Below are positions 1-64,000 of a stretch of 64,000 nt of DNA, piece by piece. The stretch's first letter is position 1. Each line of letters starts with the position of its first letter. This DNA comes from Thiorhodovibrio winogradskyi (GTDB lineage Bacteria > Pseudomonadota > Gammaproteobacteria > Chromatiales > Chromatiaceae): positions 4,351,531 through 4,415,530 of the forward strand of contig NZ_CP121472.1 of NCBI RefSeq assembly GCF_036208045.1, read 5' to 3'. The position numbers were made by a program, and so were the translations under genes. The notes beneath the pieces are model-generated. The model searched no databases. It saw nothing but the letters and a program-made list of their open reading frames with translations, and was not told the origin of the DNA.

Positions 1-882
1 GGGTGCTCCTGCGGTGACTAGCCATGCTGCGCAGGTATGTCTTAGATCGTGGAAGTGGAAGTTATCGATCCCGGCATCACTGCATGCTTTTGCAAAGGCA
101 CCTCGGATGTCGTTTGCTCGACGTCCATCTGCAAACGCAAAAACCCAAGGTGCGTCAGGGCAGTGCTCGCTACGAAAGCTAGCTCGTCTGAGGATGGCCT
201 TATACGCAAGGCTGCTCAAGGGGATGCTGCGTCGTTTACCTGCCTTGGTATGTCGCGCTTCAAGATGAATAAGCCGCTCGCGAAGATCGACGCGCGACCA
301 CTCAAGTCCAAGTAGTTCTTCTTTTCGGCACCCTGTATAGAGAGCGGTTGTAAGAAGATCAGCTAGAAAAGGTACTCTTCGCGCGTGGCTGGCCGCTTTG
401 ATGAGTGCTTCTGCTTCGCTCTGTTGCAACCAGCGAATTCTGCCTTCAGGTTCGGACAGTTTGCGACCGGCGGTTGGGTTTGGCAATTGCCAATCCAGTT
501 CACGGTTACAGTAACCTATGGCCGAGGACAAAAGTGCCATTTCCCGGTTGATAGTCGAATTACTGATACCCTGAGCACGGCGAGCGTGGGCATACTGGGC
601 AAGATGCTGGTTGTTCAAGGAATGCATTAGGGTTCCACGGAAATGTTCGCGAAGAGCCTTTGCTCGATGTCGATCAGTTGCGGCGCTGCGTTTGCACTGA
701 GCTGTTTCGGTCAGGTATGTCAGGATCACCTCGTCGAAGGTTCTCTCGTGTGGAGCATCCCAGTGCTTTTCTTGGTGAACGGCAAGCTTCCATTTCACGA
801 AGATTGCCTCGGGTGCTGATGGACAGACGCGCTGCGGTGATGGTGGTCGGTTGCTTGGACATGAGGGTTCACTCCGATGCAC
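1..882 (-). CDS. Tyrosine recombinase (phage integrase), runs off left edge
   Basis: This is a phage-type tyrosine integrase read on the minus strand; its C-terminus with the catalytic tyrosine lies beyond position 1. The readable frame contains an N-terminal core-binding segment (around 560-720), then the catalytic domain with an ALYTGCRKEELLGLEW box (first Arg of the catalytic set) and HDLRHTCAAWLVTAG near position 20-50 (the H-x-L-R-H box). The start is uncertain: the frame is open back to a GTG at 882, the first in-frame ATG at 627 is too late, and an ATG at 862 in another frame begins a plausible N-terminus, so a small frameshift near 800 is possible. Together with the tRNA-Leu fragment at 15.9 kb it marks this stretch as an integrated island. 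Confidence 0.85.
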   Translation of the reverse strand, partial: MHRSEPSCPSNRPPSPQRVCPSAPEAIFVKWKLAVHQEKHWDAPHERTFDEVILTYLTETAQCKRSAATDRHRAKALREHFRGTLMHSLNNQHLAQYAHARRAQGISNSTINREMALLSSAIGYCNRELDWQLPNPTAGRKLSEPEGRIRWLQQSEAEALIKAASHARRVPFLADLLTTALYTGCRKEELLGLEWSRVDLRERLIHLEARHTKAGKRRSIPLSSLAYKAILRRASFRSEHCPDAPWVFAFADGRRANDIRGAFAKACSDAGIDNFHFHDLRHTCAAWLVTAGAP

Positions 883-926
883 CCAGCCAGACCGCTCGGT
901 GGCGGCTGGCGAGGGGTTTGGTTGAT

Positions 927-1427
927 TTAGAAGGGCGGGAAGTCGTCATCGAAGTCGACAGCGACTGGCTCACGGGGCGCGGGTCCGGCCTTGGTGGACT
1001 TCGCCGGCGCGCGCTTGCGGGTGCGTGCCGGCGGGGCAGTTGCATCGGTTGTCGGTGCGGGAACCGGTGCAGAGGTGGCGAGCGCATGCCCGTCGAGCAT
1101 CTGCATGACGCCGCGCTGATCGACGACGATCTCGGTGCTGTAGCGGATCTGACCTTCCTGCGTGGTCCATTGCCGGGTGCGCAGGCGGCCTTCGACATAG
1201 AGGCGCGAGCCTTTGCCGAGGTACTCACCGGCGATCTCGGCGACACGGCCGAACAGCACCACGCGATGCCATTCGGCGCGCTCCTTCAGCTCGCCGGTGG
1301 TGCGATCCGTCCAACGCTCGCTGGTAGCGAGGTTGAGGTTGGCCACCGCATCGCCGCTGGGCAACTGACGCAGATCGGGGTCTTGGCCGAGGTTGCCGAT
1401 CAGGATGACTTTGTTGATACCAGACAT
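927..1427 (-). CDS. ssb: Single-stranded DNA-binding protein
   Basis: SSB binds single-stranded DNA in replication and recombination. The 166-residue protein has the OB-fold (residues 1-110) starting [20 protein letters not shown], a proline/alanine/lysine-rich linker, and the acidic tail ending DFDDDFPPF that recruits partner enzymes. It sits between an integrase and a small island gene, so it is probably the island's own copy rather than the chromosomal one. The linker is rich in Pro, Ala and Lys, as is common in mobile-element SSBs. Confidence 0.95.
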
Positions 1428-1451
1428 GGTTGGATCTCCAGAAAGACGGGG

Positions 1452-1643
1452 TTAAAACGGAACCTGCTCGAGACTGACGAACCGGCCGTCGAAGAAACGG
1501 ACTTCATCGCCGAGAAAGCGGCTGAGGTCAGCCAGGGCGCGGCGATGCAGGCGGTTGAGGTGGCGATCGAGCCGGGCGCGCTTGGCCTCGGCGGCCATGA
1601 ACAGCGCATGGCTGATCGCCATGGCATTGGGAACTGACACCAT
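1452..1643 (-). CDS. Small hypothetical protein upstream of ssb
   Basis: This 63-residue protein (MVSVPNAMAISHAL...) ends 24 bases before the ssb start and shares its strand, so it is probably co-transcribed with ssb. It is predicted mostly helical and basic in the middle (RARLDRHLNRLHRR), with an aromatic C-terminus (VRFFDGRF). I do not recognise a family. A longer form starting at a GTG at 1688 is possible, but its extra residues are proline-rich and unconvincing. Confidence 0.5.
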   Translation of the reverse strand: MVSVPNAMAISHALFMAAEAKRARLDRHLNRLHRRALADLSRFLGDEVRFFDGRFVSLEQVPF

Positions 1644-1688
1644 GGGCCGCCCCGAAGGTTGAGGATGGATTGGACGCGAGGGCGACAC

Positions 1689-2294
1689 GCCCCTTCTCCC
1701 AGGGCGCGCCAGCGCATCTTTCGGCTATGCGAAAGGCAGCACAGCCGTTGTTGCGGTGGAGAGAGGCAGGTCAAGGGTACTGTGGCGGTGCGTCGGATTG
1801 GGGCTCAGTGCGCAGGAGAATGCACGGTGACGCAGACCGTCCCCTTCACCAGCGCCGCCAGGCGCGGACCGGTTCGGGACGGGTGAGCTGTGTCGCTAAA
1901 ACCAGCGCTGCTTGGTTGTCATGGGATGACGCGCGCTGAAACGCATTCGGCCCGCCAGGGGCTTGGGACTCCGGTGCTTGAACACGAAACCGAAATCCGA
2001 AGTGGGGGGTGGGGTTTCAGTTCCCGGGGATGGGGGATTTCGGGTGGGCGGGCAGCAAGGCTGTCTAAAGCTGTTATTGGAGATCTGCTACCACATGCAA
2101 AGTGATTTGGATCTCGCGTTTTAAACGGCCTGGTATAAAGGCCCCGGTTGAACAGCTTTGGGAAAGAAGCGAGCGCTTCTGTGTTATGGGATTAATCCAT
2201 CCCGGTCGGTTTGTTTTTATTCATCTCCACTTTGAGCGGGAGACGAATCACCGGCTCATGGGCGACGCAGGGCTACCGGGTTGCGAGCCGCAAC
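1689..2294. other. No supported gene
   Basis: Short open frames on both strands here have no recognisable protein features. A G-rich tract occurs around 2000-2050. I see nothing that can be assigned. Confidence 0.4.
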
Positions 2295-2480
2295 TTAGGC
2301 GACTTTGGCCATCATTTTTACCGGTCTTACGGGTTTTGCCGTCAAAGAAACGACAGGCCGCCCGGTTTTCCCTTGTTTTGCGCGGATATCCTGACAGATC
2401 GCGTGAAGGTCATAGCCAAACTGACCGGCGTATTCTTCGCGAGTTTTACGGATTTCCTCTACGATAGGGTCTTTCCACAT
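2295..2480 (-). CDS. Small partner protein of PIN toxin (likely antitoxin)
   Basis: This 61-residue protein starts MWKDPIVEEIRKTREEYAGQ and has a helical, charged N-terminus and a basic tail. Its start codon overlaps the stop of the PIN-domain gene (position 2480), an overlap typical of translational coupling in toxin-antitoxin operons. Small proteins beginning MWKDPIVEE are common beside PIN or other toxin genes in cyanobacteria and proteobacteria. The antitoxin role is inferred from position; here the putative toxin comes first. Confidence 0.6.
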   Translation of the reverse strand: MWKDPIVEEIRKTREEYAGQFGYDLHAICQDIRAKQGKTGRPVVSLTAKPVRPVKMMAKVA

Positions 2481-2953
2481 CAGTCATACCTCATTAATTC
2501 CTGCGGTGTGCAGATTGTCGGCGGTTCATAGCTGAATTCCCGGCAAACCGCCTCGACCTTGGGGCGCAAAACAGCATTTGCAATATGTGCGCAATTCCAG
2601 GTGAGTAAATAATCCATGCCGTTCAATGCGGCGACCGCAATGTGCAATGCGTCAATTTTTGCTTTCTCGGGCAAAGGCACCTTTTGGATGAGGGTCCCCG
2701 CAAAAATCTCGACATCTTCCGTGACATCAAGTTCGGGAATATTCTTCAGTTGCTCAAGTCTTTTTTGTGCCGCCGCCTGGTCTCCGGCGCCAGCTTCCAG
2801 AATAACCAGTGCCGATGTATACAAGTCAAACCGGTCGCGATCATCCCACCTTTCCGCGGTCATTTCCTGATTTCCCGCCACAATCAAGTCACGACTGCGT
2901 CTGGCGCACAAGTAACTTGGAATACTGGTTTCAATGCAAACCTTCGGTTTCAA
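2480..2953 (-). CDS. PIN-domain protein, VapC-like toxin
   Basis: PIN-domain toxins are Mg-dependent endoribonucleases. This 157-residue protein opens with MKPKVCIETSIPSYL, where E replaces the usual first Asp of PIN domains, as in the COG5573-type subgroup. It has a central helical region and the acidic cluster AKIDALHIAVAALNGMDYLLTWNC, where D, H and the TWN motif match the second half of the active site. It precedes and overlaps the 61-residue partner. The length is normal for the family. Whether it is toxic is inferred. Confidence 0.8.
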   Translation of the reverse strand: MKPKVCIETSIPSYLCARRSRDLIVAGNQEMTAERWDDRDRFDLYTSALVILEAGAGDQAAAQKRLEQLKNIPELDVTEDVEIFAGTLIQKVPLPEKAKIDALHIAVAALNGMDYLLTWNCAHIANAVLRPKVEAVCREFSYEPPTICTPQELMRYD

Positions 2954-3721
2954 TGCCCATACCCTTCAATGAGAATGATCTCTTGCAACATGACAATTCT
3001 ATAGAGATGCTGATATGCAGCCCCGGGAAATACCTTCGGGAGAAGAAGTACCTTATTCGCGTTGATACCTTTTCACGTTGTGAGAACTGAAGGGCCAATG
3101 TCAGTTTGGCAAGGTCAAATTGACGGATTTTCTAAGCAATTCGACCCAGGCCCCATTTCGCCCAGCCGGTCTCCAACTGAGGTCAAGCGCATCGGCCTTG
3201 AGCATCGGCGCTGCCGATCTCGGCTTTCTTGAAGCTTAATGTGCTAATCTTGTCTCAGTCCTTGCGGCAAAATCCCGCTGCGGTCGCCGCCAGCACCAAC
3301 CCTGGTGATCCATTCCTGACTGGGTGAGAGTTTCGTTCGCTGAGGCGCGGGCCAGCGACGCAAGGAACATCGGCGCGTCAGGCGACGCCGAGCTTTAACC
3401 GCAGCCTTGTTTGCTCGCCTTGTTCCGCCTTCGTTATCTTGCAATGGCGCGCCACTCTTATCAGGCGTCTTCATCGGCATTGGATTCACCCCTGCTTTGA
3501 TCCAAAAAAAACCTTGGTCGATCAATTCTCGCCGCGATAGCCGCCCTGACGGTCAATACGGCAGGGTGTCCAGCGTCCGGACTGGACGGGATGCAACGGT
3601 CGAGATGCGAGCCGACCGGACCAGGGCCGCGGGGTTTTTCGGGTATACCCCATTGACCACGGCGCGAGTGTGTCGGTCGTATTGGATTGGCAGATTTGCA
3701 GCGGTCAGCAACCAGCCCCGC
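2954..3721. other. Intergenic stretch with no convincing gene
   Basis: The part next to 2953 should hold the promoter of the PIN operon. The rest has only short open frames: a basic 93-codon minus frame at 3244-3525 and out-of-frame shadows. I see no conserved domain, repeat or RNA signature. Confidence 0.4.
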
Positions 3722-4744
3722 TCAGTTCTTCCGTTCGGCAACGTCCAGCGGACATTCGGCATAGCGGACCATGACGCCCGGCGCGGTCTCGCCTTCCTGA
3801 TAATCACGCTGAACTACCTCCGCCAGATGCCGACCGGCGGCATGACAAAGCGCCCGATGCGATTCTTGCAGCAGGAAAAACCGATTCTGTTCGCTCCTTG
3901 GCGGCACGACGCAGCCATGATGACCAAGCCAAAAACCGCGTTGGATAAAATCAACCCAGCGATGGAAGGCGCGCCAGGCTTCCCAGCGCGTGAAATAGCG
4001 GGGAGGCCAGGAGAGAGGCCGCGGCACCGCGCCATTGACCCGTATCAAATCATGTCCATCGTCAACCTCGAAAAAGCCAAATTCGATTAGCGTCCCGGCC
4101 GACCACAGCGGCGATGGATCCGGGAGGTTGTCGAGATCGAGATCCAATAAGCGTTCCAGCGCCATCCCGCCGATACTGGGTTCCAACTCATCAACTTGAA
4201 ATGGCGCCAGATGCGAATACTCGCGTTGCAGCGCTTCGACGCCATAGGTCTCCGACATCGCCTCAATGGGCACCGGATTGATTGCGCGCTCGCGCAACTC
4301 GCAAACCAACGCGCGCAGTTCAGCTTCATACTGACATCGCTCAAAGGTCAGGCGAATAAAACCATCCTTGTCGTTCAACGAGTCGTCCAGGGCTGGTGCA
4401 AGTCCTTTGAGATCGACTTCCCAGACAATTTGCTGTCGGTATGGATGGCTGACGAAAATCGGGGCTTCCAGTCCGGCGTCGTCCGCGATCCCGCAGGTAG
4501 ATGTCAAGATCCAGTGCGCGCCCGGTCGCTCCAGCGAATCAAGCAAACTGAAGCTGTCACAGACGATGTCGCGCGCGAAGAGTTCGGGATGGCACAGCGG
4601 AAAAATTAGCGTCGCTTGCAGGATCACATAAGGCGGATCGGCAAAACATATCCAGGCATAGCGCGCTTGCCATCCCAGACGGGCGGGCAAGTCCAGTAAC
4701 GGCGTGGCCGCTGGTCGGTCATCGCTCGGATGAGATGTCTGCAT
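3722..4744 (-). CDS. Hypothetical protein, last gene of the restriction operon
   Basis: This 340-residue protein is acidic and rich in aromatic residues (WICFADPPYVILQATLIFP, RYFTRWEAWRAFHRWVDF). I do not recognise a domain and see no signal peptide or membrane segment. I start it at MQTSHPSDDRP (4744) because the frame upstream is low-complexity and overlaps the preceding small gene. It follows res and a 68-residue gene on the same strand, so it may be carried with the restriction system. Confidence 0.65.
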   Translation of the reverse strand: MQTSHPSDDRPAATPLLDLPARLGWQARYAWICFADPPYVILQATLIFPLCHPELFARDIVCDSFSLLDSLERPGAHWILTSTCGIADDAGLEAPIFVSHPYRQQIVWEVDLKGLAPALDDSLNDKDGFIRLTFERCQYEAELRALVCELRERAINPVPIEAMSETYGVEALQREYSHLAPFQVDELEPSIGGMALERLLDLDLDNLPDPSPLWSAGTLIEFGFFEVDDGHDLIRVNGAVPRPLSWPPRYFTRWEAWRAFHRWVDFIQRGFWLGHHGCVVPPRSEQNRFFLLQESHRALCHAAGRHLAEVVQRDYQEGETAPGVMVRYAECPLDVAERKN

Positions 4745-4805
4745 CGTCAGCGCCTCACTCAAGCCCCGAGCATGGCTTCGCGACACGGCCGCGGACGACG
4801 GGAGA

Positions 4806-5012
4806 TCAGGACTCGCTCTCCTGTCCCGTCGATTCTTCGGCAATCGGAAACTTCCGCCGCATTTCGGCGACCTCGACGCCGAAGTGAAAGGCGGCTGTGT
4901 TGAGGATGGCCTTGGCGTGGGGGTCGTTCATTTCCCGCGCTCGTGCATGAAGCCAGGTAATAGCCACGCGCAGACCGTCGTGATACCCGCGTCGATAGTC
5001 GTTGGCTTTCAT
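4806..5012 (-). CDS. Small hypothetical protein downstream of res
   Basis: This 68-residue protein begins MKANDYRRGYHDGLRVAITW and has a helical, charged composition ending ESTGQESES. It starts 35 bases after the end of the restriction subunit gene, on the same strand, and is followed by the 340-residue gene. No family is recognised. The spacing suggests one operon with mod and res. Confidence 0.6.
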   Translation of the reverse strand: MKANDYRRGYHDGLRVAITWLHARAREMNDPHAKAILNTAAFHFGVEVAEMRRKFPIAEESTGQESES

Positions 5013-5047
5013 CGTGATGCCTGGTTACCACCTAATCAACACCCGTA

Positions 5048-7585
5048 TCAGTTACCTATAACGCAGCACGTTTCAAACACCGCATCCAACTGCGGATTGG
5101 ATGTCACTAGCAGGATCTTGTTGATGATACTGGTATCGTTCAGTTCAAGCCGGTGAAAATGCCCGCTGCTGTCTTTGCGCAGGAGTTCAATCCTTCCAAA
5201 CAAGTGCCCGTGCTCTTCGGCAAAGCGTGCGAGGCCGATGGCTTTCTCGAAGTTATCGCCTCGGCTGGGGTCGTGGGGTTCGAGGATGTCGAAGAGGTAG
5301 CCGGATACGGTGCCGTCGGCGGCGGTCTGCTGCCGCACGATGACGAGGTCGGGGAACATGGGGCGAATCTCGCCGCCGGTTTGGTAGGGGATTTCCAGTG
5401 ACCAGGACTTGCGGTCGAGGTTGCGCAGCCAGGCCACGACCTCGGGCTTGGTGAGTTCGAGTTCGAGGAGGTCGTGTTCCCAGGTGCCGAGGTCGGCGCG
5501 AAACTGGCCGTCTTCCTCCAGGTACAGGTGTTTGTCGTAAGCGGGTGCCTTGTCGCTGCGACGAAAGGGAATAGACTCGTCTAAACACCAAGGTTCTGGT
5601 TTGGGTTTTGCCGTTGCTCTGCGCAGCTTGTTGTAACGCTGTCGTTCTCGTTCAGGCAGCTTGCCGATGGCCTGCTTGTGCTGATCATAGAGGGCATTGA
5701 AGGCGCTTTCGGCCTTGGCTTCCAGATCGGCGATGCACTGCGGTTGTCGGCTCAGCACAATGGCTTCGACTTTCACCTCCAGGGCATCGCGCTCGGCGTG
5801 GGCTTGCCAATAGGCTTGATGCAGGGCATTGCTGAACGTGCGGCCGGCCTCGGCGAATTGGCGTTCAATGTCGGCCTCGGATGCATCCAACTCGTAGTCA
5901 CGCACGGGTGTGGTGAGGCCGCTGCCGAGCATCTCCGGGTTGTCTGGATCAGCCTCGGCGGTGATGGTGGTGACCTTGACCCGGGTGATGGCCGCTTCGG
6001 CCTTGGCGTAGCGGCCGTCGGCTTTGAGCTGGTCGATCTCCTGCTCCATCCAAGCGATCATTTGCTGCTTGGCCTGCTTCCAAGCCGATGGCTCGATGTC
6101 GTCGATGTTCAAGCGCCGGGCTAAATCGACATAGCGGCGGATCGGACTTTGGGCGCGCACCGCATTGACGCGATAGGTCATGAGCGCTGCGTTGGCGGCG
6201 AAGATGGCTTCGGTCCCTGGCCGACGGGTCAGGATCACCAGCTCGCGGCTGGACCCTGTCTCTGCCGGGGGTGTTTCCTCGACGTTATTCAGATCCGCGA
6301 TCACGGCCTTGACGGCCTCTGCATCGAAGTGCGGCAGAAACAAATGCACGTCGTTCAGCGCGGCATCGCGCTCGATGCGCCGGGCCAACGGGGTGCGTAC
6401 CATGCGCCCGAGCAGTTGGGCGATGTAAGTGTGATCCTCGGCGCGCCGGAAGGACATCATCACCTCGGCGCGCGGGCAGTCCCAGCCGGTCGATAGGCTG
6501 GTCTTGAAGAACACCACGCCGATGTCTTTGTTCTCGTCGATGCGCGAGGCATCCACCCGGCGGATATTGTGATCACCAATCGCCAGGTCGCCGCAGTCGT
6601 GCAGCGCATGCACGGCCTCGCCTTCGCGCAGGCGCACACCGGTGGCGCGCTCGATGGCGGCGATGGCGGCGGCGAGATCGGTGCGCGAGGTCTGGGTGTC
6701 GGTGCCGTTTTCAATCTGCACGACCAGCACTGGCCAGACGCGCTGCGGTTCGTTCTCAGCCGTGCAGTAGGCATCCCAGGCGTGGCGCATCTGCTGCCAG
6801 GTGCGGGCGGCCTCCTCAAGCAAGGTCATTTCCGCCTCACCCGCCGCGTCTGGGTGGTGAATCGGCACGCGATCCTTCAGTAAGCCCGAAGCCCGTACCT
6901 CAGCGACTGGCACCGTGACTTTGTGCTGGGTGTGGGGCGCCTGTTCCAGCAGATCGACGAAGCGCTTGGGGGTGGCCGAGATGCCGATGACCAGCGGCAT
7001 CGGGATCAGGCCGCTGGCGGGATGGCCGAGCAGAAAACGCTGCACCAAGGTGCGGGCTTCCTTGAGATTGCGCGCGCTGGTCATGCCGCGATGGGCTTCG
7101 TCGATAACCAGGTAGAAGCGCTCCGGGGCCAAGCGGGCGGTGTTGGTGAAGGTGCTCCAAATCGGGTAAGCCCGCCCATCGCCCTGGCGGGTCAGGCGCT
7201 TGTCGTTGCCGAGCTTTTGAATGTTGATGAAGTGAATCACCCCCGGCTCCAAGCGCTCGCGGTCGAAATCGGCGTCGATGGTCAGCAGGCGCTGCTCGCC
7301 GATGCGATCCGACACCTGATTGATGCGCCGATGCGTCTGCTCGTTCAGCTCGGGCATGTCGGACAGCCAGAGGATGGAGGCATCGGGCTGGGCCTCCAGG
7401 CCCAGGGCGCCGAAGAGAATGTCCTCGAACAGCGCGGCCATCATCACCGTCTTGCCGCTGCCGGTCGGGGCGGAGAAAGAAATCGCCTGCGGGTAGTCCG
7501 GGCTGGCCAGTTCGCGTGCCTGTTTGACGCGGATGCGCAACTGCTCGAGCGCGGCCTCCTGGAAATCGAACAGCTCGAATTTCAT
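5048..7585 (-). CDS. Type III restriction enzyme, Res subunit (DEAD/DEAH helicase-nuclease)
   Basis: Res is the ATP-dependent translocase and nuclease subunit of a type III restriction system and works in complex with Mod. The 845-residue protein shows the Walker A motif APTGSGKT (residues 39-46), the Walker B motif LVIDEAH followed by RGMTSARN, a TAT-like box GISATPKRF, and motif VI QLLGRMVRTP. The C-terminal 250 residues contain an acidic FPDLVIV segment, probably part of the PD-(D/E)XK nuclease. Its ATG overlaps the stop of the methyltransferase gene by 4 bases, indicating coupling. It looks intact although its partner mod is interrupted. Confidence 0.93.
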   Translation of the reverse strand: MKFELFDFQEAALEQLRIRVKQARELASPDYPQAISFSAPTGSGKTVMMAALFEDILFGALGLEAQPDASILWLSDMPELNEQTHRRINQVSDRIGEQRLLTIDADFDRERLEPGVIHFINIQKLGNDKRLTRQGDGRAYPIWSTFTNTARLAPERFYLVIDEAHRGMTSARNLKEARTLVQRFLLGHPASGLIPMPLVIGISATPKRFVDLLEQAPHTQHKVTVPVAEVRASGLLKDRVPIHHPDAAGEAEMTLLEEAARTWQQMRHAWDAYCTAENEPQRVWPVLVVQIENGTDTQTSRTDLAAAIAAIERATGVRLREGEAVHALHDCGDLAIGDHNIRRVDASRIDENKDIGVVFFKTSLSTGWDCPRAEVMMSFRRAEDHTYIAQLLGRMVRTPLARRIERDAALNDVHLFLPHFDAEAVKAVIADLNNVEETPPAETGSSRELVILTRRPGTEAIFAANAALMTYRVNAVRAQSPIRRYVDLARRLNIDDIEPSAWKQAKQQMIAWMEQEIDQLKADGRYAKAEAAITRVKVTTITAEADPDNPEMLGSGLTTPVRDYELDASEADIERQFAEAGRTFSNALHQAYWQAHAERDALEVKVEAIVLSRQPQCIADLEAKAESAFNALYDQHKQAIGKLPERERQRYNKLRRATAKPKPEPWCLDESIPFRRSDKAPAYDKHLYLEEDGQFRADLGTWEHDLLELELTKPEVVAWLRNLDRKSWSLEIPYQTGGEIRPMFPDLVIVRQQTAADGTVSGYLFDILEPHDPSRGDNFEKAIGLARFAEEHGHLFGRIELLRKDSSGHFHRLELNDTSIINKILLVTSNPQLDAVFETCCVIGN

Positions 7586-9231
7586 GCGCCGGCCTCCCGT
7601 CGCGCCGCCTGCGCGGGGTCGATATTGATCAAAAAGTTCTCCAGATAATCCCGATAGAGCTGGACGGTTTCCAGTTCGGGATTGGTGCGCGCTAGGCGGG
7701 CGCGTGCCTCGGCGGATAATTCCTGGAACGCCTCCTCGGCATCGGTGACGATGAACAGCAGGCGCAACTGGGTGCGCCCAGCGAGGGCCTGCAACAGCGG
7801 CTGCATGGCACCTTCATCGAGCAGCACCGCGAAAGGATTGGCCGCCGGTGCGAAGAAGGCGGGCTCGGGCTGATCGGTCGGCAACGCGGGGCGCGGGCCG
7901 ATGGCTCCGGCTTTCAGCCAGAGCAAGGGCAGGATTTCGTGAAAGGCGCGCTTGAGTGCGACGCGATGTTGGTCGAGAAAATCCAGGCGGAAATAGGCCA
8001 GATTGGCGGCGAAGCCGTCGGCGAGCGGGCGCTTTTCTTCCTCGGTCAAGCGCAAGGGGCCGAGCAGGTTGTGCACCTCGGCTTTGATCTGGTCGAAGAC
8101 CTTCTTGGTGGTGGCCACGACATAGAGGTCCGTGATCTGCTCTTGTCCCGCCAGCGCATCGAGCCAGTCAGCGGCCGCCGTCTCATCGAACAGCACACTG
8201 GTGGTATGTTCCTCCGAGACGATGAAGGCGTCGTCCTCGGTCGCGAGCTTTTGCGGCAGGCCAGGCAGGAGCGCGACCAGTTGCTTTTTGCGCGCAGCGG
8301 TGGTGAGCGCGGCGGGGTCGACAAAGCCAATATGGACGATGCGGCGCGGTCGCTCGCGTTCCGCCGTGCCGCCGGTCAGATAGTCACCGTGCAGTGGGGT
8401 GCCATCGTCGCGCTGCCCGCGAATGGTGAACTTGCTGCGCGGCCAGGTGACCGAGCGGCAGATGCCCTCGGCTTCCCAGGCATCATCCCCTGGTTGCAGT
8501 CCGCGAGCGCGCATGGCTTCGGTCTCGTCACCAGAGACTTCATTGTTGGTGACCAGGATACAGCGGCGCTGACCGCCGTCCGTGGCGTTGAGAAGATTGA
8601 CGGCGTTTAGAGTGGTGCCGCTGCCGGCGAAGAAGTCGAGGACTAAGGCCCCCTTTCGATCACCGATAGCAGCTTCGATGCAATCCTTTGTCGAATAAAC
8701 CGATTTTGGGAAAGAAAACTTGCTCCGCGAGCCAAGTGCGGATTCAAGAAGTTTAGAACCACCACTGCCCCCGGCAGTATGTCGACCTCTAAACCATATT
8801 GTACGCGCAACATACCGCTTAGGTGTCCGTCGTTCTAATCGCGCTTCTTTCCTGTCCCCATAACCGAGAACGATGGTTTCGCCTTCGTCAATAGCATTAA
8901 CTGTGCCTTCTAGCAAATATCTTATGGTCCAAGTACCGCGCGAATTATCTCGTGAAGAAACATAAGCGAAACCTCTGCTTGCTAGATACTTCAGCCTATT
9001 TCGATCTACTCGCCATATACCCAATCTCCCATCATTTCGTACAGGCCAAGCTAGTAAGTTACCGTTTTTCTCAAGCTCTCGATTGCGCTCCTCCTGGACA
9101 TCTAATGTCTCGTCGTCATGAAAGACCATTGGTAGTCCAACATCGATGATTTGGGTTCCGGATGAGTCAATAACAACTGGATAACATAAATTGGTACGAT
9201 GCTTCCGGTACCATGATGTACCGCCTCTCAT
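7582..9231 (-). pseudogene. Type III DNA methyltransferase (Mod), C-terminal part after an in-frame stop
   Basis: This open part of mod (549 codons from the ATG at 9231) carries the SAM-binding motif LVLDFFAGSGTTLNAVN. In beta-class N-methyltransferases that motif comes after the catalytic DPPY box, which lies in the upstream piece. The two pieces are in the same frame: reading through 9240-9229 gives RW-stop-ALMRGG, so a single TAA is the only interruption. The MRGGTSWYRK... start is internal to the conserved family region, so it is unlikely to be a true start. Without readthrough the enzyme would be split into two chains. Confidence 0.8.
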
Positions 9232-9237
9232 TAAAGC

Positions 9238-10107
9238 TTACCAACGTATATGAGACGAGCGTTTTTCCGACTGCGGCAGCAACATATCATCTGCCACGAA
9301 GCAAGGCTCGGTATCCGAAAGAAAGCAGAAAATAGCGTATTCCTCAACGCGTGATAATCCTTCTCCCGAAGACCCGCTAGGGTTGATGCAAATAGATACC
9401 AGTTGACGATTGCTATCAGGAAATATATCAGCCAAAAGCATACCGAGATGGTGAAGCTCATTTCGATCAATTGTGGCGATCAATACACCTCGTCGTTGAT
9501 TCAAGAGTATTCTTGCCAACCGCAACCGCTTCTCCATAAAGGACAACCACTTGGAATGTCGCCAGGCGTCATTCCCATCAACATAATCGTTGTTGTACTT
9601 CCAATCCCGCGCTCCGGTGTTATAGGGCGGATCGATATAGATGCAGTCCACCTGCCCGGCATAGAGATAGCCCAGCAATTGCAATGCATGGTAATTGTCG
9701 GCCTCGATCAGACAATGCCAGGGCGCATCGGCCGGACCGTTCTGGACTTGATCCATGGGAGTCAGCGCGGGGAAAATCGGCTCGCCGAACTGCCGCACCA
9801 CGATCAGATCCGCCAGCGGCCAGTCAAAGCGCGCGCCGGCATCGGCGGTTCCCTCCGGTCGCACACACTCAGCCACCCCGTCGCGCACCCGGCGCACCCG
9901 CCAGCGGTCAGTCAGCGACGCGCCTTTCTTTGCGACTAGATCACCGCGCCTGGGCGTGACCTTGGGCAGCGGGACCAACTCCGGTAAATGACGGTCGAAC
10001 ACCAGGCCAAACTGGCGCGTCTTGCGCACCTCCGCCCACTCGCGCTTGAGCTGCTCACGCACGCGCGGCTCGGAGACTTGGGCAATCAGATCATCAAGCG
10101 AGGCCAA
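9238..10107 (-). pseudogene. Type III DNA methyltransferase (Mod), N-terminal part with catalytic DPPY
   Basis: This 289-codon frame begins MASLDDLIAQVSEPRVREQL and holds the catalytic motif CIYIDPPYNTG (DPPY at residues 159-162), where the target adenine is methylated. It stops at a TAA (9240-9238) six bases before the ATG of the downstream part, in the same frame. The next residues match the continuous family sequence, so a CAA or GAA changed to TAA is the simplest explanation. A gap of 88 bases separates it from the upstream RelE-type toxin gene. Confidence 0.82.
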
Positions 10108-10195
10108 TGGTGACTCCTTGGCGAGGGGCTATTCAGGGAAAGGGTGCAAGGGACGAATGGCGGCCGATCACGCCAGCCTGATCCGTGACGGATCG

Positions 10196-10471
10196 CTAAT
10201 GCTCGCCAGTACGCGGCTGCGCCAGTATCTGATCGTACCGGCGATGCGGGCCGATCCAAAACCAGACGAGACCCTCAGCGCGTTCCTTGGCCAGGGCACG
10301 ATAACCTCGGCTGACCCGCGCTGACCAGAAAGGTCCGACGCGCTTGAGCCGCAGAGACGGGTGTGTCGGATCCTCGCGCAACAGCGCGAACTGCTTATCC
10401 GCGACCTTGCGCACCGCTGCTGGAAGCTGATGGTACCGCGCCCAGAAGTCCGACGTGGCAAAGTGTTTCAA
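10196..10471 (-). CDS. RelE/ParE-family toxin
   Basis: This is a 91-residue, basic protein of the RelE/ParE fold. It has the characteristic path: an N-terminal helix (FWARYHQLPAAVRKVADKQF), LLREDPTHPSLRLKRVG, and a C-terminal sheet WSARVSRGYRALA...VWFWIGPHRRYDQIL. RelE members cut mRNA at the ribosome and ParE members poison gyrase; the sequence does not decide between them. Its ATG overlaps the stop of the antitoxin gene (ATGA). Confidence 0.82.
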   Translation of the reverse strand: MKHFATSDFWARYHQLPAAVRKVADKQFALLREDPTHPSLRLKRVGPFWSARVSRGYRALAKERAEGLVWFWIGPHRRYDQILAQPRTGEH

Positions 10472-10665
10472 AGTGGTGTGCAGCGACCAGCTTCAAAGTC
10501 CGCATCCGCGCGCCGCCCAGCCTCGTCAAGGCGGCCCGCGCGCGCGTCGTCTTCGATCTGGTCATCCCACTGCGCATCGAGGTAGTCCTCGAACCAGTCA
10601 GCGAAGTAGCGCAGTTTATCTGGTGGCAGTTGGGTGATCTGTTGTTGGAGTTGGGTGATCGTCAT
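10468..10665 (-). CDS. Antitoxin partner of the RelE/ParE toxin
   Basis: This is a 65-residue acidic protein, MTITQLQQQITQLPPDKLRY..., starting at the ATG at 10665 rather than at 10737, because the upstream residues overlap the helicase gene and are not antitoxin-like. The N-terminal LPxxKLRYFADWFEDYL segment resembles short antitoxins of the DUF2281 kind. It precedes the toxin with a 4-base overlap, and its first 50 bases overlap the 3' end of the helicase gene. Confidence 0.72.
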   Translation of the reverse strand: MTITQLQQQITQLPPDKLRYFADWFEDYLDAQWDDQIEDDARAGRLDEAGRRADADFEAGRCTPL

Positions 10666-12589
10666 GATGTTGTGATCTGCTGTATGGCTGATGACGCGGC
10701 GGGCCAAGCTCCTGGAAGTCTGGCCAGCTCCGTCCAAATTCCCGATATTCTCGAGCCGCGCAGACGACTGTCAACCAGCTGCCTTCGCGGTGGCGTTTTA
10801 AGCGTGTCAGGCCGGTGTAGACCAAGGCCGGCGTGCGAGCGGTTACCCTCGCGCCGATCAGTAGTACGATGGCGCGCGCCTCCCAGCCCTTGAAGCTATG
10901 GATTGTAGTCGCTTTGTTTGTGGCATGACCCATAAAGAAGAGTTGCTTCTTTTTCCTGGCATCACGGCTATTCCCGCTAAAGGTATGCGAACAGTTAATG
11001 TTTGTTGATTTTAATGTATTAACGAAAGCCTCTCCGTCCTGTTGCGAGTCGCTCAGAAAGACGATATCGGTTATCGCAAGCAGTTGAGGATCGGCCTGAG
11101 GTGATAAACGCAGAAATTCTTCGTGGCATCTTTGTATGGCATCTGCTTCTGGAGTTTGTACCCAGCGCAGATGACATGGGTAGAGATCCAGTTCAGGGTT
11201 CTTCAGCCTGTCTGTTGTTGTGGGTAAATCAATATCTTCTGCTTTGAGATGTGAGGTGGCGAATCGGCCGGCCATGTCGATTAAGTTTTGTGGTAGCCGA
11301 TAGCAGACATCCAACCGGACCCAAGGGCCGGTGAAGCCAGCACCCTGCATCGCTTGTTCGGTCCAAGTGGATGCTGTTTGATAGACATCCTGGGTGACAT
11401 CAGCAGCGAGCAACATCTCAGCATCTGGCTTGCGGACTTTGCGCAGGACAGCCCACCACTCTGGAAGGAAGTCCTGCCCCTCGTCGACCAAGATCGCATC
11501 ATACTTCTGCACCAAGTGGCCCGGATGGCGGTCAATACATTCGGCGACCAATTCTGGCAGCAACTTGTTCAACACATCCTCAGTACTGCATGGGTCTGGG
11601 CTTTCCTCATCCATGGCCCTTTTCCATAAACTGCGGTACCGGCCCTGATGGCCTGTCTTCTCGCAGACGATCTTGCACCAGTAGTGAAAGTTGTACCAAG
11701 TCACATTGGAAACCGCATTCCCTTTGTATTCTGGACAACGAATCACAAGTTCACGGAGGTAGTTGATCAAGGTGAGATTGAAGGTGATGACAAGTACGCT
11801 TTTGTTCTGTGCAACAAGGTCGGAGACACGAGCGGCGAGTACCAAGGACTTACCCGACCCAGCCGGGCCTTTTATGCGTCTAAAGCCACTCGATGTGCGG
11901 GTTGTTGCAAGACGTATCTGATTGCTATCGAGTTCCAACCGGTCACGCGTTTCATCTGAATGATCCGGTTCAACCAGCCAACTGCGCAGATCCTGAGCGG
12001 TTTCCGGACTCATATACATTGAACGACTGCGGTATGCTTCCGGGAAAACAAACTTAACGTCGTTCGCGGCGAGTGGTTCTTTCCCTGAGATCGGGTAGTA
12101 GGGCATGGCTGCTTCGGCCCGCATGCCATACCTATCAAGCGTGGGACCGAGTATCTGTTGCACGGCACCATGGCTAGAAAAGGGAAATATCGCGCCTGCA
12201 CTAATCACGGATATTGATTTGTTCCCAGCAAGCCGTGGGCAGTAGAGGTTGGCAAGCTCGGTCTTGATGAGATGTAACTCGTGGACGGGATTGCGGCGCT
12301 TTGATGTTTGGACGGTATTGGGGTTACCGGTCAAATAGGTATCACCTGTTTCCAAGGCATCCGGGTTACTGTCTAGATCGAAGTCACGGATTTCAAAAAT
12401 AGCGATCCCGGCTTGCGGGCGCAGTAGAACGATGTCGGGCCGAAGTCCGTTGAGGTGGGGTTTGATGTAAAACTCCCACTCAGGGGATAAATGCCGGTTG
12501 AAGAAATCAATGACCAGGCGTTCGCCAGCTGACAATGGTGGGTTCAGTTTGGATAGCTCGACTAACGGCGGTGAAGTGACCCGAATCAT
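10616..12589 (-). CDS. NERD-domain UvrD/Rep-like helicase of candidate defence operon
   Basis: This 657-residue protein joins an N-terminal NERD nuclease-related domain (residues about 18-130) to a superfamily 1 helicase. In NERD the acidic residues D52 (RPDIVLL) and E66 are present, but the usual E-x-K is E-I-R, so nuclease activity is uncertain. Helicase motifs are Walker A GPAGSGKS (241-248), Walker B ILVDEGQDF, motif V TIHSFKGWEAR and motif VI VYTGLTRLKR. It is the last gene of a four-gene operon, 18 bases after the zinc-finger coiled-coil gene. The final residues run over the antitoxin gene and are low-complexity. Confidence 0.88.
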   Translation of the reverse strand: MIRVTSPPLVELSKLNPPLSAGERLVIDFFNRHLSPEWEFYIKPHLNGLRPDIVLLRPQAGIAIFEIRDFDLDSNPDALETGDTYLTGNPNTVQTSKRRNPVHELHLIKTELANLYCPRLAGNKSISVISAGAIFPFSSHGAVQQILGPTLDRYGMRAEAAMPYYPISGKEPLAANDVKFVFPEAYRSRSMYMSPETAQDLRSWLVEPDHSDETRDRLELDSNQIRLATTRTSSGFRRIKGPAGSGKSLVLAARVSDLVAQNKSVLVITFNLTLINYLRELVIRCPEYKGNAVSNVTWYNFHYWCKIVCEKTGHQGRYRSLWKRAMDEESPDPCSTEDVLNKLLPELVAECIDRHPGHLVQKYDAILVDEGQDFLPEWWAVLRKVRKPDAEMLLAADVTQDVYQTASTWTEQAMQGAGFTGPWVRLDVCYRLPQNLIDMAGRFATSHLKAEDIDLPTTTDRLKNPELDLYPCHLRWVQTPEADAIQRCHEEFLRLSPQADPQLLAITDIVFLSDSQQDGEAFVNTLKSTNINCSHTFSGNSRDARKKKQLFFMGHATNKATTIHSFKGWEARAIVLLIGARVTARTPALVYTGLTRLKRHREGSWLTVVCAAREYREFGRSWPDFQELGPPRHQPYSRSQHHDDHPTPTTDHPTATR

Positions 12590-12607
12590 GTTGCTGTGTC
12601 TTTACCG

Positions 12608-13771
12608 TCAGTCGATGATGCTCAACATACTTTGGTGCTGTTGCGCATTGACGACGGCTGCAAGCTGGGCGGGTGACTTTAGCTTGACGAGAAAGCCGCA
12701 ACCTTGGTTATTCGGTAGCCAACGCGGACAGCCGAGAAAGTAGCGGTCCAGTATGTTATCGGTTGCATCGCGTTTGGAACGCAAGCGCAAGCGTTCACCA
12801 TGAATCGGACAGCGGTAGCCGTCGATACCCATGCTGCTTTTGTTCTGCTGGCTACGGATGCTCTCAACCACTTGCTGCAAGCGAGCAGCCCTTTGCGGGC
12901 TGCGAACATGACCGTCTAACTCGGTTGGGGTCAATTCAAACTCTTTCCGGTTGCGATTGGCAAATAAGCTCAGGTCTTCAGGACTGAGCCTCGCGGTTTG
13001 GGTGCAAGCACGATGGTTATGTGCATCGATGTGGTACCAGCCGGAGCAACCCCAGAAAACCTCGTTGGCTTGGACAGTCGCTTGATCGCGACGCCACTGA
13101 AGGACCATCGGCCTCCCACACACGGGGCAGGCTTTGTTGTAGGTGCTCTGGCCGACGTGGTACTGAAGAATGTGGGTGGTGCTGTCGGCGATGTTGATGA
13201 CTTGGTAGTCTTTCTCCTCGCGGACGATGGTCTCAGCGTTGTTGAACTTGTCGAGAGTACCAAGCTCTTGGGAAAGCCGAGCGCGCTCGGCTGTGAGTTG
13301 ACGCGAGCGTTGTCGGTCGGCTTCGGTTAGTCCGCCTCGGTCGAAGTAGCGCTTGCGTAGGGCAAGGATCTCTTCGTTGATCTGCTGGAGCTGACGTTCC
13401 GTCTGTTCCTGCTGTTGCGAGGCAGGTTCCGGGCGTTCAGATAGGTCGAGTTCGCGGAGTTTCTGGTTGATCTGATCTCGCCGTTTGCGAAGCTCAGCAT
13501 GACGATGATGTTCGGCTGGTAGGAGACCGCGCTCCTCATGTTTGCGCTTTAGAGAGATTAGCTCATCATTGATTCCCGCGCGTTCGTCGAGGAGCTTCTC
13601 TTTAACCGTCCGGTCCCGGTGCTCTCTTGCCGATTTCTCGATCTTGTCTACAAGGATTTTGGCTGCACTGACGACCTCGCGAGCGACCTCTTGCGTGGCC
13701 TTGGCGACTGCCGTCCCAACTTGGACGAAGGCGTTGAAGATGCCGCCGACGAGGTCGAAAAAGAAGCCCAT
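12608..13771 (-). CDS. Coiled-coil protein with two topoisomerase-type zinc fingers
   Basis: This is a 387-residue protein. Residues 1-35 form an amphipathic, glycine- and alanine-rich helix (MGFFFDLVGGIFNAFVQVG) that may contact membrane. Residues 40-175 are a long charged coiled coil (LRKRRDQINQKLREL, QQINEEILALRKRY). Two C4-like fingers follow: CPVCGRPM...WGCSGW...C and CPIHGERL...FLGCPRW...GC, resembling the zinc fingers of topoisomerase I tails and McrA-like proteins. It abuts the nuclease gene (stop to start without gap) and precedes the NERD helicase. The function is unknown; DNA or RNA binding is inferred from the fingers. Confidence 0.78.
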   Translation of the reverse strand: MGFFFDLVGGIFNAFVQVGTAVAKATQEVAREVVSAAKILVDKIEKSAREHRDRTVKEKLLDERAGINDELISLKRKHEERGLLPAEHHRHAELRKRRDQINQKLRELDLSERPEPASQQQEQTERQLQQINEEILALRKRYFDRGGLTEADRQRSRQLTAERARLSQELGTLDKFNNAETIVREEKDYQVINIADSTTHILQYHVGQSTYNKACPVCGRPMVLQWRRDQATVQANEVFWGCSGWYHIDAHNHRACTQTARLSPEDLSLFANRNRKEFELTPTELDGHVRSPQRAARLQQVVESIRSQQNKSSMGIDGYRCPIHGERLRLRSKRDATDNILDRYFLGCPRWLPNNQGCGFLVKLKSPAQLAAVVNAQQHQSMLSIID

Positions 13772-14749
13772 TCAGGCTATCCCAAGGCCAAGTTGCTGCC
13801 GGTAGAAGGCGGCGCGTCTGGCCATGCGCCGATTGTTCTTGCGCACGAAGGCGACGAGGTCGTCGATGCTTTGCAGCTCGTCGAAAAACAGCCCGATGGC
13901 AAATGCGCCGACGATGCCTAAGGCGATGCTGTCAGTGAAGACCTTGATCAGAGCACCAACCGCCAATGCCGTACCAGCGCGCGCGGCGCGAGCGGCGGCG
14001 ACCTCGGCGGCATCGGCGATGGTTTGTTTGGCCATGATGACCTGATAGCCCTGGGTGGCCGCGATCAGCAACAAGGGAAGCAGTGGGTTGAATTGGTGCC
14101 AGAAGTTGTCCAGGAGGCTGTCGCCAGTGACTTCCAGCCCATCTCGCGTCAGTTGTTCGAGATCGGCATCGGAGATCCCGGTATCCAGCACCATTTGATC
14201 GGGGCCGAAATGGCTGGCGACCTCCGAGGTGGCGAGGATTTGAATGTCTGGGTAAGTCTCCAAAGCGTCGAGCACATAGGATGCGCTGTCGGTGGCCTTG
14301 GCTTGGAGGTACTGACTGATCTGCCCGTCTGGAGCCAGGATTTGCAGATCCCAGCCGGGTTGGCTGAGGTGTTCTGCCACGACGGCTTGGTAGCCTGGTG
14401 GTAGCAGCAGGTCTCCCACCTGTTCGCCCTTGTTTAAGCTGTCGGCGAGCAGGTACTCGAAGTATTTGCCTTTGGCGCTGGAGAGGATCCCCATGAGTTG
14501 GGCATCGCTCAGACTGCTGAGCTGAGAGGCGTCGAAATGGGGGTTGGTATCCTGGATGGCCCGCAAGACGAGCGGATCGGCGGACGCGATGTCGTTAAGG
14601 CTCAGTGCGGCGGCAGCGGCGGCGAGGTCGAGCAATCGGCTGGAACGATACTGCGCGTAGCGTTCCCTGAGCCGCTTGACGGCGTCGATGTTGGTATCGA
14701 TAAGGGGCTCGTAGCGTGCCAGCAGGGGGTCGAGGTAGTCGGCGTTCAT
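13772..14749 (-). CDS. Mrr-like nuclease domain with C-terminal membrane segments
   Basis: The 325-residue protein has a stretch GKYFEYLLAD...GYQAVVAE...GWDLQIL...QYLQAKAT that fits the Mrr/PD-(D/E)XK core: E98, D134 and the Q149-A-K151 triplet, where Mrr-type enzymes use Q/E-x-K. Residues 222-240 and 259-290 are hydrophobic, suggesting two or three membrane helices, and the tail is basic (RKNNRRMARRAAFYR). A membrane-anchored DNA nuclease is therefore my inference. Its start overlaps the preceding 71-residue gene by 4 bases and its stop abuts the zinc-finger gene. Confidence 0.75.
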   Translation of the reverse strand: MNADYLDPLLARYEPLIDTNIDAVKRLRERYAQYRSSRLLDLAAAAAALSLNDIASADPLVLRAIQDTNPHFDASQLSSLSDAQLMGILSSAKGKYFEYLLADSLNKGEQVGDLLLPPGYQAVVAEHLSQPGWDLQILAPDGQISQYLQAKATDSASYVLDALETYPDIQILATSEVASHFGPDQMVLDTGISDADLEQLTRDGLEVTGDSLLDNFWHQFNPLLPLLLIAATQGYQVIMAKQTIADAAEVAAARAARAGTALAVGALIKVFTDSIALGIVGAFAIGLFFDELQSIDDLVAFVRKNNRRMARRAAFYRQQLGLGIA

Positions 14750-14961
14750 CGCAGCTTTAGACCAAGATCGGGGGCAGGTTCAGCGGCTCCAGACATGGCA
14801 GCGACCAGGGAGGCGAGTTGCCCTTCAAGTGTGGCGATGCGGTCTTCGTGCGAGCGGATGGTGTTGTGCAGATGGGTGATGTAGGCGTCCATGCCGGTTA
14901 GAACCTCTTCAATGCGCTGGTAATTTTCGCGCAGTTCGGATTTGAGTTCGTCACTAGGCAT
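14746..14961 (-). CDS. Small coiled-coil protein, first gene of candidate defence operon
   Basis: The 71-residue protein MPSDELKSELRENYQRIEEV... is one heptad-patterned helix (IRSHEDRIATLEGQLASLVAAM) with a short flexible tail. It overlaps the nuclease gene by 4 bases (ATGA), so the two are translationally coupled. It is probably an assembly or regulatory partner of the downstream proteins. No family is recognised. Confidence 0.65.
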   Translation of the reverse strand: MPSDELKSELRENYQRIEEVLTGMDAYITHLHNTIRSHEDRIATLEGQLASLVAAMSGAAEPAPDLGLKLR

Positions 14962-15264
14962 GGGTCGGGTTGCAGATGTTGTGGGAAAACCGTGGTTTTG
15001 TGGTTTTTTGCCGGGGGCCTAGCCAGCGATTTTGCGCGGGCCTCAGCAGCTGCGGTCTTTGGTCTGCGTAGTCGAGCAACAGTGACGTCGCCGTGCCCTC
15101 ACATCAGTCAAGTGTAGACAAGGAAGTGCGTGGTTGCTAGTAGACGGAGGTGGAATTTTTTTCCGAGCAACCGCTTGTCGGCTCTGTATGTTATTCTTTT
15201 TAAAGAGGTTCAGAAGGTTCGTGGGCCGTGTGCCACATCTGGAACAAGAGATAACTTAGCGGAC
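14962..15264. other. Divergent intergenic region
   Basis: This gap separates the minus-strand operon starting at 14961 from the plus-strand terminase gene at 15265 and should contain both promoters. It has no convincing coding frame. I could not fix -35/-10 boxes with confidence. Confidence 0.4.
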
Positions 15265-15606
15265 ATGACAGCACGCAGGGAAAGATTTATCAGTGAGTAC
15301 CTCGTCGATCAGAACGGCGCGGCAGCGGCGCGAAGAGCTGGGTATGCAGCCAGATCAGCCAGGCAGACAGCAGCCGAGTTACTTGCAAAACCTGACATCG
15401 CGGTGGCAATTCAGCGGAAGCGCGAGCAAGTAGCTCAACGACTTGCCGTAACACATGACACCATTGCCGCGGGGTTCATCGAAGCCTTCGAGACGGCACG
15501 GGAAACAAGCGACGCGCGTGCGATGATCGCAGCCTGTCACAGGTTAGCGGAGTTCTGCGGGCTTTACGCGGAATCGTCTTCGGCAACAACCGCCGCTTCA
15601 TCTTAG
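15265..15606 (+). CDS. Phage terminase small subunit-like protein
   Basis: The 113-residue protein (start ATG 15265, MTARRERFISEYLVDQNG) has the Terminase_2 signature: FISEYLVDQNGAAAARRAGYAARSARQTAAELLAKPDI. That is an N-terminal DNA-binding helical domain, followed by a helical region DTIAAGFIEAFETARE. In phages it recognises the packaging site. No large terminase or other phage gene accompanies it, so it is an orphan from a prophage or a cargo gene of the island. A longer frame from 15130 lacks family sequence. Confidence 0.75.
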   Translation: MTARRERFISEYLVDQNGAAAARRAGYAARSARQTAAELLAKPDIAVAIQRKREQVAQRLAVTHDTIAAGFIEAFETARETSDARAMIAACHRLAEFCGLYAESSSATTAASS

Positions 15607-15747
15607 AAGCGGTCCGGGTTTCAGTCTTGGTTAAATTTGACAGCCCCCCTTCGCGCCCGGCATGGTAGAACGCACAGCAAGCGATTTGCAGTCCTAGCGA
15701 CGGTGTCGACTCGCGCTAGCTACGGCGAGCCTTTACGGCGTGACTGG

Positions 15748-15771
15748 AACGTGACGCAAGCGCGTCACGTT
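15748..15771. repeat. Perfect 10-bp inverted repeat next to att fragment
   Basis: AACGTGACGC, a 4-base loop AAGC, and GCGTCACGTT form a perfect hairpin. It lies 84 bases before the tRNA-Leu fragment and is followed by repeated GAGTCCATT/GAGTCAC words at 15775-15798. It could be an integrase or excisionase arm site or a terminator; no T-run follows it. Confidence 0.5.
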
Positions 15772-15854
15772 GGTGTCCATTGAGTCCATTTGAGTCACTT
15801 TTGCGCGGGGACGGAAGCGACAAGTCATTGAATCAAAAGGACTTAGGTTTTCTT

Positions 15855-15913
15855 GCTGGATTTAGGTTCCAGTGGAGCAATCCGTGGGGGTTCGAGTCCC
15901 CCCTCGCGCACCA
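15855..15913 (+). other. tRNA-Leu(TAG) 3' fragment, island attachment site
   Basis: The sequence holds a full anticodon arm (CTGGA-TTTAGGT-TCCAG, anticodon TAG), a variable arm, a T arm (GGGGG-TTCGAGT-CCCCC) and the 3' acceptor strand CTCGCGC-A-CCA. No D arm or properly spaced 5' acceptor strand precedes it. A GCGCGGG at about 15805 could pair with the acceptor, but some 43 bases intervene where about 20 are needed. A 3' tRNA copy at an island edge is the hallmark of tyrosine-integrase insertion, and the integrase lies at the other end of this segment. Confidence 0.75.
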
Positions 15914-16241
15914 TCTGAATCAATTACTTGCAAGCTTGTCACACAGCTTCTTGCTGAAGGGTTCCTGAGCGATTTGACCGCGCCAGTGATTCGCAACGCG
16001 ATGGAGTCAGTGCGCACCATTGATGTGGAGCACTGGGTCGAGAGGCATCTCGGCGATTCCATGCTCAAGCGCCGCCGACGCGCCTTGGTGCCGACAAAAA
16101 ACTGCATGAGCGGTTTGGGGCTAATTCTTGGGAGACTGAACTACCTACGCAGAGTGACGGCGTTTGTTGAGCCAATCTTGCTGCCGGCAGCGGCAATTTT
16201 TTCTTGACCTGAATCGGATCACCAGGTCACCGCTGCGATAC
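15914..16241. other. Degenerate sequence after the att site
   Basis: A plus-strand frame (LLAEGFLSDLTAPVIRNAMES...) is open through here but has no start after the tRNA fragment and no family I know. It may be a gene remnant. No other feature is visible. Confidence 0.3.
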
Positions 16242-16255
16242 TTGATGCGAGTCAA
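16242..16255. promoter_or_regulatory. FNR/DNR-type box upstream of CBS gene
   Basis: TTGATGCGAGTCAA matches the FNR-family palindrome TTGAT-N4-ATCAA with one deviation in the right half. It lies about 85 bases before the CBS gene start and is almost identical to boxes at 18611 and 19491. The Crp/Fnr regulator encoded at 18764 is the likely binder. Confidence 0.65.
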
Positions 16256-16339
16256 GGCACTCCCGGCGCCAGCGCGCCAGGCTGCTCGCTCAGTCAGCCG
16301 TCTGCGACCATTCGCGCCACCCTGCCGAGGAGCCCGCTC

Positions 16340-16984
16340 ATGCCCCCATCATTGCCCCTGGATCCGCCCGCCCGACACACTCCCTTTGGCGCCGATGGCA
16401 ACGGACTGCCCGAGCTAACGTTGTCCGAGGAGGACATTCAGGCCGCCATGCGCCATCTGTCGGGCTATGTCGATATTTCCAACAGCGACTTTCAGGCCAT
16501 CTACCATCTCGCCCATCGCCAGGCGATTGAGCGGCTCTTCGCCGGGGTGCGTGCCGGGCGTCTGATGCGCACCGGCATCGCGCCGCTCGCCCCCAACCAA
16601 TCCCTGGCCGAGGCAGCCAGGGCGCTGGCGGATCAGGGACTCAAGGGCTTGCCGGTGGTGGATACCGAGGGCAAGGTGATCGGCATGCTGACCGAGACCG
16701 ATTGTCTGCGCGAGCTCGGCGCCGACATCCTGCCCGAACTGCTGGCGCGGCTGATCGAGGCAGCCGGCCCATTCACCCATGAGTGCTATGCAACCCGCGT
16801 CGGCGCCGCGATGACCGCGCCTGCCGTGACGGTCGATGAGTCCGCCTGCTTCGGCACCATGATCGGCGCTTTTCATCGCCACCCCGGGCGCGGCATGCCG
16901 GTGGTGGATGCCCAGGGCAAGCTGCTTGGCCTGCTGTTGCGCAAGGACTTTCTGGCGGCGTTTCGCATGGAGGAGCTATTGTAG
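16340..16984 (+). CDS. CBS-domain pair protein (HPP-associated)
   Basis: The 214-residue protein has a short N-terminal helical region followed by two CBS motifs (about 75-130 and 150-212), each ending in the typical GLPVVDTEGKVIGMLTETD and GMPVVDAQGKLLGLLLRKD strands. CBS pairs bind adenosyl ligands and regulate partner proteins. HPP-family membrane proteins often carry or accompany CBS pairs, and an HPP protein lies 0.9 kb away, so the two probably act together. An FNR/DNR box lies upstream. Cytoplasmic location is inferred. Confidence 0.9.
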   Translation: MPPSLPLDPPARHTPFGADGNGLPELTLSEEDIQAAMRHLSGYVDISNSDFQAIYHLAHRQAIERLFAGVRAGRLMRTGIAPLAPNQSLAEAARALADQGLKGLPVVDTEGKVIGMLTETDCLRELGADILPELLARLIEAAGPFTHECYATRVGAAMTAPAVTVDESACFGTMIGAFHRHPGRGMPVVDAQGKLLGLLLRKDFLAAFRMEELL

Positions 16985-17051
16985 CCTGCGCTGACAGCGA
17001 AACCGCCGCCTGGAGAAACCCCAGCCTGGTTCGGATCAACCGCGGCTCGGA

Positions 17052-17509
17052 TCAACCGGTGTGTAACCGACCCCAGACCTCGCTGATCGCGTGCCAGAGT
17101 GTCGACGGGATGCGCTCCTCAGTTTTGGCTTGTTGCAGGGTCTCACTCATGGCTTGGGCGATGGCGTCAAGAATGGGTTCTGGTCGATCCACGGCGCAGA
17201 CCTTGCGACCGAAGGCCGCGAGTTCCGTTCTGGTCGGATAAGCGCGGGTCTGGTGACGGCCACGCCAGAGCTTGAGCGCCAGGGTATTGTCTTCCAGTTC
17301 AGGGCCGCCGTCGTAGCGGGTATCTGCACGGAAACAGATCGCCATCCTGCCAGGTGAGTCGCGCACTGGCCGGCATCAGCAAGGCGACACTGGGTTGATC
17401 CGGCTCGGGGGACAGGTAGCAAAACTCGTAGCGCGGTGCGCAACAACTGACCCGCCTGCCGCGCTGCCCCAATGTCTACTTCCTGTTTCCGAATCAGCTC
17501 AGGCAGCAT
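17052..17509 (-). pseudogene. hipA toxin remnant with frameshift and internal deletion
   Basis: HipA is a serine/threonine kinase toxin. Three pieces of it can be read on the minus strand. An N-terminal piece begins at ATG 17509 (LIRKQEVDIGAARQAGQLLR). After a frame change comes RYEFCYLSPEPDQPSVALLM ... ARLTWQDGDLFP. A C-terminal piece, ADTRYDGGPELEDNTLALKL...LAAFGR, follows from about 17330. The whole kinase core between LFP and the last piece is missing, so no active toxin can be made. Confidence 0.7.
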
Positions 17510-17789
17510 CAGCGGCGCCCTCCTCGTCGCCCTCCTCGTCGCCCTCCTCGTCGCCTAGCCTGAAACGGGCCGCCACCTCCTCCATGGTCGGGAGTCCGGC
17601 CGGTTCCAAGCGCACCGCCAGTCCCAGCGCGCGAGTGACCGCCAACAGGGAAGAGACGGTCACATCCTCGACACGCTCAAGCCGATAAATCACCTCGCGC
17701 ACCTTGTTGGCGCGCTGGGCGAGCGCATTTTTGGTCAGGCCATGGGCCTCGCGATGCGTGCGCAGGTGGCGAGCGAGTTCATCCGGGAA
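17499..17789 (-). pseudogene. hipB-like XRE antitoxin, 5' end lost
   Basis: The frame reads FPDELARHLRTHREAHGLTK-NALAQRANKVREVIYRLE..., a helix-turn-helix of the XRE/HipB type, followed by a DEEG-repeat acidic tail. A TAG stands directly before the first codon and no start codon is present, so the 5' end has been lost or mutated. It overlaps the hipA remnant by 11 bases in the usual hipBA order. Confidence 0.65.
17519..17554. repeat. 12-bp tandem repeat (three units)
   Basis: CCCTCCTCGTCG is repeated three times in the hipB tail and encodes DEEG-type units on the minus strand. Such in-frame repeats vary by slippage. Confidence 0.7.
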
Positions 17790-17908
17790 CTAAATTTTGT
17801 CAGTCGTGGTTGACATTTCTGGCCCAAAAACGCCATCGTGCAAGCTATGGCTGACACACTGACAGCCGACCTGTCGCGGCTGTCCCTTCACCGCCGATCA
17901 GGCCGTTT

Positions 17909-18550
17909 TCATATCCAAGTCTCGGGATAGCGCCGCCCCGCTGGAAGATTGTTGACTACCAGCCCCACCAGCAGCAGGATCAGCGGCCCCAGGGTGGCGG
18001 GGATCAGGCAGTAGAGAAAGCCTAGGATGTGGATCTGCTCGGAGCCGATCACCGCGATCAGCGCGGTCGCGCCGCCGGGCGGATGGAGGGTGCGGGTGGC
18101 GTGCATTAGCGCGATGGCGGTGGCCACCGCCAGGGCCGCCGCCAGCCAGGGCCAGGGGGCGAGCAGTTGCCAGGCCGCCACGCCAACCACGGCCGAGACC
18201 AGGTGACCGCCGATCAGATTGCGCGGCTGCGCCAGCGGGCTGCGCGGCGCGCCATAGACCAGCACCGCCGAGGCGCCCAGGGAGCCGATCAGCAGGATGA
18301 GATCCTCGCCGGCGAACCAGGCTTGGTGCAGCCAGGCCACAGCACCGATGCCGAGCACACTGCCGATCCAGGACCAGAGGATTTCTCTCCAACTCACGCG
18401 CGGTGGCGAGCCACGGGTAGACCCGCGCATCTTGCCAAAATATTGGCCCAATCCACGCCGCAGGCGCTGTCCGGTCGCGACCGGCGAGTCGGCGTTTCGG
18501 GGCGCGGCGCTGCGGGCATCCTTCAGACTCTTGGGTCGATAGGCGTGCAT
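17909..18550 (-). CDS. HPP-family integral membrane protein
   Basis: The 213-residue protein has a basic N-terminal stretch, then about four hydrophobic helices from residue 55 onward. It carries the family signature HPPGGATALIAVIG and GSLGASAVLVYGAP, and ends LVVNNLPAGRRYPE. HPP proteins have been linked to nitrite transport and nitrosative metabolism. It is transcribed divergently from the DNR-type regulator, with an FNR/DNR box in the shared 213-base region. The inner membrane is the expected location. Confidence 0.88.
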   Translation of the reverse strand: MHAYRPKSLKDARSAAPRNADSPVATGQRLRRGLGQYFGKMRGSTRGSPPRVSWREILWSWIGSVLGIGAVAWLHQAWFAGEDLILLIGSLGASAVLVYGAPRSPLAQPRNLIGGHLVSAVVGVAAWQLLAPWPWLAAALAVATAIALMHATRTLHPPGGATALIAVIGSEQIHILGFLYCLIPATLGPLILLLVGLVVNNLPAGRRYPETWI

Positions 18551-18610
18551 GGCGAGGTCTCTGGAGGTTGAGCTGGCGGCTTACCCTGAGCCAGCCGCGC
18601 CCTGATCTCC

Positions 18611-18624
18611 TTGATGCAAGTCAA
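18611..18624. promoter_or_regulatory. FNR/DNR-type box between HPP gene and regulator
   Basis: TTGATGCAAGTCAA lies between the divergent HPP and Crp/Fnr genes, 61 bases upstream of the HPP start and 140 bases from the regulator start. It fits the FNR-family consensus and could serve both promoters, including autoregulation. Confidence 0.7.
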
Positions 18625-18763
18625 GCCGCCAGCTTGCACCAAGTGCTACCTGGTCTGCCGATGATCGGGCGATGTGCCACAATGACCACGGCTCGGAAGC
18701 CGCCAAGCCCCCGGCTAGAACCACCCTATATTGTTGAATCCACGAAGTGTTTCGGAGTTCCTC

Positions 18764-19450
18764 ATGCCGCCCGATGACACCCTGCGCCAAGCGCCCTTGC
18801 TCGCCCAACTGAGCGACCCGCAACTCCATCGCTTGCGTGCCAAGGCGCGTCTGTTGCGTCTGGACGCCGGTCAGTGGCTGTTCGCCCAGGATGATCCGGC
18901 CGAGCATTTTTACTTTGTCCACCGGGGACAAATCCGGCTGTTTCGGTTCTCCTCCGAGGGCGAGGAGAAGATCATCGAACTGATCGGCGCCAGCCAGACC
19001 TTCGCCGAAGCGCTGATGTTCATGGGCACCGGGCGTTATCCGGTGTGCGCCGCCGCTCTGGTTGACTCCGAGCTGCTGGCGATTGACGCCGACGACTTCG
19101 CCGCCATGCTGCGCGAATCGCCCGGGACCTGTTTTGCCCTGCTCGGCAGCCTCAGTCAGCGGCTGCACGGGCTGATTGCCGAAATCGACAACCTGGCGCT
19201 GCACTCGGGTAGTGTGCGCTTCGCGCGCTGGTTGCTCGCCGAATTGCCAGCGGGTGCCGACGAACTGACCCTGGCCTGGCCCAAGTCAACCCTGGCCTCG
19301 CGCCTGACGATCAAGCCGGAAACCTGGTCGCGCATCACCCGGCGTCTGGTCGAGCAACACATCATTGCCGTGAGCGGCCAGCATATCCGCGTGCTTGATC
19401 GAGACGCCTTGCACCGACTTGGCGATCCCGATGATCTGACCCTGGCTTGA
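18764..19450 (+). CDS. Crp/Fnr-family regulator, DNR type
   Basis: The 228-residue protein has an N-terminal cyclic-nucleotide-binding-like fold (residues 10-125; FAQDDPAEHFYFVHRGQIRL) and a C-terminal winged helix (150-220; STLASRLTIKPETWSRITRR as recognition region). It lacks the N-terminal cysteine cluster of FNR, which points to DNR-like nitric oxide/heme sensing. I start it at ATG 18764, nine bases after a GGAG box, rather than at 18731. FNR/DNR boxes flank it on both sides. Confidence 0.9.
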   Translation: MPPDDTLRQAPLLAQLSDPQLHRLRAKARLLRLDAGQWLFAQDDPAEHFYFVHRGQIRLFRFSSEGEEKIIELIGASQTFAEALMFMGTGRYPVCAAALVDSELLAIDADDFAAMLRESPGTCFALLGSLSQRLHGLIAEIDNLALHSGSVRFARWLLAELPAGADELTLAWPKSTLASRLTIKPETWSRITRRLVEQHIIAVSGQHIRVLDRDALHRLGDPDDLTLA

Positions 19451-19490
19451 CCAAGGTCCGAGGCCGCGAGCCGGCGCCTGGAGCCTGCCC

Positions 19491-19504
19491 TTGACTTGGG
19501 TCAA
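19491..19504. promoter_or_regulatory. FNR/DNR-type box upstream of hemerythrin-like remnant
   Basis: TTGACTTGGGTCAA is a perfect palindrome of the FNR-family type. It lies about 90 bases before the truncated hemerythrin-like gene, which therefore probably belonged to the same regulon. Confidence 0.65.
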
Positions 19505-19590
19505 GACCCGCACCTCGCTGTGACTGAGACACTGCCGCCGACGAAACCCGAGCGCTTGCCGTTTTCTTCACCCGGTAGATGCACATCCGC

Positions 19591-19728
19591 ATGTCCCAGT
19601 CCTTCCTCACCACACTGACCGCCGACCATCGCCGCTGTGATCAATTGCTCGCCCAGGTCGAGCGCGCCGAGCAGACGGCGGACTGGCCAGAGGCCGCCAG
19701 GCTTCACGCTCGCCGCCGAACAGATTGA
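19591..19728 (+). pseudogene. Hemerythrin-like (HHE) protein, truncated after 45 codons
   Basis: The frame MSQSFLTTLTADHRRCDQLL...TADWPEAARLH matches the first helix of hemerythrin HHE proteins (ADHRRCDxLL, with the iron-ligand His). It then runs into foreign sequence and stops. Full HHE proteins are about 150-200 residues. The sequence after about 19698 belongs to an integrase remnant. Confidence 0.65.
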
Positions 19729-19933
19729 TGAGGATAACCCCGCCGGTGCCGAGCATCTGCGCGCGGCATCCCCTCACTGGCTGCGTCATACCGGGATCAC
19801 GCATTGGATTGATGCCGGCGTGAGTCTCAAGGATGCGCAGTCGCTCTCACGTCACCGTTCCTTACAGGATTTGGGCACCTATGCGCATAGCGATCGGGAT
19901 CGGCTCTACGAGCAGGTGGCGAGGTTGGGCTAG
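19698..19933 (+). pseudogene. Tyrosine recombinase C-terminal remnant
   Basis: The frame ending at 19933 reads ASPHWLRHTGITHWIDAGVS...SRHRSLQDLGTYAHSDRDRL, which contains the R-H box, the second H and a YAH tail typical of integrase C-termini. The rest of the gene is absent. It is fused to the hemerythrin fragment, so it marks an old insertion or deletion. Confidence 0.7.
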
Positions 19934-19998
19934 CTGCGCTTGCGCGGTGCGTACGGGATAATGTACGCTGCTGCGGCAACCGAAGGGGAACGAGAAAA

Positions 19999-20247
19999 AT
20001 GGTTACGATTACCGCGAGCAATGCCCGAAAAGAATTGTACAGACTCATGGACAAAACCGCCGAAAACCATGAGCCTGTCTTTATCACCGGAAAAAGAACG
20101 AACGTTGTGATGCTCTCGGAAGAAGATTGGCGCTCCATTGAAGAGACAATGTTTCTAAATTCTGTGCCTGGCCTCGCCGAGGAGTTAGAGCGGCGACAGC
20201 ATGACGATGACTCAGAATTTTTTGATGAAAGCGGTATTGGTTGGTAA
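19999..20247 (+). CDS. yefM: YefM-type antitoxin
   Basis: The 82-residue protein starts MVTITASNARKELYRLMDKT and continues HEPVFITGKRTNVVMLSEEDWRSIEET, the standard Phd/YefM DNA-binding and dimerisation fold. Its acidic C-terminus (DDDSEFF) wraps the toxin. It overlaps the toxin gene by one base (TAATG) and presumably autorepresses the pair. Confidence 0.9.
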   Translation: MVTITASNARKELYRLMDKTAENHEPVFITGKRTNVVMLSEEDWRSIEETMFLNSVPGLAEELERRQHDDDSEFFDESGIGW

Positions 20248-20510
20248 TGTATTCGATTCGATACCACAAGAAAACAAAACAAGACAAAGCCAAATTGCAG
20301 GCTGCCGGTTTAGCGGCGAATGCCTGTTCATTGATCGCTGTTATCAAGCAGAATCCATATACGAATCCGCCGCCCTACGAGAAGCTCGTCGGCAATCTAG
20401 GCGGACTATACTCGCGACGGATCAATATCACTCACAGGTTGGTTTACAGCGTGGACGACTCGAAAAAAGAAGTTAAAATTCTAAGCATGTGGTCGCATTA
20501 CGGCGATTAA
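20247..20510 (+). CDS. yoeB: YoeB-type mRNA interferase toxin
   Basis: The 87-residue protein (MYSIRYHKKTKQDKAKLQAA) has the Txe/YoeB form: NPYTNPPPYEKLVGNLGGLYSRRINITHRLVYSVD and the C-terminal KILSMWSHYGD, where H and Y are catalytic. It cleaves mRNA on the ribosome in known homologues. The start at 20247 overlaps the yefM stop. The pair appears intact. Confidence 0.92.
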   Translation: MYSIRYHKKTKQDKAKLQAAGLAANACSLIAVIKQNPYTNPPPYEKLVGNLGGLYSRRINITHRLVYSVDDSKKEVKILSMWSHYGD

Positions 20511-20543
20511 CATCTGTACAGCACGCAAAAGAGTGACGAAAAA

Positions 20544-20569
20544 CCCGAGGCCTCACGGAGGCAATCGGG
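20544..20569 (+). terminator. Possible terminator hairpin after yoeB
   Basis: CCCGA-G-GCCTC-ACG-GAGGC-AA-TCGGG forms a stem with small bulges, 33 bases after yoeB. Only a weak T-rich stretch (GGTTTGGTT) follows, so termination is plausible but not certain. Confidence 0.4.
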
Positions 20570-20635
20570 TGGTTTGGTTAATCGAATAGCCGCAATAGCG
20601 GCACACTGTATCAAGCTTGCCGGTTCATCACCGGA

Positions 20636-21014
20636 TAATGCCCATCACATAGGCGCGGCAACCATCGCCTTCCAGGTATAACTGGTTGTCGCGTGACTGC
20701 CCTCCGACCTTCTTGTGCAGCAGTTCCGCAAGCCGAAGTCCGGGTGCGGCCACTGCGTTCAGCAGTCTCCGTGGGTGAGCGTGGGGAAAAATTCACGCGG
20801 ATTCGTATGTCCTTGGTTAATGCTGGTCGCCGCAAGGTTCGATCCGGAACTGTGACATCCGCTCGAACCCTGCAGTCTCGCGAAGCGCATTGCCAAACAA
20901 CAGCGCGAAATTTCGCCGCAATAGATCGCGATTGACCAGGCTGGAGCCAAGCACATCGCCGCCACTGGTGAAAAATTGGAAGATCCCGATGAAATCCTGG
21001 TCGATTGTTGACAT
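20636..21014 (-). pseudogene. Unrecognised minus-strand remnants
   Basis: Two frames can be read. One is a 65-codon frame from 21014 (MSTIDQDFIGIFQFFTSGGD...GDQH). The other is a downstream piece LRLAELLHKKVGGQSRDNQLYLEGDGCRAYVMGIIR ending near 20637. They look like parts of one decayed gene, but I do not recognise it. Confidence 0.3.
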
Positions 21015-21049
21015 CCTCGCCGCCCTAAAGGACAGCGATTCCTACGGCG

Positions 21050-21622
21050 CTACGCGCAAGCAAGCTCGCGAATAGTCGCTTCGGTGGGTTCCTGGGTCGA
21101 CGCTCCAACGAGCGAAGTCTCTCCACAGGCTAGCCGGGCGTGTCCCGCCCTTAAAACATTGATCGCGCCGACCAGGTCGGCGTTCTCCTTGAAACCGCAC
21201 TTCACGCACGCAAACCGGGCTTGCGTCTGCCGGTTCTCCTTGGCGACATGGCCGCAGCGTAGGCAAGTCCGGCTGGTGTTCTGCGGTGGTACCGCGATCA
21301 GGTGTCCTCCATTCCAGGCCGTCTTGTAGTCGAGTTGCCGGCGAAACTCGGACCACCCTTGAACCAGGATCGCTTTGTTCAGGCCGGACTTGGCCCGGAC
21401 ATTGGTTCCTGGCGCATCCAGCGTCCCGACTGCCGACGCCGATAGATTGCGAACCTGCAAGTCCTCGATGCACACCATCGCGTGGTTTTTGCTGATCGTG
21501 GTCGTGGTCTTATGCAGGTAGTCGCGCCGGGCGTTGGCGATCTTGGTATGGATGCGCTGGACCTTGGCTTTTGCCTTTGTCCAGTTCTTCCCGAACTTTT
21601 TCTTGCGGGTGCGCGGGCAGAT
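21050..21622 (-). pseudogene. TnpB-type RNA-guided nuclease (IS200/IS605), 5'-truncated
   Basis: The frame reads KKKFGKNWTKAKAKVQRIHTK..., then NHAMVCIEDLQVRNLSASAVG (RuvC region with the acidic E), a zinc ribbon CLRCGHVAKENRQTQARFAC-VKCG, and the final ADLVGAINVLRAGHARLACG with the last RuvC Asp. TnpB is the transposon-encoded ancestor of Cas12. The N-terminal half is missing: at about 21622 the sequence switches to another transposase. Confidence 0.8.
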
Positions 21623-22058
21623 CTGGGATCTGTATGCCGACCTTAAGGCCTATCAGCGTGATCCCGATCCCGCGTTAATCCCGGTCCTTGAGGCGCGCTT
21701 TGAGACGATCTTCACTGAGCAGACCTCCTTTGCCACCCTCAATCAGACGCTCAAACGCCTGCACCGTCACAAGCAGAAACTGCTGCTGGTTCTAAAACGC
21801 CCGGAGATCGTGCTGCATACCAACGGCTCCGAGGGTGACATCCGTGGCTATGTGAAGTGGCGCAAGATCAGCGGCGGGACGCGCAGCGAACTCGGCAAAC
21901 GCTGCCGCGACGGCTTTGCCAGCCTGAAAACGACTTGCCGCAAGCTCGGCATTTCCTTCTGGGACTACCTCGGTGATCGCATTGGAGGGCATCACAACAT
22001 CCCGCCGTTGCCAGGCATGATTCGCGAGCGTGCCGCTGCGGCCGGTGTGGTGCCATGA
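21621..22058 (+). pseudogene. DDE transposase C-terminal fragment
   Basis: The readable part is QIWDLYADLKAYQRDPDPAL...RPEIVLHTNGSEGDIRGYVKW-RKISGGTRSELGKRC...LGISFWDYLGDRI, the last third of a DDE transposase with a conserved Asn/Glu helix. The family resembles IS66-like relatives, but I am not sure of the exact group. The 5' part was replaced by the TnpB junction. Confidence 0.6.
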
Positions 22059-22103
22059 GAGATTGAGAAGTTACTACGCATTGACGTAAGCCCTTATTTT
22101 ATT

Positions 22104-22150
22104 TGGCTCCCCGAGCAAGACTCGAACTTGCGATCCACTGATTAACAGTC
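22104..22150 (-). other. tRNA-Asn(GTT) 3' fragment, attachment site relic
   Basis: Read on the minus strand this gives CTGTTAA (anticodon loop, GTT), TCAGT, the T arm GCAAG-TTCGAGT-CTTGC and TCGGGGA-G-CCA. The bases 5' of the loop no longer pair with the 3' stem, so the break lies in the anticodon loop, where tyrosine integrases usually cross over. It marks the border of another island, likely the one carrying the type IV CRISPR genes. Confidence 0.7.
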
Positions 22151-22584
22151 CGGCGCAAGGAACTAGGAGCCTTTATTTTCAACAGCTTACCCTGCCCGCG
22201 CTGTCTGTTTTCCAACCTGAATCAGCCTCAACAAGCCTTGCGCCACCGCAATTCCGCACATTTTCCGGCACACCTCGTTCGGTCTCTAAGACCGAGCGGA
22301 TGTCAGGACGATTCGAGGCTGCGCGCGATGCGGCGGTGCAACTGCCGAAGCCAAAGGTCGCCAACCTCATTACCGTGAATCCCACTCGATTCATTCTCCG
22401 GGGTGGCACCGCGCCATGAGCGTTAGGAGCGGATTCCGAGCAAGACCGACTCCAGAGAAATCGGTCCAAGCACCATGCCAAAGAGTATGTTTGGCAAACG
22501 CGGATTTGCATCTTCAAGACCGACCAGAAAATTCGGTCCAATCGTTGATCCCCAGGGGCATCGTATACGCCGACTTACGCGTCC
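22151..22584. other. Region after csf3 with short hairpins, no array
   Basis: GACCGA/TCGGTC hairpins occur at 22444-22466 and 22518-22538, both embedded in the context CAAGACCGAC...AGAAA...TCGGTCCAA. An inverted version (TCGGTC-TCTAA-GACCGA) is at 22279-22295. A 39-codon plus-strand frame at 22300-22419 (MSGRFEAARDAAVQLPKPKV...) has no known family. No regularly spaced repeat-spacer pattern is present. Confidence 0.45.
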
Positions 22585-23331
22585 TCAAGACCGCCCGTCA
22601 GGGCAGCCCCTCGGCATCAACTGCTCACCAGAGGCTGCGGCAGTTTCCCCCAGCCCCGGGAACAGCGGCCCTGCTGGCAGATAAGCGCGGGTATGCCCAT
22701 GACGATCCCAGTAGGGCGGTCGTATCCCTTGGGCGACCTCGTAATAGCCGGCTTCAGGAACAGGAAGCACACGCTCTTTCCAACCCTCAAGGGCCACTGC
22801 GTCTTCGCGAACGCAGCAGTGCCCGACGCGACCGCAGTCAAGCCGCCGCAAGCGCCCGAGGTGGCGCACCCGCTGGAGCAGTTGATCAACCGCATCAATA
22901 TCGCCTACGCCCCAGGCCATCACTCGGGGCACCACAATCATCTCAATCAGAAACTTGTAGGATTTGTATGGGCCGGAGCCACCTGTCATCGTCGTCTTGC
23001 TGCTCGTATAGATCCGCCCAAAATCCTCACCCCAATGCCACGGTTCAAAGGCGCGGAACATGGGCATCTGGTAACGATGCACGATATCGCCGCGCAACCG
23101 GCTGGCCTTCCACACCCAGCGCTCAGGCGCATCCACAGGTGTCATTCGCGCAAGTGGCAGCGCCTCCTGGGCTGCGATGTCACCATTGGCCTGATCAACG
23201 CTCGCCCAGGCCAGCAGCGCATCGAGATGCATCGGTTGCGTTGGCGCGACCATCGGCGTGATCAGCGACCATTCCACCCGAAAGGGCACCATCCCCTCCA
23301 CATCCACAGCTCTCACATCGCTGTCGTCCAA
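22585..23331 (-). CDS. csf3: Type IV-A CRISPR protein Csf3 (Cas5-like)
   Basis: Csf3 caps the 5' end of the crRNA in the type IV complex. The 248-residue protein begins with VEGMVPFRVEWSLITPMVAP and QPMHLDALLAWASVD, the typical Cas5-like first strand and helix of Csf3. It has a glycine-rich GGSGPYKSYKF loop and ends with the RPPYWDRHGHTR block. It starts four bases after the csf2 stop and is last in the operon. The final 30 residues are low in conservation signals. Confidence 0.85.
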   Translation of the reverse strand: MDDSDVRAVDVEGMVPFRVEWSLITPMVAPTQPMHLDALLAWASVDQANGDIAAQEALPLARMTPVDAPERWVWKASRLRGDIVHRYQMPMFRAFEPWHWGEDFGRIYTSSKTTMTGGSGPYKSYKFLIEMIVVPRVMAWGVGDIDAVDQLLQRVRHLGRLRRLDCGRVGHCCVREDAVALEGWKERVLPVPEAGYYEVAQGIRPPYWDRHGHTRAYLPAGPLFPGLGETAAASGEQLMPRGCPDGRS

Positions 23332-23335
23332 CGGC

Positions 23336-24460
23336 CTAGCTGGCCTCGCCCATGATCAGCTGATGCAAGGGTTGGGCTCTGATCGCCATCAACGCCGCAT
23401 CAGCCGCATCGGTCATCTGGCAGATCAGCGGCATGTCGACATTGATCTGCGTGCCCGCGCCACGGCCAGAGAACGGCTCGCCGCGCTGACCATCAACGGT
23501 GATACGCAGGCGATGGGTGAATTTGCCGAATCCGACCGCCTGCTTACCGCCGAGCCCGCCGCTGCTCTGGCGCAGCAGCTGCAGTAACGACGCAATCAGC
23601 AGGCCTCCCTGCGCGAAAGTCCCTCTACTGAGGTGGAAGCAGACATAGAAGCTGACCCCGGGCAACACCGCCTCAACGGCGCTCATCGCGCGCAAGCCAC
23701 GTGCTGTCGCCGCTTCTGCTTCCTGACCCGCGTCCTCCGTGCCTTTGACACGCTGTTTACGCCTCGCGGTTTCCGCGACAAACTGCTCTTCCATCACCGT
23801 CGCGAAATCCGCGATCACGCCCTCGGCCCGGAGATCGCGCAAAGACAGCAAGTCATCATTACGCACAATCGGCAGCACCGTCGTCAAGCGCCAGGCATCG
23901 CTCGCCACAATGGCCTGACTGGCATACTCCGGGGGAATCACATCCAACTCCATCAGCTCATGGATCAGTGGTACTCCCGTAGCCACCTCCAACCGCGAGG
24001 GCGTGAGCCGAGCACCCCCGCCATAAAGCCCAATAAACACATGATCGAGCAGGGCGCGCACCTGGTCGAGCTTCGGTGGATCGCCGCGAGGATTGCCGCT
24101 GATGGCACCACAATGCAGGCCCTGGTAGGCCTGCATGGAGAGTTGCTCGCCATGCTCTCCCACCACGACATCCTCAAGCTCCTTTGCCCCAGCCCGACGC
24201 AAGCGCCCGCGCAACCCTGCTGCCGGTAATACCGGCACCGTCAGCACCCCGCTTCGGCCCTGGTCATCGTCGGCACTCAGGCCCGGCATGAAAAACGACA
24301 TGGTGCGCGTTCGCGTAAGCGGAAAACCGACGTTTTGGCGATAGACAATCCGGTGGGTTTTCGCATCATAGCGGCAATCCCTGCGTGGATCGCTGATATG
24401 CAGCGGTGACTGCAGGGTGAAGAGTCCATCAATGGTCAGCGATTGGAAGTCAGACATCAC
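23336..24460 (-). CDS. csf2: Type IV-A CRISPR protein Csf2 (Cas7-like backbone)
   Basis: Csf2 forms the helical backbone that binds the crRNA spacer. The 374-residue protein shows LTIDGLFTLQSPLHISD, VPVLPAAGLRGRLRRAG and the C-terminal FAQGGLLIASLLQLL...GGKQAVGFGKF glycine-rich strand, all typical of Cas7-superfamily RAMPs. It overlaps the csf1 gene by 11 bases. The length is normal for the family. Confidence 0.87.
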   Translation of the reverse strand: MMSDFQSLTIDGLFTLQSPLHISDPRRDCRYDAKTHRIVYRQNVGFPLTRTRTMSFFMPGLSADDDQGRSGVLTVPVLPAAGLRGRLRRAGAKELEDVVVGEHGEQLSMQAYQGLHCGAISGNPRGDPPKLDQVRALLDHVFIGLYGGGARLTPSRLEVATGVPLIHELMELDVIPPEYASQAIVASDAWRLTTVLPIVRNDDLLSLRDLRAEGVIADFATVMEEQFVAETARRKQRVKGTEDAGQEAEAATARGLRAMSAVEAVLPGVSFYVCFHLSRGTFAQGGLLIASLLQLLRQSSGGLGGKQAVGFGKFTHRLRITVDGQRGEPFSGRGAGTQINVDMPLICQMTDAADAALMAIRAQPLHQLIMGEAS

Positions 24461-25244
24461 AGGATTCCAGCCAGGGTCGGGCGATGGGCAGCGCGCTCGG
24501 CGCTTCTTGCTTGCGCTTGGTCAGATGCGCCAAGGCCCAAAGCTCGCCGGTGCCAAGTTGCTGCAGACGAGCGAGCAAGTCGCGTAACTCCGGGTGATCG
24601 CTCGCGCAGGCGAGATAATCGGCACGCATACTGCCATGCGCGACATCACTCAAGTCGTTCCGATGCCGACTCAAGCGCTGAAACGGATGCTGCGAGACAA
24701 CCCGCAACCCAAGCGCCCGACCAATTTCCGCCGCACGCCGCGCCCACTGCACCGCCTCTAGCATCCAGGGGCGATCAATCAGCAGGCTAGAACGGCCAAT
24801 TTGCACGGCAATCAACTCACGACTATAAGAGACACGCGCCCGCCAGACCAAGTGCTGCATCGTGGCATCGCCAATCATCGCCACAAAGGGTGGCGCTGGC
24901 GGCGTCGTGAGAAACCAAGCGCGATGCGCATCCTTCGACAGCGACCAAGCCCCCTCGCGGTTGACCACCAGCGACTGCGTCGCTAAGAGCACCGGCATGC
25001 TGAAGAACGGCAGGCAATCGGCGCATAAGGACAGTCTGCCCTGCACACCCGGACGCAGTGCCAGCCAGTCCGTAAAGCTGTAGGGTTTCGGTTTCCAGTC
25101 CTTGCGCGGGCGACCTGCCGCCTGTGTCGTTTGGCAGGCACTACAGACATACGCCTCAGCGGCCGATGGCGCCTCCCCGGGCGGCAGCTTGAGACCCAGC
25201 CGAGCAAGATGGCTCGCGCTCTCCATCAGAGCGCTGGCTGCCAT
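24450..25244 (-). CDS. csf1: Type IV-A CRISPR protein Csf1 (large-subunit analogue)
   Basis: The 264-residue protein carries the four-cysteine zinc finger expected of Csf1: C34-SA-C37 and C74-AD-C77, separated by a basic KDWKPKPYSFTDW region. Csf1 is the signature gene of type IV and takes the place of Cas8 near the target DNA. The gene overlaps csf5 by 19 bases and csf2 by 11, so the set is translated as a unit. Confidence 0.88.
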   Translation of the reverse strand: MAASALMESASHLARLGLKLPPGEAPSAAEAYVCSACQTTQAAGRPRKDWKPKPYSFTDWLALRPGVQGRLSLCADCLPFFSMPVLLATQSLVVNREGAWSLSKDAHRAWFLTTPPAPPFVAMIGDATMQHLVWRARVSYSRELIAVQIGRSSLLIDRPWMLEAVQWARRAAEIGRALGLRVVSQHPFQRLSRHRNDLSDVAHGSMRADYLACASDHPELRDLLARLQQLGTGELWALAHLTKRKQEAPSALPIARPWLESCDV

Positions 25245-25990
25245 CGCTCATCGGCCGCGCCCAACAACCGAACAAACCCATGCCCCCGGCTCTGCAACGC
25301 ACCGATTTGCCATGGTCCCGACAAATCCGCAGCCACGGCAAAGCACACCGCCACACGCGGCTGATAGCGCTGGGCGCTGATCGGCACCTGACTAACCCTT
25401 TGCAGCCGCACATCGCTCACCGATAAGGCGGCATCAAGCGCGTACCCAGCCCAGGCCGTCTGTTGGCGTAGCGCCGAGTCCAGGCGCTCGCGGATCTTGT
25501 CCATCAGCGCTTCCCGATCATCCAGAATCGCGCCACCACGCCACTGCGTCGGCTTGAGATTAAACACGAAGCTGGAGCACTGGTAGCAAACCAGCGAGCG
25601 ACGCGCCCGACAGCGCAAGTGATGCTCGCGGTATTCACCGCTCGGGTAATGGCCAAACTCAGACGCCAGCGCGCGCATGATCAACGGCGCCGCATCCAGC
25701 AGCAGTGCCTCGCCAGCCTGACCAAGCCCAAGCAGCCGAATCAGCCGCGGGGTACCCACAAGCCTTACCAGCGCCGGCCCGTTCAACGGTGGTCCATCAA
25801 GCGAGCTGCGATGCCAGAATGCCGGCGCCAACCGCTGTGCATGCTTGTTCGTCACCGCGGCAAGCAGCGCGCGCGCGTGATCGCCTGCGTATCCCGGCTG
25901 ATGGATTATCAGCTCCAACACGCGCACAATCTGGGCTCCTGAAACATCGCTGGATGACCGCTCAGCCGCCAGCAACCAAAACAGCCCCAC
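25226..25990 (-). CDS. csf5: Type IV-A crRNA endonuclease Csf5 (Cas6-like)
   Basis: Csf5 processes the pre-crRNA and stays bound to the 3' hairpin. The 254-residue protein has a central basic Cys motif (RRSLVCYQCSSFVFNLKP) and the C-terminal glycine-rich loop GPWQIGALQSRGHGFVRLLG typical of Cas6-type nucleases. It is the first gene of the minus-strand operon and faces the divergent csf4 helicase across 61 bases. The lack of a visible array leaves its RNA substrate unidentified. Confidence 0.83.
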   Translation of the reverse strand: MGLFWLLAAERSSSDVSGAQIVRVLELIIHQPGYAGDHARALLAAVTNKHAQRLAPAFWHRSSLDGPPLNGPALVRLVGTPRLIRLLGLGQAGEALLLDAAPLIMRALASEFGHYPSGEYREHHLRCRARRSLVCYQCSSFVFNLKPTQWRGGAILDDREALMDKIRERLDSALRQQTAWAGYALDAALSVSDVRLQRVSQVPISAQRYQPRVAVCFAVAADLSGPWQIGALQSRGHGFVRLLGAADERWQPAL

Positions 25991-26051
25991 CCGCGCGCGC
26001 GATTCGCGCCACGCGGCTCCCTCAACACCAAAATCATGCCACCTTGTTCAT

Positions 26052-28331
26052 GTGAGTCAGTCCTACACCATTGCCGTCCCGAAAGTCATCTTAGCGCAGG
26101 TCGCGGCAGCGGAGACCAGCGCGCATCTGCGCGCACTGCTGGCGGCCGCACTCCGAAGCGGTCGCATGCCGATCCCAGACACTGAAATGCCCACCGAGCA
26201 GGTACAAATTCGCCTGCCGCACAGCTTATCCGCGCGACTCGCCGCACACTTTGGCACTTTGGAAGCGGCCATCCCCAACCTCGGTCGCTTGGCCTGGGCA
26301 CAATGGCAAAGCAGGCAAATAGCGGCGCCGACAGGGCCAGCATTAACCGCCTTATCCGCGCACAACGGTCCCATCAATGCCGCCGAGCCATTTCAGGGTC
26401 GCCCCGAGCAAGCTGGCTTTTACGCCGCCATCACCGAAGCGCTCACGCAGACGCAGCCCATCGTCCTGGCCGAAGGCGGTACCGGACTCGGAAAAGGGCG
26501 AGTGATTGCCGCCTTGGCTGCACAGTATCGCGATGAAGGCGTCATCGTCGCCGCGCCAACCATCCAGATTCTTGGTCAACTCCTCATCGAGTGGCATCAG
26601 CTCAGTGGCGCCCATGCCGACTGCTATCTCGGCCTCGACGCCTTTATCAGCACCCACCGGCTGCGCGAATGGATCGACGAGGCCACCATGGCCAGCGCAG
26701 ACCTTCAGGCCGAAGCCCAAGCCGTCGCCGACTGGATCGCACAAGGCGCCGGATGCACCCGTCCCGCCACCCGCGCCTTCCACAACAGCGACCCCTCAAT
26801 CAGCTATCTGTACGAGGATCTTGTTGCGATTGCCCCGCGCTGCGCCGCCACCAACGTCCGCCTCACCCGCACCCTATTAGCCATCGACAGCCCAGAAACA
26901 CCCGATGACGGCGCCCGTGCCTATCAGGCCCTGCGCGCGCGTGTCAGCGACAGCGAACGCGTCGTCTTCGCCTCCCATGCCGCGCTGGTCTGGAATGCGC
27001 GCAGTCAAGGCGCGCTTTTGCCCGAGCGTCCCTATCTCATCCTCGATGAAGCGCACCTGCTCGCTGGCGTCGCCGAGGCCACCTTCACCCGCTCCGTTGC
27101 GATGCGCGAATTGCTGTGGCACCTGCGCGACGAAGCGCTCTGGCAGCAGACCAAGGGCGTTACCGCCGCACGCAAGGCGCATGCTGATCTCGAGACGCTC
27201 ATGGATCGCCTCACCGCCTCACGACCGTTGTTGGAAACACACGGGGCTGTCCGCGATGAGGCGCAGGCCCGGAGTCTGCTCAAAAACTACGCCAAGGCAC
27301 TCCTGGACGCCCTCGAGCCGCTGCTGAAAAAATGCCCGGACGAAGGCGCGGAGGCCATTCTAGAAGCCGCCGCCATGGCCCGCGCCATCCTCGCCGACCA
27401 GACCCGCGCCACCCTCAGCTACTCGCCGGCCTACGGCTACCCCACGCTCACCTCCGGGCCACGCTCCCTGCGACTGTTCTTTAACCAATTCTGGGAGCGC
27501 CTCGAAGCCGCCGTACTGGTCTCAGCCACCCTGTATCTGCCCACCATGCACGGTCAACCTTCGCACGGCTACCTGCAGGGCAGCCTGCACCTGCCCGCCG
27601 AACGCATCGTCCCACTGCCGCCCGTCGCGCCAAACTGGCTCTATCAGGTCCCGCTCTATCATCCCGCACAAGCCACCGACCTCGAGGCCTTCCGCCCGCC
27701 GCAAGCGCGCGACTATGACCAGGCGACAGCGGACTTTCAGACCGCCGTGGAGCGCTGGCACGATGTCCTGGCAGAACAGCTGCGCACGATTCACAGCACC
27801 GCGGCAGGCGGCATCCTCGTCCTGCTCACCAGCTACGACAGCATCACAGCCCTAGCTGAGCGATTGCACCCATACCTGGGCGCCGACCTGATGACACAAG
27901 CCCGCAGTGGGTTTCGTACCGCGCATGCCCACTACATCCGCCGTTTTACCGATGGCGGGCGACCCCTCTGGCTCGCCAGCGGACCGGCCTGGACCGGCAC
28001 CGACCTCAGCGCGGCCACCTGTATCGATTCCACCCTGCCGGCGGACAAGGATTTTCTCCTCACCGACCTCGTGATCCCGCGCGTACCCTTTGGCACCGAG
28101 CGCAGTTCCGTGCACCAAGCCCGCATGACCTACCTGGTCACTGCCGAGCGCGATCGCGCCGCCTTTCAGCTCCGCCAGGGCTTGGGCCGCTTGATTCGCC
28201 GTCCTGGCTTACCCCAGCGACGGATTTGGATGCTCGATGCACGCCTGTGGCGACCCAAGGGGTCCAGTTGGCTGTACGGACCCTTCAGCCACATCCTCAA
28301 GCGCTACCCGCTTCATCCGCTGACGGCCTGA
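26052..28331 (+). CDS. csf4: Type IV-A CRISPR-associated DinG-type helicase (Csf4)
   Basis: The 759-residue protein is an SF2 helicase of the XPD/DinG group, which in type IV-A unwinds DNA during interference. An N-terminal extension (1-115) precedes the helicase core, as in CasDinG. Motifs are Walker A AEGGTGLGKGR, DEAH in LILDEAHLLAG, and motif VI QLRQGLGRLIRRPG. The four-cysteine iron-sulfur cluster of classical DinG is not evident; only scattered Cys (GAGC, APRC) lie in that region. It is divergent from csf5. Confidence 0.9.
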   Translation: MSQSYTIAVPKVILAQVAAAETSAHLRALLAAALRSGRMPIPDTEMPTEQVQIRLPHSLSARLAAHFGTLEAAIPNLGRLAWAQWQSRQIAAPTGPALTALSAHNGPINAAEPFQGRPEQAGFYAAITEALTQTQPIVLAEGGTGLGKGRVIAALAAQYRDEGVIVAAPTIQILGQLLIEWHQLSGAHADCYLGLDAFISTHRLREWIDEATMASADLQAEAQAVADWIAQGAGCTRPATRAFHNSDPSISYLYEDLVAIAPRCAATNVRLTRTLLAIDSPETPDDGARAYQALRARVSDSERVVFASHAALVWNARSQGALLPERPYLILDEAHLLAGVAEATFTRSVAMRELLWHLRDEALWQQTKGVTAARKAHADLETLMDRLTASRPLLETHGAVRDEAQARSLLKNYAKALLDALEPLLKKCPDEGAEAILEAAAMARAILADQTRATLSYSPAYGYPTLTSGPRSLRLFFNQFWERLEAAVLVSATLYLPTMHGQPSHGYLQGSLHLPAERIVPLPPVAPNWLYQVPLYHPAQATDLEAFRPPQARDYDQATADFQTAVERWHDVLAEQLRTIHSTAAGGILVLLTSYDSITALAERLHPYLGADLMTQARSGFRTAHAHYIRRFTDGGRPLWLASGPAWTGTDLSAATCIDSTLPADKDFLLTDLVIPRVPFGTERSSVHQARMTYLVTAERDRAAFQLRQGLGRLIRRPGLPQRRIWMLDARLWRPKGSSWLYGPFSHILKRYPLHPLTA

Positions 28332-28753
28332 TGGTCTGCCAGAGCACCGGCGCGCGCAGAGTCAGCTCCGCATCGCTGTCGATGATCAGCGGGGCGCCTC
28401 CCAGCTGCGGGCCACCGGTGAGCACCCGCAAGGCCTCGGGGCCACTGCGTATAAACCCCCACCCCCACCCCAACCGTGCTAACATCCCAATCTTTGACCG
28501 GCAAGCGAACGCAAGCCCAGCCAACAGCAGCCAACCCACTGTCAGCAGCCGAAACACGCTCAGAAACTGAAGCCGCTTCCAAGGACCATGGACTTCGACC
28601 ACAACCAAACGCATCGGCACCGCAGCCAACGCCCAAACGGGCAAGCCGAGCGGACCACGAGAAGCACCAACAAACGGTCCTAGCGTGCCTGTTCATGCCC
28701 CAGCGTCTGCTCAAGGTCAACCCCACCTCCTGCTCGCCCGCAACGGCTAGCGC
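28332..28753. other. Intergenic region between csf4 and polysaccharide genes
   Basis: A minus-strand frame (28297-28644) contains one hydrophobic stretch (LTVGWLLLAGLAFACRSKIG) but overlaps the csf4 end and has no recognised family. No CRISPR-like repeats are seen. This is the border between the type IV genes and the polysaccharide island. Confidence 0.35.
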
Positions 28754-30586
28754 ATGAAGACAGATCTCGCCGTCTTGGCCGAACGCCCAGATCGCGCCGA
28801 ACAAGCCCTGACGCTTGCCGTCAACGAGGCAAGGCTCGGCCACAGCATGCAAGCGCTCACCACACTTCAGCAAGCGCTGAACTGGGGCACAGATCGACAG
28901 CAGCTAGCACGCTTACTCATGGACAACGCGCTGCCCGGCCTCGGCCGCGCCACCGCCATGGCTCGCACGCACAGTGCTTCTAACGTCACTAGCGCGTCGC
29001 CACCCCGGACGATGAAGCGCTTGTTTCACGGTCAGGCCCGGCAACAACAAGACCCGCCTGCGGCCGACTGCCTGCTCCCGAGCGATCACCTGCAACTTAT
29101 CCGCCGCTCGCTGGCCACGCCTCTACCGGCAACGCAGCGCCGAGAAACGGCTCACACGCAGTCTGGCTCGCAAACCAGGGATCAAGACAGGTCAAAAAGC
29201 GCTCAAGACCGGCCCAAAACGGCGGCGCAGCCCAAGATCAGCCCAAGTTCAGCTCGCGCGAACACCCCTAAAGCCGGCCCGCAAGCCACAAGCAGCGTTG
29301 GAGGTCGCGCTCCGGCCAACACGAGCGCAGCCACGCATCCGCAAACCCAACCCGCCGAACAGAACGCGCTCCCGCTCTTTCACGCCCAGCTCGAGCACAA
29401 CGGCCAGTCGCAACCGCTCCCGTTCTACACCGAGCACCCCGAGGGGTTCCAAGACCAACAAGCCGAAGGCCTCAGCTACCAGACGCCATCCGGCAAGCCC
29501 GCCTATCTGGTCACCAACCCCAGCGGCGCATTCGACAAAGCCCCAGGCACCGCGCCCTTCAGCCTCGCGCCCAATCGCATCTACCGCCTGCGCGCGCAGA
29601 TCCCCTGCGACCAATGCCAAGCGCCCATCCTCTGGGTCTTCGACTACAGCCGTTCGGGTAAAGTCCACAAGCACTCATACCCCAGCGAAGCCGGGGCGGC
29701 CGAGGTCGTCTTTCGCACCAGTGCCGATCATCATCGCGCGGCCTTCGCCATCCGCATCGCCGGGAAAGGGCGGCTACACCCGGACCAAATCCAGTTCCGG
29801 CTCAGCAGCGGCGCCGAGGCCGAGCAGCGTTATCTCGACAGCCAGCTCGAGCGCACCGAGAGCGCACTCAAGAAAGCGCAAGCCAAGCAACAAAAACAGA
29901 CACTGGCTCAGCTCGAAGACTTCGTCCGCCTGCAAACCTATATGGGGCAAGACATCATCCTGCCCCCCATGCACGGCTGGCCCATCAGCCCGGATGTCGG
30001 CCTCCTGCTGATCAAGCAGATCGCGGCCCAACACTACCAAGCCGTCGTCGAGTTTGGCTCCGGCGTCTCCACGCTCATCATCGCCCGTGCGCTTCAGCGT
30101 ACCGCCGCTACCCACAAACGCGCGCTAAGCCCTTTACTAACCTTTGAGCACCTGGATCACTACTACGCCGAGACCCAGGCCCACCTCGCCGCTGCTGGCC
30201 TGCAAGGGCAGGTCAACTTCGTCCTCGCGCCGCTCAGCCCCTACCATGCCGCCAACGGCGAAGTCTATCCCTACTACGACGTACAACCGCATCTGTGCGC
30301 CCTCAGCCGACAACTCAAAAGCGACGCTCGTATCCTCGTTCTGGTCGATGGCCCACCTGGCTCAACTCGAACACAAGCGCGATATCCAGCGCTCCCGGTG
30401 TTGCTCGACAACTTGGTCACGGCCAGCAAGTTCGACATCGTCATGGATGATTACTTCCGCAACGACGAGCGCGCTATTGTCCATCAATGGGAAACTCTTC
30501 TCCAACAGCGCTGCCTGCAATTTACCCGCACCGAATACCTGGAGTTCGAGAAGCAGGCATGCATTCTAACAATTCAATGTAGTTAG
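28754..30586 (+). CDS. Multidomain SAM-dependent methyltransferase
   Basis: The 610-residue protein has three parts. Residues 1-190 are low-complexity (Gln, Ala, Thr, Ser rich). A middle beta-rich domain (about 205-360) includes the Cys pair CDQCQAPILWVFDYS. A C-terminal class I methyltransferase (about 390-600) has motif I YQAVVEFGSGVSTLIIARAL near residue 430 and LVDGPPGSTRTQARYPAL. A coiled-coil linker separates the last two. Similar methyltransferases occur in capsule and O-antigen loci, where they modify sugars. Codon use shifts to AT-rich right after this gene. Confidence 0.75.
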   Translation: MKTDLAVLAERPDRAEQALTLAVNEARLGHSMQALTTLQQALNWGTDRQQLARLLMDNALPGLGRATAMARTHSASNVTSASPPRTMKRLFHGQARQQQDPPAADCLLPSDHLQLIRRSLATPLPATQRRETAHTQSGSQTRDQDRSKSAQDRPKTAAQPKISPSSARANTPKAGPQATSSVGGRAPANTSAATHPQTQPAEQNALPLFHAQLEHNGQSQPLPFYTEHPEGFQDQQAEGLSYQTPSGKPAYLVTNPSGAFDKAPGTAPFSLAPNRIYRLRAQIPCDQCQAPILWVFDYSRSGKVHKHSYPSEAGAAEVVFRTSADHHRAAFAIRIAGKGRLHPDQIQFRLSSGAEAEQRYLDSQLERTESALKKAQAKQQKQTLAQLEDFVRLQTYMGQDIILPPMHGWPISPDVGLLLIKQIAAQHYQAVVEFGSGVSTLIIARALQRTAATHKRALSPLLTFEHLDHYYAETQAHLAAAGLQGQVNFVLAPLSPYHAANGEVYPYYDVQPHLCALSRQLKSDARILVLVDGPPGSTRTQARYPALPVLLDNLVTASKFDIVMDDYFRNDERAIVHQWETLLQQRCLQFTRTEYLEFEKQACILTIQCS

Positions 30587-30678
30587 TGCCATACAGCGCT
30601 TGCGGCAGTCGCCACATTAAAAGGTCCAGTGTTCTCATGGTCTCTTTTTTATAAAATTTTCTGATTAAATTAACAGCG

Positions 30679-33144
30679 ATGCGTACTACAAAATATTTAA
30701 CCAATGAATATTTGACACAGCATGAAGATGGAACCCTGTCGATATACAGTGGACTGCCTGAATTTGGCTATGAGTTAATTGCTACCTTGCCGTTTGCTTA
30801 CAGCTTACACAAGAAGGGCCTTCTGAGGTCTACCACCTCAGCCAAGGATACGTCGGCCCTTTATTTCTTTTCCGAAAATCACTACGAGATTGAAGAAGCG
30901 AGATGTTTTGATAACGTAAAAAAACTGAAGGCCGCCTGCTTCCCTAACATTAATATTCATCAGGAGTCACTTGATTGGGAACATTTTTGTCCGCCGCCTT
31001 TAAAAGAATATTACAAAGAAAAGGCTATCAAATTCGATAAGGAAACTATCGTAATAACGAATCGTAAAAACATGGAGTGGGCAGGCCCCCCCGTCAACTT
31101 TCTCGGTAATAATTGCATAATTTCTCTTTTCGATATGTTGCAGGAAAAATATCAAATCGTTTATATCGATCCAGAAGATTTTGGCAATAATTACGAGGAT
31201 CACGCACCTTTCGTTAAGAGCTATCTTTCAATAGACTTCGAGAAAAGAGGTATTCTAAATTTTAAAGACCTTCGTAGTTTATATCCAACGTTGACTGTTA
31301 ATGAAGTCCAGTTAAGGCTTTACGCTGGAGCTAGTAAGTTTATATCATCTAACGGGGGCTTAGGGATATTTTGCTCATATTTTGGGGGCGAGAATATAAT
31401 TTACTCGAGGATGGCTCATGAATTAGATCCAGACATAAATTCTTTCTATTCCTGGTATTACAAGTTTGCGAAAACCAATATAGCCGTAACGCATACAGAG
31501 GAGGAGTTAGTCGATTTAGTAAGACAAAAATGGGTTGATAACCAACCATTTTTCAATATCTTAATAAGGACAAGCGGTCGGCCAAACTATTTTCACGATT
31601 GCGTGAAATCAATCCAGGATCAGTCTTACAAGAATTATAGGATATTAGTTTCAGTGGACGATGTCGCGAGCACAAAATACGTGAAAGGTCACCCTTGTGC
31701 AATTGTTGAAGTAGATAAAGTAATATGTCAACCAAGAACTAAACCAGACGGAGATGACTATGGAATTTACTTCCCTTTTAATTCCTATTTTGGCGATTTG
31801 CTTAGCTGGGTGAATCTCGGTTTTGTTATCTATCTTGATGATGATGATCGCTTCCTCCGCGCTGATTCGCTACAGATGCTATCCAATGTGATTTCTGAAC
31901 TAAAAGCAGAGTTAATTTTCTGGCGCGTAGTCTTTCCAAAACGGATAGTCCCTAGCGACGAGAACTGGAGTAAGCGCATCCCAGTATGTCGTGACATGTC
32001 AACTATTGGATACTGCCATTCTGCTAAGTATAAACCCAAATGGGAGCCCTGGAAGCGCGCGGACTACCGAGCAGCAAGATATCTTAGTGAGATTACAAAA
32101 GACGTTGTTTGGCTTAATGAAAAATTAACAGGACTACAAAGAGAAAAACAAGACGGCTATGGCAAAAGAGATGATAAGTTAGAAATCTCATTAAAAGAAA
32201 ACCCTCCTTTTGTCGTCGTGATTACTGCGTTTAATGCGGCAGAGTTTCTGGAGCGCTGCCTAGATTCCATTTTCTTTTCAGAAAATAAAAGAATCGAAAA
32301 TATGACCGTTCTTGTTGGGGTTGATGGGTGCAGGAAAACACTGAAAAAAGCACAAGAACTTACCAGGCGATATCAAGGGCACGCAAAATTTTATTTCAGC
32401 CGCAAAAACGTTGGCACGTACATTCTAAAAAACTCACTGCTTCACAAGATTGTTCGTCGCGATAGCTTAGTGTTATTTTTTGATGCAGATGATATCATAA
32501 CACCCGGTTTTTTAAACTATTATTACGAACTCTATAATCGGGAATTCGCCAAGCACTCATTTTCTGGTATCCTAAGGGTGCGGGCATTAGATATTGACGA
32601 AGAGCTGATTGCGTCTGCAGTTAATTACAGTACGCTTCCCTATACAGATCTATTAGATAAAATTCGCGCTGGTATGAAACGAAAGCATGCAGAAGCTGTG
32701 CTAGTAGGGTGCCTTAGTCTTGGGCTGAAAGGTCGATTTTCTCCCGCCATCTCCGCTATTGCATTATCCGTTATGAAAGTACTAACGATGGGAGATCGGG
32801 CCCGTAGCAGTAATTCCATGAAAATTATTCCACGCGCGCCGCATGGAGTGTTTTTCTGCTCGTATAGGACTCTAGAGGCTGCGGGGTTCTTCAATTCTGA
32901 ACGCGTTGGCCAGGATACTGACTTCCAGGAACGCATCATGAAAATGAATCTTGGTAGAAAGACTGCGAGCACTCGGGAACCATGGTTTATCAGGTCAGTA
33001 CATAAAAATTCTTTGACATGTGCCGAGGATACTAAAATAGGTTCGATAGAACGCGATAGAATAGCAAAGGAATCTCTTCAAAGGATAGAATCTGGCATGC
33101 TGGTCGCGGAAAAGAAAAATACTAGCATTGAGCAGATTCTCTAA
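30679..33144 (+). CDS. Multidomain glycosyltransferase (two GT2 domains)
   Basis: The 821-residue protein has an N-terminal domain (1-280) with SSNGGLGIFCSYFGGENIIY, resembling the nucleotide-binding end of GT61-like transferases. A first GT2 domain follows (about 290-480; FNILIRTSGRPNYFHDCVKS, IYLDDDDRFLRADS with the metal-binding Asp cluster). A second GT2 domain (about 500-790) has VVVITAFNAAEFLERCLDS and LFFDADDIITPGF. Such enzymes build surface polysaccharides from UDP- or GDP-sugars. The gene is strongly AT-rich compared with its flanks, indicating recent transfer. Confidence 0.85.
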   Translation: MRTTKYLTNEYLTQHEDGTLSIYSGLPEFGYELIATLPFAYSLHKKGLLRSTTSAKDTSALYFFSENHYEIEEARCFDNVKKLKAACFPNINIHQESLDWEHFCPPPLKEYYKEKAIKFDKETIVITNRKNMEWAGPPVNFLGNNCIISLFDMLQEKYQIVYIDPEDFGNNYEDHAPFVKSYLSIDFEKRGILNFKDLRSLYPTLTVNEVQLRLYAGASKFISSNGGLGIFCSYFGGENIIYSRMAHELDPDINSFYSWYYKFAKTNIAVTHTEEELVDLVRQKWVDNQPFFNILIRTSGRPNYFHDCVKSIQDQSYKNYRILVSVDDVASTKYVKGHPCAIVEVDKVICQPRTKPDGDDYGIYFPFNSYFGDLLSWVNLGFVIYLDDDDRFLRADSLQMLSNVISELKAELIFWRVVFPKRIVPSDENWSKRIPVCRDMSTIGYCHSAKYKPKWEPWKRADYRAARYLSEITKDVVWLNEKLTGLQREKQDGYGKRDDKLEISLKENPPFVVVITAFNAAEFLERCLDSIFFSENKRIENMTVLVGVDGCRKTLKKAQELTRRYQGHAKFYFSRKNVGTYILKNSLLHKIVRRDSLVLFFDADDIITPGFLNYYYELYNREFAKHSFSGILRVRALDIDEELIASAVNYSTLPYTDLLDKIRAGMKRKHAEAVLVGCLSLGLKGRFSPAISAIALSVMKVLTMGDRARSSNSMKIIPRAPHGVFFCSYRTLEAAGFFNSERVGQDTDFQERIMKMNLGRKTASTREPWFIRSVHKNSLTCAEDTKIGSIERDRIAKESLQRIESGMLVAEKKNTSIEQIL

Positions 33145-33247
33145 AGGTAGGTGTTTTCCTCCCAATGTCGAAGGCGATGGGACCATGTTCTCACCTAACA
33201 CGCAGAACATTCACGTGCTAGGTCTTTACCCTGAGAAATGCTAAAGC

Positions 33248-34087
33248 ATGAAAGTAATAATAAACATAGGCCCGCATAAGACCGGTACAACATCTCTTCA
33301 ACGTGCGTTAGCCGAAATGGAAAAGTCTAGAGCGCTTTGCACTTCATACTATTCTACAAAACCTGATGAAAACCATTCGGTTATGGTTGGCCAGGCTTTT
33401 TCCGGCGAATACCCAGACTATTACCGTAGCGGTACGAATTGGGGCCGGATTCCGTCACATAGGACCGCAGAACAAAGAAATGAGGCAAGGAAGTATTTTA
33501 TAAGCGAGATCAGGCGCGCCTCAAAAAAAAAGAAAGACCTCATCTTGATCGGAGAGTGTTTTTCTCTGCTGCACCCTAAAGAAGTCGCAACACTGAAAAG
33601 TGTCCTCGATTCTGAAGGTTACAATGATTCGAAGGTTGTCGCGTACGTTAGACCGGCTGAAGAGTGGGCAAATAGTTATTCAAACCAACTTTTGAAAGGC
33701 TGGGAAGCCATTACAATTAGCCAGATCCTTGATTGCCCACCAGTACCAAGATATAGAACATTTATCCAAAAGTACTTCGATATTTTCGGTTCTGTCAATG
33801 TCCGACAGTTTGACAAGGCAAATTTCCCAGAAGGTAGCCTCTGGCTGGATTTTTGTTCTGTCTGTGGATTGCTAGACGTACCTAAGATCGAAAAATATGA
33901 AAAATTTCTCGGGGAATCTCTAAATCTTGAGGCGACACGTTGTTGGGTTTATCTAAGGAAATCTGGGGTAAGTATTTTTAAAACGAGAAAGATCATGCAG
34001 CATTTCCATTCCAGTGGGGTGGTGCCTAATTTCTCGCTAACACGGAATGCGCTAGATCATGTCTGCCGCGAATCAGAGCAAGACTAA
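33248..34087 (+). CDS. Sulfotransferase-like protein with frameshifted C-terminus
   Basis: The protein opens MKVIINIGPHKTGTTSLQRA, the 5'-phosphosulfate-binding loop of PAPS-dependent sulfotransferases, and has a later VRPAEEWANSYSNQLLKGW segment corresponding to the 3'-phosphate site. It would transfer sulfate to a glycan. The annotated frame stops at 34087, but the reading continues in another frame as RLTYLCDNFGFKKEFLLRKA...LRSTT to a TGA at 34230. A single-base indel near 34075-34085 has probably cut off the last 48 residues. The catalytic part is unaffected. Confidence 0.78.
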   Translation: MKVIINIGPHKTGTTSLQRALAEMEKSRALCTSYYSTKPDENHSVMVGQAFSGEYPDYYRSGTNWGRIPSHRTAEQRNEARKYFISEIRRASKKKKDLILIGECFSLLHPKEVATLKSVLDSEGYNDSKVVAYVRPAEEWANSYSNQLLKGWEAITISQILDCPPVPRYRTFIQKYFDIFGSVNVRQFDKANFPEGSLWLDFCSVCGLLDVPKIEKYEKFLGESLNLEATRCWVYLRKSGVSIFKTRKIMQHFHSSGVVPNFSLTRNALDHVCRESEQD

Positions 34088-34236
34088 CATACCTTTGTGA
34101 TAATTTTGGTTTTAAGAAAGAATTTTTACTTAGAAAAGCGCCGAGCTTAGATGCAGAATTTTTAAAGTCAGAACTTTCAGTAAAAGAATTAGAAGCTCTA
34201 ATTAAGGCGATCCTGCGTAGTACAACTTGAAATATC

Positions 34237-34392
34237 CAGCCCTTTTAAGTTGCATAAAAACAACTTTTAACATTAGATCTTTACGATGCCAGGTTATTCT
34301 CGCAGTCACCAAACCATGCGATATGCCGCAAGCACCTTGACGAAAAATTAGGGGCTTGCAGTCATACGAATTTCGTCAACTTAAAAGGGCTG
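34237..34392. repeat. Inverted-repeat element, 16-bp arms
   Basis: CAGCCCTTTTAAGTTG at 34237-34252 is exactly inverted as CAACTTAAAAGGGCTG at 34377-34392, enclosing 124 bases with no gene. GAAATATC flanks both arms. It may be a small non-autonomous element. Confidence 0.6.
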
Positions 34393-34450
34393 CTTGAAAT
34401 ATCTCATCCACATCATCGAATCCCCCCAACGTTCGACCGTTAGGTTTTTT

Positions 34451-34574
34451 GGCCTTGATCGTCCGTCCACCTGCCGCAGCGACCGTCCGGGAACCATACT
34501 AAGCAGCTAAATATTATTGCTATTACTGCCGAAAACCACCGGCGGCGCCGGGTTTTGGACGGACGATCAAGGCC
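34451..34574. repeat. MITE-like element, perfect 18-bp terminal inverted repeats
   Basis: GGCCTTGATCGTCCGTCC at 34451-34468 is perfectly inverted at 34557-34574. The 88-base interior is non-coding and contains a second GC-rich partial palindrome (CCACCGGCGGCGCCGGG). The size and perfect ends fit a miniature inverted-repeat transposable element. Confidence 0.65.
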
Positions 34575-34640
34575 CGTGAATTTATCTGAGGTTTATGCTG
34601 GAACTACCTTGGCGATTAATTCTGAAATTGGGTGCATACA

Positions 34641-35342
34641 ATGAAACATTTAATTGTATCGAGATGTGAGTTTTCGGATGCGGAACTATTAGAGCAATAT
34701 CTAAGAGTCTCTCATGACTACTTTATTCCTGCGCTGAAAAGTCAAACAAATAATAATTTTGAGGTAGCATTGATTGTTAACAATAAGCACACAGACGCGT
34801 TACGGAAGAAAATTGATTATCCTTTTATCGCTTTAGATGGCTATGATGGCCTTGTCCGCTTGGTAAAGTCTGAACAGATTGACATTATGACGAGGCATGA
34901 TATCGACGACTGGATGCACGACAATTATATTGACACAATTCAGCATACTTATCAAAAAACTAAAGATCAGTATGGCAGTGATATTACAGTTCTGATTCAA
35001 GCTCAGCCAACTAAGTTATTGTTAAAAACTGGCAACGAAGTCAGCATGAAGCCATATTCTGATAATAATACTTCTATGTTTTTGAGTTTGTGTCAGCATA
35101 CCTCGAGGGTGCACATTTATCAGCGAAACCATAGATTCATGTGGCAATTTGCGCAGGTAGTAGTTACCCTTAAAGAAGGTTTGGTAAAGTGGGTAATACA
35201 CCCTCAGTGTCAGGATACGTGTCGCCTACCCCTGTTACGATTCTTAAGAATCTTTGAGGGCGAGAGGAGCACATCATGCCTCGATATTCCCAAGAACGCC
35301 GCGCCGCTGTCGTGGCCAAACTGCTGCCACCGCAGAGCCTGA
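34641..35342 (+). CDS. Glycosyltransferase-like protein, 3' end disrupted by IS3 element
   Basis: The frame starting MKHLIVSRCEFSDAELLEQY resembles rhamnosyltransferase-like or GT2-like proteins found in lipopolysaccharide loci, with MTRHDIDDWMHDNYID as the probable metal-binding Asp region. The native sequence ends at HPQ, position 35207, where the IS3 element begins; the last 45 codons are transposon-derived. Joining across the element would give only a few more residues before a stop. Activity is therefore possible but uncertain. Confidence 0.65.
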   Translation: MKHLIVSRCEFSDAELLEQYLRVSHDYFIPALKSQTNNNFEVALIVNNKHTDALRKKIDYPFIALDGYDGLVRLVKSEQIDIMTRHDIDDWMHDNYIDTIQHTYQKTKDQYGSDITVLIQAQPTKLLLKTGNEVSMKPYSDNNTSMFLSLCQHTSRVHIYQRNHRFMWQFAQVVVTLKEGLVKWVIHPQCQDTCRLPLLRFLRIFEGERSTSCLDIPKNAAPLSWPNCCHRRA

Positions 35343-35770
35343 GCCCCCAGGAGGTGGCGGAACAGGAAGGGTTGTCCTTAGCCACCGTGTACAAGTGGCG
35401 AGCCGAGGCGCGTGCCAAGGGGCAGTGCCTACCCGCTGCCAACGCCCAGGGCGCTGAGCAGTGGTCCTCGAAGGATCGCTTTGCCGCGGTGCTCGAGACG
35501 GCGGCGATGAACGCCGAGCAGAGCGCCGAGTACTGTCGCCGTCGGGGGCTGTATCCCGAGCAGCTGGCCGCCTGGCGCGGTGACTGTGAGCAGGCCGGCA
35601 ACCGCTCCCAGCAGGCCCGCCATGGCGAGGCACAGGTGGCGAAGACGCAGCGCGCCCGCATCCGTGAGCTTGAACGCGAACTCAGCCGCAAGAACGCGGC
35701 CCTGGCGGAGACGGCGGCGCTGTTGGCCTTGTCAAAAAAAGCCGCGGTGATCTGGGGGGACGAGGCGTGA
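35276..35770 (+). CDS. IS3-family transposase OrfA
   Basis: The 164-residue protein has an N-terminal helix-turn-helix (YSQERRAAVVAKLLPPQSLS...TVYKWRAEA), a second basic helical region and a C-terminal leucine-zipper-like coil (ARIRELERELSRKNAALAET). OrfA binds the IS ends. Its TGA overlaps the start of orfB (GTGATG), so orfB is translated by coupling or frameshifting. Confidence 0.88.
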   Translation: MPRYSQERRAAVVAKLLPPQSLSPQEVAEQEGLSLATVYKWRAEARAKGQCLPAANAQGAEQWSSKDRFAAVLETAAMNAEQSAEYCRRRGLYPEQLAAWRGDCEQAGNRSQQARHGEAQVAKTQRARIRELERELSRKNAALAETAALLALSKKAAVIWGDEA

Positions 35771-36834
35771 TGATCAGCGCCACAGATCGCCGCAACGCCG
35801 TTGAGCTGATCAACGAGGCCTGCGCCAACGGGGCGCGTCTGGAACCCGCCTGCGCGCTCTTGGGCCTGAGTGCTCGCACCGTCCAGCGTTGGACGCGCGA
35901 GGGCGAGGTCGGCGAGGACCGACGTCCGCTCGCCGAGCGTCCAACGCCAGCGAATGCCCTGACGCCGGAGGAAGAGCAGGCGATCTTGGCGGTCTGCCAT
36001 CGCCCTGACTTCGCCAGCCTGCCGCCCGAGCAGATCGTCGCGCGACTGCTCGATGAGGAACACCGCTATATCGCCTCGGTATCGAGCTTCTACCGGGTGC
36101 TGCGCCGCCATGGGGAGCTGGCCCATCGTGGTCGTGCCAAGCCCGCCAAGTCCCATCCCAGGCCAACGACCTTCCACGCCTGCGCACCCAATCAGGTCTG
36201 GTCCTGGGACTGTACCTGGCTGCCGGGACCGGTCAAAGGCCTGTTCTTCTACCTGGTGATGATCCTCGATCTCTACAGCCGCAAGATCGTCGGCTGGGAG
36301 GTGTTCCATGCCGAGTCGGCGCATCACGCCAGCCTGGTCATCCGGTGGGCGGTGTTGGCCGAGGAACTGATCGATCAGCCACTGGTGCTGCATGCCGATA
36401 ACGGCAGTCCGTTCAAGGGCGCCACACTGCTGGAGACGCTGCATGCGCTGAACATCACGCCGTCCTACAGCCGTCCTCGGGTGAGTAACGATAATGCCTA
36501 CTCCGAGGCCTTGTTTCGCACCTGTAAGTACGTTCCGAGCTATCCCGTCAACGGCTTCGACAGCCTGGAGGCGGCTCAGCGCTGGGTGCAGGACTTCGTG
36601 GTTTGGTACAACACCGAGCATCGGCATAGCGCCATCCGCTTCGTGACCCCTGAGGAGCGTCATCGCGGTGAGGATCGGGCCATCCTGGCTCAGCGCCATG
36701 CCCTTAACCAGGCGGCTCGCGAGGCCCATCCGGAGCGCTGGAGTGGCAAGACCCGCAACTGGGAACCCATCGAGGTCGTCTCGCTCAACCCGGAGCGGGA
36801 GCCCGAGAGCACGCCGGTCAAAATAACCGGGTGA
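35770..36834 (+). CDS. IS3-family transposase OrfB (DDE integrase)
   Basis: The 354-residue protein has a HTH at the N-terminus (CALLGLSARTVQRWTREG) and the rve core with the catalytic triad: D in VWSWDCTWLPG, D in LVLHADNGSPFKG and E in NDNAYSEALFRT. The length and all catalytic residues are intact, so the element may be active. An alternative GTG start lies one codon upstream. Confidence 0.92.
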   Translation: MISATDRRNAVELINEACANGARLEPACALLGLSARTVQRWTREGEVGEDRRPLAERPTPANALTPEEEQAILAVCHRPDFASLPPEQIVARLLDEEHRYIASVSSFYRVLRRHGELAHRGRAKPAKSHPRPTTFHACAPNQVWSWDCTWLPGPVKGLFFYLVMILDLYSRKIVGWEVFHAESAHHASLVIRWAVLAEELIDQPLVLHADNGSPFKGATLLETLHALNITPSYSRPRVSNDNAYSEALFRTCKYVPSYPVNGFDSLEAAQRWVQDFVVWYNTEHRHSAIRFVTPEERHRGEDRAILAQRHALNQAAREAHPERWSGKTRNWEPIEVVSLNPEREPESTPVKITG

Positions 36835-36865
36835 AAAGATGGGGCATGCGACAACTACCTTGACA

Positions 36866-37350
36866 GTCACCGTACATGATGTAAACAAATCTGTCAAAGA
36901 TGGGTCCGTGTCGAATGAATCAAGTTAAACTTCGGCTGTATGAGCAGGCTGTGATTAGTGTTTTTCTCTGAACTATAAATAAAAGATTGTGGGCTTAATC
37001 CTTTTTCCGAAAAAAACGATTAAGTTCGACGAAAATTTTGAAAAAAGTGACTATCTTTATTGTTTAAAGGGGGTGGGCGGCTAGGTCCGTCTGCTTCTAC
37101 ATCTTGTATGCGATGACCTTTGCTTCTCACTCACAATAGCGGCTTTCCATTGCTAAAAAAAGGGTTTCCAGAAATATTAGAGTGAAGCAAGCCTTTGAGG
37201 CAGACCACAACAATTTGAGGTAGGCGGATCAAGGCCCTGTCGTGAATTGTTGGAAGACATATCGAGCAGTTTTAACCGAGCCTAAGCGGAAAACTTCGAT
37301 CCTAATTTATACCCAAATTCCAGTCTACATCCAACATAAAGGCCGATGCG
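36866..37350. other. AT-rich intergenic region
   Basis: No convincing coding frame is present. The region is AT-rich with short A and T tracts, like the neighbouring polysaccharide genes. It should contain the promoter of the methyltransferase gene at 37351. Confidence 0.4.
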
Positions 37351-38034
37351 ATGTCCTCTACTTCACAAATACTTCTTGAATCCACTTTGCAATCATCCAA
37401 TCGACTGGAGTTCTGGAAGACTTTCGTAAAACAGTTTGAAATTGAATCGATACTTGAGGTAGGCGTATTTAGAGGTCAGTTTGCTGAGCAAATGTTGTTG
37501 GCTGAAAATAAAATCAAAAGCTATTGGATGGTTGACCCTTGGCGTCACTTGGATGATTGGAACAAGCCAGCTAATAAAGAAAATGAAGTATTCGAGAAAT
37601 TCTACCTTGAAACGCTACGAAGAACCGAGTTTGCAGAAGGCAAAAGGATTGTGTTGCGCGGTAAGACAACAGAGGTAGTAGAGCAATTGCCTGATGGCAA
37701 GATTGATTTGGCATATATCGATGGCGATCACACGCTCAGAGGAATCACGATTGATCTTGTGTCGATCTACCCTAAGGTAAAGGAAGGCGGATGGATCGGA
37801 GGGGACGACTTTTCTAGAACGATATGGCAACATGGAATAGAATATGAGCCTACTCTCGTATTTCCATTCGCCGTTTATTTCGCGGAGGCGGTTGGCGCAA
37901 GAGTCTATGCTCTTCCCTATTCACAGTTCTTGATGCAAAAATCAACGTCATGTACATTTGAGTTTATAGACTTGACCGAAAGTTATGGCAATATTTCTTT
38001 AAAAGAGCAGTTTCTGCGTGCGGGGCATAAATGA
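37351..38034 (+). CDS. Class I SAM-dependent methyltransferase
   Basis: The 227-residue protein has SAM motif I as IESILEVGVFRGQFAEQML, YWMVDPWRHLDDW as the ribose-binding strand, and IDLAYIDGDHTLRGITIDL, the Methyltransf_24 pattern. This family often methylates sugars or lipids in surface-glycan loci. It is AT-rich like the upstream glycosyltransferase gene. Confidence 0.82.
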   Translation: MSSTSQILLESTLQSSNRLEFWKTFVKQFEIESILEVGVFRGQFAEQMLLAENKIKSYWMVDPWRHLDDWNKPANKENEVFEKFYLETLRRTEFAEGKRIVLRGKTTEVVEQLPDGKIDLAYIDGDHTLRGITIDLVSIYPKVKEGGWIGGDDFSRTIWQHGIEYEPTLVFPFAVYFAEAVGARVYALPYSQFLMQKSTSCTFEFIDLTESYGNISLKEQFLRAGHK

Positions 38035-38181
38035 TCCACGCGATAAAGATCCTCAGCGATATTTACTATTAAAGGTTGGGTCGGCCGTGGGAAGTGCTCC
38101 TTCAGTACCGGGTCGCCGAAGGCGGCCACCCGCATCCAAACCCAACAGAAAGTCGCAAGCGCGGATTTCCCGAGAGAATAT
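38035..38181. other. Switch from AT-rich to GC-rich DNA
   Basis: This short gap before the dehydrogenase gene marks the right border of the AT-rich block. No gene is supported in it. Confidence 0.4.
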
Positions 38182-39501
38182 ATGTCCAATACAATGCTTT
38201 TTACGAATTTATCTCAGCGATTAACTCAACACGAAGCCCTCATCGGCATCCTCGGTCTCGGCTATGTCGGCCTCCCGCTCATGCTGCGCTTCAGCGAAGT
38301 CGGCTACCGCGTACTCGGCTTCGATATCGATCCCGCCAAGACCGACAAGCTCAACGCCGGCGAGTCCTACATCGAGCACATCCGCGCTGAGTCTATCGCC
38401 GGAGCTCTCACGCAGGGGTTTCAGGCAACCACGGACTTCAGCCGCGCTCGCGACTGCGATGCGCTCATTCTCTGCGTGCCGACCCCGCTGAACAAATACC
38501 GCGAGCCGGATCTGAGCTTCGTGATCGCCACCACCGAGGCCATCGTGCCCAATCTGCGCCCCGGGCAGGTCGTCTCCCTCGAAAGCACTACCTGGCCCGG
38601 CACCACCGACGAAGAACTGCGTCCGCGCTTGGAATCCACCGGCTTAACGGTCGGCGAAGACCTTTTCCTGGTGTTCTCCCCGGAGCGCGAAGATCCCGGC
38701 AATCCCCAATTCACCACCCGCACTATCCCGAAGGTGCTCGGTGGCGTCACCTCCGCCTGTACCGCCGTGGGCGAGGCGCTCTACGGGCAGGTGATCGATC
38801 AGGTCGTCACCCTCAGCTCTACCCGCGCCGCCGAGATGACCAAACTGCTGGAAAACATCCATCGCGCCGTCAACATCGGCCTGGTCAATGAGCTTAAAAT
38901 CGTCTGCGACCGCATGGATATCGACATCCACGAGGTCATCCGCGCCGCCGCCACCAAACCCTTCGGCTTCACTCCCTACTATCCCGGCCCCGGCCTCGGT
39001 GGCCACTGTATCCCCATCGACCCCTTCTATCTGACCTGGAAGGCACGCGAATATGGCCTCAGTACCCGGTTCATCGAGCTGGCTGGCGAGGTCAACACCA
39101 ACATGCCCAAGTGGGTGGTCAGCAAGGTCGTCGATGCCCTTAACGACCGCGGCAAGGCGGTCAAGGGCGCCCGCATCCTGATCTTAGGGATTGCCTACAA
39201 GAAAAACGTCGATGACCGCCGCGAGTCGCCCTCCATGGAGTTGATGGAACTGCTGCAGAAGCGCGGAGCCGTGATCAGCTACTCCGATCCGCATGTGCCT
39301 AGCTTTGTGCCGACCCGCAAGCATGACTTCGACCTGGAATCCGTGCCCTTGACACCAGAGAGTCTGGCCGCCACCGATTGCGTGCTGCTGGCGACCGATC
39401 ATGATCGCTTCGACTATGAACTGATCAAGACCCACGCGCCCTTGATCATCGATACGCGCGGGCGCTATCGCGAACCTGCACCGCACATCGTCAAAGCCTG
39501 A
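38182..39501 (+). CDS. wbpA: UDP-N-acetylhexosamine 6-dehydrogenase (WbpA-type)
   Basis: The enzyme oxidises a UDP-HexNAc to the uronic acid in two NAD-dependent steps, for O-antigen or capsule synthesis. The 439-residue protein has the NAD fold [17 protein letters not shown] at residues 21-37, the glycine-rich [20 protein letters not shown] with the catalytic Cys, and a C-terminal UDP-binding domain ([20 protein letters not shown]). It is GC-rich, directly precedes the first glmS fragment, and appears intact. Confidence 0.9.
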
Positions 39502-39513
39502 GCAATCTCCTCC

Positions 39514-39663
39514 ATGTGCGGCATCGTCGGCTACATCGGCACTGAACCTGCGGTCGCGTGCCTTCTGCACGGCCTGCGCGAGCTGGAATATCGCGGCTAC
39601 GACTCCGCCGGCCTCGCCGTGCTTGCGCCCGAGGGGCTGCGCTGCTTCAAGGCCGTCGGCAAG
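39514..39663 (+). pseudogene. glmS: glmS 5' fragment, copy 1
   Basis: The frame [20 protein letters not shown]...[14 protein letters not shown]...FKAVGK is the start of glucosamine-6-phosphate synthase, with the N-terminal catalytic Cys2. After codon 50 the sequence switches to heparinase-like coding sequence in another frame. The remaining roughly 560 codons are absent. It lies 13 bases after wbpA. Confidence 0.8.
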
Positions 39664-41803
39664 CCACCAGTGCAACCAGGATCTGGAAGCACTGGCCCAG
39701 TGGTCGCGTTACACCGCGGTTCAGCCCCTGGACCGACCATTCGCCCAAGCCGTGCAGCTCATGGCACTGGCCGTGCGGGACTGGACGTGGCTGGCGGATG
39801 CGACCCGGCGCCGGCTCCAATCCGCACTGCACCGAGCGATTGAGGAGGGCCTGACGCGGGTGCCAAAAGCCGTGTCCGCCGTGGATTCGGCCCAGGCATT
39901 GCTCGATGCCCCCAATCCCCATCAGTCGCTGCACAATATTCCGTTGATCGCTCAGGCCGCATTAGCGTTTGCGGCAGACGTGGTGGGTCATCCCGCCAAG
40001 CAGGAGCTGTCGGCGCGGTTTCAGGCGCTGTTCGAGGCCCGACTGACGCTGTGTGCCGACGGATTGACCGAGGGACTCTCCTACGATGGCTATCTGGCCC
40101 ATTTCGCCCTGACTTGGCTGACGATGCAGCCGACGTCCGTGCGCGAGGCGCTGATTCACCATCCCGGTCTGGCGGATCTGGAACGCCAGGCGCTCGGGCA
40201 GGCCTGTCCCGGTGCCCTTTGGCGCTCGGCGGAGATCGGCGACGTGGAGGCGCAGGAGATGCCCTTTGTCTGGTCGGCCTTGGCGCGCTTGCAGGCGTTC
40301 AGCGTCAGCCCGCTCCGCGAGGCCTTGCTGGAGGCGATCCCGCCCGAGCGGTTGCGCGCGGATGCCCTGTGCCTGCGCGCCCAGGCGCGCACAAACCCGG
40401 TCGACCGGCAGGCGCTGGCCTGTCGCTCGGCACCGCTGCGCAGCAATGCCGCCATCACCCTGGCGAGTGGACTGGGTGATGATGATCTGAGCGGCGTGAT
40501 CGCCTGTTGTCGCTCGCCCATGCATCACATCCAGGCCGACAGCGGTACCCTGCTGATGGGGCACGCCGGGCAGTGGTGGATCACTGACCCTGGCTATCAG
40601 CAATACCTCAAGACCTCGGAGCGCGACTTTACGCTGGGCGCGGTGGCGCACAACACGCCGGTGATCAATGGCCATGCGCAGACGCACAAGGCGGCTTGCC
40701 TGATCCATGCCGGCACCCTGGCCAATCCTGCGCCAGAGGGCGCGTTCGCGGTGCTGGATCTGACCGCCTGCTATCCGCCCGAGGCGGGTGCCGAGACCGT
40801 GACGCGCACCCTCTGGCGACTGGGCCAGACGCATCTGGTGGTCTGCGATACCGTGCTGACGGCAACGGGCGCCAAGCCGCTGTATCACTGGCACGCAGAG
40901 GCCGCGCTTTATTGGGGTGCGTTGGCGGGTGCGGTGTCGCTCTATGATGCGCAGCGCCATCGCACCCTGTGGATTCAAACCGGCGGCCAAGCGCTGAGTC
41001 TGGCTCAGCAGCAGCGTCTGCGCGGGTCACGCGGTCCTTGCACGCTGCGGGTGGAGTCGGCTGCGGCGGTGCATCACTGGTGGAGCTTTTCCCTGGCGGA
41101 GCGCCCACCGCGGTTCGCGCCGGACGGGACGCAAGCCGAGATCGGCAGCCAGACGCTCACGCTCGCGGCCACGCTGCCGGAGCCAACCACCGCGACGCTT
41201 GCGCTGTGGGTGCATCCAGCGCAGTTGGAGGTTCTCATCCAGCTCGGCGAGGCATCGCTCGGCACCGGCCAGCACCCGGGCTGGAACCTGACGCTGAGCG
41301 TCAATGGCAAAGCCGTGGCGCAGACCAAGACGCCGGGGCGGCGCGCCTTCCTGCCGATCCCGGCAATCAGCTCCGGCGATGCGGTGATGCTGACCGCCAC
41401 CGCTGTCGCGGAGCCGACGTGCGCGAGCGGCGCGCCGATGCCTTACGTCTTGACCGACGCCGACATCCGCCAGATCCTGGCGATTCCGCTGCGGGTCTTT
41501 GCGCAAGCGGAAAACGGGCAGGTCAGCGGCCGCTGCGAGCGATTGCCGGGCGTCTTGGAGGGCACACTGGAATACGCCTTCTATCTACTTGTGGACGGTC
41601 AGAAAGTTCAAGTGCGCTGGTATGAGCCCTCGCCGGTGCATGCGTTTAGCCTCGCACCGGACATGGCAGGCAAGGCGGTGCAGGTGCGCGGCTTTGTGCG
41701 CGCCGTGACGGAACCGGACCGCAAGCTCTCCGCGCTCAGTGCGCGCTGCTGGCCGAAACCTGAGACGATGGCGCCCCTCCCAGCAACGAAACCAGGGAAT
41801 TAA
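39664..41803 (+). pseudogene. Heparinase II/III-like protein, 5'-truncated
   Basis: The frame is open from inside the glmS fragment (possible ATG 39623) to 41803. It encodes an alpha-helical toroid ([12 protein letters not shown]..., [33 protein letters not shown]), then the heparinase II/III beta domain (HHIQADSGTLLMGHAGQWWI, YQQYLKTSERDFTLGAVAHN). A C-terminal domain of about 200 residues with FSLAPDMAGKAVQVRGFVRA follows. Such enzymes cleave or remodel uronic-acid polysaccharides. The N-terminus is lost at the glmS junction. It stops five bases before glmS copy 2. Confidence 0.72.
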
Positions 41804-41807
41804 GATC

Positions 41808-42053
41808 ATGTGCGGCATCGTCGGCTACATCGGCACCCAACCCGCCATCGCGCGCCTCTTGCACGGCCTGCGCGGCCTGCGCGAGCTGGAATATCGCGGC
41901 GACGACTCCGCCGGCGTGGCGGGGCTGGGCAGCGAGGGTCTGCGCTGCTTCAAGGCCGTCGGCAAGCTCAAGAATCTTGCCGCCAAGCTCGGCGACTATG
42001 AATCCAGCGGCCCGGTCGCCGCCATTGGTCACACCCGCTGGGAATTCCAGTGA
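41808..42053 (+). pseudogene. glmS: glmS 5' fragment, copy 2
   Basis: The first 76 or so codons of glmS are present ([20 protein letters not shown] ... GPVAAIGHTRWEF), with a small duplication of the RGL codons and a G-to-D change at RGDDSAG. The gene is cut at HTRWEF by GAATTCCAGTGACAGTTTACC, the leader of an Rpn-like gene. It follows the heparinase gene as in the 49.6 kb copy. Confidence 0.8.
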
Positions 42054-42131
42054 CAGTTTACCGAATAGCCCAAGGATCGCAGCAGCCAAAGCCCCTCCCA
42101 CCCTCAGCCGCGCATCGGCTAGACTCTCGGC
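42043..42131 (+). promoter_or_regulatory. Leader of Rpn-like gene (GAATTCCAGTGACAGTTTACC type)
   Basis: The sequence from GAATTCCAGTGACAG to GCGCATCGGCTAGACTCTCGGC-ATG recurs, in whole or in part, before other copies of the same gene start at 45832, 57008 and 58060. It probably contains the promoter and ribosome-binding region. Its left end is exactly where the glmS copy is cut. Confidence 0.6.
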
Positions 42132-43256
42132 ATGAGCCGCGACCCCCGCATCCCCTGGCATGAACTGCTCGGCAAAGCCCTCACCGACGCGCTGATCGGG
42201 CTGCCGTACAGCGTCAGCACCGAAGAAGAGCTCGCCCTGCGCAGCCAACGCCTGGATGTGCTGATCATCGAGCAAGCCCCGGCGGCAGGCAGCGACGGCA
42301 GCGACCCTCGCCGCAGGGTCGCCGGCGGGCACCTCGAGCGCACCAACGCGCCACACCAGGCGCGGAACGTGCTGCCCGCACCCGAGTTCCATCCCAACGA
42401 CCTTGAACGCCCCGATGGCCTCGAAGACCTCGCCGCGCACAATCTGCTCAGCTTCAAAGCCGCCGGCGCGCCCTATGACGCCTGGGCGCTGGAAGAGCTC
42501 AATAGCCACTACGTCACCTACCGCAAGCTCGCCTCGATCCGCGCCCTGCCACATCAGCCCGCGCGCCTGCCACAACGGCCGATCCGCGATGAGCACCCCG
42601 TCAGCGACACCGATCAGCGCTCACCACAATCGCCAGCGGGAGACGCCCGCGATCAGCAACCCGTCAGCGAACCCGATACGGCCTATCGGCTGCTCCCCGC
42701 CGCCGACTTCCGCAGCTACGCCGTGGCCACCCATTTTCCACGCAAGCTGATCAAACAACTCCCACCGGGCAGTTGTCAAAGAGGCCAACAGCCCGGTCTC
42801 TACACACTCCGCGCCGGCACTCGCGAGGTCCGCCTCATCGTCATCAACGATCTGCGCGACCTGCCGCACAACGCCCCTTGGCGGCTGTTCTGCAGCAACA
42901 AAGCGCAGCAACGCGCTGCGCTGCAGCAGTATCATCCCCACAGCGAGATCGGCCTGCACCTCTACAGCCTCCTCGCCCACCACCTGCTCGGAGACGGCAC
43001 CATGGCCCACACCTTTGAAGACATGCAACGCGAAGCCCACGAGTGGTTGAAGGACTCCATCCGCAAGCTCGATCCTGATGAGGTGCTGCAGTGCTACGCC
43101 CCAGAGGAGCGGCTCAAAGGGCTTGAGCCTGAGGATCGGCTCAAGGGGCTTGATCCAGAGGAGCGGCTCAAGGGGCTTGATGCAGAGGACGTGTTTTCGC
43201 GATTTGATCCTGCCACGATCGAGGCCTGGCTGAAGAAACACCGCCGGGATCACTGA
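42132..43256 (+). CDS. Rpn-like putative nuclease (family B)
   Basis: The 374-residue protein starts MSRDPRIPWHELLGKALTDA and has LRSQRLDVLIIEQ, compatible with the D and E of a PD-(D/E)XK fold as in recombination-promoting nucleases. A long middle region rich in Arg and Pro follows. The C-terminus has three tandem EERLKGLDP-type repeats and FDPATIEAWLKK, as in the DUF4351-tail proteins of purple sulfur bacteria. This is the only apparently full-length family-B copy in the window; truncated starts are found at 57041, 58084 and elsewhere. Confidence 0.6.
   Translation: MSRDPRIPWHELLGKALTDALIGLPYSVSTEEELALRSQRLDVLIIEQAPAAGSDGSDPRRRVAGGHLERTNAPHQARNVLPAPEFHPNDLERPDGLEDLAAHNLLSFKAAGAPYDAWALEELNSHYVTYRKLASIRALPHQPARLPQRPIRDEHPVSDTDQRSPQSPAGDARDQQPVSEPDTAYRLLPAADFRSYAVATHFPRKLIKQLPPGSCQRGQQPGLYTLRAGTREVRLIVINDLRDLPHNAPWRLFCSNKAQQRAALQQYHPHSEIGLHLYSLLAHHLLGDGTMAHTFEDMQREAHEWLKDSIRKLDPDEVLQCYAPEERLKGLEPEDRLKGLDPEERLKGLDAEDVFSRFDPATIEAWLKKHRRDH
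43106..43186 (+). repeat. 27-bp tandem repeat, three units
   Basis: GAGGAGCGGCTCAAGGGGCTT-type units encode EERLKGLEP, EDRLKGLDP and EERLKGLDA in the Rpn-like C-terminus. The in-frame unit number could vary by slippage. Confidence 0.8.
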
Positions 43257-43273
43257 TGGGGTAGGGGGGGATG

Positions 43274-43888
43274 TCATGCCCATCCCGACAATCGCGACGC
43301 CGATGGCAAGGCAAAGGGGCGTGTTGTCACAGACAGCCCGAAGCCATCCGGCTCAGGGTCAGCGGTGATCGGCCCCTCGGCCGCGATGGGCTCAACGATC
43401 AAGCGGAACGCTTGTCGGGTGCTTGCGCTCTGCAGCTCGAAGTAGGGCAAGCGCGCCGCGAGCGCCTGGCGCATCCGTCGTTCTCGGGGCATACCCTCGA
43501 GTTTGTTGAGGGCGCGCGCGTCGGTCGGCTGCCCCAGCGTCAGCCAGGGGCCGCTGACATCGGACTTACGGCTTGGGATGCGGAAGCGGTGATAGCGCAT
43601 CCAGGGGCCGTCGTAGTGCTCAGGGACCTCGATCACATCGCTGATCCGCGCCGGGAGATGGCGCGCGCGAAAGGCCAGTGATTCCAGTTCCAAGACTGAA
43701 CCGGCAAACACACGCAATCGGCTGAGTGCGCGCTCTGGCGCGTTCGGCAAGGCCAGCGCATAGTGCCCAGGCCGTTGTTGGAAGCCGTCATGCAGCATCT
43801 TGAGTGCCTCGGAGGCGGCCGCCGGCAAGGGCAGGCGCGGACTGGAGCGCAGCGCGAGATCGATACAGAAACGCGGCTGCATGCTCAT
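43274..43888 (-). CDS. cas6f: Type I-F CRISPR endoribonuclease Cas6f/Csy4
   Basis: Cas6f cuts the pre-crRNA of type I-F systems. The 204-residue protein has the N-terminal ferredoxin fold (FCIDLALR...ALKMLHDGFQQRPGHYALAL, with a His matching the catalytic His29 of Pseudomonas Csy4) and the C-terminal LPYFELQSASTRQAFRLIVE...GFGLS typical of the family. It overlaps the Cas7f gene by 4 bases. No csy2, cas1 or cas2-3 and no array are present, so the system is incomplete. A degraded second copy lies at 47445. Confidence 0.82.
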   Translation of the reverse strand: MSMQPRFCIDLALRSSPRLPLPAAASEALKMLHDGFQQRPGHYALALPNAPERALSRLRVFAGSVLELESLAFRARHLPARISDVIEVPEHYDGPWMRYHRFRIPSRKSDVSGPWLTLGQPTDARALNKLEGMPRERRMRQALAARLPYFELQSASTRQAFRLIVEPIAAEGPITADPEPDGFGLSVTTRPFALPSASRLSGWA

Positions 43889-44715
43889 TCCTTGGCGCTG
43901 GAGAGGACACCACCCCGGACCAGGACGCCGAGCATATACATCCCATCTGGCGTGTTTGGGTCGAGGACATTGAGCTGGCGTGACAGCTCAAAGGCGGAGC
44001 TGTGCTTGACGCGGAAGAACCGCTGCTCGCGCAGCGAGGCGCCATTCGGCTCAATCGCGATCGGGCGATTCACCAAGGGATCATAGCCCGGGTACCAGGT
44101 GTCGATGGTGCGCAACGCGTTGGTGAGCTTCTGATCGCGCAAGGCCGCCTGTCCCATCACGCGTACACCGTCGACCTCGCTAACGCCACTGGGCGCGCGC
44201 TGAGGATGCCCGACGCAGTAGAGCGGGCGGGCAAAGCCGGACGGCTTGCCCGGGACGTAGCTTTGCGAGGGAAACACCTCCACCGCACCGGGGATACCGA
44301 AGTCGACCAATGCCTCGACCAGGATCGAGGTCTTGGCGCGGCCATTGAGTCCGTCGGCGATGGCGCCGGCGAGGCTGCGCTCACGCTCAGCGTAGCCGTC
44401 AAAATGCCGGGTCGGGATCGAGAGCGCATCAAAGCTCAGCGTGTGGCCGTTGCCATTGAACTCTAGGGTGGTGGTGATGGAGAGGGCGCGCGCTAAGGTG
44501 CGATTGCGCCAGAGCCAGCGTCCGTTGGCGATGTTGCGGGCAAACCGGGTGGCGACCTCGTCGACACCGGCACTGCCGATGGCGCGTTCGACAAAGGCCG
44601 CGAACGAGGCGCGATAGCGTTCGGGCAGGCTGGTGTCCTGATCGCCCTTGGCGGCACTCACCGCATGCAGCGCGTCACGCAGGTCGAGGAAGCGCACCGA
44701 GAAGCGCACCACCAT
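43885..44715 (-). CDS. csy3: Type I-F Cas7f/Csy3, 5' end disrupted
   Basis: The 276-codon frame contains ATRFARNIANGRWLWRNRTLA, FDALSIPTRHFDGYAERER, and the C-terminal YPGYDPLVNRPIAIEPNG...LFRVKHSSAFELSRQLNV-like block of Cas7f, the crRNA-binding backbone. The upstream sequence in frame (QIQLTDTAKLSADALG) also belongs to it but is separated by a TAA at about 44790 from further frame. Family proteins are about 330 residues, so the N-terminus is missing. Confidence 0.75.
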   Translation of the reverse strand: MVVRFSVRFLDLRDALHAVSAAKGDQDTSLPERYRASFAAFVERAIGSAGVDEVATRFARNIANGRWLWRNRTLARALSITTTLEFNGNGHTLSFDALSIPTRHFDGYAERERSLAGAIADGLNGRAKTSILVEALVDFGIPGAVEVFPSQSYVPGKPSGFARPLYCVGHPQRAPSGVSEVDGVRVMGQAALRDQKLTNALRTIDTWYPGYDPLVNRPIAIEPNGASLREQRFFRVKHSSAFELSRQLNVLDPNTPDGMYMLGVLVRGGVLSSAKE

Positions 44716-44990
44716 GCCCAGGGCATCGGCCGACAGCTTGGCGGTGTCGGTGAGCTGGATCTGGGATACGGCGCGACGCCGCTTCTGTTATACCCGCCAG
44801 GCTCGGTAGCGGCGCATCTGCGAGGGATCTGGCGTGAGCGAGGGGCCGTTGTGGTAGATGGCCAAGGCCTCGCGGGGTCGAGGCGTGGGGCGGCAAACAC
44901 GAGGGGCTGGGTTGCCTGGAACGCCAAGCTGCCGACGTTCTGCGGATTGGCTCCACCGATACCGAGCTCCGCCCGTTGTCGTTGGTGGGG
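44716..44990 (-). pseudogene. Disrupted 5' part of the type I-F cas operon
   Basis: One frame reads LGIGGANPQNVGSLAFQATQ-PLVFAAP, which recalls the GGTKPQN motif of Csy1. A shifted frame reads REALAIYHNGPSLTPDPSQM-RRYRAWRV and ends in a TAA just before the csy3 frame. At least one frameshift and one stop separate these parts. I cannot decide whether this is a csy1 tail fused to csy3 or one decayed gene. Confidence 0.45.
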
Positions 44991-45082
44991 GTGGCGGATC
45001 TACCCGAACCTGGCGGGGTTGGTTATGATCAAAGACTGACCTGTTGCTTGAGGTCTGGAGTCACCAGGGAGACTGTCGGTTG

Positions 45083-45340
45083 ATGATGTCAAACACCGTT
45101 GAATTCGCTTGCCCGCCTGAGGTTATGCTCAGTCTGCACATGAACTCGCGAGAACTCGCCGATCGCGTACAACGAGATGCCGCCATGGCGTTGTTTCGAG
45201 AAGGGCGTTTGTCCTCTGGGTTAGCGGCCCAGTGGCTTGGTATGCCGCGCGTGCATTTTCTGCTGATGGCCATGGCCGCCGGTGCCGAATTGCTGGAGGA
45301 CACTGAGGAAGATTTCCGGCGCGAGACGGCATTATTGTAA
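45083..45340 (+). CDS. UPF0175-family antitoxin
   Basis: The 85-residue protein begins MMSNTVEFACPPEVMLSLHM and has the UPF0175 helix-turn-helix DAAMALFREGRLSSGLAAQW-LGMPRVHFLLMA. Members pair with DUF3368 PIN-like proteins, as here. The TAATG overlap with the next gene indicates coupling. I start at 45083 because the upstream 14 codons are not conserved-looking. Confidence 0.82.
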   Translation: MMSNTVEFACPPEVMLSLHMNSRELADRVQRDAAMALFREGRLSSGLAAQWLGMPRVHFLLMAMAAGAELLEDTEEDFRRETALL

Positions 45341-45819
45341 TGGTGTTCTGCGATACGACGCCCTTGATCGCCCTGGCGAGCATTGATCGACTTGATCTGT
45401 TGCACCAAGTGCTTGGCGATATCGCGGTGGCTCAAGCCGTGGCGGAGGAATGCGCCCAGGGTGGGCCGATCTCGGTACCCGCCCTGCGGAGCTTGGCTTG
45501 GATGACGGTGTATCCCGACTTGCCATCGGATGACGCGATGATCTTGGATCTGGATCGAGGCGAAAAACAGACGATTTTGCTCGCTCGTCATCACGGCGGC
45601 GATCTGGTCGTGATCGATGAACGCCGCGCGCGCGGGCTGGCCGAATACCTTGGGCTGCGCGTGACTGGAACCTTGGGTATTCTCGCTCGGGCAAAAGCGA
45701 GCGGCTTAATCCCCTCTTTTCGGGAGGCGGCTGTTGCGATGCATGACCAAGGCATTTATTACAGCCGGGGGTTGATCGAACGTCTGGCCGAACGACTTGG
45801 TGAAATAGTTGCAAATTAA
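45340..45819 (+). CDS. DUF3368 PIN-like toxin
   Basis: The 159-residue protein MVFCDTTPLIALASIDRLDL has the PIN-like active site: D5 near the start, LDRGEKQTILLAR with the acidic E, and DLVVIDERRARGLAEYLGLR followed by TGTLGILARAKASGLIPS. Predicted RNase toxin of the UPF0175 pair. It is full length and appears intact. Confidence 0.85.
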   Translation: MVFCDTTPLIALASIDRLDLLHQVLGDIAVAQAVAEECAQGGPISVPALRSLAWMTVYPDLPSDDAMILDLDRGEKQTILLARHHGGDLVVIDERRARGLAEYLGLRVTGTLGILARAKASGLIPSFREAAVAMHDQGIYYSRGLIERLAERLGEIVAN

Positions 45820-45920
45820 AGGGAATTCCAGTGATAGTTTACTGAATAGACCAAGGATCGCAGCAGCCAAAACCCCTCCCACCCCCCAGCCGCGCATCGG
45901 CTAGACTCTCTGCATGAGCG
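45820..45920 (+). promoter_or_regulatory. Rpn-like family-B leader copy
   Basis: GAATTCCAGTGATAGTTTACTGAATAG through CGCATCGGCTAGACTCTCTGC-ATG repeats the 42043-42131 leader, but after ATGAGC the sequence joins an internal part of a DUF4351-type gene. It is a leader without its own gene. Confidence 0.6.
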
Positions 45921-46230
45921 CGCCTTGATCTTGGAGCTCTTCCGGCTCATCGACTGGATGATCCGCCTACCCGAGGCGCTGGAAGCGGACTTTCGTCACC
46001 AACTCTATACCTACGAGTAGCAACAGCGTATGCCGTATGTGACCAGCGTTGAACGAGCTGGGATTCAGAAGGGTGAAGCCAGGACACTGCTGCGCCAACT
46101 CACTCAGAAATTCGGTCCCGAAGCCGCACAAGCCCACCGCGAGCGCATCGAAGCCGCCGAGTTGGAGCAGCTGGAAGCCTGGCTCGATCGCATCCTCAGC
46201 GCCGAGACCCCTGAGACGATCTTCCACTAA
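45921..46230 (+). pseudogene. Rpn/DUF4351-type C-terminal fragment with in-frame TAG
   Basis: The frame reads ALILELFRLIDWMIRLPEAL-EADFRHQLYTYE, a TAG at 46018, then QQRMPYVTSVERAGIQKGEA...LRQLTQKFGPEAAQAH...LEAWLDRILSAET. This is the C-terminal part of an Rpn-type transposase/nuclease with a DUF4351 tail. The nuclease domain is absent and the remaining part is interrupted, so it is a remnant. Confidence 0.75.
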
Positions 46231-46473
46231 GGCTCAGAGTTGGGGATTCATTGGGGGCCGGGCTCGACCCGCGGGATCGGGTGCTGAAGGCGAGCTACGC
46301 CGCCGAGGTGCGTCGACATCTCAACAGCGGTCCACCGCGCCGGGAGCGCGCCCCAGTTGGTTGGAGGTGCGGATGATGATCGAGCCGGAAGCGGAGGCCG
46401 AGACCGAGGCCCCGCAACCTGCCGCGACGGCGCCCATCGCTCCGCGGCCTGACCGCGAGTGAGGCTCTAACCC
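46231..46473. other. Mosaic of short gene pieces
   Basis: A plus-strand stretch reading GAGLDPRDRVLKASYAAEVR-RHLNSGP is protein-like but unassigned. No complete gene is present. Confidence 0.3.
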
Positions 46474-46740
46474 ATGCACCCGAGCGCCCTGGAAACCGGT
46501 CGGCTGTTCTTCGAGATCGATTGGCGGGACGACTTCCACAACATCCTCGATATCGGCTCGCGCGATGTGAACGGCACCCTGCGCTCGGTGAAGCCTGAGG
46601 GCGCGGCCGGCTCCTCGGCGCGACCAACCTGCGCCGTGGCGATGCCGAGGCCGAGCGCTTCCAGGCGCTACCGGAAGACCTGCGCGATCTCAAGCAGGCG
46701 CAAGCGCTGCGGTTGCTGTCCCGCTTGCCAGCGATAACCA
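46474..46740 (+). pseudogene. Methyltransferase 5' fragment joined to unrelated coding piece
   Basis: MHPSALETGRLFFEIDWRDD...NILDIGSRDVNGTLRSVKPE matches the start of a SAM-dependent methyltransferase (motif I ILDIGSRDVNG) and breaks off near 46620. A different frame, AEAERFQALPEDLRDLKQAQ-ALRLLSRLPAITK, ends at the TAG at 46743. Both are fragments. Confidence 0.5.
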
Positions 46741-46759
46741 AATAGGTTATTTTTTGTTG

Positions 46760-46957
46760 ATGGAGAAACGGACCCCGCACTGCAAGCTGGATGTCGTGCA
46801 ATCCCTGGTCAGGGCTGGCCAGGTACGAGCCACGCGATCCTATGCCGATCATCGGGTCTGGCAGGATGTCTATCGGCCAAACACGCGGGCTGGCGATCTC
46901 TACCTAAAATTGACGGTGATCGACGATCTTCTGATTGTGTCCTTCAAGGAGTTGTGA
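46760..46957 (+). pseudogene. mqsR: mqsR toxin with internal in-frame deletion
   Basis: MqsR is a ribonuclease toxin of about 98 residues. Here 65 residues remain: MEKRTPHCKLDVVQSLVRAG-QVRATRS joins directly to YADHRVWQDVY...GDLYLKLTVIDDLLIVSFKEL. About 35 central residues are missing, though the reading frame is kept. The catalytic end (YLKL, SFK) is present, but the fold is probably broken. The antitoxin gene follows two bases later. Confidence 0.75.
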
Positions 46958-46959
46958 CC

Positions 46960-47361
46960 ATGAAGTGCCCTGTTTGTGGCGCGGCGGAACTGATTCGCGA
47001 CACGCGCGACATCCCTTACACCTACAAGGGCGAAACCACGCTTATCCCGTCGGTCACGGCTGACTTTTGCCCGGCCTGCGACGAATCCATCACCGATCGG
47101 GCCGAAACCGAGCGCGTCATGTGTGAGATGCAAGCGTTCAACAAGCAGGTGAATGCGGCGATTGTCGACCCTGACTTTCTTGCCCAGGTGCGCAAGAAAT
47201 TGCATCTCGGGCAACGCGAGGCGGCGGAGCTCTTCGGCGGGGGCGTCAATGCCTTCTCCCGCTACGAAACCGGCAAGACCAAACCACCGCTTGCGCTGGT
47301 GAAGTTATTCAAGCTGCTTGACCGTCATCCCGATTTGCTCGACGAGCTCAAGATGGTCTGA
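46960..47361 (+). CDS. mqsA: MqsA antitoxin
   Basis: The 133-residue protein has an N-terminal zinc domain (MKCPVCGAAEL, FCPACDES) that binds MqsR and a C-terminal XRE-type helix-turn-helix (LHLGQREAAELFGGGVNAFS-RYETGKTKPPLALVKLF) that binds the operator. It looks intact although its toxin is truncated. I take ATG 46960; an ATG two codons earlier is unlikely to differ in function. Confidence 0.9.
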   Translation: MKCPVCGAAELIRDTRDIPYTYKGETTLIPSVTADFCPACDESITDRAETERVMCEMQAFNKQVNAAIVDPDFLAQVRKKLHLGQREAAELFGGGVNAFSRYETGKTKPPLALVKLFKLLDRHPDLLDELKMV

Positions 47362-47444
47362 GCGTTTGCGCGGTTCGAGCGCGAAGGCCAGCGCATTGCG
47401 CTCAGATCATGGCAAGCGCTGATGCCCAAGACAGATCTTTATAC

Positions 47445-47843
47445 CTATCCCGACAATCGCAACGCCGATGGCAAGGCAAAGGGGCGCGTTGTCACAGACA
47501 GCCCGAAGCCATCCGGCTCCGGGGCAGCGGTGATCGGCCCCTCGGCCGCGATGGGCTCAACGATCAAGCGGAACGCTTGTCGGGTGCTTGCGCTCTGCAG
47601 CTCGAAGTAGGGCAAGCGCGCGCGAAAGGCCAGTGATTCCAGTTCCAAGGCGGAGCCGGCAAACACACGCAATCGGCTGAGTGCGCGCTCTGGCGCATTC
47701 GGCAAGGCCAATGCATAGTGCCCGGGCCGTTGTTGGAAGCCATCATGCAGCACCTTGAGTGCCTTGGAGGCGGCCGCTGGCAACGGCAGGCGTGAACTGG
47801 AGCGCAGCGCGAGATCGATGCAGAAGCGCGGCTGCATGCTCAT
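47445..47843 (-). pseudogene. cas6f: cas6f copy 2 with 72-codon internal deletion
   Basis: The gene is nearly identical to the 43274 copy but 216 bases shorter: SLAFRAR joins directly to LPYFELQSAS. The junction shares a GCGCGC microhomology in the full copy. The remaining 132 codons keep the N-terminal His and the C-terminal fold end, but the arginine-rich RNA-binding helix is gone, so it is presumably inactive. Confidence 0.8.
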
Positions 47844-48255
47844 TCCTTGGCGCTGGAGAGGACACCACCCCGGACCAGGACGCCCAGCATAGACATCCCT
47901 TCTGGCGTGTTTGGGTCGAGGACATTGAGCTGGCGTGACAGCTCAAAGGCGGAGCTGTGCTTGACGCGGAAGAACCGCTGCTCGCGCAGCGAGGCGCCAT
48001 TCGGCTCAATCGCGATCGGGTGATTCACCAAGGGGTCATAGCCCGGGTACCAGGTGTCGATGGTGCGCAACGCATTGGTGAGCTTCTGATCGCGCAAGGC
48101 CGCCTGTCCCATCACCCGCACGCCGTCGACCTCGCTGAGGCCACTTGGCGCGCGCTGCGGATGCCCGACGCAGTAGAGCGGGCGGGCAAAGCCGGAGGGC
48201 TTGCCCGGGACGTAGCTTTGCGAGGGAAACACCTCCACCGCACCCGGAATGCCAA
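47840..48255 (-). pseudogene. csy3: csy3 copy 2, C-terminal half only
   Basis: The frame NFGIPGAVEVFPSQSYVPGK...SSAFELSRQLNVLDPNTPEG is nearly identical to the second half of the 43885 gene. Before it the sequence changes abruptly at about 48258 to a transposase fragment. It overlaps the degraded cas6f by 4 bases as in copy 1. Confidence 0.8.
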
Positions 48256-48287
48256 AATTGACCGGGTGCGGCCTCAGCATGCTGTGC

Positions 48288-48748
48288 TTAACAGCAGCAC
48301 TCCGCCCCAAACTGATCGATCTTCTGCCAGAACTGCGCCCAGCGTCCGACGGTCTGGGTCAGGGCGCGCAGGCTGAGCACGATGCCGGCGCCCTTGGTCT
48401 TCCAGCGCATGCCTGAGGCGCAGAGGCGCTGCTTGACGAGGGTCTTGCAGGCCGCCTCGATGACCCCTGAGCCGATCGGTAGTCCCTCGGCAACGAAGCG
48501 CGGGTAGTCCATCTGATGGCGGTGGTTGTCGAAATAGGTCCGCGCCGCGTGGACCTCATGGCGCAGGGTCTGCGAGAGCCCGCGGCGATCCGTGAGGCGG
48601 GCGGCCTCAGCGATCAGTTGATCGAGGGCGTTGGGGTCGTGCTTGAGGCGGTGGCAGTGGGCGTGCTGCCAGTCCTCGCGTCGCTGGGTGTCGCGGCGTT
48701 GCGGATACTGCGCTTGGGCGAGTGTGCCGATGTACTCGGTGGCATGGA
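48288..48748 (-). pseudogene. Transposase C-terminal fragment (ISKra4-like)
   Basis: The minus-strand frame reads FHATEYIGTLAQAQYPQRRD...TYFDNHRHQMDYPRFVAEGL-PIGSGVIEAACKTLVKQRLC-ASGMRWKTKGAGIVLSLRAL, which resembles the C-terminal catalytic part of ISKra4-family transposases (GSGVIEAACK holding the final Glu). The 5' two thirds are missing and the sequence joins heparinase coding sequence at 48749. Confidence 0.6.
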
Positions 48749-48749
48749 A

Positions 48750-49581
48750 GATTCAAACCGGCGGCCAAGCGCTGAGTCTGGCTCAGCAGCAGCGTCTGCG
48801 CGGGTCACGCGGTCCTTGCACGCTGCGGGTGGAGTCGGCTGCGGCGGTGCATCACTGGTGGAGCTTCTCCTTGGCGGAGCGCCCACCGCGGTTCGCGCCG
48901 CACGGGACGCAAGCCGAGATCGGCAGCCAGACGCTCACGCTCGCGGCCACGCTGCCGGAGCCAACCGCCGCGACGCTTGCGCTGTGGGTGCATCCAGCGC
49001 AGTTGGAAGTCCTCATCCAGCGCAGCGAGGCATCGCTCGGCACCGGCCAGCACCCGGGCTGGAACCTGACGCTGAGCGTCAATGGCAAAGCCGTGGCGCA
49101 GACCAAGACGCTGGGGCGACGCGCCTTCCTGCCGATCCCGGCAATCAGCTCGGGCGATGCGGTGATGCTGACCGCCACCGCTGTCGCGGAGCCGATGTGC
49201 GCGAGCGGCGCGCCGATGCCCTACGTCTTGACCGAGGCCGACATCCGCCAGATCCTAGCGATTCCGCTGCGGGTCTTTGCGCAAGCGGAAAACGGGCAGG
49301 TCAGCGGCCGCTGCGAGCGATTGCCGGGCGTCTTGGAGGGCACACTGGAATACGCCTTCTATCTACTGGTGGACGGTCAGAAAGTTCAAGTGCGCTGGTA
49401 TGAGCCCTCGCCGGTGCATGCCTTTACCCTCGCACCGGACATGGCAGGCAAGGCGGTGCAGGTGCGCGGCTTTGTACGCGCCGTGACGGAACCGGACCGC
49501 AAGCTCTCCGCGCTCAGTGCGCGCTGCTGGCCGAAACCTGAGACGATGGCGCCCCTCCCAGCAACGAAACCAGGGAATTGA
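48750..49581 (+). pseudogene. Heparinase II/III-like C-terminal part, copy 2
   Basis: Positions 48750-49581 repeat 40972-41803 at very high identity (IQTGGQALSLAQQQRLRGSR ... LPATKPGN). Only the beta-rich C-terminal half is present, after the transposase junction. The copy continues into glmS copy 3, so the duplicated block spans both genes. Confidence 0.85.
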
Positions 49582-49585
49582 GATC

Positions 49586-49830
49586 ATGTGCGGCATCGTC
49601 GGCTACATCGGCACCCAACCCGCCATCGCGCGCCTCCTGCATGGCCTGCGCGAACTGGAATATCGCGGCTACGACTCCGCCGGCGTGGCGGTGCTGGGCA
49701 GCGAGGGGCTGCGCTGCTTCAAGGCCGTCGGCAAGCAAGCTGGCCAAGGCGCAGGGGCTCGCCACCCTGGCGCTGTGCAATGTGGACAACAGCTCCATCG
49801 CGCGCGAGGCCGAGGGCAGTTGGGGGGGCC
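49586..49830 (+). pseudogene. glmS: glmS copy 3, 5' end joined to SIS domain
   Basis: The first 50 codons ([20 protein letters not shown] ... FKAVGK) join, out of frame, to [26 protein letters not shown]. That second piece is from the second SIS (isomerase) domain of GlmS. The middle of the gene has been deleted and the end is lost at about 49820. Confidence 0.72.
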
Positions 49831-49946
49831 TCAGCGGTCACCGAACATGCCGCCAACTGGGCTGCCCGACTAGACCCAAGCGCCCGTTCAGGGTAGCTTG
49901 TGAAATAACCACCAGCGATTCCAAGCCTCAGCTCGCGCAAGAATTG

Positions 49947-50174
49947 ATGAACGCCGACCACGATCAACGCATTACTTTCAACCCTCGCCAATGTGGTGGA
50001 CGGCCCTGCATTCGCGGCATGCGTATTCGCGTCGCCGACATCCTGGAGATGTTGGCGCAAGGAGTCGAGGTCAAAGAGATCCTCGCCGACTTCCCCGACC
50101 TGGAACCTGAAGACATCAATGCCTGCCTGCATTACGCAGCCAAGCGGTCCGACATCCCAAGACTGGCTGCATGA
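49947..50174 (+). CDS. DUF433 antitoxin
   Basis: The 75-residue protein MNADHDQRITFNPRQCGGRP-CIRGMRIRVADILEMLAQGV is a DUF433 helix-turn-helix antitoxin with the diagnostic GGRPCIRGxRI box and EILADFPDLEPEDINACLHY. It overlaps the DUF5615 toxin by 4 bases. I start it at ATG 49947; the longer frame upstream is glmS-derived. Confidence 0.87.
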   Translation: MNADHDQRITFNPRQCGGRPCIRGMRIRVADILEMLAQGVEVKEILADFPDLEPEDINACLHYAAKRSDIPRLAA

Positions 50175-50512
50175 TCTTTTGGATCGACGCGCAATTGCCA
50201 CCAGGGCTGGCACCCTGGCTGACTGAGCGCTTTGGCGTTGAGGCGAAGTCGTTGCGTTTCCTTGGCTTGCAGGATGCCGAGGATTTAGAGATTTTCAATA
50301 TTGCCCGCGCTGACGGCGATGTGGTGCTGATCAGCAAAGACAGCGACTTCGTCGACCTCGTGTCGCAACAAGGTCCGCCGCCGCGATTGCTCTGGGTGAC
50401 CTGTGGCAACCTGACGAATCGGCGCCTTCGCGAGGTTCTGCTGCGCGTCTTCGAGGATGCACAGGCAGCGCTTGAAGTCGGTGAAGTGATCATCGAACTC
50501 GGCGATGCATGA
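50171..50512 (+). CDS. DUF5615 PIN-like toxin
   Basis: The 113-residue protein MIFWIDAQLPPGLAPWLTER has the family's D6-x-Q-LP start, LQDAEDLEIFNIARADGDVV and ISKDSDFVDLVSQQGPPPRL, giving the acidic PIN-like site. It is the usual partner of DUF433 and appears complete. A REP-type module begins 26 bases after its stop. Confidence 0.87.
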   Translation: MIFWIDAQLPPGLAPWLTERFGVEAKSLRFLGLQDAEDLEIFNIARADGDVVLISKDSDFVDLVSQQGPPPRLLWVTCGNLTNRRLREVLLRVFEDAQAALEVGEVIIELGDA

Positions 50513-50537
50513 TCATCCACTACCGCGTCAAGCTCCA

Positions 50538-50697
50538 GAATTCTGGGGACAGTATACTTAATTCCTTTCGGGCTGCCCCCAACGCTCCCACCCCGCCCCA
50601 AATCGGCTAAAATCACCCCATGACAGCCGACACCCAAGCCACAGACACCAGCGACAAACCCGACTACGACAGCCCCTGGAAAGAGGCGCTGGAGTAA
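50538..50697 (+). repeat. GAATTC-GGGGACAG module with truncated Rpn family-A 5' end
   Basis: GAATTCTGGGGACAGTATAC-TTAATTCC is followed by a GC-rich segment, AAATCGGCTAAAATCACCCC-ATG and 20 codons of an Rpn-type gene (MTADTQATDTSDKPDYDSPW...). It then stops at TAATTAAAG, the leader of a transposase gene. The same 160 bases recur at 56481 and 61887. Confidence 0.75.
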
Positions 50698-50753
50698 TTA
50701 AAGAGTAATTAAAGGGGCCAGGCTCGATTTAATTTCTGTGCTAAACTCAAGGC

Positions 50754-51024
50754 ATGCCAAGACGCCCCCGTTTGCACATTGCCGACTACCCTCACCACAT
50801 TGTCCAGCGCGGCCATAATCGCGCGGCTTGCTTCTTTGCCGATGAAGACTACCAGGCTTATCTCCATTGGCTTGGAGAGGGCTTGCAGAAAACCGGGGTA
50901 CGATTGCACGCCTATGTGCTGATGACCAATCATGTCCATCTGCTGCTCACGCCAAAGGCGGCGGACGACATTCCACGCTTGATCATCGCGCTGGGCCGGC
51001 GGTTCGTGCAATACATTAACCGCA
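50754..51024 (+). pseudogene. REP-associated tyrosine transposase (RAYT), 3'-truncated
   Basis: MPRRPRLHIADYPHHIVQRG-HNRAACFFADEDYQ...YVLMTNHVHLLL has the HUH motif of Y1 transposases (IS200-like, RAYT). At codon 91 (QYIN) the gene is cut by GAATTCCGGGGACAG, before the catalytic tyrosine helix. It is a close paralogue of the intact gene at 60861. Confidence 0.82.
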
Positions 51025-51051
51025 GAATTCCGGGGACAGTATACTTAATTC
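51025..51051 (+). repeat. GAATTC-GGGGACAG REP-type sequence
   Basis: GAATTCCGGGGACAGTATAC-TTAATTC lies exactly where the RAYT gene is interrupted and is followed by the leader of the next RAYT gene. Confidence 0.8.
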
Positions 51052-51123
51052 TTAGTCGAAGAACGCCAAATGGGGTTACAGTTTTACCAAGGCGTTTGTG
51101 ACGGTTGAGAAATTGACGGAACA

Positions 51124-51822
51124 ATGGCACGACTTCCGCGCGTGGTGGTTCCGGGGCTGCCGCATCATGTAACGCAGCGCGGCAATCGACGGCAGCAGAC
51201 GTTTTTTAGCGATGACGACTATGCGGAGTATCGTCGCTTGCTCTCGCTCTCCTGTCGTGCCTGCGAAACGCGGGTGTTGGCTTACTGCTTCATGCCCAAT
51301 CATGTGCATCTGATTCTGGTTCCCGCGACGGAGTTTGGTTTGCGGGATGCGTTGGGTGAAGCCCATCGGCGTTACACCCGAATGATCAATTTTCGCCAAG
51401 GCTGGCGGGGGCACCTGTGGCAGGAACGGTTCCACTCGTTCGTCATGGATGAGCGGCATTTGATCGCCGCGGCTCGGTATGTGGAGTTAAATCCCGTGCG
51501 CGCTCGCCTGTGCCAACGGCCAGAGGATTGGGAGTGGTCGAGTGCGCGGGTGCATTTGGCGGGAGTGGATGATGCGTTTGTCCAAGTCGAGCCGCTGTTG
51601 GAGCTGATCTCAGACTGGCACCGCTTTCTTAGCGAGCCGGAGGACGGGGACACTGTCGAAGCCCTGCACGCTCATGCCCGCACCGGGCGGCCGCTCGGCG
51701 GGGATGACTTTGTCGAAGCACTGGAGCAGCGCCTAGGTCGTGCGCTTAAGCGCCAAAAGCCTGGACCAAAGCCACGCCAACGGGATACTGACACGCGGGA
51801 TATGTTCGACCATGGCGCTTAA
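51124..51822 (+). CDS. REP-associated tyrosine transposase (RAYT)
   Basis: The 232-residue protein carries the HUH motif in CFMPNHVHLILVP, and the catalytic Tyr in AARYVELNPVRARL, followed by a basic C-terminal tail (ALKRQKPGPKPRQR). RAYT proteins nick and move REP palindromes as single strands. It is a different subfamily from the 50754 and 60861 genes and looks intact. It overlaps the phosphoribosyltransferase gene by 11 bases. Confidence 0.9.
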   Translation: MARLPRVVVPGLPHHVTQRGNRRQQTFFSDDDYAEYRRLLSLSCRACETRVLAYCFMPNHVHLILVPATEFGLRDALGEAHRRYTRMINFRQGWRGHLWQERFHSFVMDERHLIAAARYVELNPVRARLCQRPEDWEWSSARVHLAGVDDAFVQVEPLLELISDWHRFLSEPEDGDTVEALHAHARTGRPLGGDDFVEALEQRLGRALKRQKPGPKPRQRDTDTRDMFDHGA

Positions 51823-52522
51823 GCCAGCCCGTACCCCGTTGCGCGATTTTCCGCCAGTGGTGATTCACAGCCCTGAAATCGCGGTCAAGCGGCATCCCGA
51901 CTATCGCGCGGCGAAGTCCGGGGATGTGCAAGCGGCGTTTTCGCTGGTCAAAGCGACCATCGCCGAGCCAGCGGTGCTGAAGATTCGCGAACTTGTTGCT
52001 GGGCGTCAAGTCATCCTCGCCTCGGCACATGCCGTTGAGCGTGACGGGGTGAACGCAATTCCGGAAGCCTTGGCGGATGAACTCAGTGCGCGTCTCAGTC
52101 TGCCGGTTGATGAAGGCTTGGTGCAGATCAACATTGTCGGTCATACGGGCGCGAATGGATTTGCCCGCCTGGCCAGACCGGCCGCATTTGATGGCGAAGT
52201 CATTTCCGGAGCCTGTTACTTGCTGGTGGATGACTTTGTCGGACAAGGTGGAACGCTTGCAAACCTGAAGGGGCATATCGAGTCGAATGGCGGCGTCGTC
52301 ATTGGTGCAACGGTACTCACCGGCAAACCCTTTTCTGCCGTTTTGTCGCCAACACGAGAGCAGCTTACTGCGCTGAGAGAGAAACATGGACAAACACTTG
52401 AAACCTGGTGGCACGAGCGATTCGGTTATGGGTTCGATTGCCTTACTCAATCAGAAGCTCGTTACCTCGAACGCTCCCCGGATGCTGACACCATCCGAAG
52501 TCGCCTTATTGAGGAAGAGTAA
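51812..52522 (+). CDS. Phosphoribosyltransferase-domain protein
   Basis: The 236-residue protein has the PRPP-binding motif GACYLLVDDFVGQGGTLANL of type I phosphoribosyltransferases, after a substrate segment IHSPEIAVKRHPDYRAAKSG-D. The C-terminal half (REKHGQTLETWWHERFGYGF) is unlike nucleotide-salvage enzymes. PRTase proteins of this kind are found beside a short partner gene in mobile regions, so an addiction-like role is possible but unproven. It starts at ATG 51812. Confidence 0.75.
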   Translation: MALKPARTPLRDFPPVVIHSPEIAVKRHPDYRAAKSGDVQAAFSLVKATIAEPAVLKIRELVAGRQVILASAHAVERDGVNAIPEALADELSARLSLPVDEGLVQINIVGHTGANGFARLARPAAFDGEVISGACYLLVDDFVGQGGTLANLKGHIESNGGVVIGATVLTGKPFSAVLSPTREQLTALREKHGQTLETWWHERFGYGFDCLTQSEARYLERSPDADTIRSRLIEEE

Positions 52523-52568
52523 GCAGGAAATTGCCGAGCGTTATCGAGCTTCGAGGAGAAAGGAATGA
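52428..52568 (+). CDS. Small partner of the phosphoribosyltransferase
   Basis: The frame MGSIALLNQKLVTSNAPRML-TPSEVALLRKSKQEIAERYR overlaps the 3' end of the PRTase gene by about 95 bases. The MLTPSE...LRKSKQEIAE pattern is seen in short proteins encoded next to such PRTases. The exact start is uncertain. Confidence 0.45.
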   Translation: MGSIALLNQKLVTSNAPRMLTPSEVALLRKSKQEIAERYRASRRKE

Positions 52569-52598
52569 GGCTCAATCTATGACCGTACAAATTGTCAC

Positions 52599-53183
52599 AT
52601 GAAGACACTAGCCCTCATCCCCCTGCGCGGCGGCTCCAAAAGCATCCCGAAGAAAAACATCAAGCCCCTGGCCGGCAAACCCCTGTGCGCCTGGGTGCTG
52701 GAGGCCGCCACCGCCGCTGAGCGCATCGATGCGGTCTATGTCTCCACCGACTGCCCCGAGATCGCCGCCGTCGTCCAGGGCCTGAACCTGGGCGTGCAGC
52801 TCATCGAGCGTCCGGCTGAATACGCCACCGACGAGGCCTCCACCGAAGCCGTCATGCTCCACTTCATAGCGCAGGCGCCCTTCGAGCGCCTGGTCACCAT
52901 CCAGGCCACCTCCCCGCAACTGCGCGCCGCGGATCTCGACACCGCCCTCGCGCGCTTCGACCAGGAGCGGCTCGACTCGCTCCTCAGCGCCGTGCGCACC
53001 AAACGCTTCTTCTGGCACGACGACGCCACCCCGATCAATTACGATCCCCTCCAGCGCCCGCGCCGCCAGGACTTTCCCGGCACCCTGATGGAAAACGGCG
53101 CCTTCTACATTACCCGCCGCGCCATCCTGGAACGCCACCGCTGCCGCCTCGGCGGGCGCATCGGTCGCTGTGATGTCCTTTGA
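52599..53183 (+). pseudogene. neuA: CMP-sialic acid synthetase-like (NeuA), 3'-truncated
   Basis: MKTLALIPLRGGSKSIPKKN-IKPLAGKPL is the CTP-binding start of acylneuraminate cytidylyltransferases, followed by VYVSTDCPEIA, IQATSPQLRAADLD and LMENGAFYITRR. Enzymes of this family have about 230 residues. This frame diverges at residue 186 (LGGRIG) and stops at 194, so the last 35-40 residues are lost. It would have activated a nonulosonic acid for the surface polysaccharide. Confidence 0.78.
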
Positions 53184-53312
53184 CAAAGGAAAATAATAGA
53201 CTTGTACAGGATGAAATATGCTGACCAACAAAAACAATGGGTTACAGATCGACAAATCAAGCACTTAGGCTTCATCCGGTACAAGTCTAATGCTGAGTCC
53301 TTTGGAGGTTCA

Positions 53313-53519
53313 ATGAAATCAAGTGTGAAAACTGGCCACGTTGATCATGCCCGCTCCATCAAGCCTCTACCCCGTGAAAATGAGGAGAGTCGCGAGTTGG
53401 AGGCGATTTCGCGGACTGTCCATCGCTTGCAGTCAGATCCGCAAGCATTACAACTGGCCATGCAAAAGGCTGGCATCCTCACGCAGTCTGGCCAGTTGGC
53501 AGAGGACTATCGATCCTGA
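53313..53519 (+). CDS. Antitoxin-like partner of ADP-ribosyltransferase-like gene
   Basis: The 68-residue protein MKSSVKTGHVDHARSIKPLP-RENEESRELEAISRTVHRLQ starts after a GGAGG box at 53305 and ends with an ATGA overlap with the next gene. It is charged and helical, with a disordered N-terminus. The arrangement fits a toxin-antitoxin pair, which is my inference. Confidence 0.62.
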   Translation: MKSSVKTGHVDHARSIKPLPRENEESRELEAISRTVHRLQSDPQALQLAMQKAGILTQSGQLAEDYRS

Positions 53520-53907
53520 TGCCTCGTCTTGGCCACTATGAAATTCTCCCGGGCTTGCTGCTCGGCTTTCATGGGACAGACCGCACCGTTGTCGAGCGCG
53601 TGCTGTGTGGCGAATGCCACCTTGAACCGAGCAACAATTCCTATGACTGGTTGGGAAACGGCGTGTATTTTTGGGAATACAGTCCTCGTCGGGCATTCGA
53701 TTTTGCGGTGCAGGCGTCGCGCGACGGCCGCTCCAGCCGAGGCGTCATCTCCGATCCGGCGGTGATCGGTGCGGTGATCGATCCGGGAAGATGCTTGAAT
53801 CTTCTTGAAGCCTCCGCGCTCGATCAACTTCGCCAGTCGTACATGGCCCTGTCCGAGAACAAGACAACCGCCATGCCGAAGAATGTTGGTGGTATCGATC
53901 GACGCCA
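53519..53907 (+). pseudogene. ADP-ribosyltransferase-like toxin, 3'-truncated
   Basis: The frame MPRLGHYEILPGLLLGFHGT-DRTVVERVLCGECHLEPSNN-SYDWLGNGVYFWEYSPRRAFDFAVQ has an H-G-T, a Y-D-W-L-G-N-G-V-Y-F-W-E segment and a downstream acidic site, similar to PARP-like/DUF3990 ADP-ribosyltransferases (H-Y-E type). VIGAVIDPGRCLNLLEASAL follows. After about 130 codons it runs into GGGGAAAACGGGG repeats and a REP module, so the C-terminus is foreign. The true family assignment needs a profile search. Confidence 0.62.
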
Positions 53908-53946
53908 GGGGAAAACGGGGGGAAAACGGGGACAGACCACGTTTTC
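53908..53946 (+). repeat. REP-type sequence, AAAACGGGGACAGACCACGTTTTC class
   Basis: GGGGAAAACGGG-GGGAAAACGGGGACAGACCACGTTTTC contains inverted GAAAAC/GTTTTC ends. It is a second REP class, distinct from the GAATTC type that follows at 53985. Confidence 0.6.
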
Positions 53947-53984
53947 TGCTCCGGGCGCGACACCCGCCAAGCCCGGCAACCTGC

Positions 53985-54174
53985 GAATTCTGGGGACATA
54001 CTTAATTCCTCTGGGCTGGCAGGGCGCGCTGTTCGCGGCTAAAGCCGCTCCCACCCCGCCACCAAATCGGCTAAACTCACCCCATGACAGCCGACACCCA
54101 AGCCACCGACACCGCCGACAAACCCGACTACGACAGCCCCTGGAAAGAGGTGCTGGGGCATGTGCCGGGGTAGG
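53985..54174 (+). repeat. GAATTC-GGGGACA module with Rpn family-A 5' fragment
   Basis: GAATTCTGGGGACATACTTA-ATTCC leads into AAATCGGCTAAACTCACCCC-ATG and 29 codons (MTADTQATDTADKPDYDSPW-KEVLGHVPG) before a TAG. It is the same leader as at 50538 with sequence drift. Confidence 0.72.
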
Positions 54175-54382
54175 GGAGTTAGCCGCCGCCCCTATCCGAA
54201 GCCGGTGGAGGTGGCGGCTATCCCTGCTTGAGCACAATCGGCTAAACTCTGTTCATGAGCGCCGATACGCCAGATGCTGTATTCGAGCCGGCACGGAGTA
54301 ATTGCGACCGGCGTTTCAATAGCCGGGTTCGCCAAACAATCAGAGAAGGGATCGGCGTGATCAATTGCCCGAGGAAATCACG
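54175..54382. other. Relic leader and short fragments
   Basis: An AATCGGCTAAACTCTGTTC-ATGAGC at about 54238 is another Rpn-type start, followed by unassigned sequence. No gene is supported. Confidence 0.35.
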
Positions 54383-54601
54383 ATGACGACACCTGTGGCG
54401 CATGTTGTGCGGCCCGATCATTCGCCCGCCGCTGAGATTGGTTTGAACAGACGTGTCCGCAACTCGTGTGAGCAGAGGATTGATCCGACAATCGACACCC
54501 TCGGCTGGACGCTTGAGGAAGCACGCATGACTCGCGCGCGGCTATCCAGCTTCGCCGAGGATTGGGAAACGCCGGGGATGGATGCCTATGACCGGGATTA
54601 A
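54383..54601 (+). CDS. Antitoxin of PemK/MazF-type module
   Basis: The 72-residue protein MTTPVAHVVRPDHSPAAEIG... has a helical C-terminal half (TLGWTLEEARMTRARLSSFA-EDWETPGMDAYDRD) like MazE-type tails that bind MazF. It overlaps the toxin start by 14 bases. The antitoxin call is from position and shape. Confidence 0.6.
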   Translation: MTTPVAHVVRPDHSPAAEIGLNRRVRNSCEQRIDPTIDTLGWTLEEARMTRARLSSFAEDWETPGMDAYDRD

Positions 54602-54950
54602 GCGCGGAGCTGTGGTGCTGCTGCGCTTCCCGAATACTGATTTGCGTACTTACAAGCGTCGCCCCGCGTTGATCGTTCAGGCCGACCTGCCGACGGGGCT
54701 GAACCAGAAAATCGTCGCCCTGATTACCTCCAATCTCACGCGCACCGGACCGACTCGAGTGGCCGTGAACCAGGCTAGCCAAGCCGGGCAAGAGATGGGC
54801 TTGCGAGGTGATTCAGTCATCGTGCTCGATAATCTCGCGACCGTCTTGGAGCGTGAGATTGATCGCGTGATTGGCTATTGCCCAGAGATGGACACTGTTG
54901 AGCTGGCGCTATGTCGGGTGTTTGGCCTGGCGAGCGGGCGAAAGAACTAA
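54588..54950 (+). CDS. PemK/MazF-family toxin
   Basis: The 120-residue protein MTGIKRGAVVLLRFPNTDLR-TYKRRPALIVQAD has the family start (KRGxVVLxxFP, KRRPALIV), then IVALITSNLTRTGPTRVAVN and SVIVLDNLATVLEREIDRVI-G, as in sequence-specific mRNA interferases. It looks complete. Confidence 0.87.
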   Translation: MTGIKRGAVVLLRFPNTDLRTYKRRPALIVQADLPTGLNQKIVALITSNLTRTGPTRVAVNQASQAGQEMGLRGDSVIVLDNLATVLEREIDRVIGYCPEMDTVELALCRVFGLASGRKN

Positions 54951-55043
54951 CCCCGTCTGAACCCAGGTTTCCCGGGCCCACATCCGCCACTGTAATGGTC
55001 AAAAACTCCAACGACCATCGAACTGTGGATTTTAGCCTTGTTG

Positions 55044-55276
55044 GAATTGCGGGGACAGTTTACTTAATTCCCTCTTCTGCCCTCACCTCCCACCCCCACC
55101 ACCGAATCGGCTAAACTCCCGCCATGACAGCCGAGACCCCCGACAAATCAGACAAAGCCGCGCTGCGCCAATGGCGCCGAGCCTTCGGCATTGCACTGAC
55201 GGGTGTCTTTGCTGGGGTGCCCTGGCAGATCGAGCGAGTACAGCCGGTATTCAACATTGAGGTACGGTCAGCGTGA
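55044..55276 (+). repeat. GAATT-GGGGACAG module with Rpn-like start, copy of 56069
   Basis: GAATTGCGGGGACAGTTTAC-TTAATTCCC, a GC-rich segment and CGGCTAAACTCCCGCC-ATG lead into a 50-codon frame (MTAETPDKSDKAALRQWRRA...). That frame ends at the GTG start of the PIN toxin (GTGA overlap). It may now serve as the promoter and leader of that toxin gene. Confidence 0.65.
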
Positions 55277-55692
55277 GTGTCGTGCTGGACACCTGCGTTT
55301 TGGTGGCGGCTGCACGGTCGCGTCATGGGGCTTCTAACGCTCTGATGTTATTACTTCCCGACCGGCGAATTCAACCAGCGGTATCCGTGCCTCTGTTCGT
55401 GGAGTATCAGGCAACATTGCTCCGTGGCGAGAATTTGGGTGGTCGTTCAGCGAGAGATGTCGACGACTTTCTTGACTATCTTCTGTCATTCAGTCATTTG
55501 CAGGATATTCACTATCGCTGGCGCCCGGCACTTGCGGACCCTGATGACGACTTCGTCCTGGAGCTTGCGGTAGCGGCAAGTTGCCGTTACATCGTGACCC
55601 ACAACCTCCGAGATTTCCGAGGGGCCGAACAGTGGGGTGTCGAACCTATCGCCCCAGGCAATCTGTTAAAACATTTGGAGGAATTGATGTGA
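55273..55692 (+). CDS. PIN-domain toxin (COG2402-like)
   Basis: The 139-residue protein MSVVLDTCVLVAAARSRHGA has the PIN residues D6, the E in SVPLFVEYQATLL, D in ALADPDDDFVLELAVAASC and the THNLRDF end. It begins at GTG 55273 and overlaps the downstream antitoxin (ATGTGAGC). Its first 56 codons are duplicated at 56298. Confidence 0.87.
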   Translation: MSVVLDTCVLVAAARSRHGASNALMLLLPDRRIQPAVSVPLFVEYQATLLRGENLGGRSARDVDDFLDYLLSFSHLQDIHYRWRPALADPDDDFVLELAVAASCRYIVTHNLRDFRGAEQWGVEPIAPGNLLKHLEELM

Positions 55693-55925
55693 GCACTCTG
55701 ACAATCAACATTCCTGACAGCCTCGTTGGTCAGCTTCAGCAGTTTTCTGTGGATCAAGGCATCACCGTAGATCAACTACTTTCCTCGGCCGCTGCCGAAA
55801 AGTTAAGTACACTCATGACGGTAGAGCACCTGCGCGAGCGTGGTGGCCATGGCGACCGCGCTGCCTATCTACGCTTTCTGGAGTCCGCTGCCGACGCTCC
55901 GCCAGTGCCCGGCGACGAACTGTAA
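55689..55925 (+). CDS. Antitoxin partner of PIN toxin
   Basis: The 78-residue protein from GTG 55689 (STLTINIPDSLVGQLQQFSV-DQGITVDQLLSSAAAEKLST) has a ribbon-helix-helix-like N-terminus and an acidic tail. It follows the toxin, a less common order, with a 4-base overlap. Confidence 0.75.
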   Translation: MSTLTINIPDSLVGQLQQFSVDQGITVDQLLSSAAAEKLSTLMTVEHLRERGGHGDRAAYLRFLESAADAPPVPGDEL

Positions 55926-56067
55926 TGGTCAAGAAACTGTAATGGTCACAAAACCCAACGACCATCGGACTGTGGAGTTTAGCCTTGTTGTCAAGCGTAT
56001 TTTAGGCCATCGCGACAGGCCGAACAGCGGTTCGTCACCCGAAATCGGCTCTCGAAGCGCGCTTGCG

Positions 56068-56466
56068 GGAATTCCGGGGACAGTTTACTTAATTCCCTCT
56101 TCTGCCCTCACCTCCCACCCCCACCACCGAATCGGCTAAACTCCCGCCATGACAGCCGAGACCCCCGACAAATCAGACAAAGCCGCGCTGCGCCAATGGC
56201 GCCGAGCCTTCGGCATTGCACTGACGGGTGTCTTTGCTGGGGTGCCCTGGCAGATCGAGCGAGTACAGCCGGTATTCAACATTGAGGTACGGTCAGCGTG
56301 AGTGTCGTGCTGGACACCTGCGTTTTGGTGGCGGCTGCACGGTCGCGTCATGGGGCTTCTAACGCTCTGATGTTATTACTTCCCGACCGGCGAATTCAAC
56401 CAGCGGTATCCGTGCCTCTGTTCGTGGAGTATCAGGCAACATTGCTCCGTGGCGAGAATTTGGGTG
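56068..56466 (+). pseudogene. Duplicate of the PIN-toxin 5' block
   Basis: Positions 56068-56466 repeat 55043-55441 almost perfectly, at a distance of 1025 bases: REP-type leader, 50-codon frame and the first 56 codons of the PIN toxin. The toxin is cut at ENLG by GAATTCTGGGGCGAATTC, the start of the next module. Confidence 0.85.
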
Positions 56467-56480
56467 CTGAATTCTGGGGC

Positions 56481-56820
56481 GAATTCTGGGGACAGTATAC
56501 TTAATTCCTTTCGGGCTGCCCCCAACGCTCCCACCCCGCCCCAAATCGGCTAAAATCACCCCATGACAGCCGACACCCAAGCCACAGACACCAGCGACAA
56601 ACCCGACTACGACAGCCCCTGGAAAGAAGCGCTGGAGCGGTTCTTTCCGGAGTTTCTCGCGTTGTTGTTTCCGGCCATCCATGCCGAGATCGACTGGTCA
56701 AAGGGCGTGCAGTTTCTCGACAAGGAATTCCAGAAGATCGTGTGCGAGGCCAAGACCACCCGGCGCTATGCGGATAAGCTCGTCGGCGTCACCCGCCGCG
56801 ATGAGACGCCGGTGTGGCGG
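56481..56820 (+). pseudogene. REP leader with Rpn family-A N-terminal nuclease domain, truncated
   Basis: After GAATTCTGGGGACAGTATAC-TTAATTCC and the leader, ATG 56563 begins MTADTQATDTSDKPDYDSPW-KEALERFFPEFLALLFPAIH-AEIDWSKGVQFLDKEFQKIV-CEAKTTRRYADKLVGVTRRD. This is the Rpn (PD-(D/E)XK transposase-like) N-terminus. At codon 86 (TPVW) the gene is cut by the next GAATTC module. It is the longest family-A copy in the window. Confidence 0.78.
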
Positions 56821-56922
56821 AATTCTGGGGACAGTATACTTAATTCCTTTCGGGCTGCCCCCAACGCTCCCACCCCGCCCCAAATCGGCTAAAATCACCC
56901 CATGACAGCCGACACCCAAGAG
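56820..56922 (+). repeat. GAATTC-GGGGACAG module with six-codon Rpn start
   Basis: A third tandem copy of the leader runs through ATGACAGCCGACACCCAAG and is itself cut after six codons by the next GAATTC at 56923. Confidence 0.78.
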
Positions 56923-57040
56923 GAATTCTGGGGACAGTTACTTAATTCACTTGGGCTGGCAAATCCGGTGACAGTATACCGAACAGCCTGAGGCACGCAG
57001 CTCAAGCCCACCCCAGCAGCGCATCGGCTAGAGTGTGGAG
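56923..57040 (+). repeat. GAATTC-GGGGACAG sequence and family-B leader
   Basis: GAATTCTGGGGACAGTTACT-TAATTC is followed by CCGGTGACAGTATACCGAAC-AGCC and GCGCATCGGCTAGAGTGTGG, the family-B Rpn leader that precedes ATG 57041. Confidence 0.65.
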
Positions 57041-57179
57041 ATGAGCCGCGACACCCGCATCCCTTGGCATGAACTGCTCGGCAAAGCCCTCACCGACGCG
57101 CCCTATGGCGCCGGGGCGCTGGAAGTGCTCAACAGGTTATCCACGGCGGCGTTGGGGGTAGAGGCTTCCGGGTGCTGAG
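57041..57179 (+). pseudogene. Rpn-like family-B fragment with internal deletion
   Basis: MSRDTRIPWHELLGKALTDA joins PYGAGALEVLNRLSTAALGV; in the full gene at 42132 these parts are about 300 bases apart. The deletion junction shares a short GCG homology. The frame stops at 57177. Confidence 0.7.
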
Positions 57180-57193
57180 GTTGCCACGGTTGA

Positions 57194-57682
57194 TCAGGCC
57201 TTGGACAAGGGAAGAAACAGGGTGCGCGGTGAGTCGGACAATGCGATGAAGCCATGGTGGTGGTAGAAGGCCGCAGCCTGTTCGTCCTTTGCCTCGACGA
57301 CCAGCGCAAAAGCGGCAATCTCGGCGCGGGCCGCTCGTTTCAGCGCGTCAGCGAGCAGGGCGCCGCCAAGGCCTTGCCCGTGGAACGCGCGATGCACCGC
57401 CAAGCGCCCCAGACGTACGGCTGGTATTGAGGGGTAGCGGGGCAGTTTCTTGGCCGTTTCCGCGGGAAGCTCGGATAAGCAGAGGCTTGCCGATGCGAGC
57501 GTATAGTATCCGGCAATCCGCTGTTCCTGGGTGAGCGCGACAAAGCAAGCCGTCACTCGACGGCGGATATCCTGCGTGACTTGGCGTTGAAAATAGCGGT
57601 CGAGTGCTACGCAGCCACTGTCGAACGGGCGGCGGTCATGGTCGGCAGCGAGCGCAACGATGCGGAAGGTCGCCTCGCTCAC
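57194..57682 (-). CDS. GNAT acetyltransferase toxin (TacT/AtaT-like)
   Basis: These toxins acetylate aminoacyl-tRNA. The 162-residue protein has FDSGCVALDRYFQRQVTQD near the N-terminus (the typical F-x-C-x-x-L-D-x-F start), the acetyl-CoA loop AVHRAFHGQGLGGALLADAL and the C-terminal AAAFYHHHGFIALSDSPRTL-FLPL. It overlaps the DUF1778 antitoxin by 4 bases. It is complete. Confidence 0.9.
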   Translation of the reverse strand: MSEATFRIVALAADHDRRPFDSGCVALDRYFQRQVTQDIRRRVTACFVALTQEQRIAGYYTLASASLCLSELPAETAKKLPRYPSIPAVRLGRLAVHRAFHGQGLGGALLADALKRAARAEIAAFALVVEAKDEQAAAFYHHHGFIALSDSPRTLFLPLSKA

Positions 57683-57960
57683 TCAGGCGCCACCAGCGCT
57701 CGGTGACGCGCGAAGGCGCGCTCCATCGCCGGCGTTTGCTGTGGGGGCGACAACAGGGCTTCGGCAAAGCGTTGGGAATCGGCCTGAGACAGGCGGATGA
57801 CCTCGGCCTGCTCAATGGCCTGTTGGGCGGCCTCGGTGACGGCGGTGACGACAAAGTCGGTCATCGTTCGACCTTGGATTTCGGCGGCGCGTTTGAGTAA
57901 GGCATGGAGATCGGTGCTGATCCGTGCTTCAAGGCGAGCGGTTGACGAAGCGGATGGCAT
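57679..57960 (-). CDS. DUF1778 antitoxin (TacA-like)
   Basis: The 93-residue protein has the ribbon-helix-helix TARLEARISTDLHALLKRAA-EIQGRTMTDFVVTAVTEAAQ and a C-terminal neutralising tail (DSQRFAEALLSPPQQTPAME). It precedes and overlaps the GNAT toxin, the standard order. It probably autorepresses the pair. Confidence 0.9.
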   Translation of the reverse strand: MPSASSTARLEARISTDLHALLKRAAEIQGRTMTDFVVTAVTEAAQQAIEQAEVIRLSQADSQRFAEALLSPPQQTPAMERAFARHRALVAPE

Positions 57961-58561
57961 GATGGACTCCCGTCACGATGGATGTACCCGATTCCCTAAG
58001 GGTACGGCAAATTGCCGTCCATTGCTGCAGCACTGGTGGGGGCGGCGAAGACGGTGCGCACGCGCATCGGCTAGACTCTCGGCATGAGCCGCGATCCCCG
58101 CATCCCCTGGCATGAACTGCTCGAAGAAAGGAAGAAAGGGGCCGGGTTTATTTCCCGAAGTCAAGCCTTAAATGCGCTCTGAAGCAAGAAGGTGCCGGCC
58201 AAGCCCCGCCCACCTCCGCGTCCGAATCGGCTACACTCCCGCCATGACAGCCGACACCCCAGGCGCGTTGTGGGGACAGGATAGTCAGTTTTGAGCCAAA
58301 TGAATGGCTAGTTGTCATTGTAAAGGCTGTGGCATCAAAGATTCCGTGAACACTTGACAGTTCAGCTGCTCCACCGGCCTGCATGATTCTGCTAGACAGC
58401 AAGCACGAGCCGCGCCGACTGCACCCCTGGCATGAGCTGCTTGGCAAAGCCTTGACACACGCGCTGATCGGGCTGCTGTCTAGGGTTAGCGGTGCGACAT
58501 CTTGCCAACATCTTCGGCGTTGCGTCATTACAACGTCGAGACGATCCGGGAGGACTTCGAC
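57961..58561. other. Relics of Rpn leaders and starts
   Basis: The stretch contains GCATCGGCTAGACTCTCGGC-ATG with MSRDPRIPWHELLE at 58084, an AATCGGCTACACTCCCGCC-ATGACAGCCGACACC at about 58223, a GGGGACAGGATAG relic at 58271, and a fragment PWHELLGKALTHALIGL at about 58425. None is a gene. The last part should hold the promoter of the Phd/VapC pair. Confidence 0.5.
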
Positions 58562-58819
58562 ATGCAGATGACCACAGTCAGTTCCACTGATTTTGCGCGT
58601 GATCTAAATGAGGCAAAGAAAGCGGCCAGTGCTGGCCCGGTGATCGTCACCGACGAGGGGCGACCAGCTTACGCGCTGCTGAAGATCGACGACTACTACA
58701 GACTTGCCAGAAAGGCGCCGAAGAGCCTACTGACAATCATGGATGCAATACCAGGTGGGAATATCGACTTTGATCCGCCAACGCTCACCGGAAACGACCT
58801 AAAACCCGCGGACTTCTGA
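58562..58819 (+). CDS. Phd/YefM-family antitoxin
   Basis: The 85-residue protein MQMTTVSSTDFARDLNEAKK-AASAGPVIVTDEGRPAYALL-KIDDYYRLA is a Phd/YefM antitoxin with a toxin-binding tail (PGGNIDFDPPTLTGNDLKPA). It lies nine bases before the PIN toxin gene. ATG 58562 is preferred over upstream in-frame codons. Confidence 0.88.
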   Translation: MQMTTVSSTDFARDLNEAKKAASAGPVIVTDEGRPAYALLKIDDYYRLARKAPKSLLTIMDAIPGGNIDFDPPTLTGNDLKPADF

Positions 58820-58828
58820 TGAGCCCGT

Positions 58829-59248
58829 ATGTTCCTACTCGATACCAATGTCATTTCCGAGTTACGCAGGGGCAAACGACGGCCATCGGCCAGCGTTCGC
58901 GCCTGGGCCGACACCGTATCTGCACATCAGCTCTACTTATCTGCCGTGTCGGTGCTAGAGCTGGAGATGGGGGTGCTGCGCATGGAGCGTAAGGACGCAC
59001 CGCAGGGAGCGATTTTGCGCGCATGGGCCACAACGGTCATCCAACAATTCCAGGATCAGGTGCTGCCCTTTACACCACAAACGGCGCTGCTATGTGCACC
59101 GATGCATGTGCCCGACGCGCGCAGCTTTCGTGATTCAATGATCGCGGCAACGGCGATTGAGCACCGGCTCAGGCTCGTGACCCGGAATGTGTCGGACTTC
59201 AAAGGATTGGGCGTCGAGCTGGTCAATCCATGGGAAACACCGCGTTAG
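58829..59248 (+). CDS. vapC: VapC-family PIN toxin
   Basis: The 139-residue protein MFLLDTNVISELRRGKRRPS has the PIN residues D5 in LLDTNVISEL, E in SVLELEMGV, and D in RSFRDSMIAATAIEH followed by LVTRNVSDF. This is the classic VapC/FitB pattern of an RNase toxin. It appears intact and pairs with the Phd-type antitoxin. Confidence 0.9.
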   Translation: MFLLDTNVISELRRGKRRPSASVRAWADTVSAHQLYLSAVSVLELEMGVLRMERKDAPQGAILRAWATTVIQQFQDQVLPFTPQTALLCAPMHVPDARSFRDSMIAATAIEHRLRLVTRNVSDFKGLGVELVNPWETPR

Positions 59249-59283
59249 GACAACCATAGCCGTCGAGTAACACTGTTAATAAA

Positions 59284-59594
59284 AGTGGCCCAGCGCGAGG
59301 AGAATGATCGCGCGGCGGGCATCGACTACAACCTGCATAAGGTCGCCCTCTCCGATGCCGACGGCATCCTCCATCTGCACGGGACCTCGGTCGATGGCTC
59401 GGGCCGCGTCACCCATACCCAGATTCGCCCCGAACGCGACGAGGCCATGCCCTTCCTGGTCGGCATCAAGGAGATACCCACCCGCCGCCTCGATACCGTC
59501 TTCGCGCAACAGCCGCCGGCGGACCTCTCCTATCTGGTGAAGCTCGACGTCGACGGCGTCGAGGAGCAGATCATCGCCGGCGGCCAACAGGGGG
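59284..59594 (+). pseudogene. FkbM-type methyltransferase fragment
   Basis: The frame REENDRAAGIDYNLHKVALS-DADGILHLHG...IPTRRLDTVF...YLVKLDVDGVEEQIIAGG matches the middle of FkbM methyltransferases (KLDVDGVE is the SAM-pocket strand). There is no start, and the 3' end is cut by GAATTCTGGGGACA at 59595. It probably came from the polysaccharide locus. Confidence 0.78.
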
Positions 59595-59683
59595 GAATTC
59601 TGGGGACATATACTTAATTCCCTCCGTGCTGCGCCCTAACTCCCGCTCCCACAATTCGCCACCGCATCGGCTAAACTTCCAGC
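59595..59683 (+). repeat. GAATTC-GGGGACA module
   Basis: GAATTCTGGGGACATATACT-TAATTCC, a GC-rich segment and CGCATCGGCTAAACTTCCAGC-ATGACAGCC again. The Rpn-like ATGACAGCC start is joined to a phosphatase gene. Confidence 0.75.
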
Positions 59684-60246
59684 ATGACAGCCGCCGCCCA
59701 AGCCCTGGTCGCCTATCATGTCGCCCACGGCGGCTTCTCCCGCTATCAAAAATTCGATGATTTCCTTGAACAGATCGTGCCACCCGGCGTCACCGGTCCA
59801 TCACGCGATGAACTGCTCGCCCGCTTCGCTGCCTCAACACGCCAAGGCCTGCTGGAGTGCGAAGTCGCCGAGGGCTTAACCGCCCTGCGCGAACAGACCG
59901 CCCACGCCCGCTGGCTCATCGTCTCCGGCGGCGATCAAACCGAGTTGCGGGAAGTTTCACCCAACGCGGCTTAGCCCCGCTCTTCGATGGCGGTATCTTC
60001 GGCAGCCCCGACACCAAAGACAGCATCCTGAGCCGCGAACGGGCTAACGGCAACATCCAACAACCCGCCCTGTATCTGGGGGATAGCCGCTACGACCACC
60101 AAGCCGCCACCCAAGCCGGGCTGGAGTTTGTGTTTGTCAGCGGGTGGAGTGAAGTCAAGGATTGGCAGGCGTGGTGCGCGCAAGAAGCCATCAGCACCGT
60201 GCCGCATCTCGCTGATTTGCTGGTGCAGAGACTGGATTCAGAATGA
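59684..60246 (+). pseudogene. HAD-like phosphatase, 5'-replaced and frameshifted
   Basis: YHVAHGGFSRYQKFDDFLEQ and ARWLIVSGGDQTELREV continue, after a one-base deletion near 59955, as FTQRGLAPLFDGGIFGSPDT-KDSIL...ALYLGDSRYDHQAATQAGLE-FVFVSGWSEV. These are the HAD motifs II-IV (SGG, K, GDSRYD). The N-terminal DxD is missing because the gene begins within the Rpn leader. Related HADs occur in nonulosonic-acid loci. Confidence 0.75.
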
Positions 60247-60301
60247 ATGTCAAATAACGAGACAGCGGTAAAATCACAGAACATCTGTCGGCGTTGCCAT
60301 C

Positions 60302-60570
60302 GTGAAATTTGAATGGAATCAAGAAAAAGCCGAAGTGAATGCGCGCAAGCACGCGGTGAGCTTCGAGGAAGCCACGACAGTTTTTGGTGATCCTTTCGCT
60401 GGAACTTTTCGCGATGAGCGCCATTCTATTGGGGAACAGCGATATATCACGGTTGGACTGGCTTCACCGGTCGATTGCTGGTCGTTTCTCACACCGAAAA
60501 TCGCGGAATCATTCGCATCATTAGTGCCCGATCTGCCACACCGCACGAGCGCAAACGCTATGAATCCTGA
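60302..60570 (+). pseudogene. brnT: BrnT toxin with frameshift
   Basis: MKFEWNQEKAEVNARKHAVS-FEEATTVFGDPFAGTFRDER is the BrnT start. The conserved second half, GRLLVVSHTENRGIIRIISA-RSATPHERKRYES, is in a different frame and ends at the TGA at 60568. A single-base indel around 60460-60470 separates them. As it stands, translation of the first frame runs into the brnA frame. Confidence 0.85.
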
Positions 60571-60796
60571 CGATCTTGAAGATGACTTGCTTCCCGAATA
60601 CGAGTTTGATTTTTCCAAAGCTGTCCGCGGAAAATTCTATAAGGAATACACTCAAAGCAGCAACATCGTTGTCCTTGATCCTGATATCGCGGCAGCCTTC
60701 CAGAATGCTGAGGCGGTTAACAGCGCACTGCGTTCCATGTTAGCGTTTGCAAAACAAACAGAACGACTAACACATTTCAAGTGCTCAACAAATTAG
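60560..60796 (+). CDS. brnA: BrnA antitoxin
   Basis: The 78-residue protein MNPDDLEDDLLPEYEFDFSK-AVRGKFYKEYTQSSNIVVLD-PDIAAAFQNAEAVNSALRSM is a BrnA-type ribbon-helix-helix antitoxin. It overlaps the original brnT end by 11 bases. Because of the brnT frameshift, the brnT start codon is now in frame with brnA, so a 164-residue fusion is also encoded. Confidence 0.85.
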   Translation: MNPDDLEDDLLPEYEFDFSKAVRGKFYKEYTQSSNIVVLDPDIAAAFQNAEAVNSALRSMLAFAKQTERLTHFKCSTN

Positions 60797-60860
60797 CGGA
60801 ATTAAAGAATTAAAGAAGAATTAAAGGGGTCAGGTTCGATTTTTCTGCTATACTCATGGC

Positions 60861-61592
60861 ATGCCACGACGCCCCCGCCTGCACATCGCCGACTACCCGC
60901 ATCACATCGTCCAGCGCGGTCATAACCGTGCGGCCTGCTTTTTTGCCGAGGAAGACTATCAGACCTATCGGCACTGGCTGGGCGAGGCGCTGGCGAACAC
61001 CGGCGCGGCTTTGCATGCCTATGTGCTGATGACCAATCATGTCCATCTGCTGGTCACGCCCAAGGCGGCTGAGGATATTCCCCGGCTGGTCATGGCCATC
61101 GGTCGGCGCTACGTTCAGACCATCAACAAGACCTACCGCCGCACCGGCACCCTGTGGGACAGTCGCTACAAGTCCTCGCTGATCCAAACCGACACCTATC
61201 TGCTGCGCTGCCAGCGCTACATTGAGCTGAATCCGGTACGCGCCGACATGGTGCGCGACCCAGGGGAGTATCCTTGGAGCAGCTACCGGGCCAACGGCCT
61301 GGGCGCCAGCGATTCGCTGCTCTCGCCACATGCGCTGTATCTGGCGCTGGGCGACGCGCCCGAGGCCAGACAAGCAGCCTATCGGGAGCTGTTTCGCACC
61401 GGACTCGATGGCGCCGCGCTCTCGGAGTTGCGCCTGGCGATTCAACAATCCCAGCCCATCGGCAGTGAGCGGTTTTTGCAGCAGATCGAGCAAATGACCG
61501 GTCAGCGGCGCGAGGCGCGCCCACGTGGGCGACCGCGCCTGGAGCCAGATGGGCCGACGGTGTTGCCGGGGCAGATGGAGTTGGGGTTTTAG
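60861..61592 (+). CDS. REP-associated tyrosine transposase (RAYT)
   Basis: The 243-residue protein MPRRPRLHIADYPHHIVQRG-HNRAACFFAEEDYQ has the HUH motif in YVLMTNHVHLLVTP and the catalytic Tyr in CQRYIELNPVRADMVRDPGE-YPWSSYRANG. A helical C-terminus (ERFLQQIEQMTGQRREARPR-GRPRLEP) follows. It is intact and is the likely source of activity on related REP sequences. Its leader AATTAAAGGGGTCAGGTTCG-ATTTTTCTGC resembles that of the 50754 copy. Confidence 0.92.
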   Translation: MPRRPRLHIADYPHHIVQRGHNRAACFFAEEDYQTYRHWLGEALANTGAALHAYVLMTNHVHLLVTPKAAEDIPRLVMAIGRRYVQTINKTYRRTGTLWDSRYKSSLIQTDTYLLRCQRYIELNPVRADMVRDPGEYPWSSYRANGLGASDSLLSPHALYLALGDAPEARQAAYRELFRTGLDGAALSELRLAIQQSQPIGSERFLQQIEQMTGQRREARPRGRPRLEPDGPTVLPGQMELGF

Positions 61593-61630
61593 AGAGTCAG
61601 GACTTCGATCAATTGTAAGGACAATCTGCT

Positions 61631-61861
61631 ATGACGAGTTTTCAACAGCTTGAGCATGCGGCACTGGAATTATCCGAAAGCCAGCGAGCGGCGCTCGCGC
61701 AGCGCCTGCTACTCAGTCTTCGTGCTTCTTCATCTGAGGAAGACAAGGATGAAGCGTGGCTGACCGAGGCGAACCGCAGAGCTCGAGAGCTTGATGCCGG
61801 GCTCGTTAAGCCGGTTCCGGCTGAAGAGGTTAGGGAAAAAGCAAAGCTGCTGACGGGATGA
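61631..61861 (+). CDS. Addiction-module component antitoxin (TIGR02574-like)
   Basis: The 76-residue protein MTSFQQLEHAALELSESQRA-ALAQRLLLSLRASSSEEDKD-EAWLTEANRRARELDAG...PAEEVREKAK matches the putative addiction-module family that pairs with RelE/ParE toxins. The next ATG overlaps its stop (ATGA). Confidence 0.87.
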   Translation: MTSFQQLEHAALELSESQRAALAQRLLLSLRASSSEEDKDEAWLTEANRRARELDAGLVKPVPAEEVREKAKLLTG

Positions 61862-61886
61862 ACTACGTTTTTCACCCGGCAGCGCG
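61858..61886 (+). pseudogene. ParE/RelE toxin, first nine codons only
   Basis: ATGAACTACGTTTTTCACCC-GGCAGCG encodes MNYVFHPAA, the usual beginning of ParE-type toxins, and is cut at once by GAATTCTGGGGACAG. The antitoxin in front is intact. Confidence 0.7.
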
Positions 61887-62166
61887 GAATTCTGGGGACA
61901 GTATACTTAATTCCTTTCGGGCTGCCCCCAACGCTCCCACCCCGCCCCAAATCGGCTAAAATCACCCCATGACAGCCGACACCCAAGCCACAGACACCAG
62001 CGACAAACCCGACTACGACAGCCCCTGGAAAGAGGCGCTGGAGCGGTTCTTTCCGGAGTTTCTCGCGCTGCTGTTTCCGGCCATCCATGCCGAGATCGAC
62101 TGGTCAAAGGGCGTGCAGTTTCTCGACAAGGAATTCCAGAAGGAATTCCGGGGACAGGATACTTAA
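61887..62166 (+). pseudogene. GAATTC-GGGGACAG leader with Rpn family-A fragment
   Basis: The module starts as at 56481 and encodes MTADTQATDTSDKPDYDSPW...WSKGVQFLDKEFQK from ATG 61969. It is then cut by a further GAATTCCGGGGACAGGATAC-TTAATT at 62143. It stands directly in the parE gene. Confidence 0.78.
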
Positions 62167-62366
62167 TTACCTGCAACAGCAATAAGCGTTGCAATCGTTT
62201 TGGCATGTCATGACGCAATTTTGCCGAGAAGCCAATACATCATTAGGATTAATAATTAACAATCAAAGGGGCCTGGGTTGAATTATTTTTTAGCAATGAT
62301 GGCGATATAACCAATCAGTCGCCACCTATCTGCCCCTAAAGGTCATGGCACCAGACCCCCGCCGCC
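62167..62366. other. Relic RAYT-type leader
   Basis: AATCAAAGGGGCCTGGGTTG-AATTATTTTTTAGC resembles the leaders of the RAYT genes at 50754 and 60861, but no transposase gene follows. Confidence 0.4.
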
Positions 62367-62807
62367 ATGGTCACCGACTTTCCCGTCCAGGGCGATGACC
62401 TGCGCGTCTATCGCAGCCCCCTGACCCCAGGCGACATCGAACGCCACTACGGTGGCTGGCGCGATCCCAGCTCGCCGCATTTCTCCCTGGTGGTGCGCAA
62501 GATCAAGCACGAGCCGCTCAATCGCGCCTTCGCCGAACTGCGCCCCAGCCACTGGCTGCGCGGCATCATGCGTTATGAGACCCCGGAACGCCGGGCGGCG
62601 GAGCCGATTCAGTTCAAAAACGGGGTCTACCAGGTACACCCCATTCTGGACTGGCCGAAAATCGATGCCCTAGGCTATCTCTCGCAGCATGGGCTACCGA
62701 TGAACCATGATCATTGGGACCCGACCAAAGGCCGCGATCAGCGCGGTGAGTGTTTAATCGGCGACTACTGCGGCCTGCATCGGGCAGACCCCGGTGCCGC
62801 CCGGTGA
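62367..62807 (+). pseudogene. PAPS reductase family protein, 5'-truncated
   Basis: The frame contains HWLRGIMRYETPERRAAEPI-QFKNGVYQVHPILDWPKIDA-LGYLSQHGLPMNHDHWDPTK-GRDQRGECLIGDYCGLH. This is the C-terminal half of phosphoadenylylsulfate reductase-like proteins, with the conserved W-x-x-xD...Y pattern and the ECxIG.YC end. The PP-loop ATP/PAPS-binding part is missing. It may belong with the sulfotransferase of the polysaccharide island. Confidence 0.68.
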
Positions 62808-62822
62808 GGAGCGGTTTAAGTG

Positions 62823-63362
62823 ATGAGCGCCTGGAAACGCCTGAGTGAAATCGTTCGGCTCGACTCCCAGTGGGTAAGCCTGATTGGTGAGCGTTGGCGA
62901 TGCGACAAAGGCAAGGAGCTGGACTACTGGCGGGTGGAGAAAGTCGATTCCGTTATCGTCTTGCCGGTGCACAACGGGCGCTTGATCTGTGTGAGTCCCA
63001 CCTTCCGCCCCGGCATCCAGCGCGAAACCTTGGATTTTCCCGGAGGACGTCTCCCGGCCGGCAAGCAGCCACTCGACATCGTGCCCTTTCTGCTCGAGCG
63101 CGAGCTTGGCGTACCCGCGACGGCCATCAGCCAGATCACCGCCCTGAACCAGCAACCCTGGATGATCAACAGCGCCTTCTCCAACCAGGGCCTGTGGGGT
63201 CTGGTCGCCGACATCGACGCCGACTGCACCATCCCGCAACAACACATCGGCCAAACCGCCCCCGCCACCGCGCAGGGGGTCGAGCAGCTGCTGGAGGCGC
63301 TCGACTGCCTGCAATGCCGCGCGGTGTTGTTGGAATGGCAACGGCTGAGATGCTGTGGCTGA
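62823..63362 (+). CDS. NUDIX-like hydrolase
   Basis: The 179-residue protein MSAWKRLSEIVRLDSQWVSL-IGERWRCDKGKELDYWRVEK has the ADP-ribose-pyrophosphatase-like layout. Its Nudix region, ETLDFPGGRLPAGKQPLDIV-PFLLERELGV, deviates from the consensus: REL is present, but the first Glu of REUxEE is shifted. It starts 15 bases after the PAPS-reductase fragment, in the same direction, so the two were likely one operon. Confidence 0.65.
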   Translation: MSAWKRLSEIVRLDSQWVSLIGERWRCDKGKELDYWRVEKVDSVIVLPVHNGRLICVSPTFRPGIQRETLDFPGGRLPAGKQPLDIVPFLLERELGVPATAISQITALNQQPWMINSAFSNQGLWGLVADIDADCTIPQQHIGQTAPATAQGVEQLLEALDCLQCRAVLLEWQRLRCCG

Positions 63363-63375
63363 ACCGAACTGCTCA

Positions 63376-63516
63376 CTCCGCGACAAGCCCAGTTCAACCT
63401 GGACGCGCAGGCCAACGTCGAGCGCTTTCTGCGCGACAGCGCCGGGCGCTTCAAGCCCCGCATCCTCGCCGTTAGCCCGTGCCTGAAGCTGGACGAGGTC
63501 CGCGCCGCACGATAAA
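63376..63516 (+). pseudogene. Unassigned 3' gene fragment
   Basis: LTPRQAQFNLDAQANVERFL-RDSAGRFKPRILAVSPCLKL-DEVRAAR is protein-like with normal codon use, but has no start. I cannot assign it to a family. Confidence 0.4.
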
Positions 63517-63613
63517 GAGGGCTGGATCGTCTGACTGATTTGACGGTAACATCACCGTTGAACAGGCACCACTCGGGGTGCCACTGTCCGCCACATCACC
63601 AACGGGAACAACA

Positions 63614-63859
63614 ATGTCTTTCTTCCGGCGCGTTATCGCGGAGTTATCCGGTCTGAACACCATCGGCCACGCGGTTGAATCAAGCGACATCCCCGCAGCC
63701 GTTGATGCCCGCTATGGGCTGAGGCCGACTGATCACCTCAGCAGGGGGCAGGTGGTGGTCGCCGCTGGGCGTGCGGTCGCGACCGACGGCTTGAGCAGCG
63801 AGGAGTTGCATGCACGGGCACAGCAAGCGCTACAGGATATTCGGGCTTTGGCGCGCTGA
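63614..63859 (+). CDS. Small hypothetical protein
   Basis: The 81-residue protein MSFFRRVIAELSGLNTIGHA... has SSDIPAAVDARYGLRPTDHL-SRGQVVVAAGRAVATDGLSS and a helical end. It follows an AACAATG start region. No family is recognised. The downstream partial frame, 12 bases on, may be its operon partner. Confidence 0.55.
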   Translation: MSFFRRVIAELSGLNTIGHAVESSDIPAAVDARYGLRPTDHLSRGQVVVAAGRAVATDGLSSEELHARAQQALQDIRALAR

Positions 63860-63871
63860 GGCTGCCACATC

Positions 63872-64000
63872 GTGGAAGATGAGCTCAGACTTGAGGCGCG
63901 GCGGTTGATTGCACTGCTTGAAGAGGAGGCCAGTGCGGATGTTCGAGCAATCGACATACCACCGGAGCAGGAAGACCAGATTCAATTGAAGCAGGTTTGG
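63872..64000 (+). CDS. Partial CDS running off right edge
   Basis: From GTG 63872 the frame reads VEDELRLEARRLIALLEEEA-SADVRAIDIPPEQEDQIQLK and continues beyond the window. The visible part is an acidic helix. The function is unknown. Confidence 0.5.
   Translation, partial: MEDELRLEARRLIALLEEEASADVRAIDIPPEQEDQIQLKQVW

Follow-up and report, generated by a model that had tools for sequence, protein, structure and literature searches.

Layout of the island and its genes

The whole 64,000-nt stretch of Thiorhodovibrio winogradskyi DNA analysed here (the window) carries four tightly packed open reading frames on its minus strand, named A, B, C and D (Table 1). A and B overlap by 4 bases, B and C abut, and 18 bases separate C from D, the same packing that a sequence-only reading had described when it proposed that the four genes form one operon acting as a single system. 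The element that contains them measures about 16 kb, has an integrase at one end and is flanked by a 76-bp repeat of the 3′-end of tRNA-Leu, the two copies showing 99% identity over those 76 bp. The integrase/tRNA island of the earlier reading was thus recovered, with the tRNA gene and part of the integrase placed just beyond the window: the intact tRNA-Leu (L117, 1769-1853) adjoins the tyrosine integrase just outside the left side, ARAGORN predicted no tRNA within the window, and Rfam gave no match between positions 10000 and 20000. A right-flank query for an empty integration site returned short partial matches only, in two genomes of the same genus. The type III restriction-modification (R-M) genes expected beside the operon were present, and of the toxin-antitoxin neighbours a ParE-like gene was found, paired with a small gene.

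Table 1. Positions in the window of the four packed genes and of the other island features
Feature	Position	Strand	Source or remark
Gene A, 71-aa coiled-coil protein	14746..14961	-	ORF, alignments
Gene B, 325-aa predicted PD-(D/E)XK nuclease, C-terminal hydrophobic/helical tail	13772..14749	-	profile, alignment, AlphaFold
Gene C, 387-aa protein, long coiled coil and two zinc ribbons	12608..13771	-	alignment, AlphaFold
Gene D, 657-aa NERD-UvrD helicase	10616..12589	-	PADLOC C3a187
Right-hand 76-bp repeat of tRNA-Leu 3′-end, attachment-site-like island boundary	15855..15930	+	
Tyrosine integrase, partial, left island end	1..432	-	match runs on left of the window (G000:C1:4351459-4351962)
SSB	927-1427		between the repeats
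PIN-domain gene	2480-2953		between the repeats
Type III R-M	5048-10107		between the repeats
ParE-like gene	10196-10471		small partner gene 10468-10737
TerS-like gene	15190-15606		between the repeats

By its predicted fold, B is likely a PD-(D/E)XK nuclease of the QxK type, an assignment that would imply DNA cutting. The PD-(D/E)XK superfamily is defined by an alpha-beta-beta-beta-alpha-beta core order. The nuclease fold on which the earlier proposal hinged appears in the AlphaFold model of the 325-residue protein, whose core elements follow this order (H82-106, E121-124, E135-138, E144-151, H156-165, E170-173; block pLDDT 90-98 for these elements and 86-98 over residues 61-200). The motif is also complete, with an acidic residue at the core strand, an (E/Q)xK element and a glutamate in helix 1. 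The residues singled out earlier (E98, D134 and Q-A-K at 149-151) are in place, and E98, D134 and Q149-x-K151 were present in the three members of a first alignment and in all 34 members of the later one; since each surveyed locus holds at least one of the search patterns described below, E98 and D134 are invariant in part through selection, while Q149 and K151 are unaffected. Among 15 B relatives picked without motif selection, E was kept in 14, D in 15, Q in 14 and K in 15. A fold search with the B model retrieved restriction enzymes, the PA-N endonuclease and YaeQ, while the B profile gave no relevant match among the sequences of solved structures. B matched no Pfam or NCBIfam family at E values up to 1, and the 34 members together gave a single marginal, unrelated Pfam match. 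Profile searches thus gave no support for the label ‘Mrr-type’ in its strict sense, neither Pfam nor NCBIfam placing B in the Mrr catalytic domain family. As to the membrane helices attributed to B, what was found is a moderately hydrophobic, glycine-rich stretch in its tail (19-residue Kyte-Doolittle maximum of 1.95) that sits in long helices of mostly low AlphaFold confidence.

The earlier description of C as a coiled coil with two zinc fingers held up. Its confident AlphaFold model (mean pLDDT 86.4) begins with long helices that we interpret as coiled coils and continues with two zinc ribbons. The eight ligands of the ribbons (C215, C218, C242 and C256; C321, H324, C348 and C358) were invariant in 18 of 18 C proteins; their Pfam matches were weak. 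The window protein has 387 residues against 310-329 in the 17 others, and the surplus of some 60-75 residues falls in the coil. Six of the 18 matched a recombinase zinc-ribbon family weakly, which suggests that C may bind nucleic acid. The fold search with C yielded chiefly generic coiled-coil matches, and a comparison of C and its relatives with PADLOC found no family beyond weak coil matches. In A, G23 was the sole invariant residue over 23 aligned rows, and the family motif EEVLxGMD characterizes the form that accompanies C. The A protein of the window has no transmembrane helix (Kyte-Doolittle maximum of 1.19). Its Pfam and NCBIfam matches were weak coil matches and hit no antitoxin family, and A-type proteins likewise gave weak coil matches only in PADLOC.

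Gene D matched the PADLOC model C3a187 (NERD plus UvrD) over residues 12-626, near its full length (E=2.6e-124, 414 bits), in agreement with its earlier identification as a NERD-UvrD helicase, and contains the sequence GPAGSGKS, which we take to be the Walker A motif. The E-x-K motif of NERD domains is catalytic; D does not have it intact, its counterpart being E66-I-R, whereas E-V-K was found in three of three aligned relatives.

Conservation of A-B-C and variation of its predicted membrane anchor

A first survey of 274 genomes of the class identified 10 with a B relative, including the genome of the window itself, and A-B-C was present in two of the others. The main scan covered 84,980 species, each represented by a single genome, and used the patterns KGKYFEY and Q[PA]GWD[LI][QK]I, drawn from an alignment of the B proteins of these three A-B-C genomes; 143 stretches contained a pattern and 33 of them encoded a B relative. 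At these 33 loci, all from GTDB genomes, A was found upstream of B in 29, C downstream in 17 and D in none, the rates for C and D being conditional on B since the loci were found by B patterns. Because the sequences behind the A profile came from the window and from 22 of the 33 loci, that number of the 29 A matches is expected by construction; the matches outside that set were L034, L035, L039, L042, L047, L049 and L053, the last of them weak. The contig of L026 stops 234 bases past B, where C could not appear, and L030 and L032 share their contigs with L015 and L016. L031 (an Anaerolineales MAG) and L040 (a Saccharibacteria MAG) are short contigs that fall inside betaproteobacterial clades of the B tree; they may be binning errors, which would make the C-bearing form look more widely distributed across phyla than it is. 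A search of plasmids gave one weak match to B and none to C.

The reverse comparison started from the helicase. Profiles for A, B and C found nothing at 20 C3a187-type helicase loci (the top C3a187 matches retrieved and, in addition, the paralogue of D in the same genome, which has no A, B or C near it), a test limited by the small number of close D relatives, three in this set, and with less than 1 kb available upstream of the helicase at L074 and L104 and a contig end about 140 bases after D at L105. These closest relatives of D (L105, L106 and L107; 42-50% identity) thus have no A, B or C nearby, and they adjoin genes of other kinds, as judged by eye. Since D was found at none of the 33 B loci, and A, B and C at none of the 20 helicase loci, the conserved unit is A-B-C without D; the proposal of four genes forming one system is supported for these three genes and not for the fourth. 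A-B-C is apparently a conserved, widespread and so far unnamed three-gene cassette. D may be co-transcribed with it, but is probably a separate helicase gene lying downstream in the same island, a bystander to A-B-C.

The presence of C was accompanied by a change in A. A hydrophobic C-terminal helix was predicted in A at all 11 loci without a C partner (19-residue Kyte-Doolittle maximum of 1.74-3.07) and at none of the 17 with one (0.44-0.87). In the B tree, the C-bearing rows and L026, whose contig ends too early to show C, form one supported clade (100/99), so the change of anchor represents one evolutionary event. This difference in the tail anchor suggests a changed membrane attachment, although it falls short of proof. 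If the C-bearing form is anchored at all, candidate anchors are the C-terminal half of B, where the Kyte-Doolittle maximum exceeded 1.6 in 23 of 34 proteins, and the region near the N-terminus of C, where every value above 1.6 was located (4 of 18 proteins; range of maxima 0.86-1.84).

Defence neighbourhoods and known systems

Defence genes were detected near 17 of the 33 B loci (raw count), eight of which were scanned directly with PADLOC (L027, L029, L035, L036, L037, L038, L041 and L055) and nine assigned through a scanned member of their single-linkage cluster (L039, L040, L042, L043, L051, L052, L053, L056 and L057); the assignment of L053 hangs on a 197-aa ORF. Counted by cluster alone the figure is 16 of 33, becoming 17 once L035 is added. 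No defence neighbour was seen at the remaining 16 loci among the part of their genes that was scanned. Direct PADLOC scans identified PglX (1565 bits), PglZ (994) and BrxL (998) at L036; PsyrT (982.5) and PsyrA (461.5) at L037; ZorA2, ZorB2 and ZorE2 at L027; a II-G R-M enzyme at L041; subunits of a type I R-M at both L027 and L029; MkoA at L035; and a methyltransferase at L038. A DUF2357 protein is encoded upstream of the L035 cassette.

Five loci are of BREX type, L036 as scanned and L037, L039, L042 and L043 by cluster. In these, the cassette is preceded by PglX, accompanied in three cases by PsyrTA, and followed by PglZ-BrxL. Four of the five have a C-PglZ spacing of -4 to 55 bases, and in L042 an extra ORF intervenes. 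At L027 and L029 the cassette is placed between hsdS and hsdR, other genes separating C from hsdR in L029. The BREX copies and L040 form one clade of the B tree, while the associations with type I R-M, Zorya and MkoA are found on other branches. Since the cassette is inside BREX at five of 33 loci, and a PADLOC scan of 10 ORFs of the window detected no BREX protein, it is at most an optional BREX cargo. A defence role for A-B-C is likely, by association.

The earlier statement that no named system has this gene set needs narrowing. No named system with the A-B-C combination was found in PADLOC v2 or in the literature searched (mostly non-subscription papers); two PADLOC candidates, however, match individual proteins. 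C3a187 is a one-protein model that matches D and covers none of A, B or C. The core of B (residues 79-205) matches PDC-M72B with E=8.2e-18, and several short B relatives match it better, with up to 102 bits; the PDC-M72 models span 168-193 positions only, whereas B has further N- and C-terminal parts. No other PDC-M72 component appeared among the PADLOC matches of A, C or the upstream partners. The term ‘unrecognised’ is thus limited to the A-B-C combination and to C. No mention of the names PDC-M72 or C3a187 was found in the literature, most subscription papers lying beyond the reach of the search.

Two published groups of systems are also among the closest known. According to the sections of PMC12839542 at hand, PD-(D/E)XK nucleases are the most prevalent accessory effectors of BREX loci; like A-B-C, these nucleases sit inside BREX operons, where they are proposed to act as auxiliary or back-up effectors, and their prevalence fits the role proposed for A-B-C below. 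Those sections describe no trio of coiled-coil, nuclease and zinc-ribbon proteins, the main text having no ‘zinc ribbon’ and ‘zinc finger’ three times. The CoCoNuT/McrBC systems, in the portion of PMC11090510 consulted, resemble A-B-C in that their superoperons with type I R-M and BREX encode coiled coils and zinc ribbons along with PD-(D/E)xK nucleases, but have an McrB-type GTPase together with a DUF2357 McrC protein as their core. Pfam and NCBIfam searches found neither an McrB-type GTPase nor a DUF2357 McrC domain in A, B, C or the other scanned ORFs of the window.

Proposed role and alternatives

The reading we favour, and consider somewhat more probable than even, is that the three genes A-B-C make up a nuclease module associated with defence and working as a membrane-held accessory or back-up effector, with D separate from it. 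A, a small coiled-coil protein, would partner B, and the zinc ribbons of C would bind nucleic acid. The complex would be held at the inner membrane through the tail anchor of A in the C-less form, and possibly by the hydrophobic tail of B or the N-terminus of C in the C-bearing form. It would act beside a modification-based system, here the type III R-M. Foreign or damaged DNA would be marked, either by C or by the companion system, for cutting by B, which might also kill the host cell. We put forward more tentatively, as a wider view that may well be wrong, that A-B-C is a membrane-tethered immunity module able to plug into BREX and type I, II-G or III R-M and to stand beside Zorya, a portable second layer whose two-gene form lost the A tail anchor when C joined. 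If so, several unrelated defence systems would have independently adopted a portable nuclease layer, and a function would be assigned to a PADLOC candidate known here as a profile only. Such a module would also bear on whether some defence systems station a cutter at the membrane, the site of phage DNA entry. With the flagged four-gene system corrected to three genes, the gene set to clone is clear.

We regard it as unlikely that A and B are instead a toxin-antitoxin-like abortive module, in which A would restrain a self-cutting or membrane-damaging B until infection. A small upstream gene overlapping the next is a common antitoxin-toxin layout, and A, directly upstream of B with a 4-base overlap, conforms to it; the hydrophobic tail of B and the two further toxin-like genes of the island (ParE-like and PIN) are also consistent with such a module. 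A tail anchor, however, is unusual for an antitoxin, and A carries one in the C-less forms; A matches no antitoxin family, and C is left unexplained.

Still less probable, in our view, is that the cassette hitch-hikes in islands while serving DNA maintenance of the host or a mobile element (through repair, recombination or element upkeep). The recombinase zinc-ribbon matches of some C proteins, the SSB and TerS-like genes of the island, the SSB-like ORF of L124 (see below) and the 16 loci with no observed defence neighbour would agree with this, but the cassette has repeatedly been inserted within BREX and type I R-M operons across lineages, and B was detected in none of 50,697 phage records (E 1e-5) and confirmed in none of the 34 viral candidate stretches scanned. 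A single A-B-C-D system in which the helicase D supplies the nuclease B with DNA is very improbable: D is on the same strand after a short gap, likely in one transcript, and available accounts of Hachiman provide a defence precedent for pairing helicase and nuclease, but the two sets of genes were not found together from either side, not even at the loci of the closest D relatives, and the NERD motif of D reads E-x-R where its aligned relatives keep K.

The favoured three-gene module also has a related short form, found at L126 and L127, which comprises a PDC-M09A-like glycine-rich protein and a short B, together with a zinc-ribbon protein resembling C. At L124, both cassette forms are present in tandem, with an SSB-like ORF (identified by eye) between them.

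Terminase-like and other genes beside the cassette

The cassette (A, a 71-aa coil; B, a predicted PD-(D/E)XK nuclease; C, a coiled-coil protein with two zinc ribbons) is adjoined in the window by an orphan gene resembling a terminase small subunit, and the same arrangement was seen at L025, L052, L053, L055 and L056. When the six sequences, the window's included, were combined into a profile, it detected no further gene of this kind, which leaves the count at five of the 33 B loci from GTDB genomes. At L043, a BREX locus, an Hsp70-like gene lies directly upstream of the cassette. At L035 a DUF2357 (McrC-type domain) protein is encoded upstream, together with MkoA-like and PDC-M26A-like proteins.

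Coordinates of the features described
Feature	Locus	Position	Strand	Match
mod, first ORF	window	7582-9231
mod, second ORF	window	9238-10107
mod, stop codon	window	9238-9240
Terminase-small-subunit-like	window	15190-15606	+	Terminase_2, E=3e-16
Same	L025	13310-
Same	L052	11324-11785
Same	L053	11549-11908
Same	L055	11178-11612
Same	L056	19985-20449
Hsp70-like	L043	7801-9336
DUF2357 protein	L035	6604-8424
Tandem cassettes	L124	4970-8873
Three-gene form	L126	5695-8167
Three-gene form	L127	6350-8726
Second D-like helicase	L107 (own genome, G000:C1:1363064-1364452)	6819-8471

Variant forms of the cassette

The B relatives at L054-L057 form one clade, some having long N-terminal extensions, and the A profile found no match upstream of B at these four loci. 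Two cassettes lie in tandem at L124, a short-B form followed by A-B-C, separated by an SSB-like ORF (judged by eye). A parallel trio at L126 and L127 encodes a PDC-M09A-like glycine-rich protein, a short predicted nuclease of the PDC-M72B type and a zinc-ribbon protein.

The type III mod gene and a second helicase

The mod gene of the window's type III restriction-modification system is split by a single stop codon into two same-frame ORFs, suggesting that the system may be non-functional or made as two pieces. A second helicase similar to D (the window's NERD-UvrD helicase) is encoded elsewhere in the same genome; it is 50% identical to D, with which it aligns only from residue 158 onward, and is adjoined by a transposase-like ORF (judged by eye).
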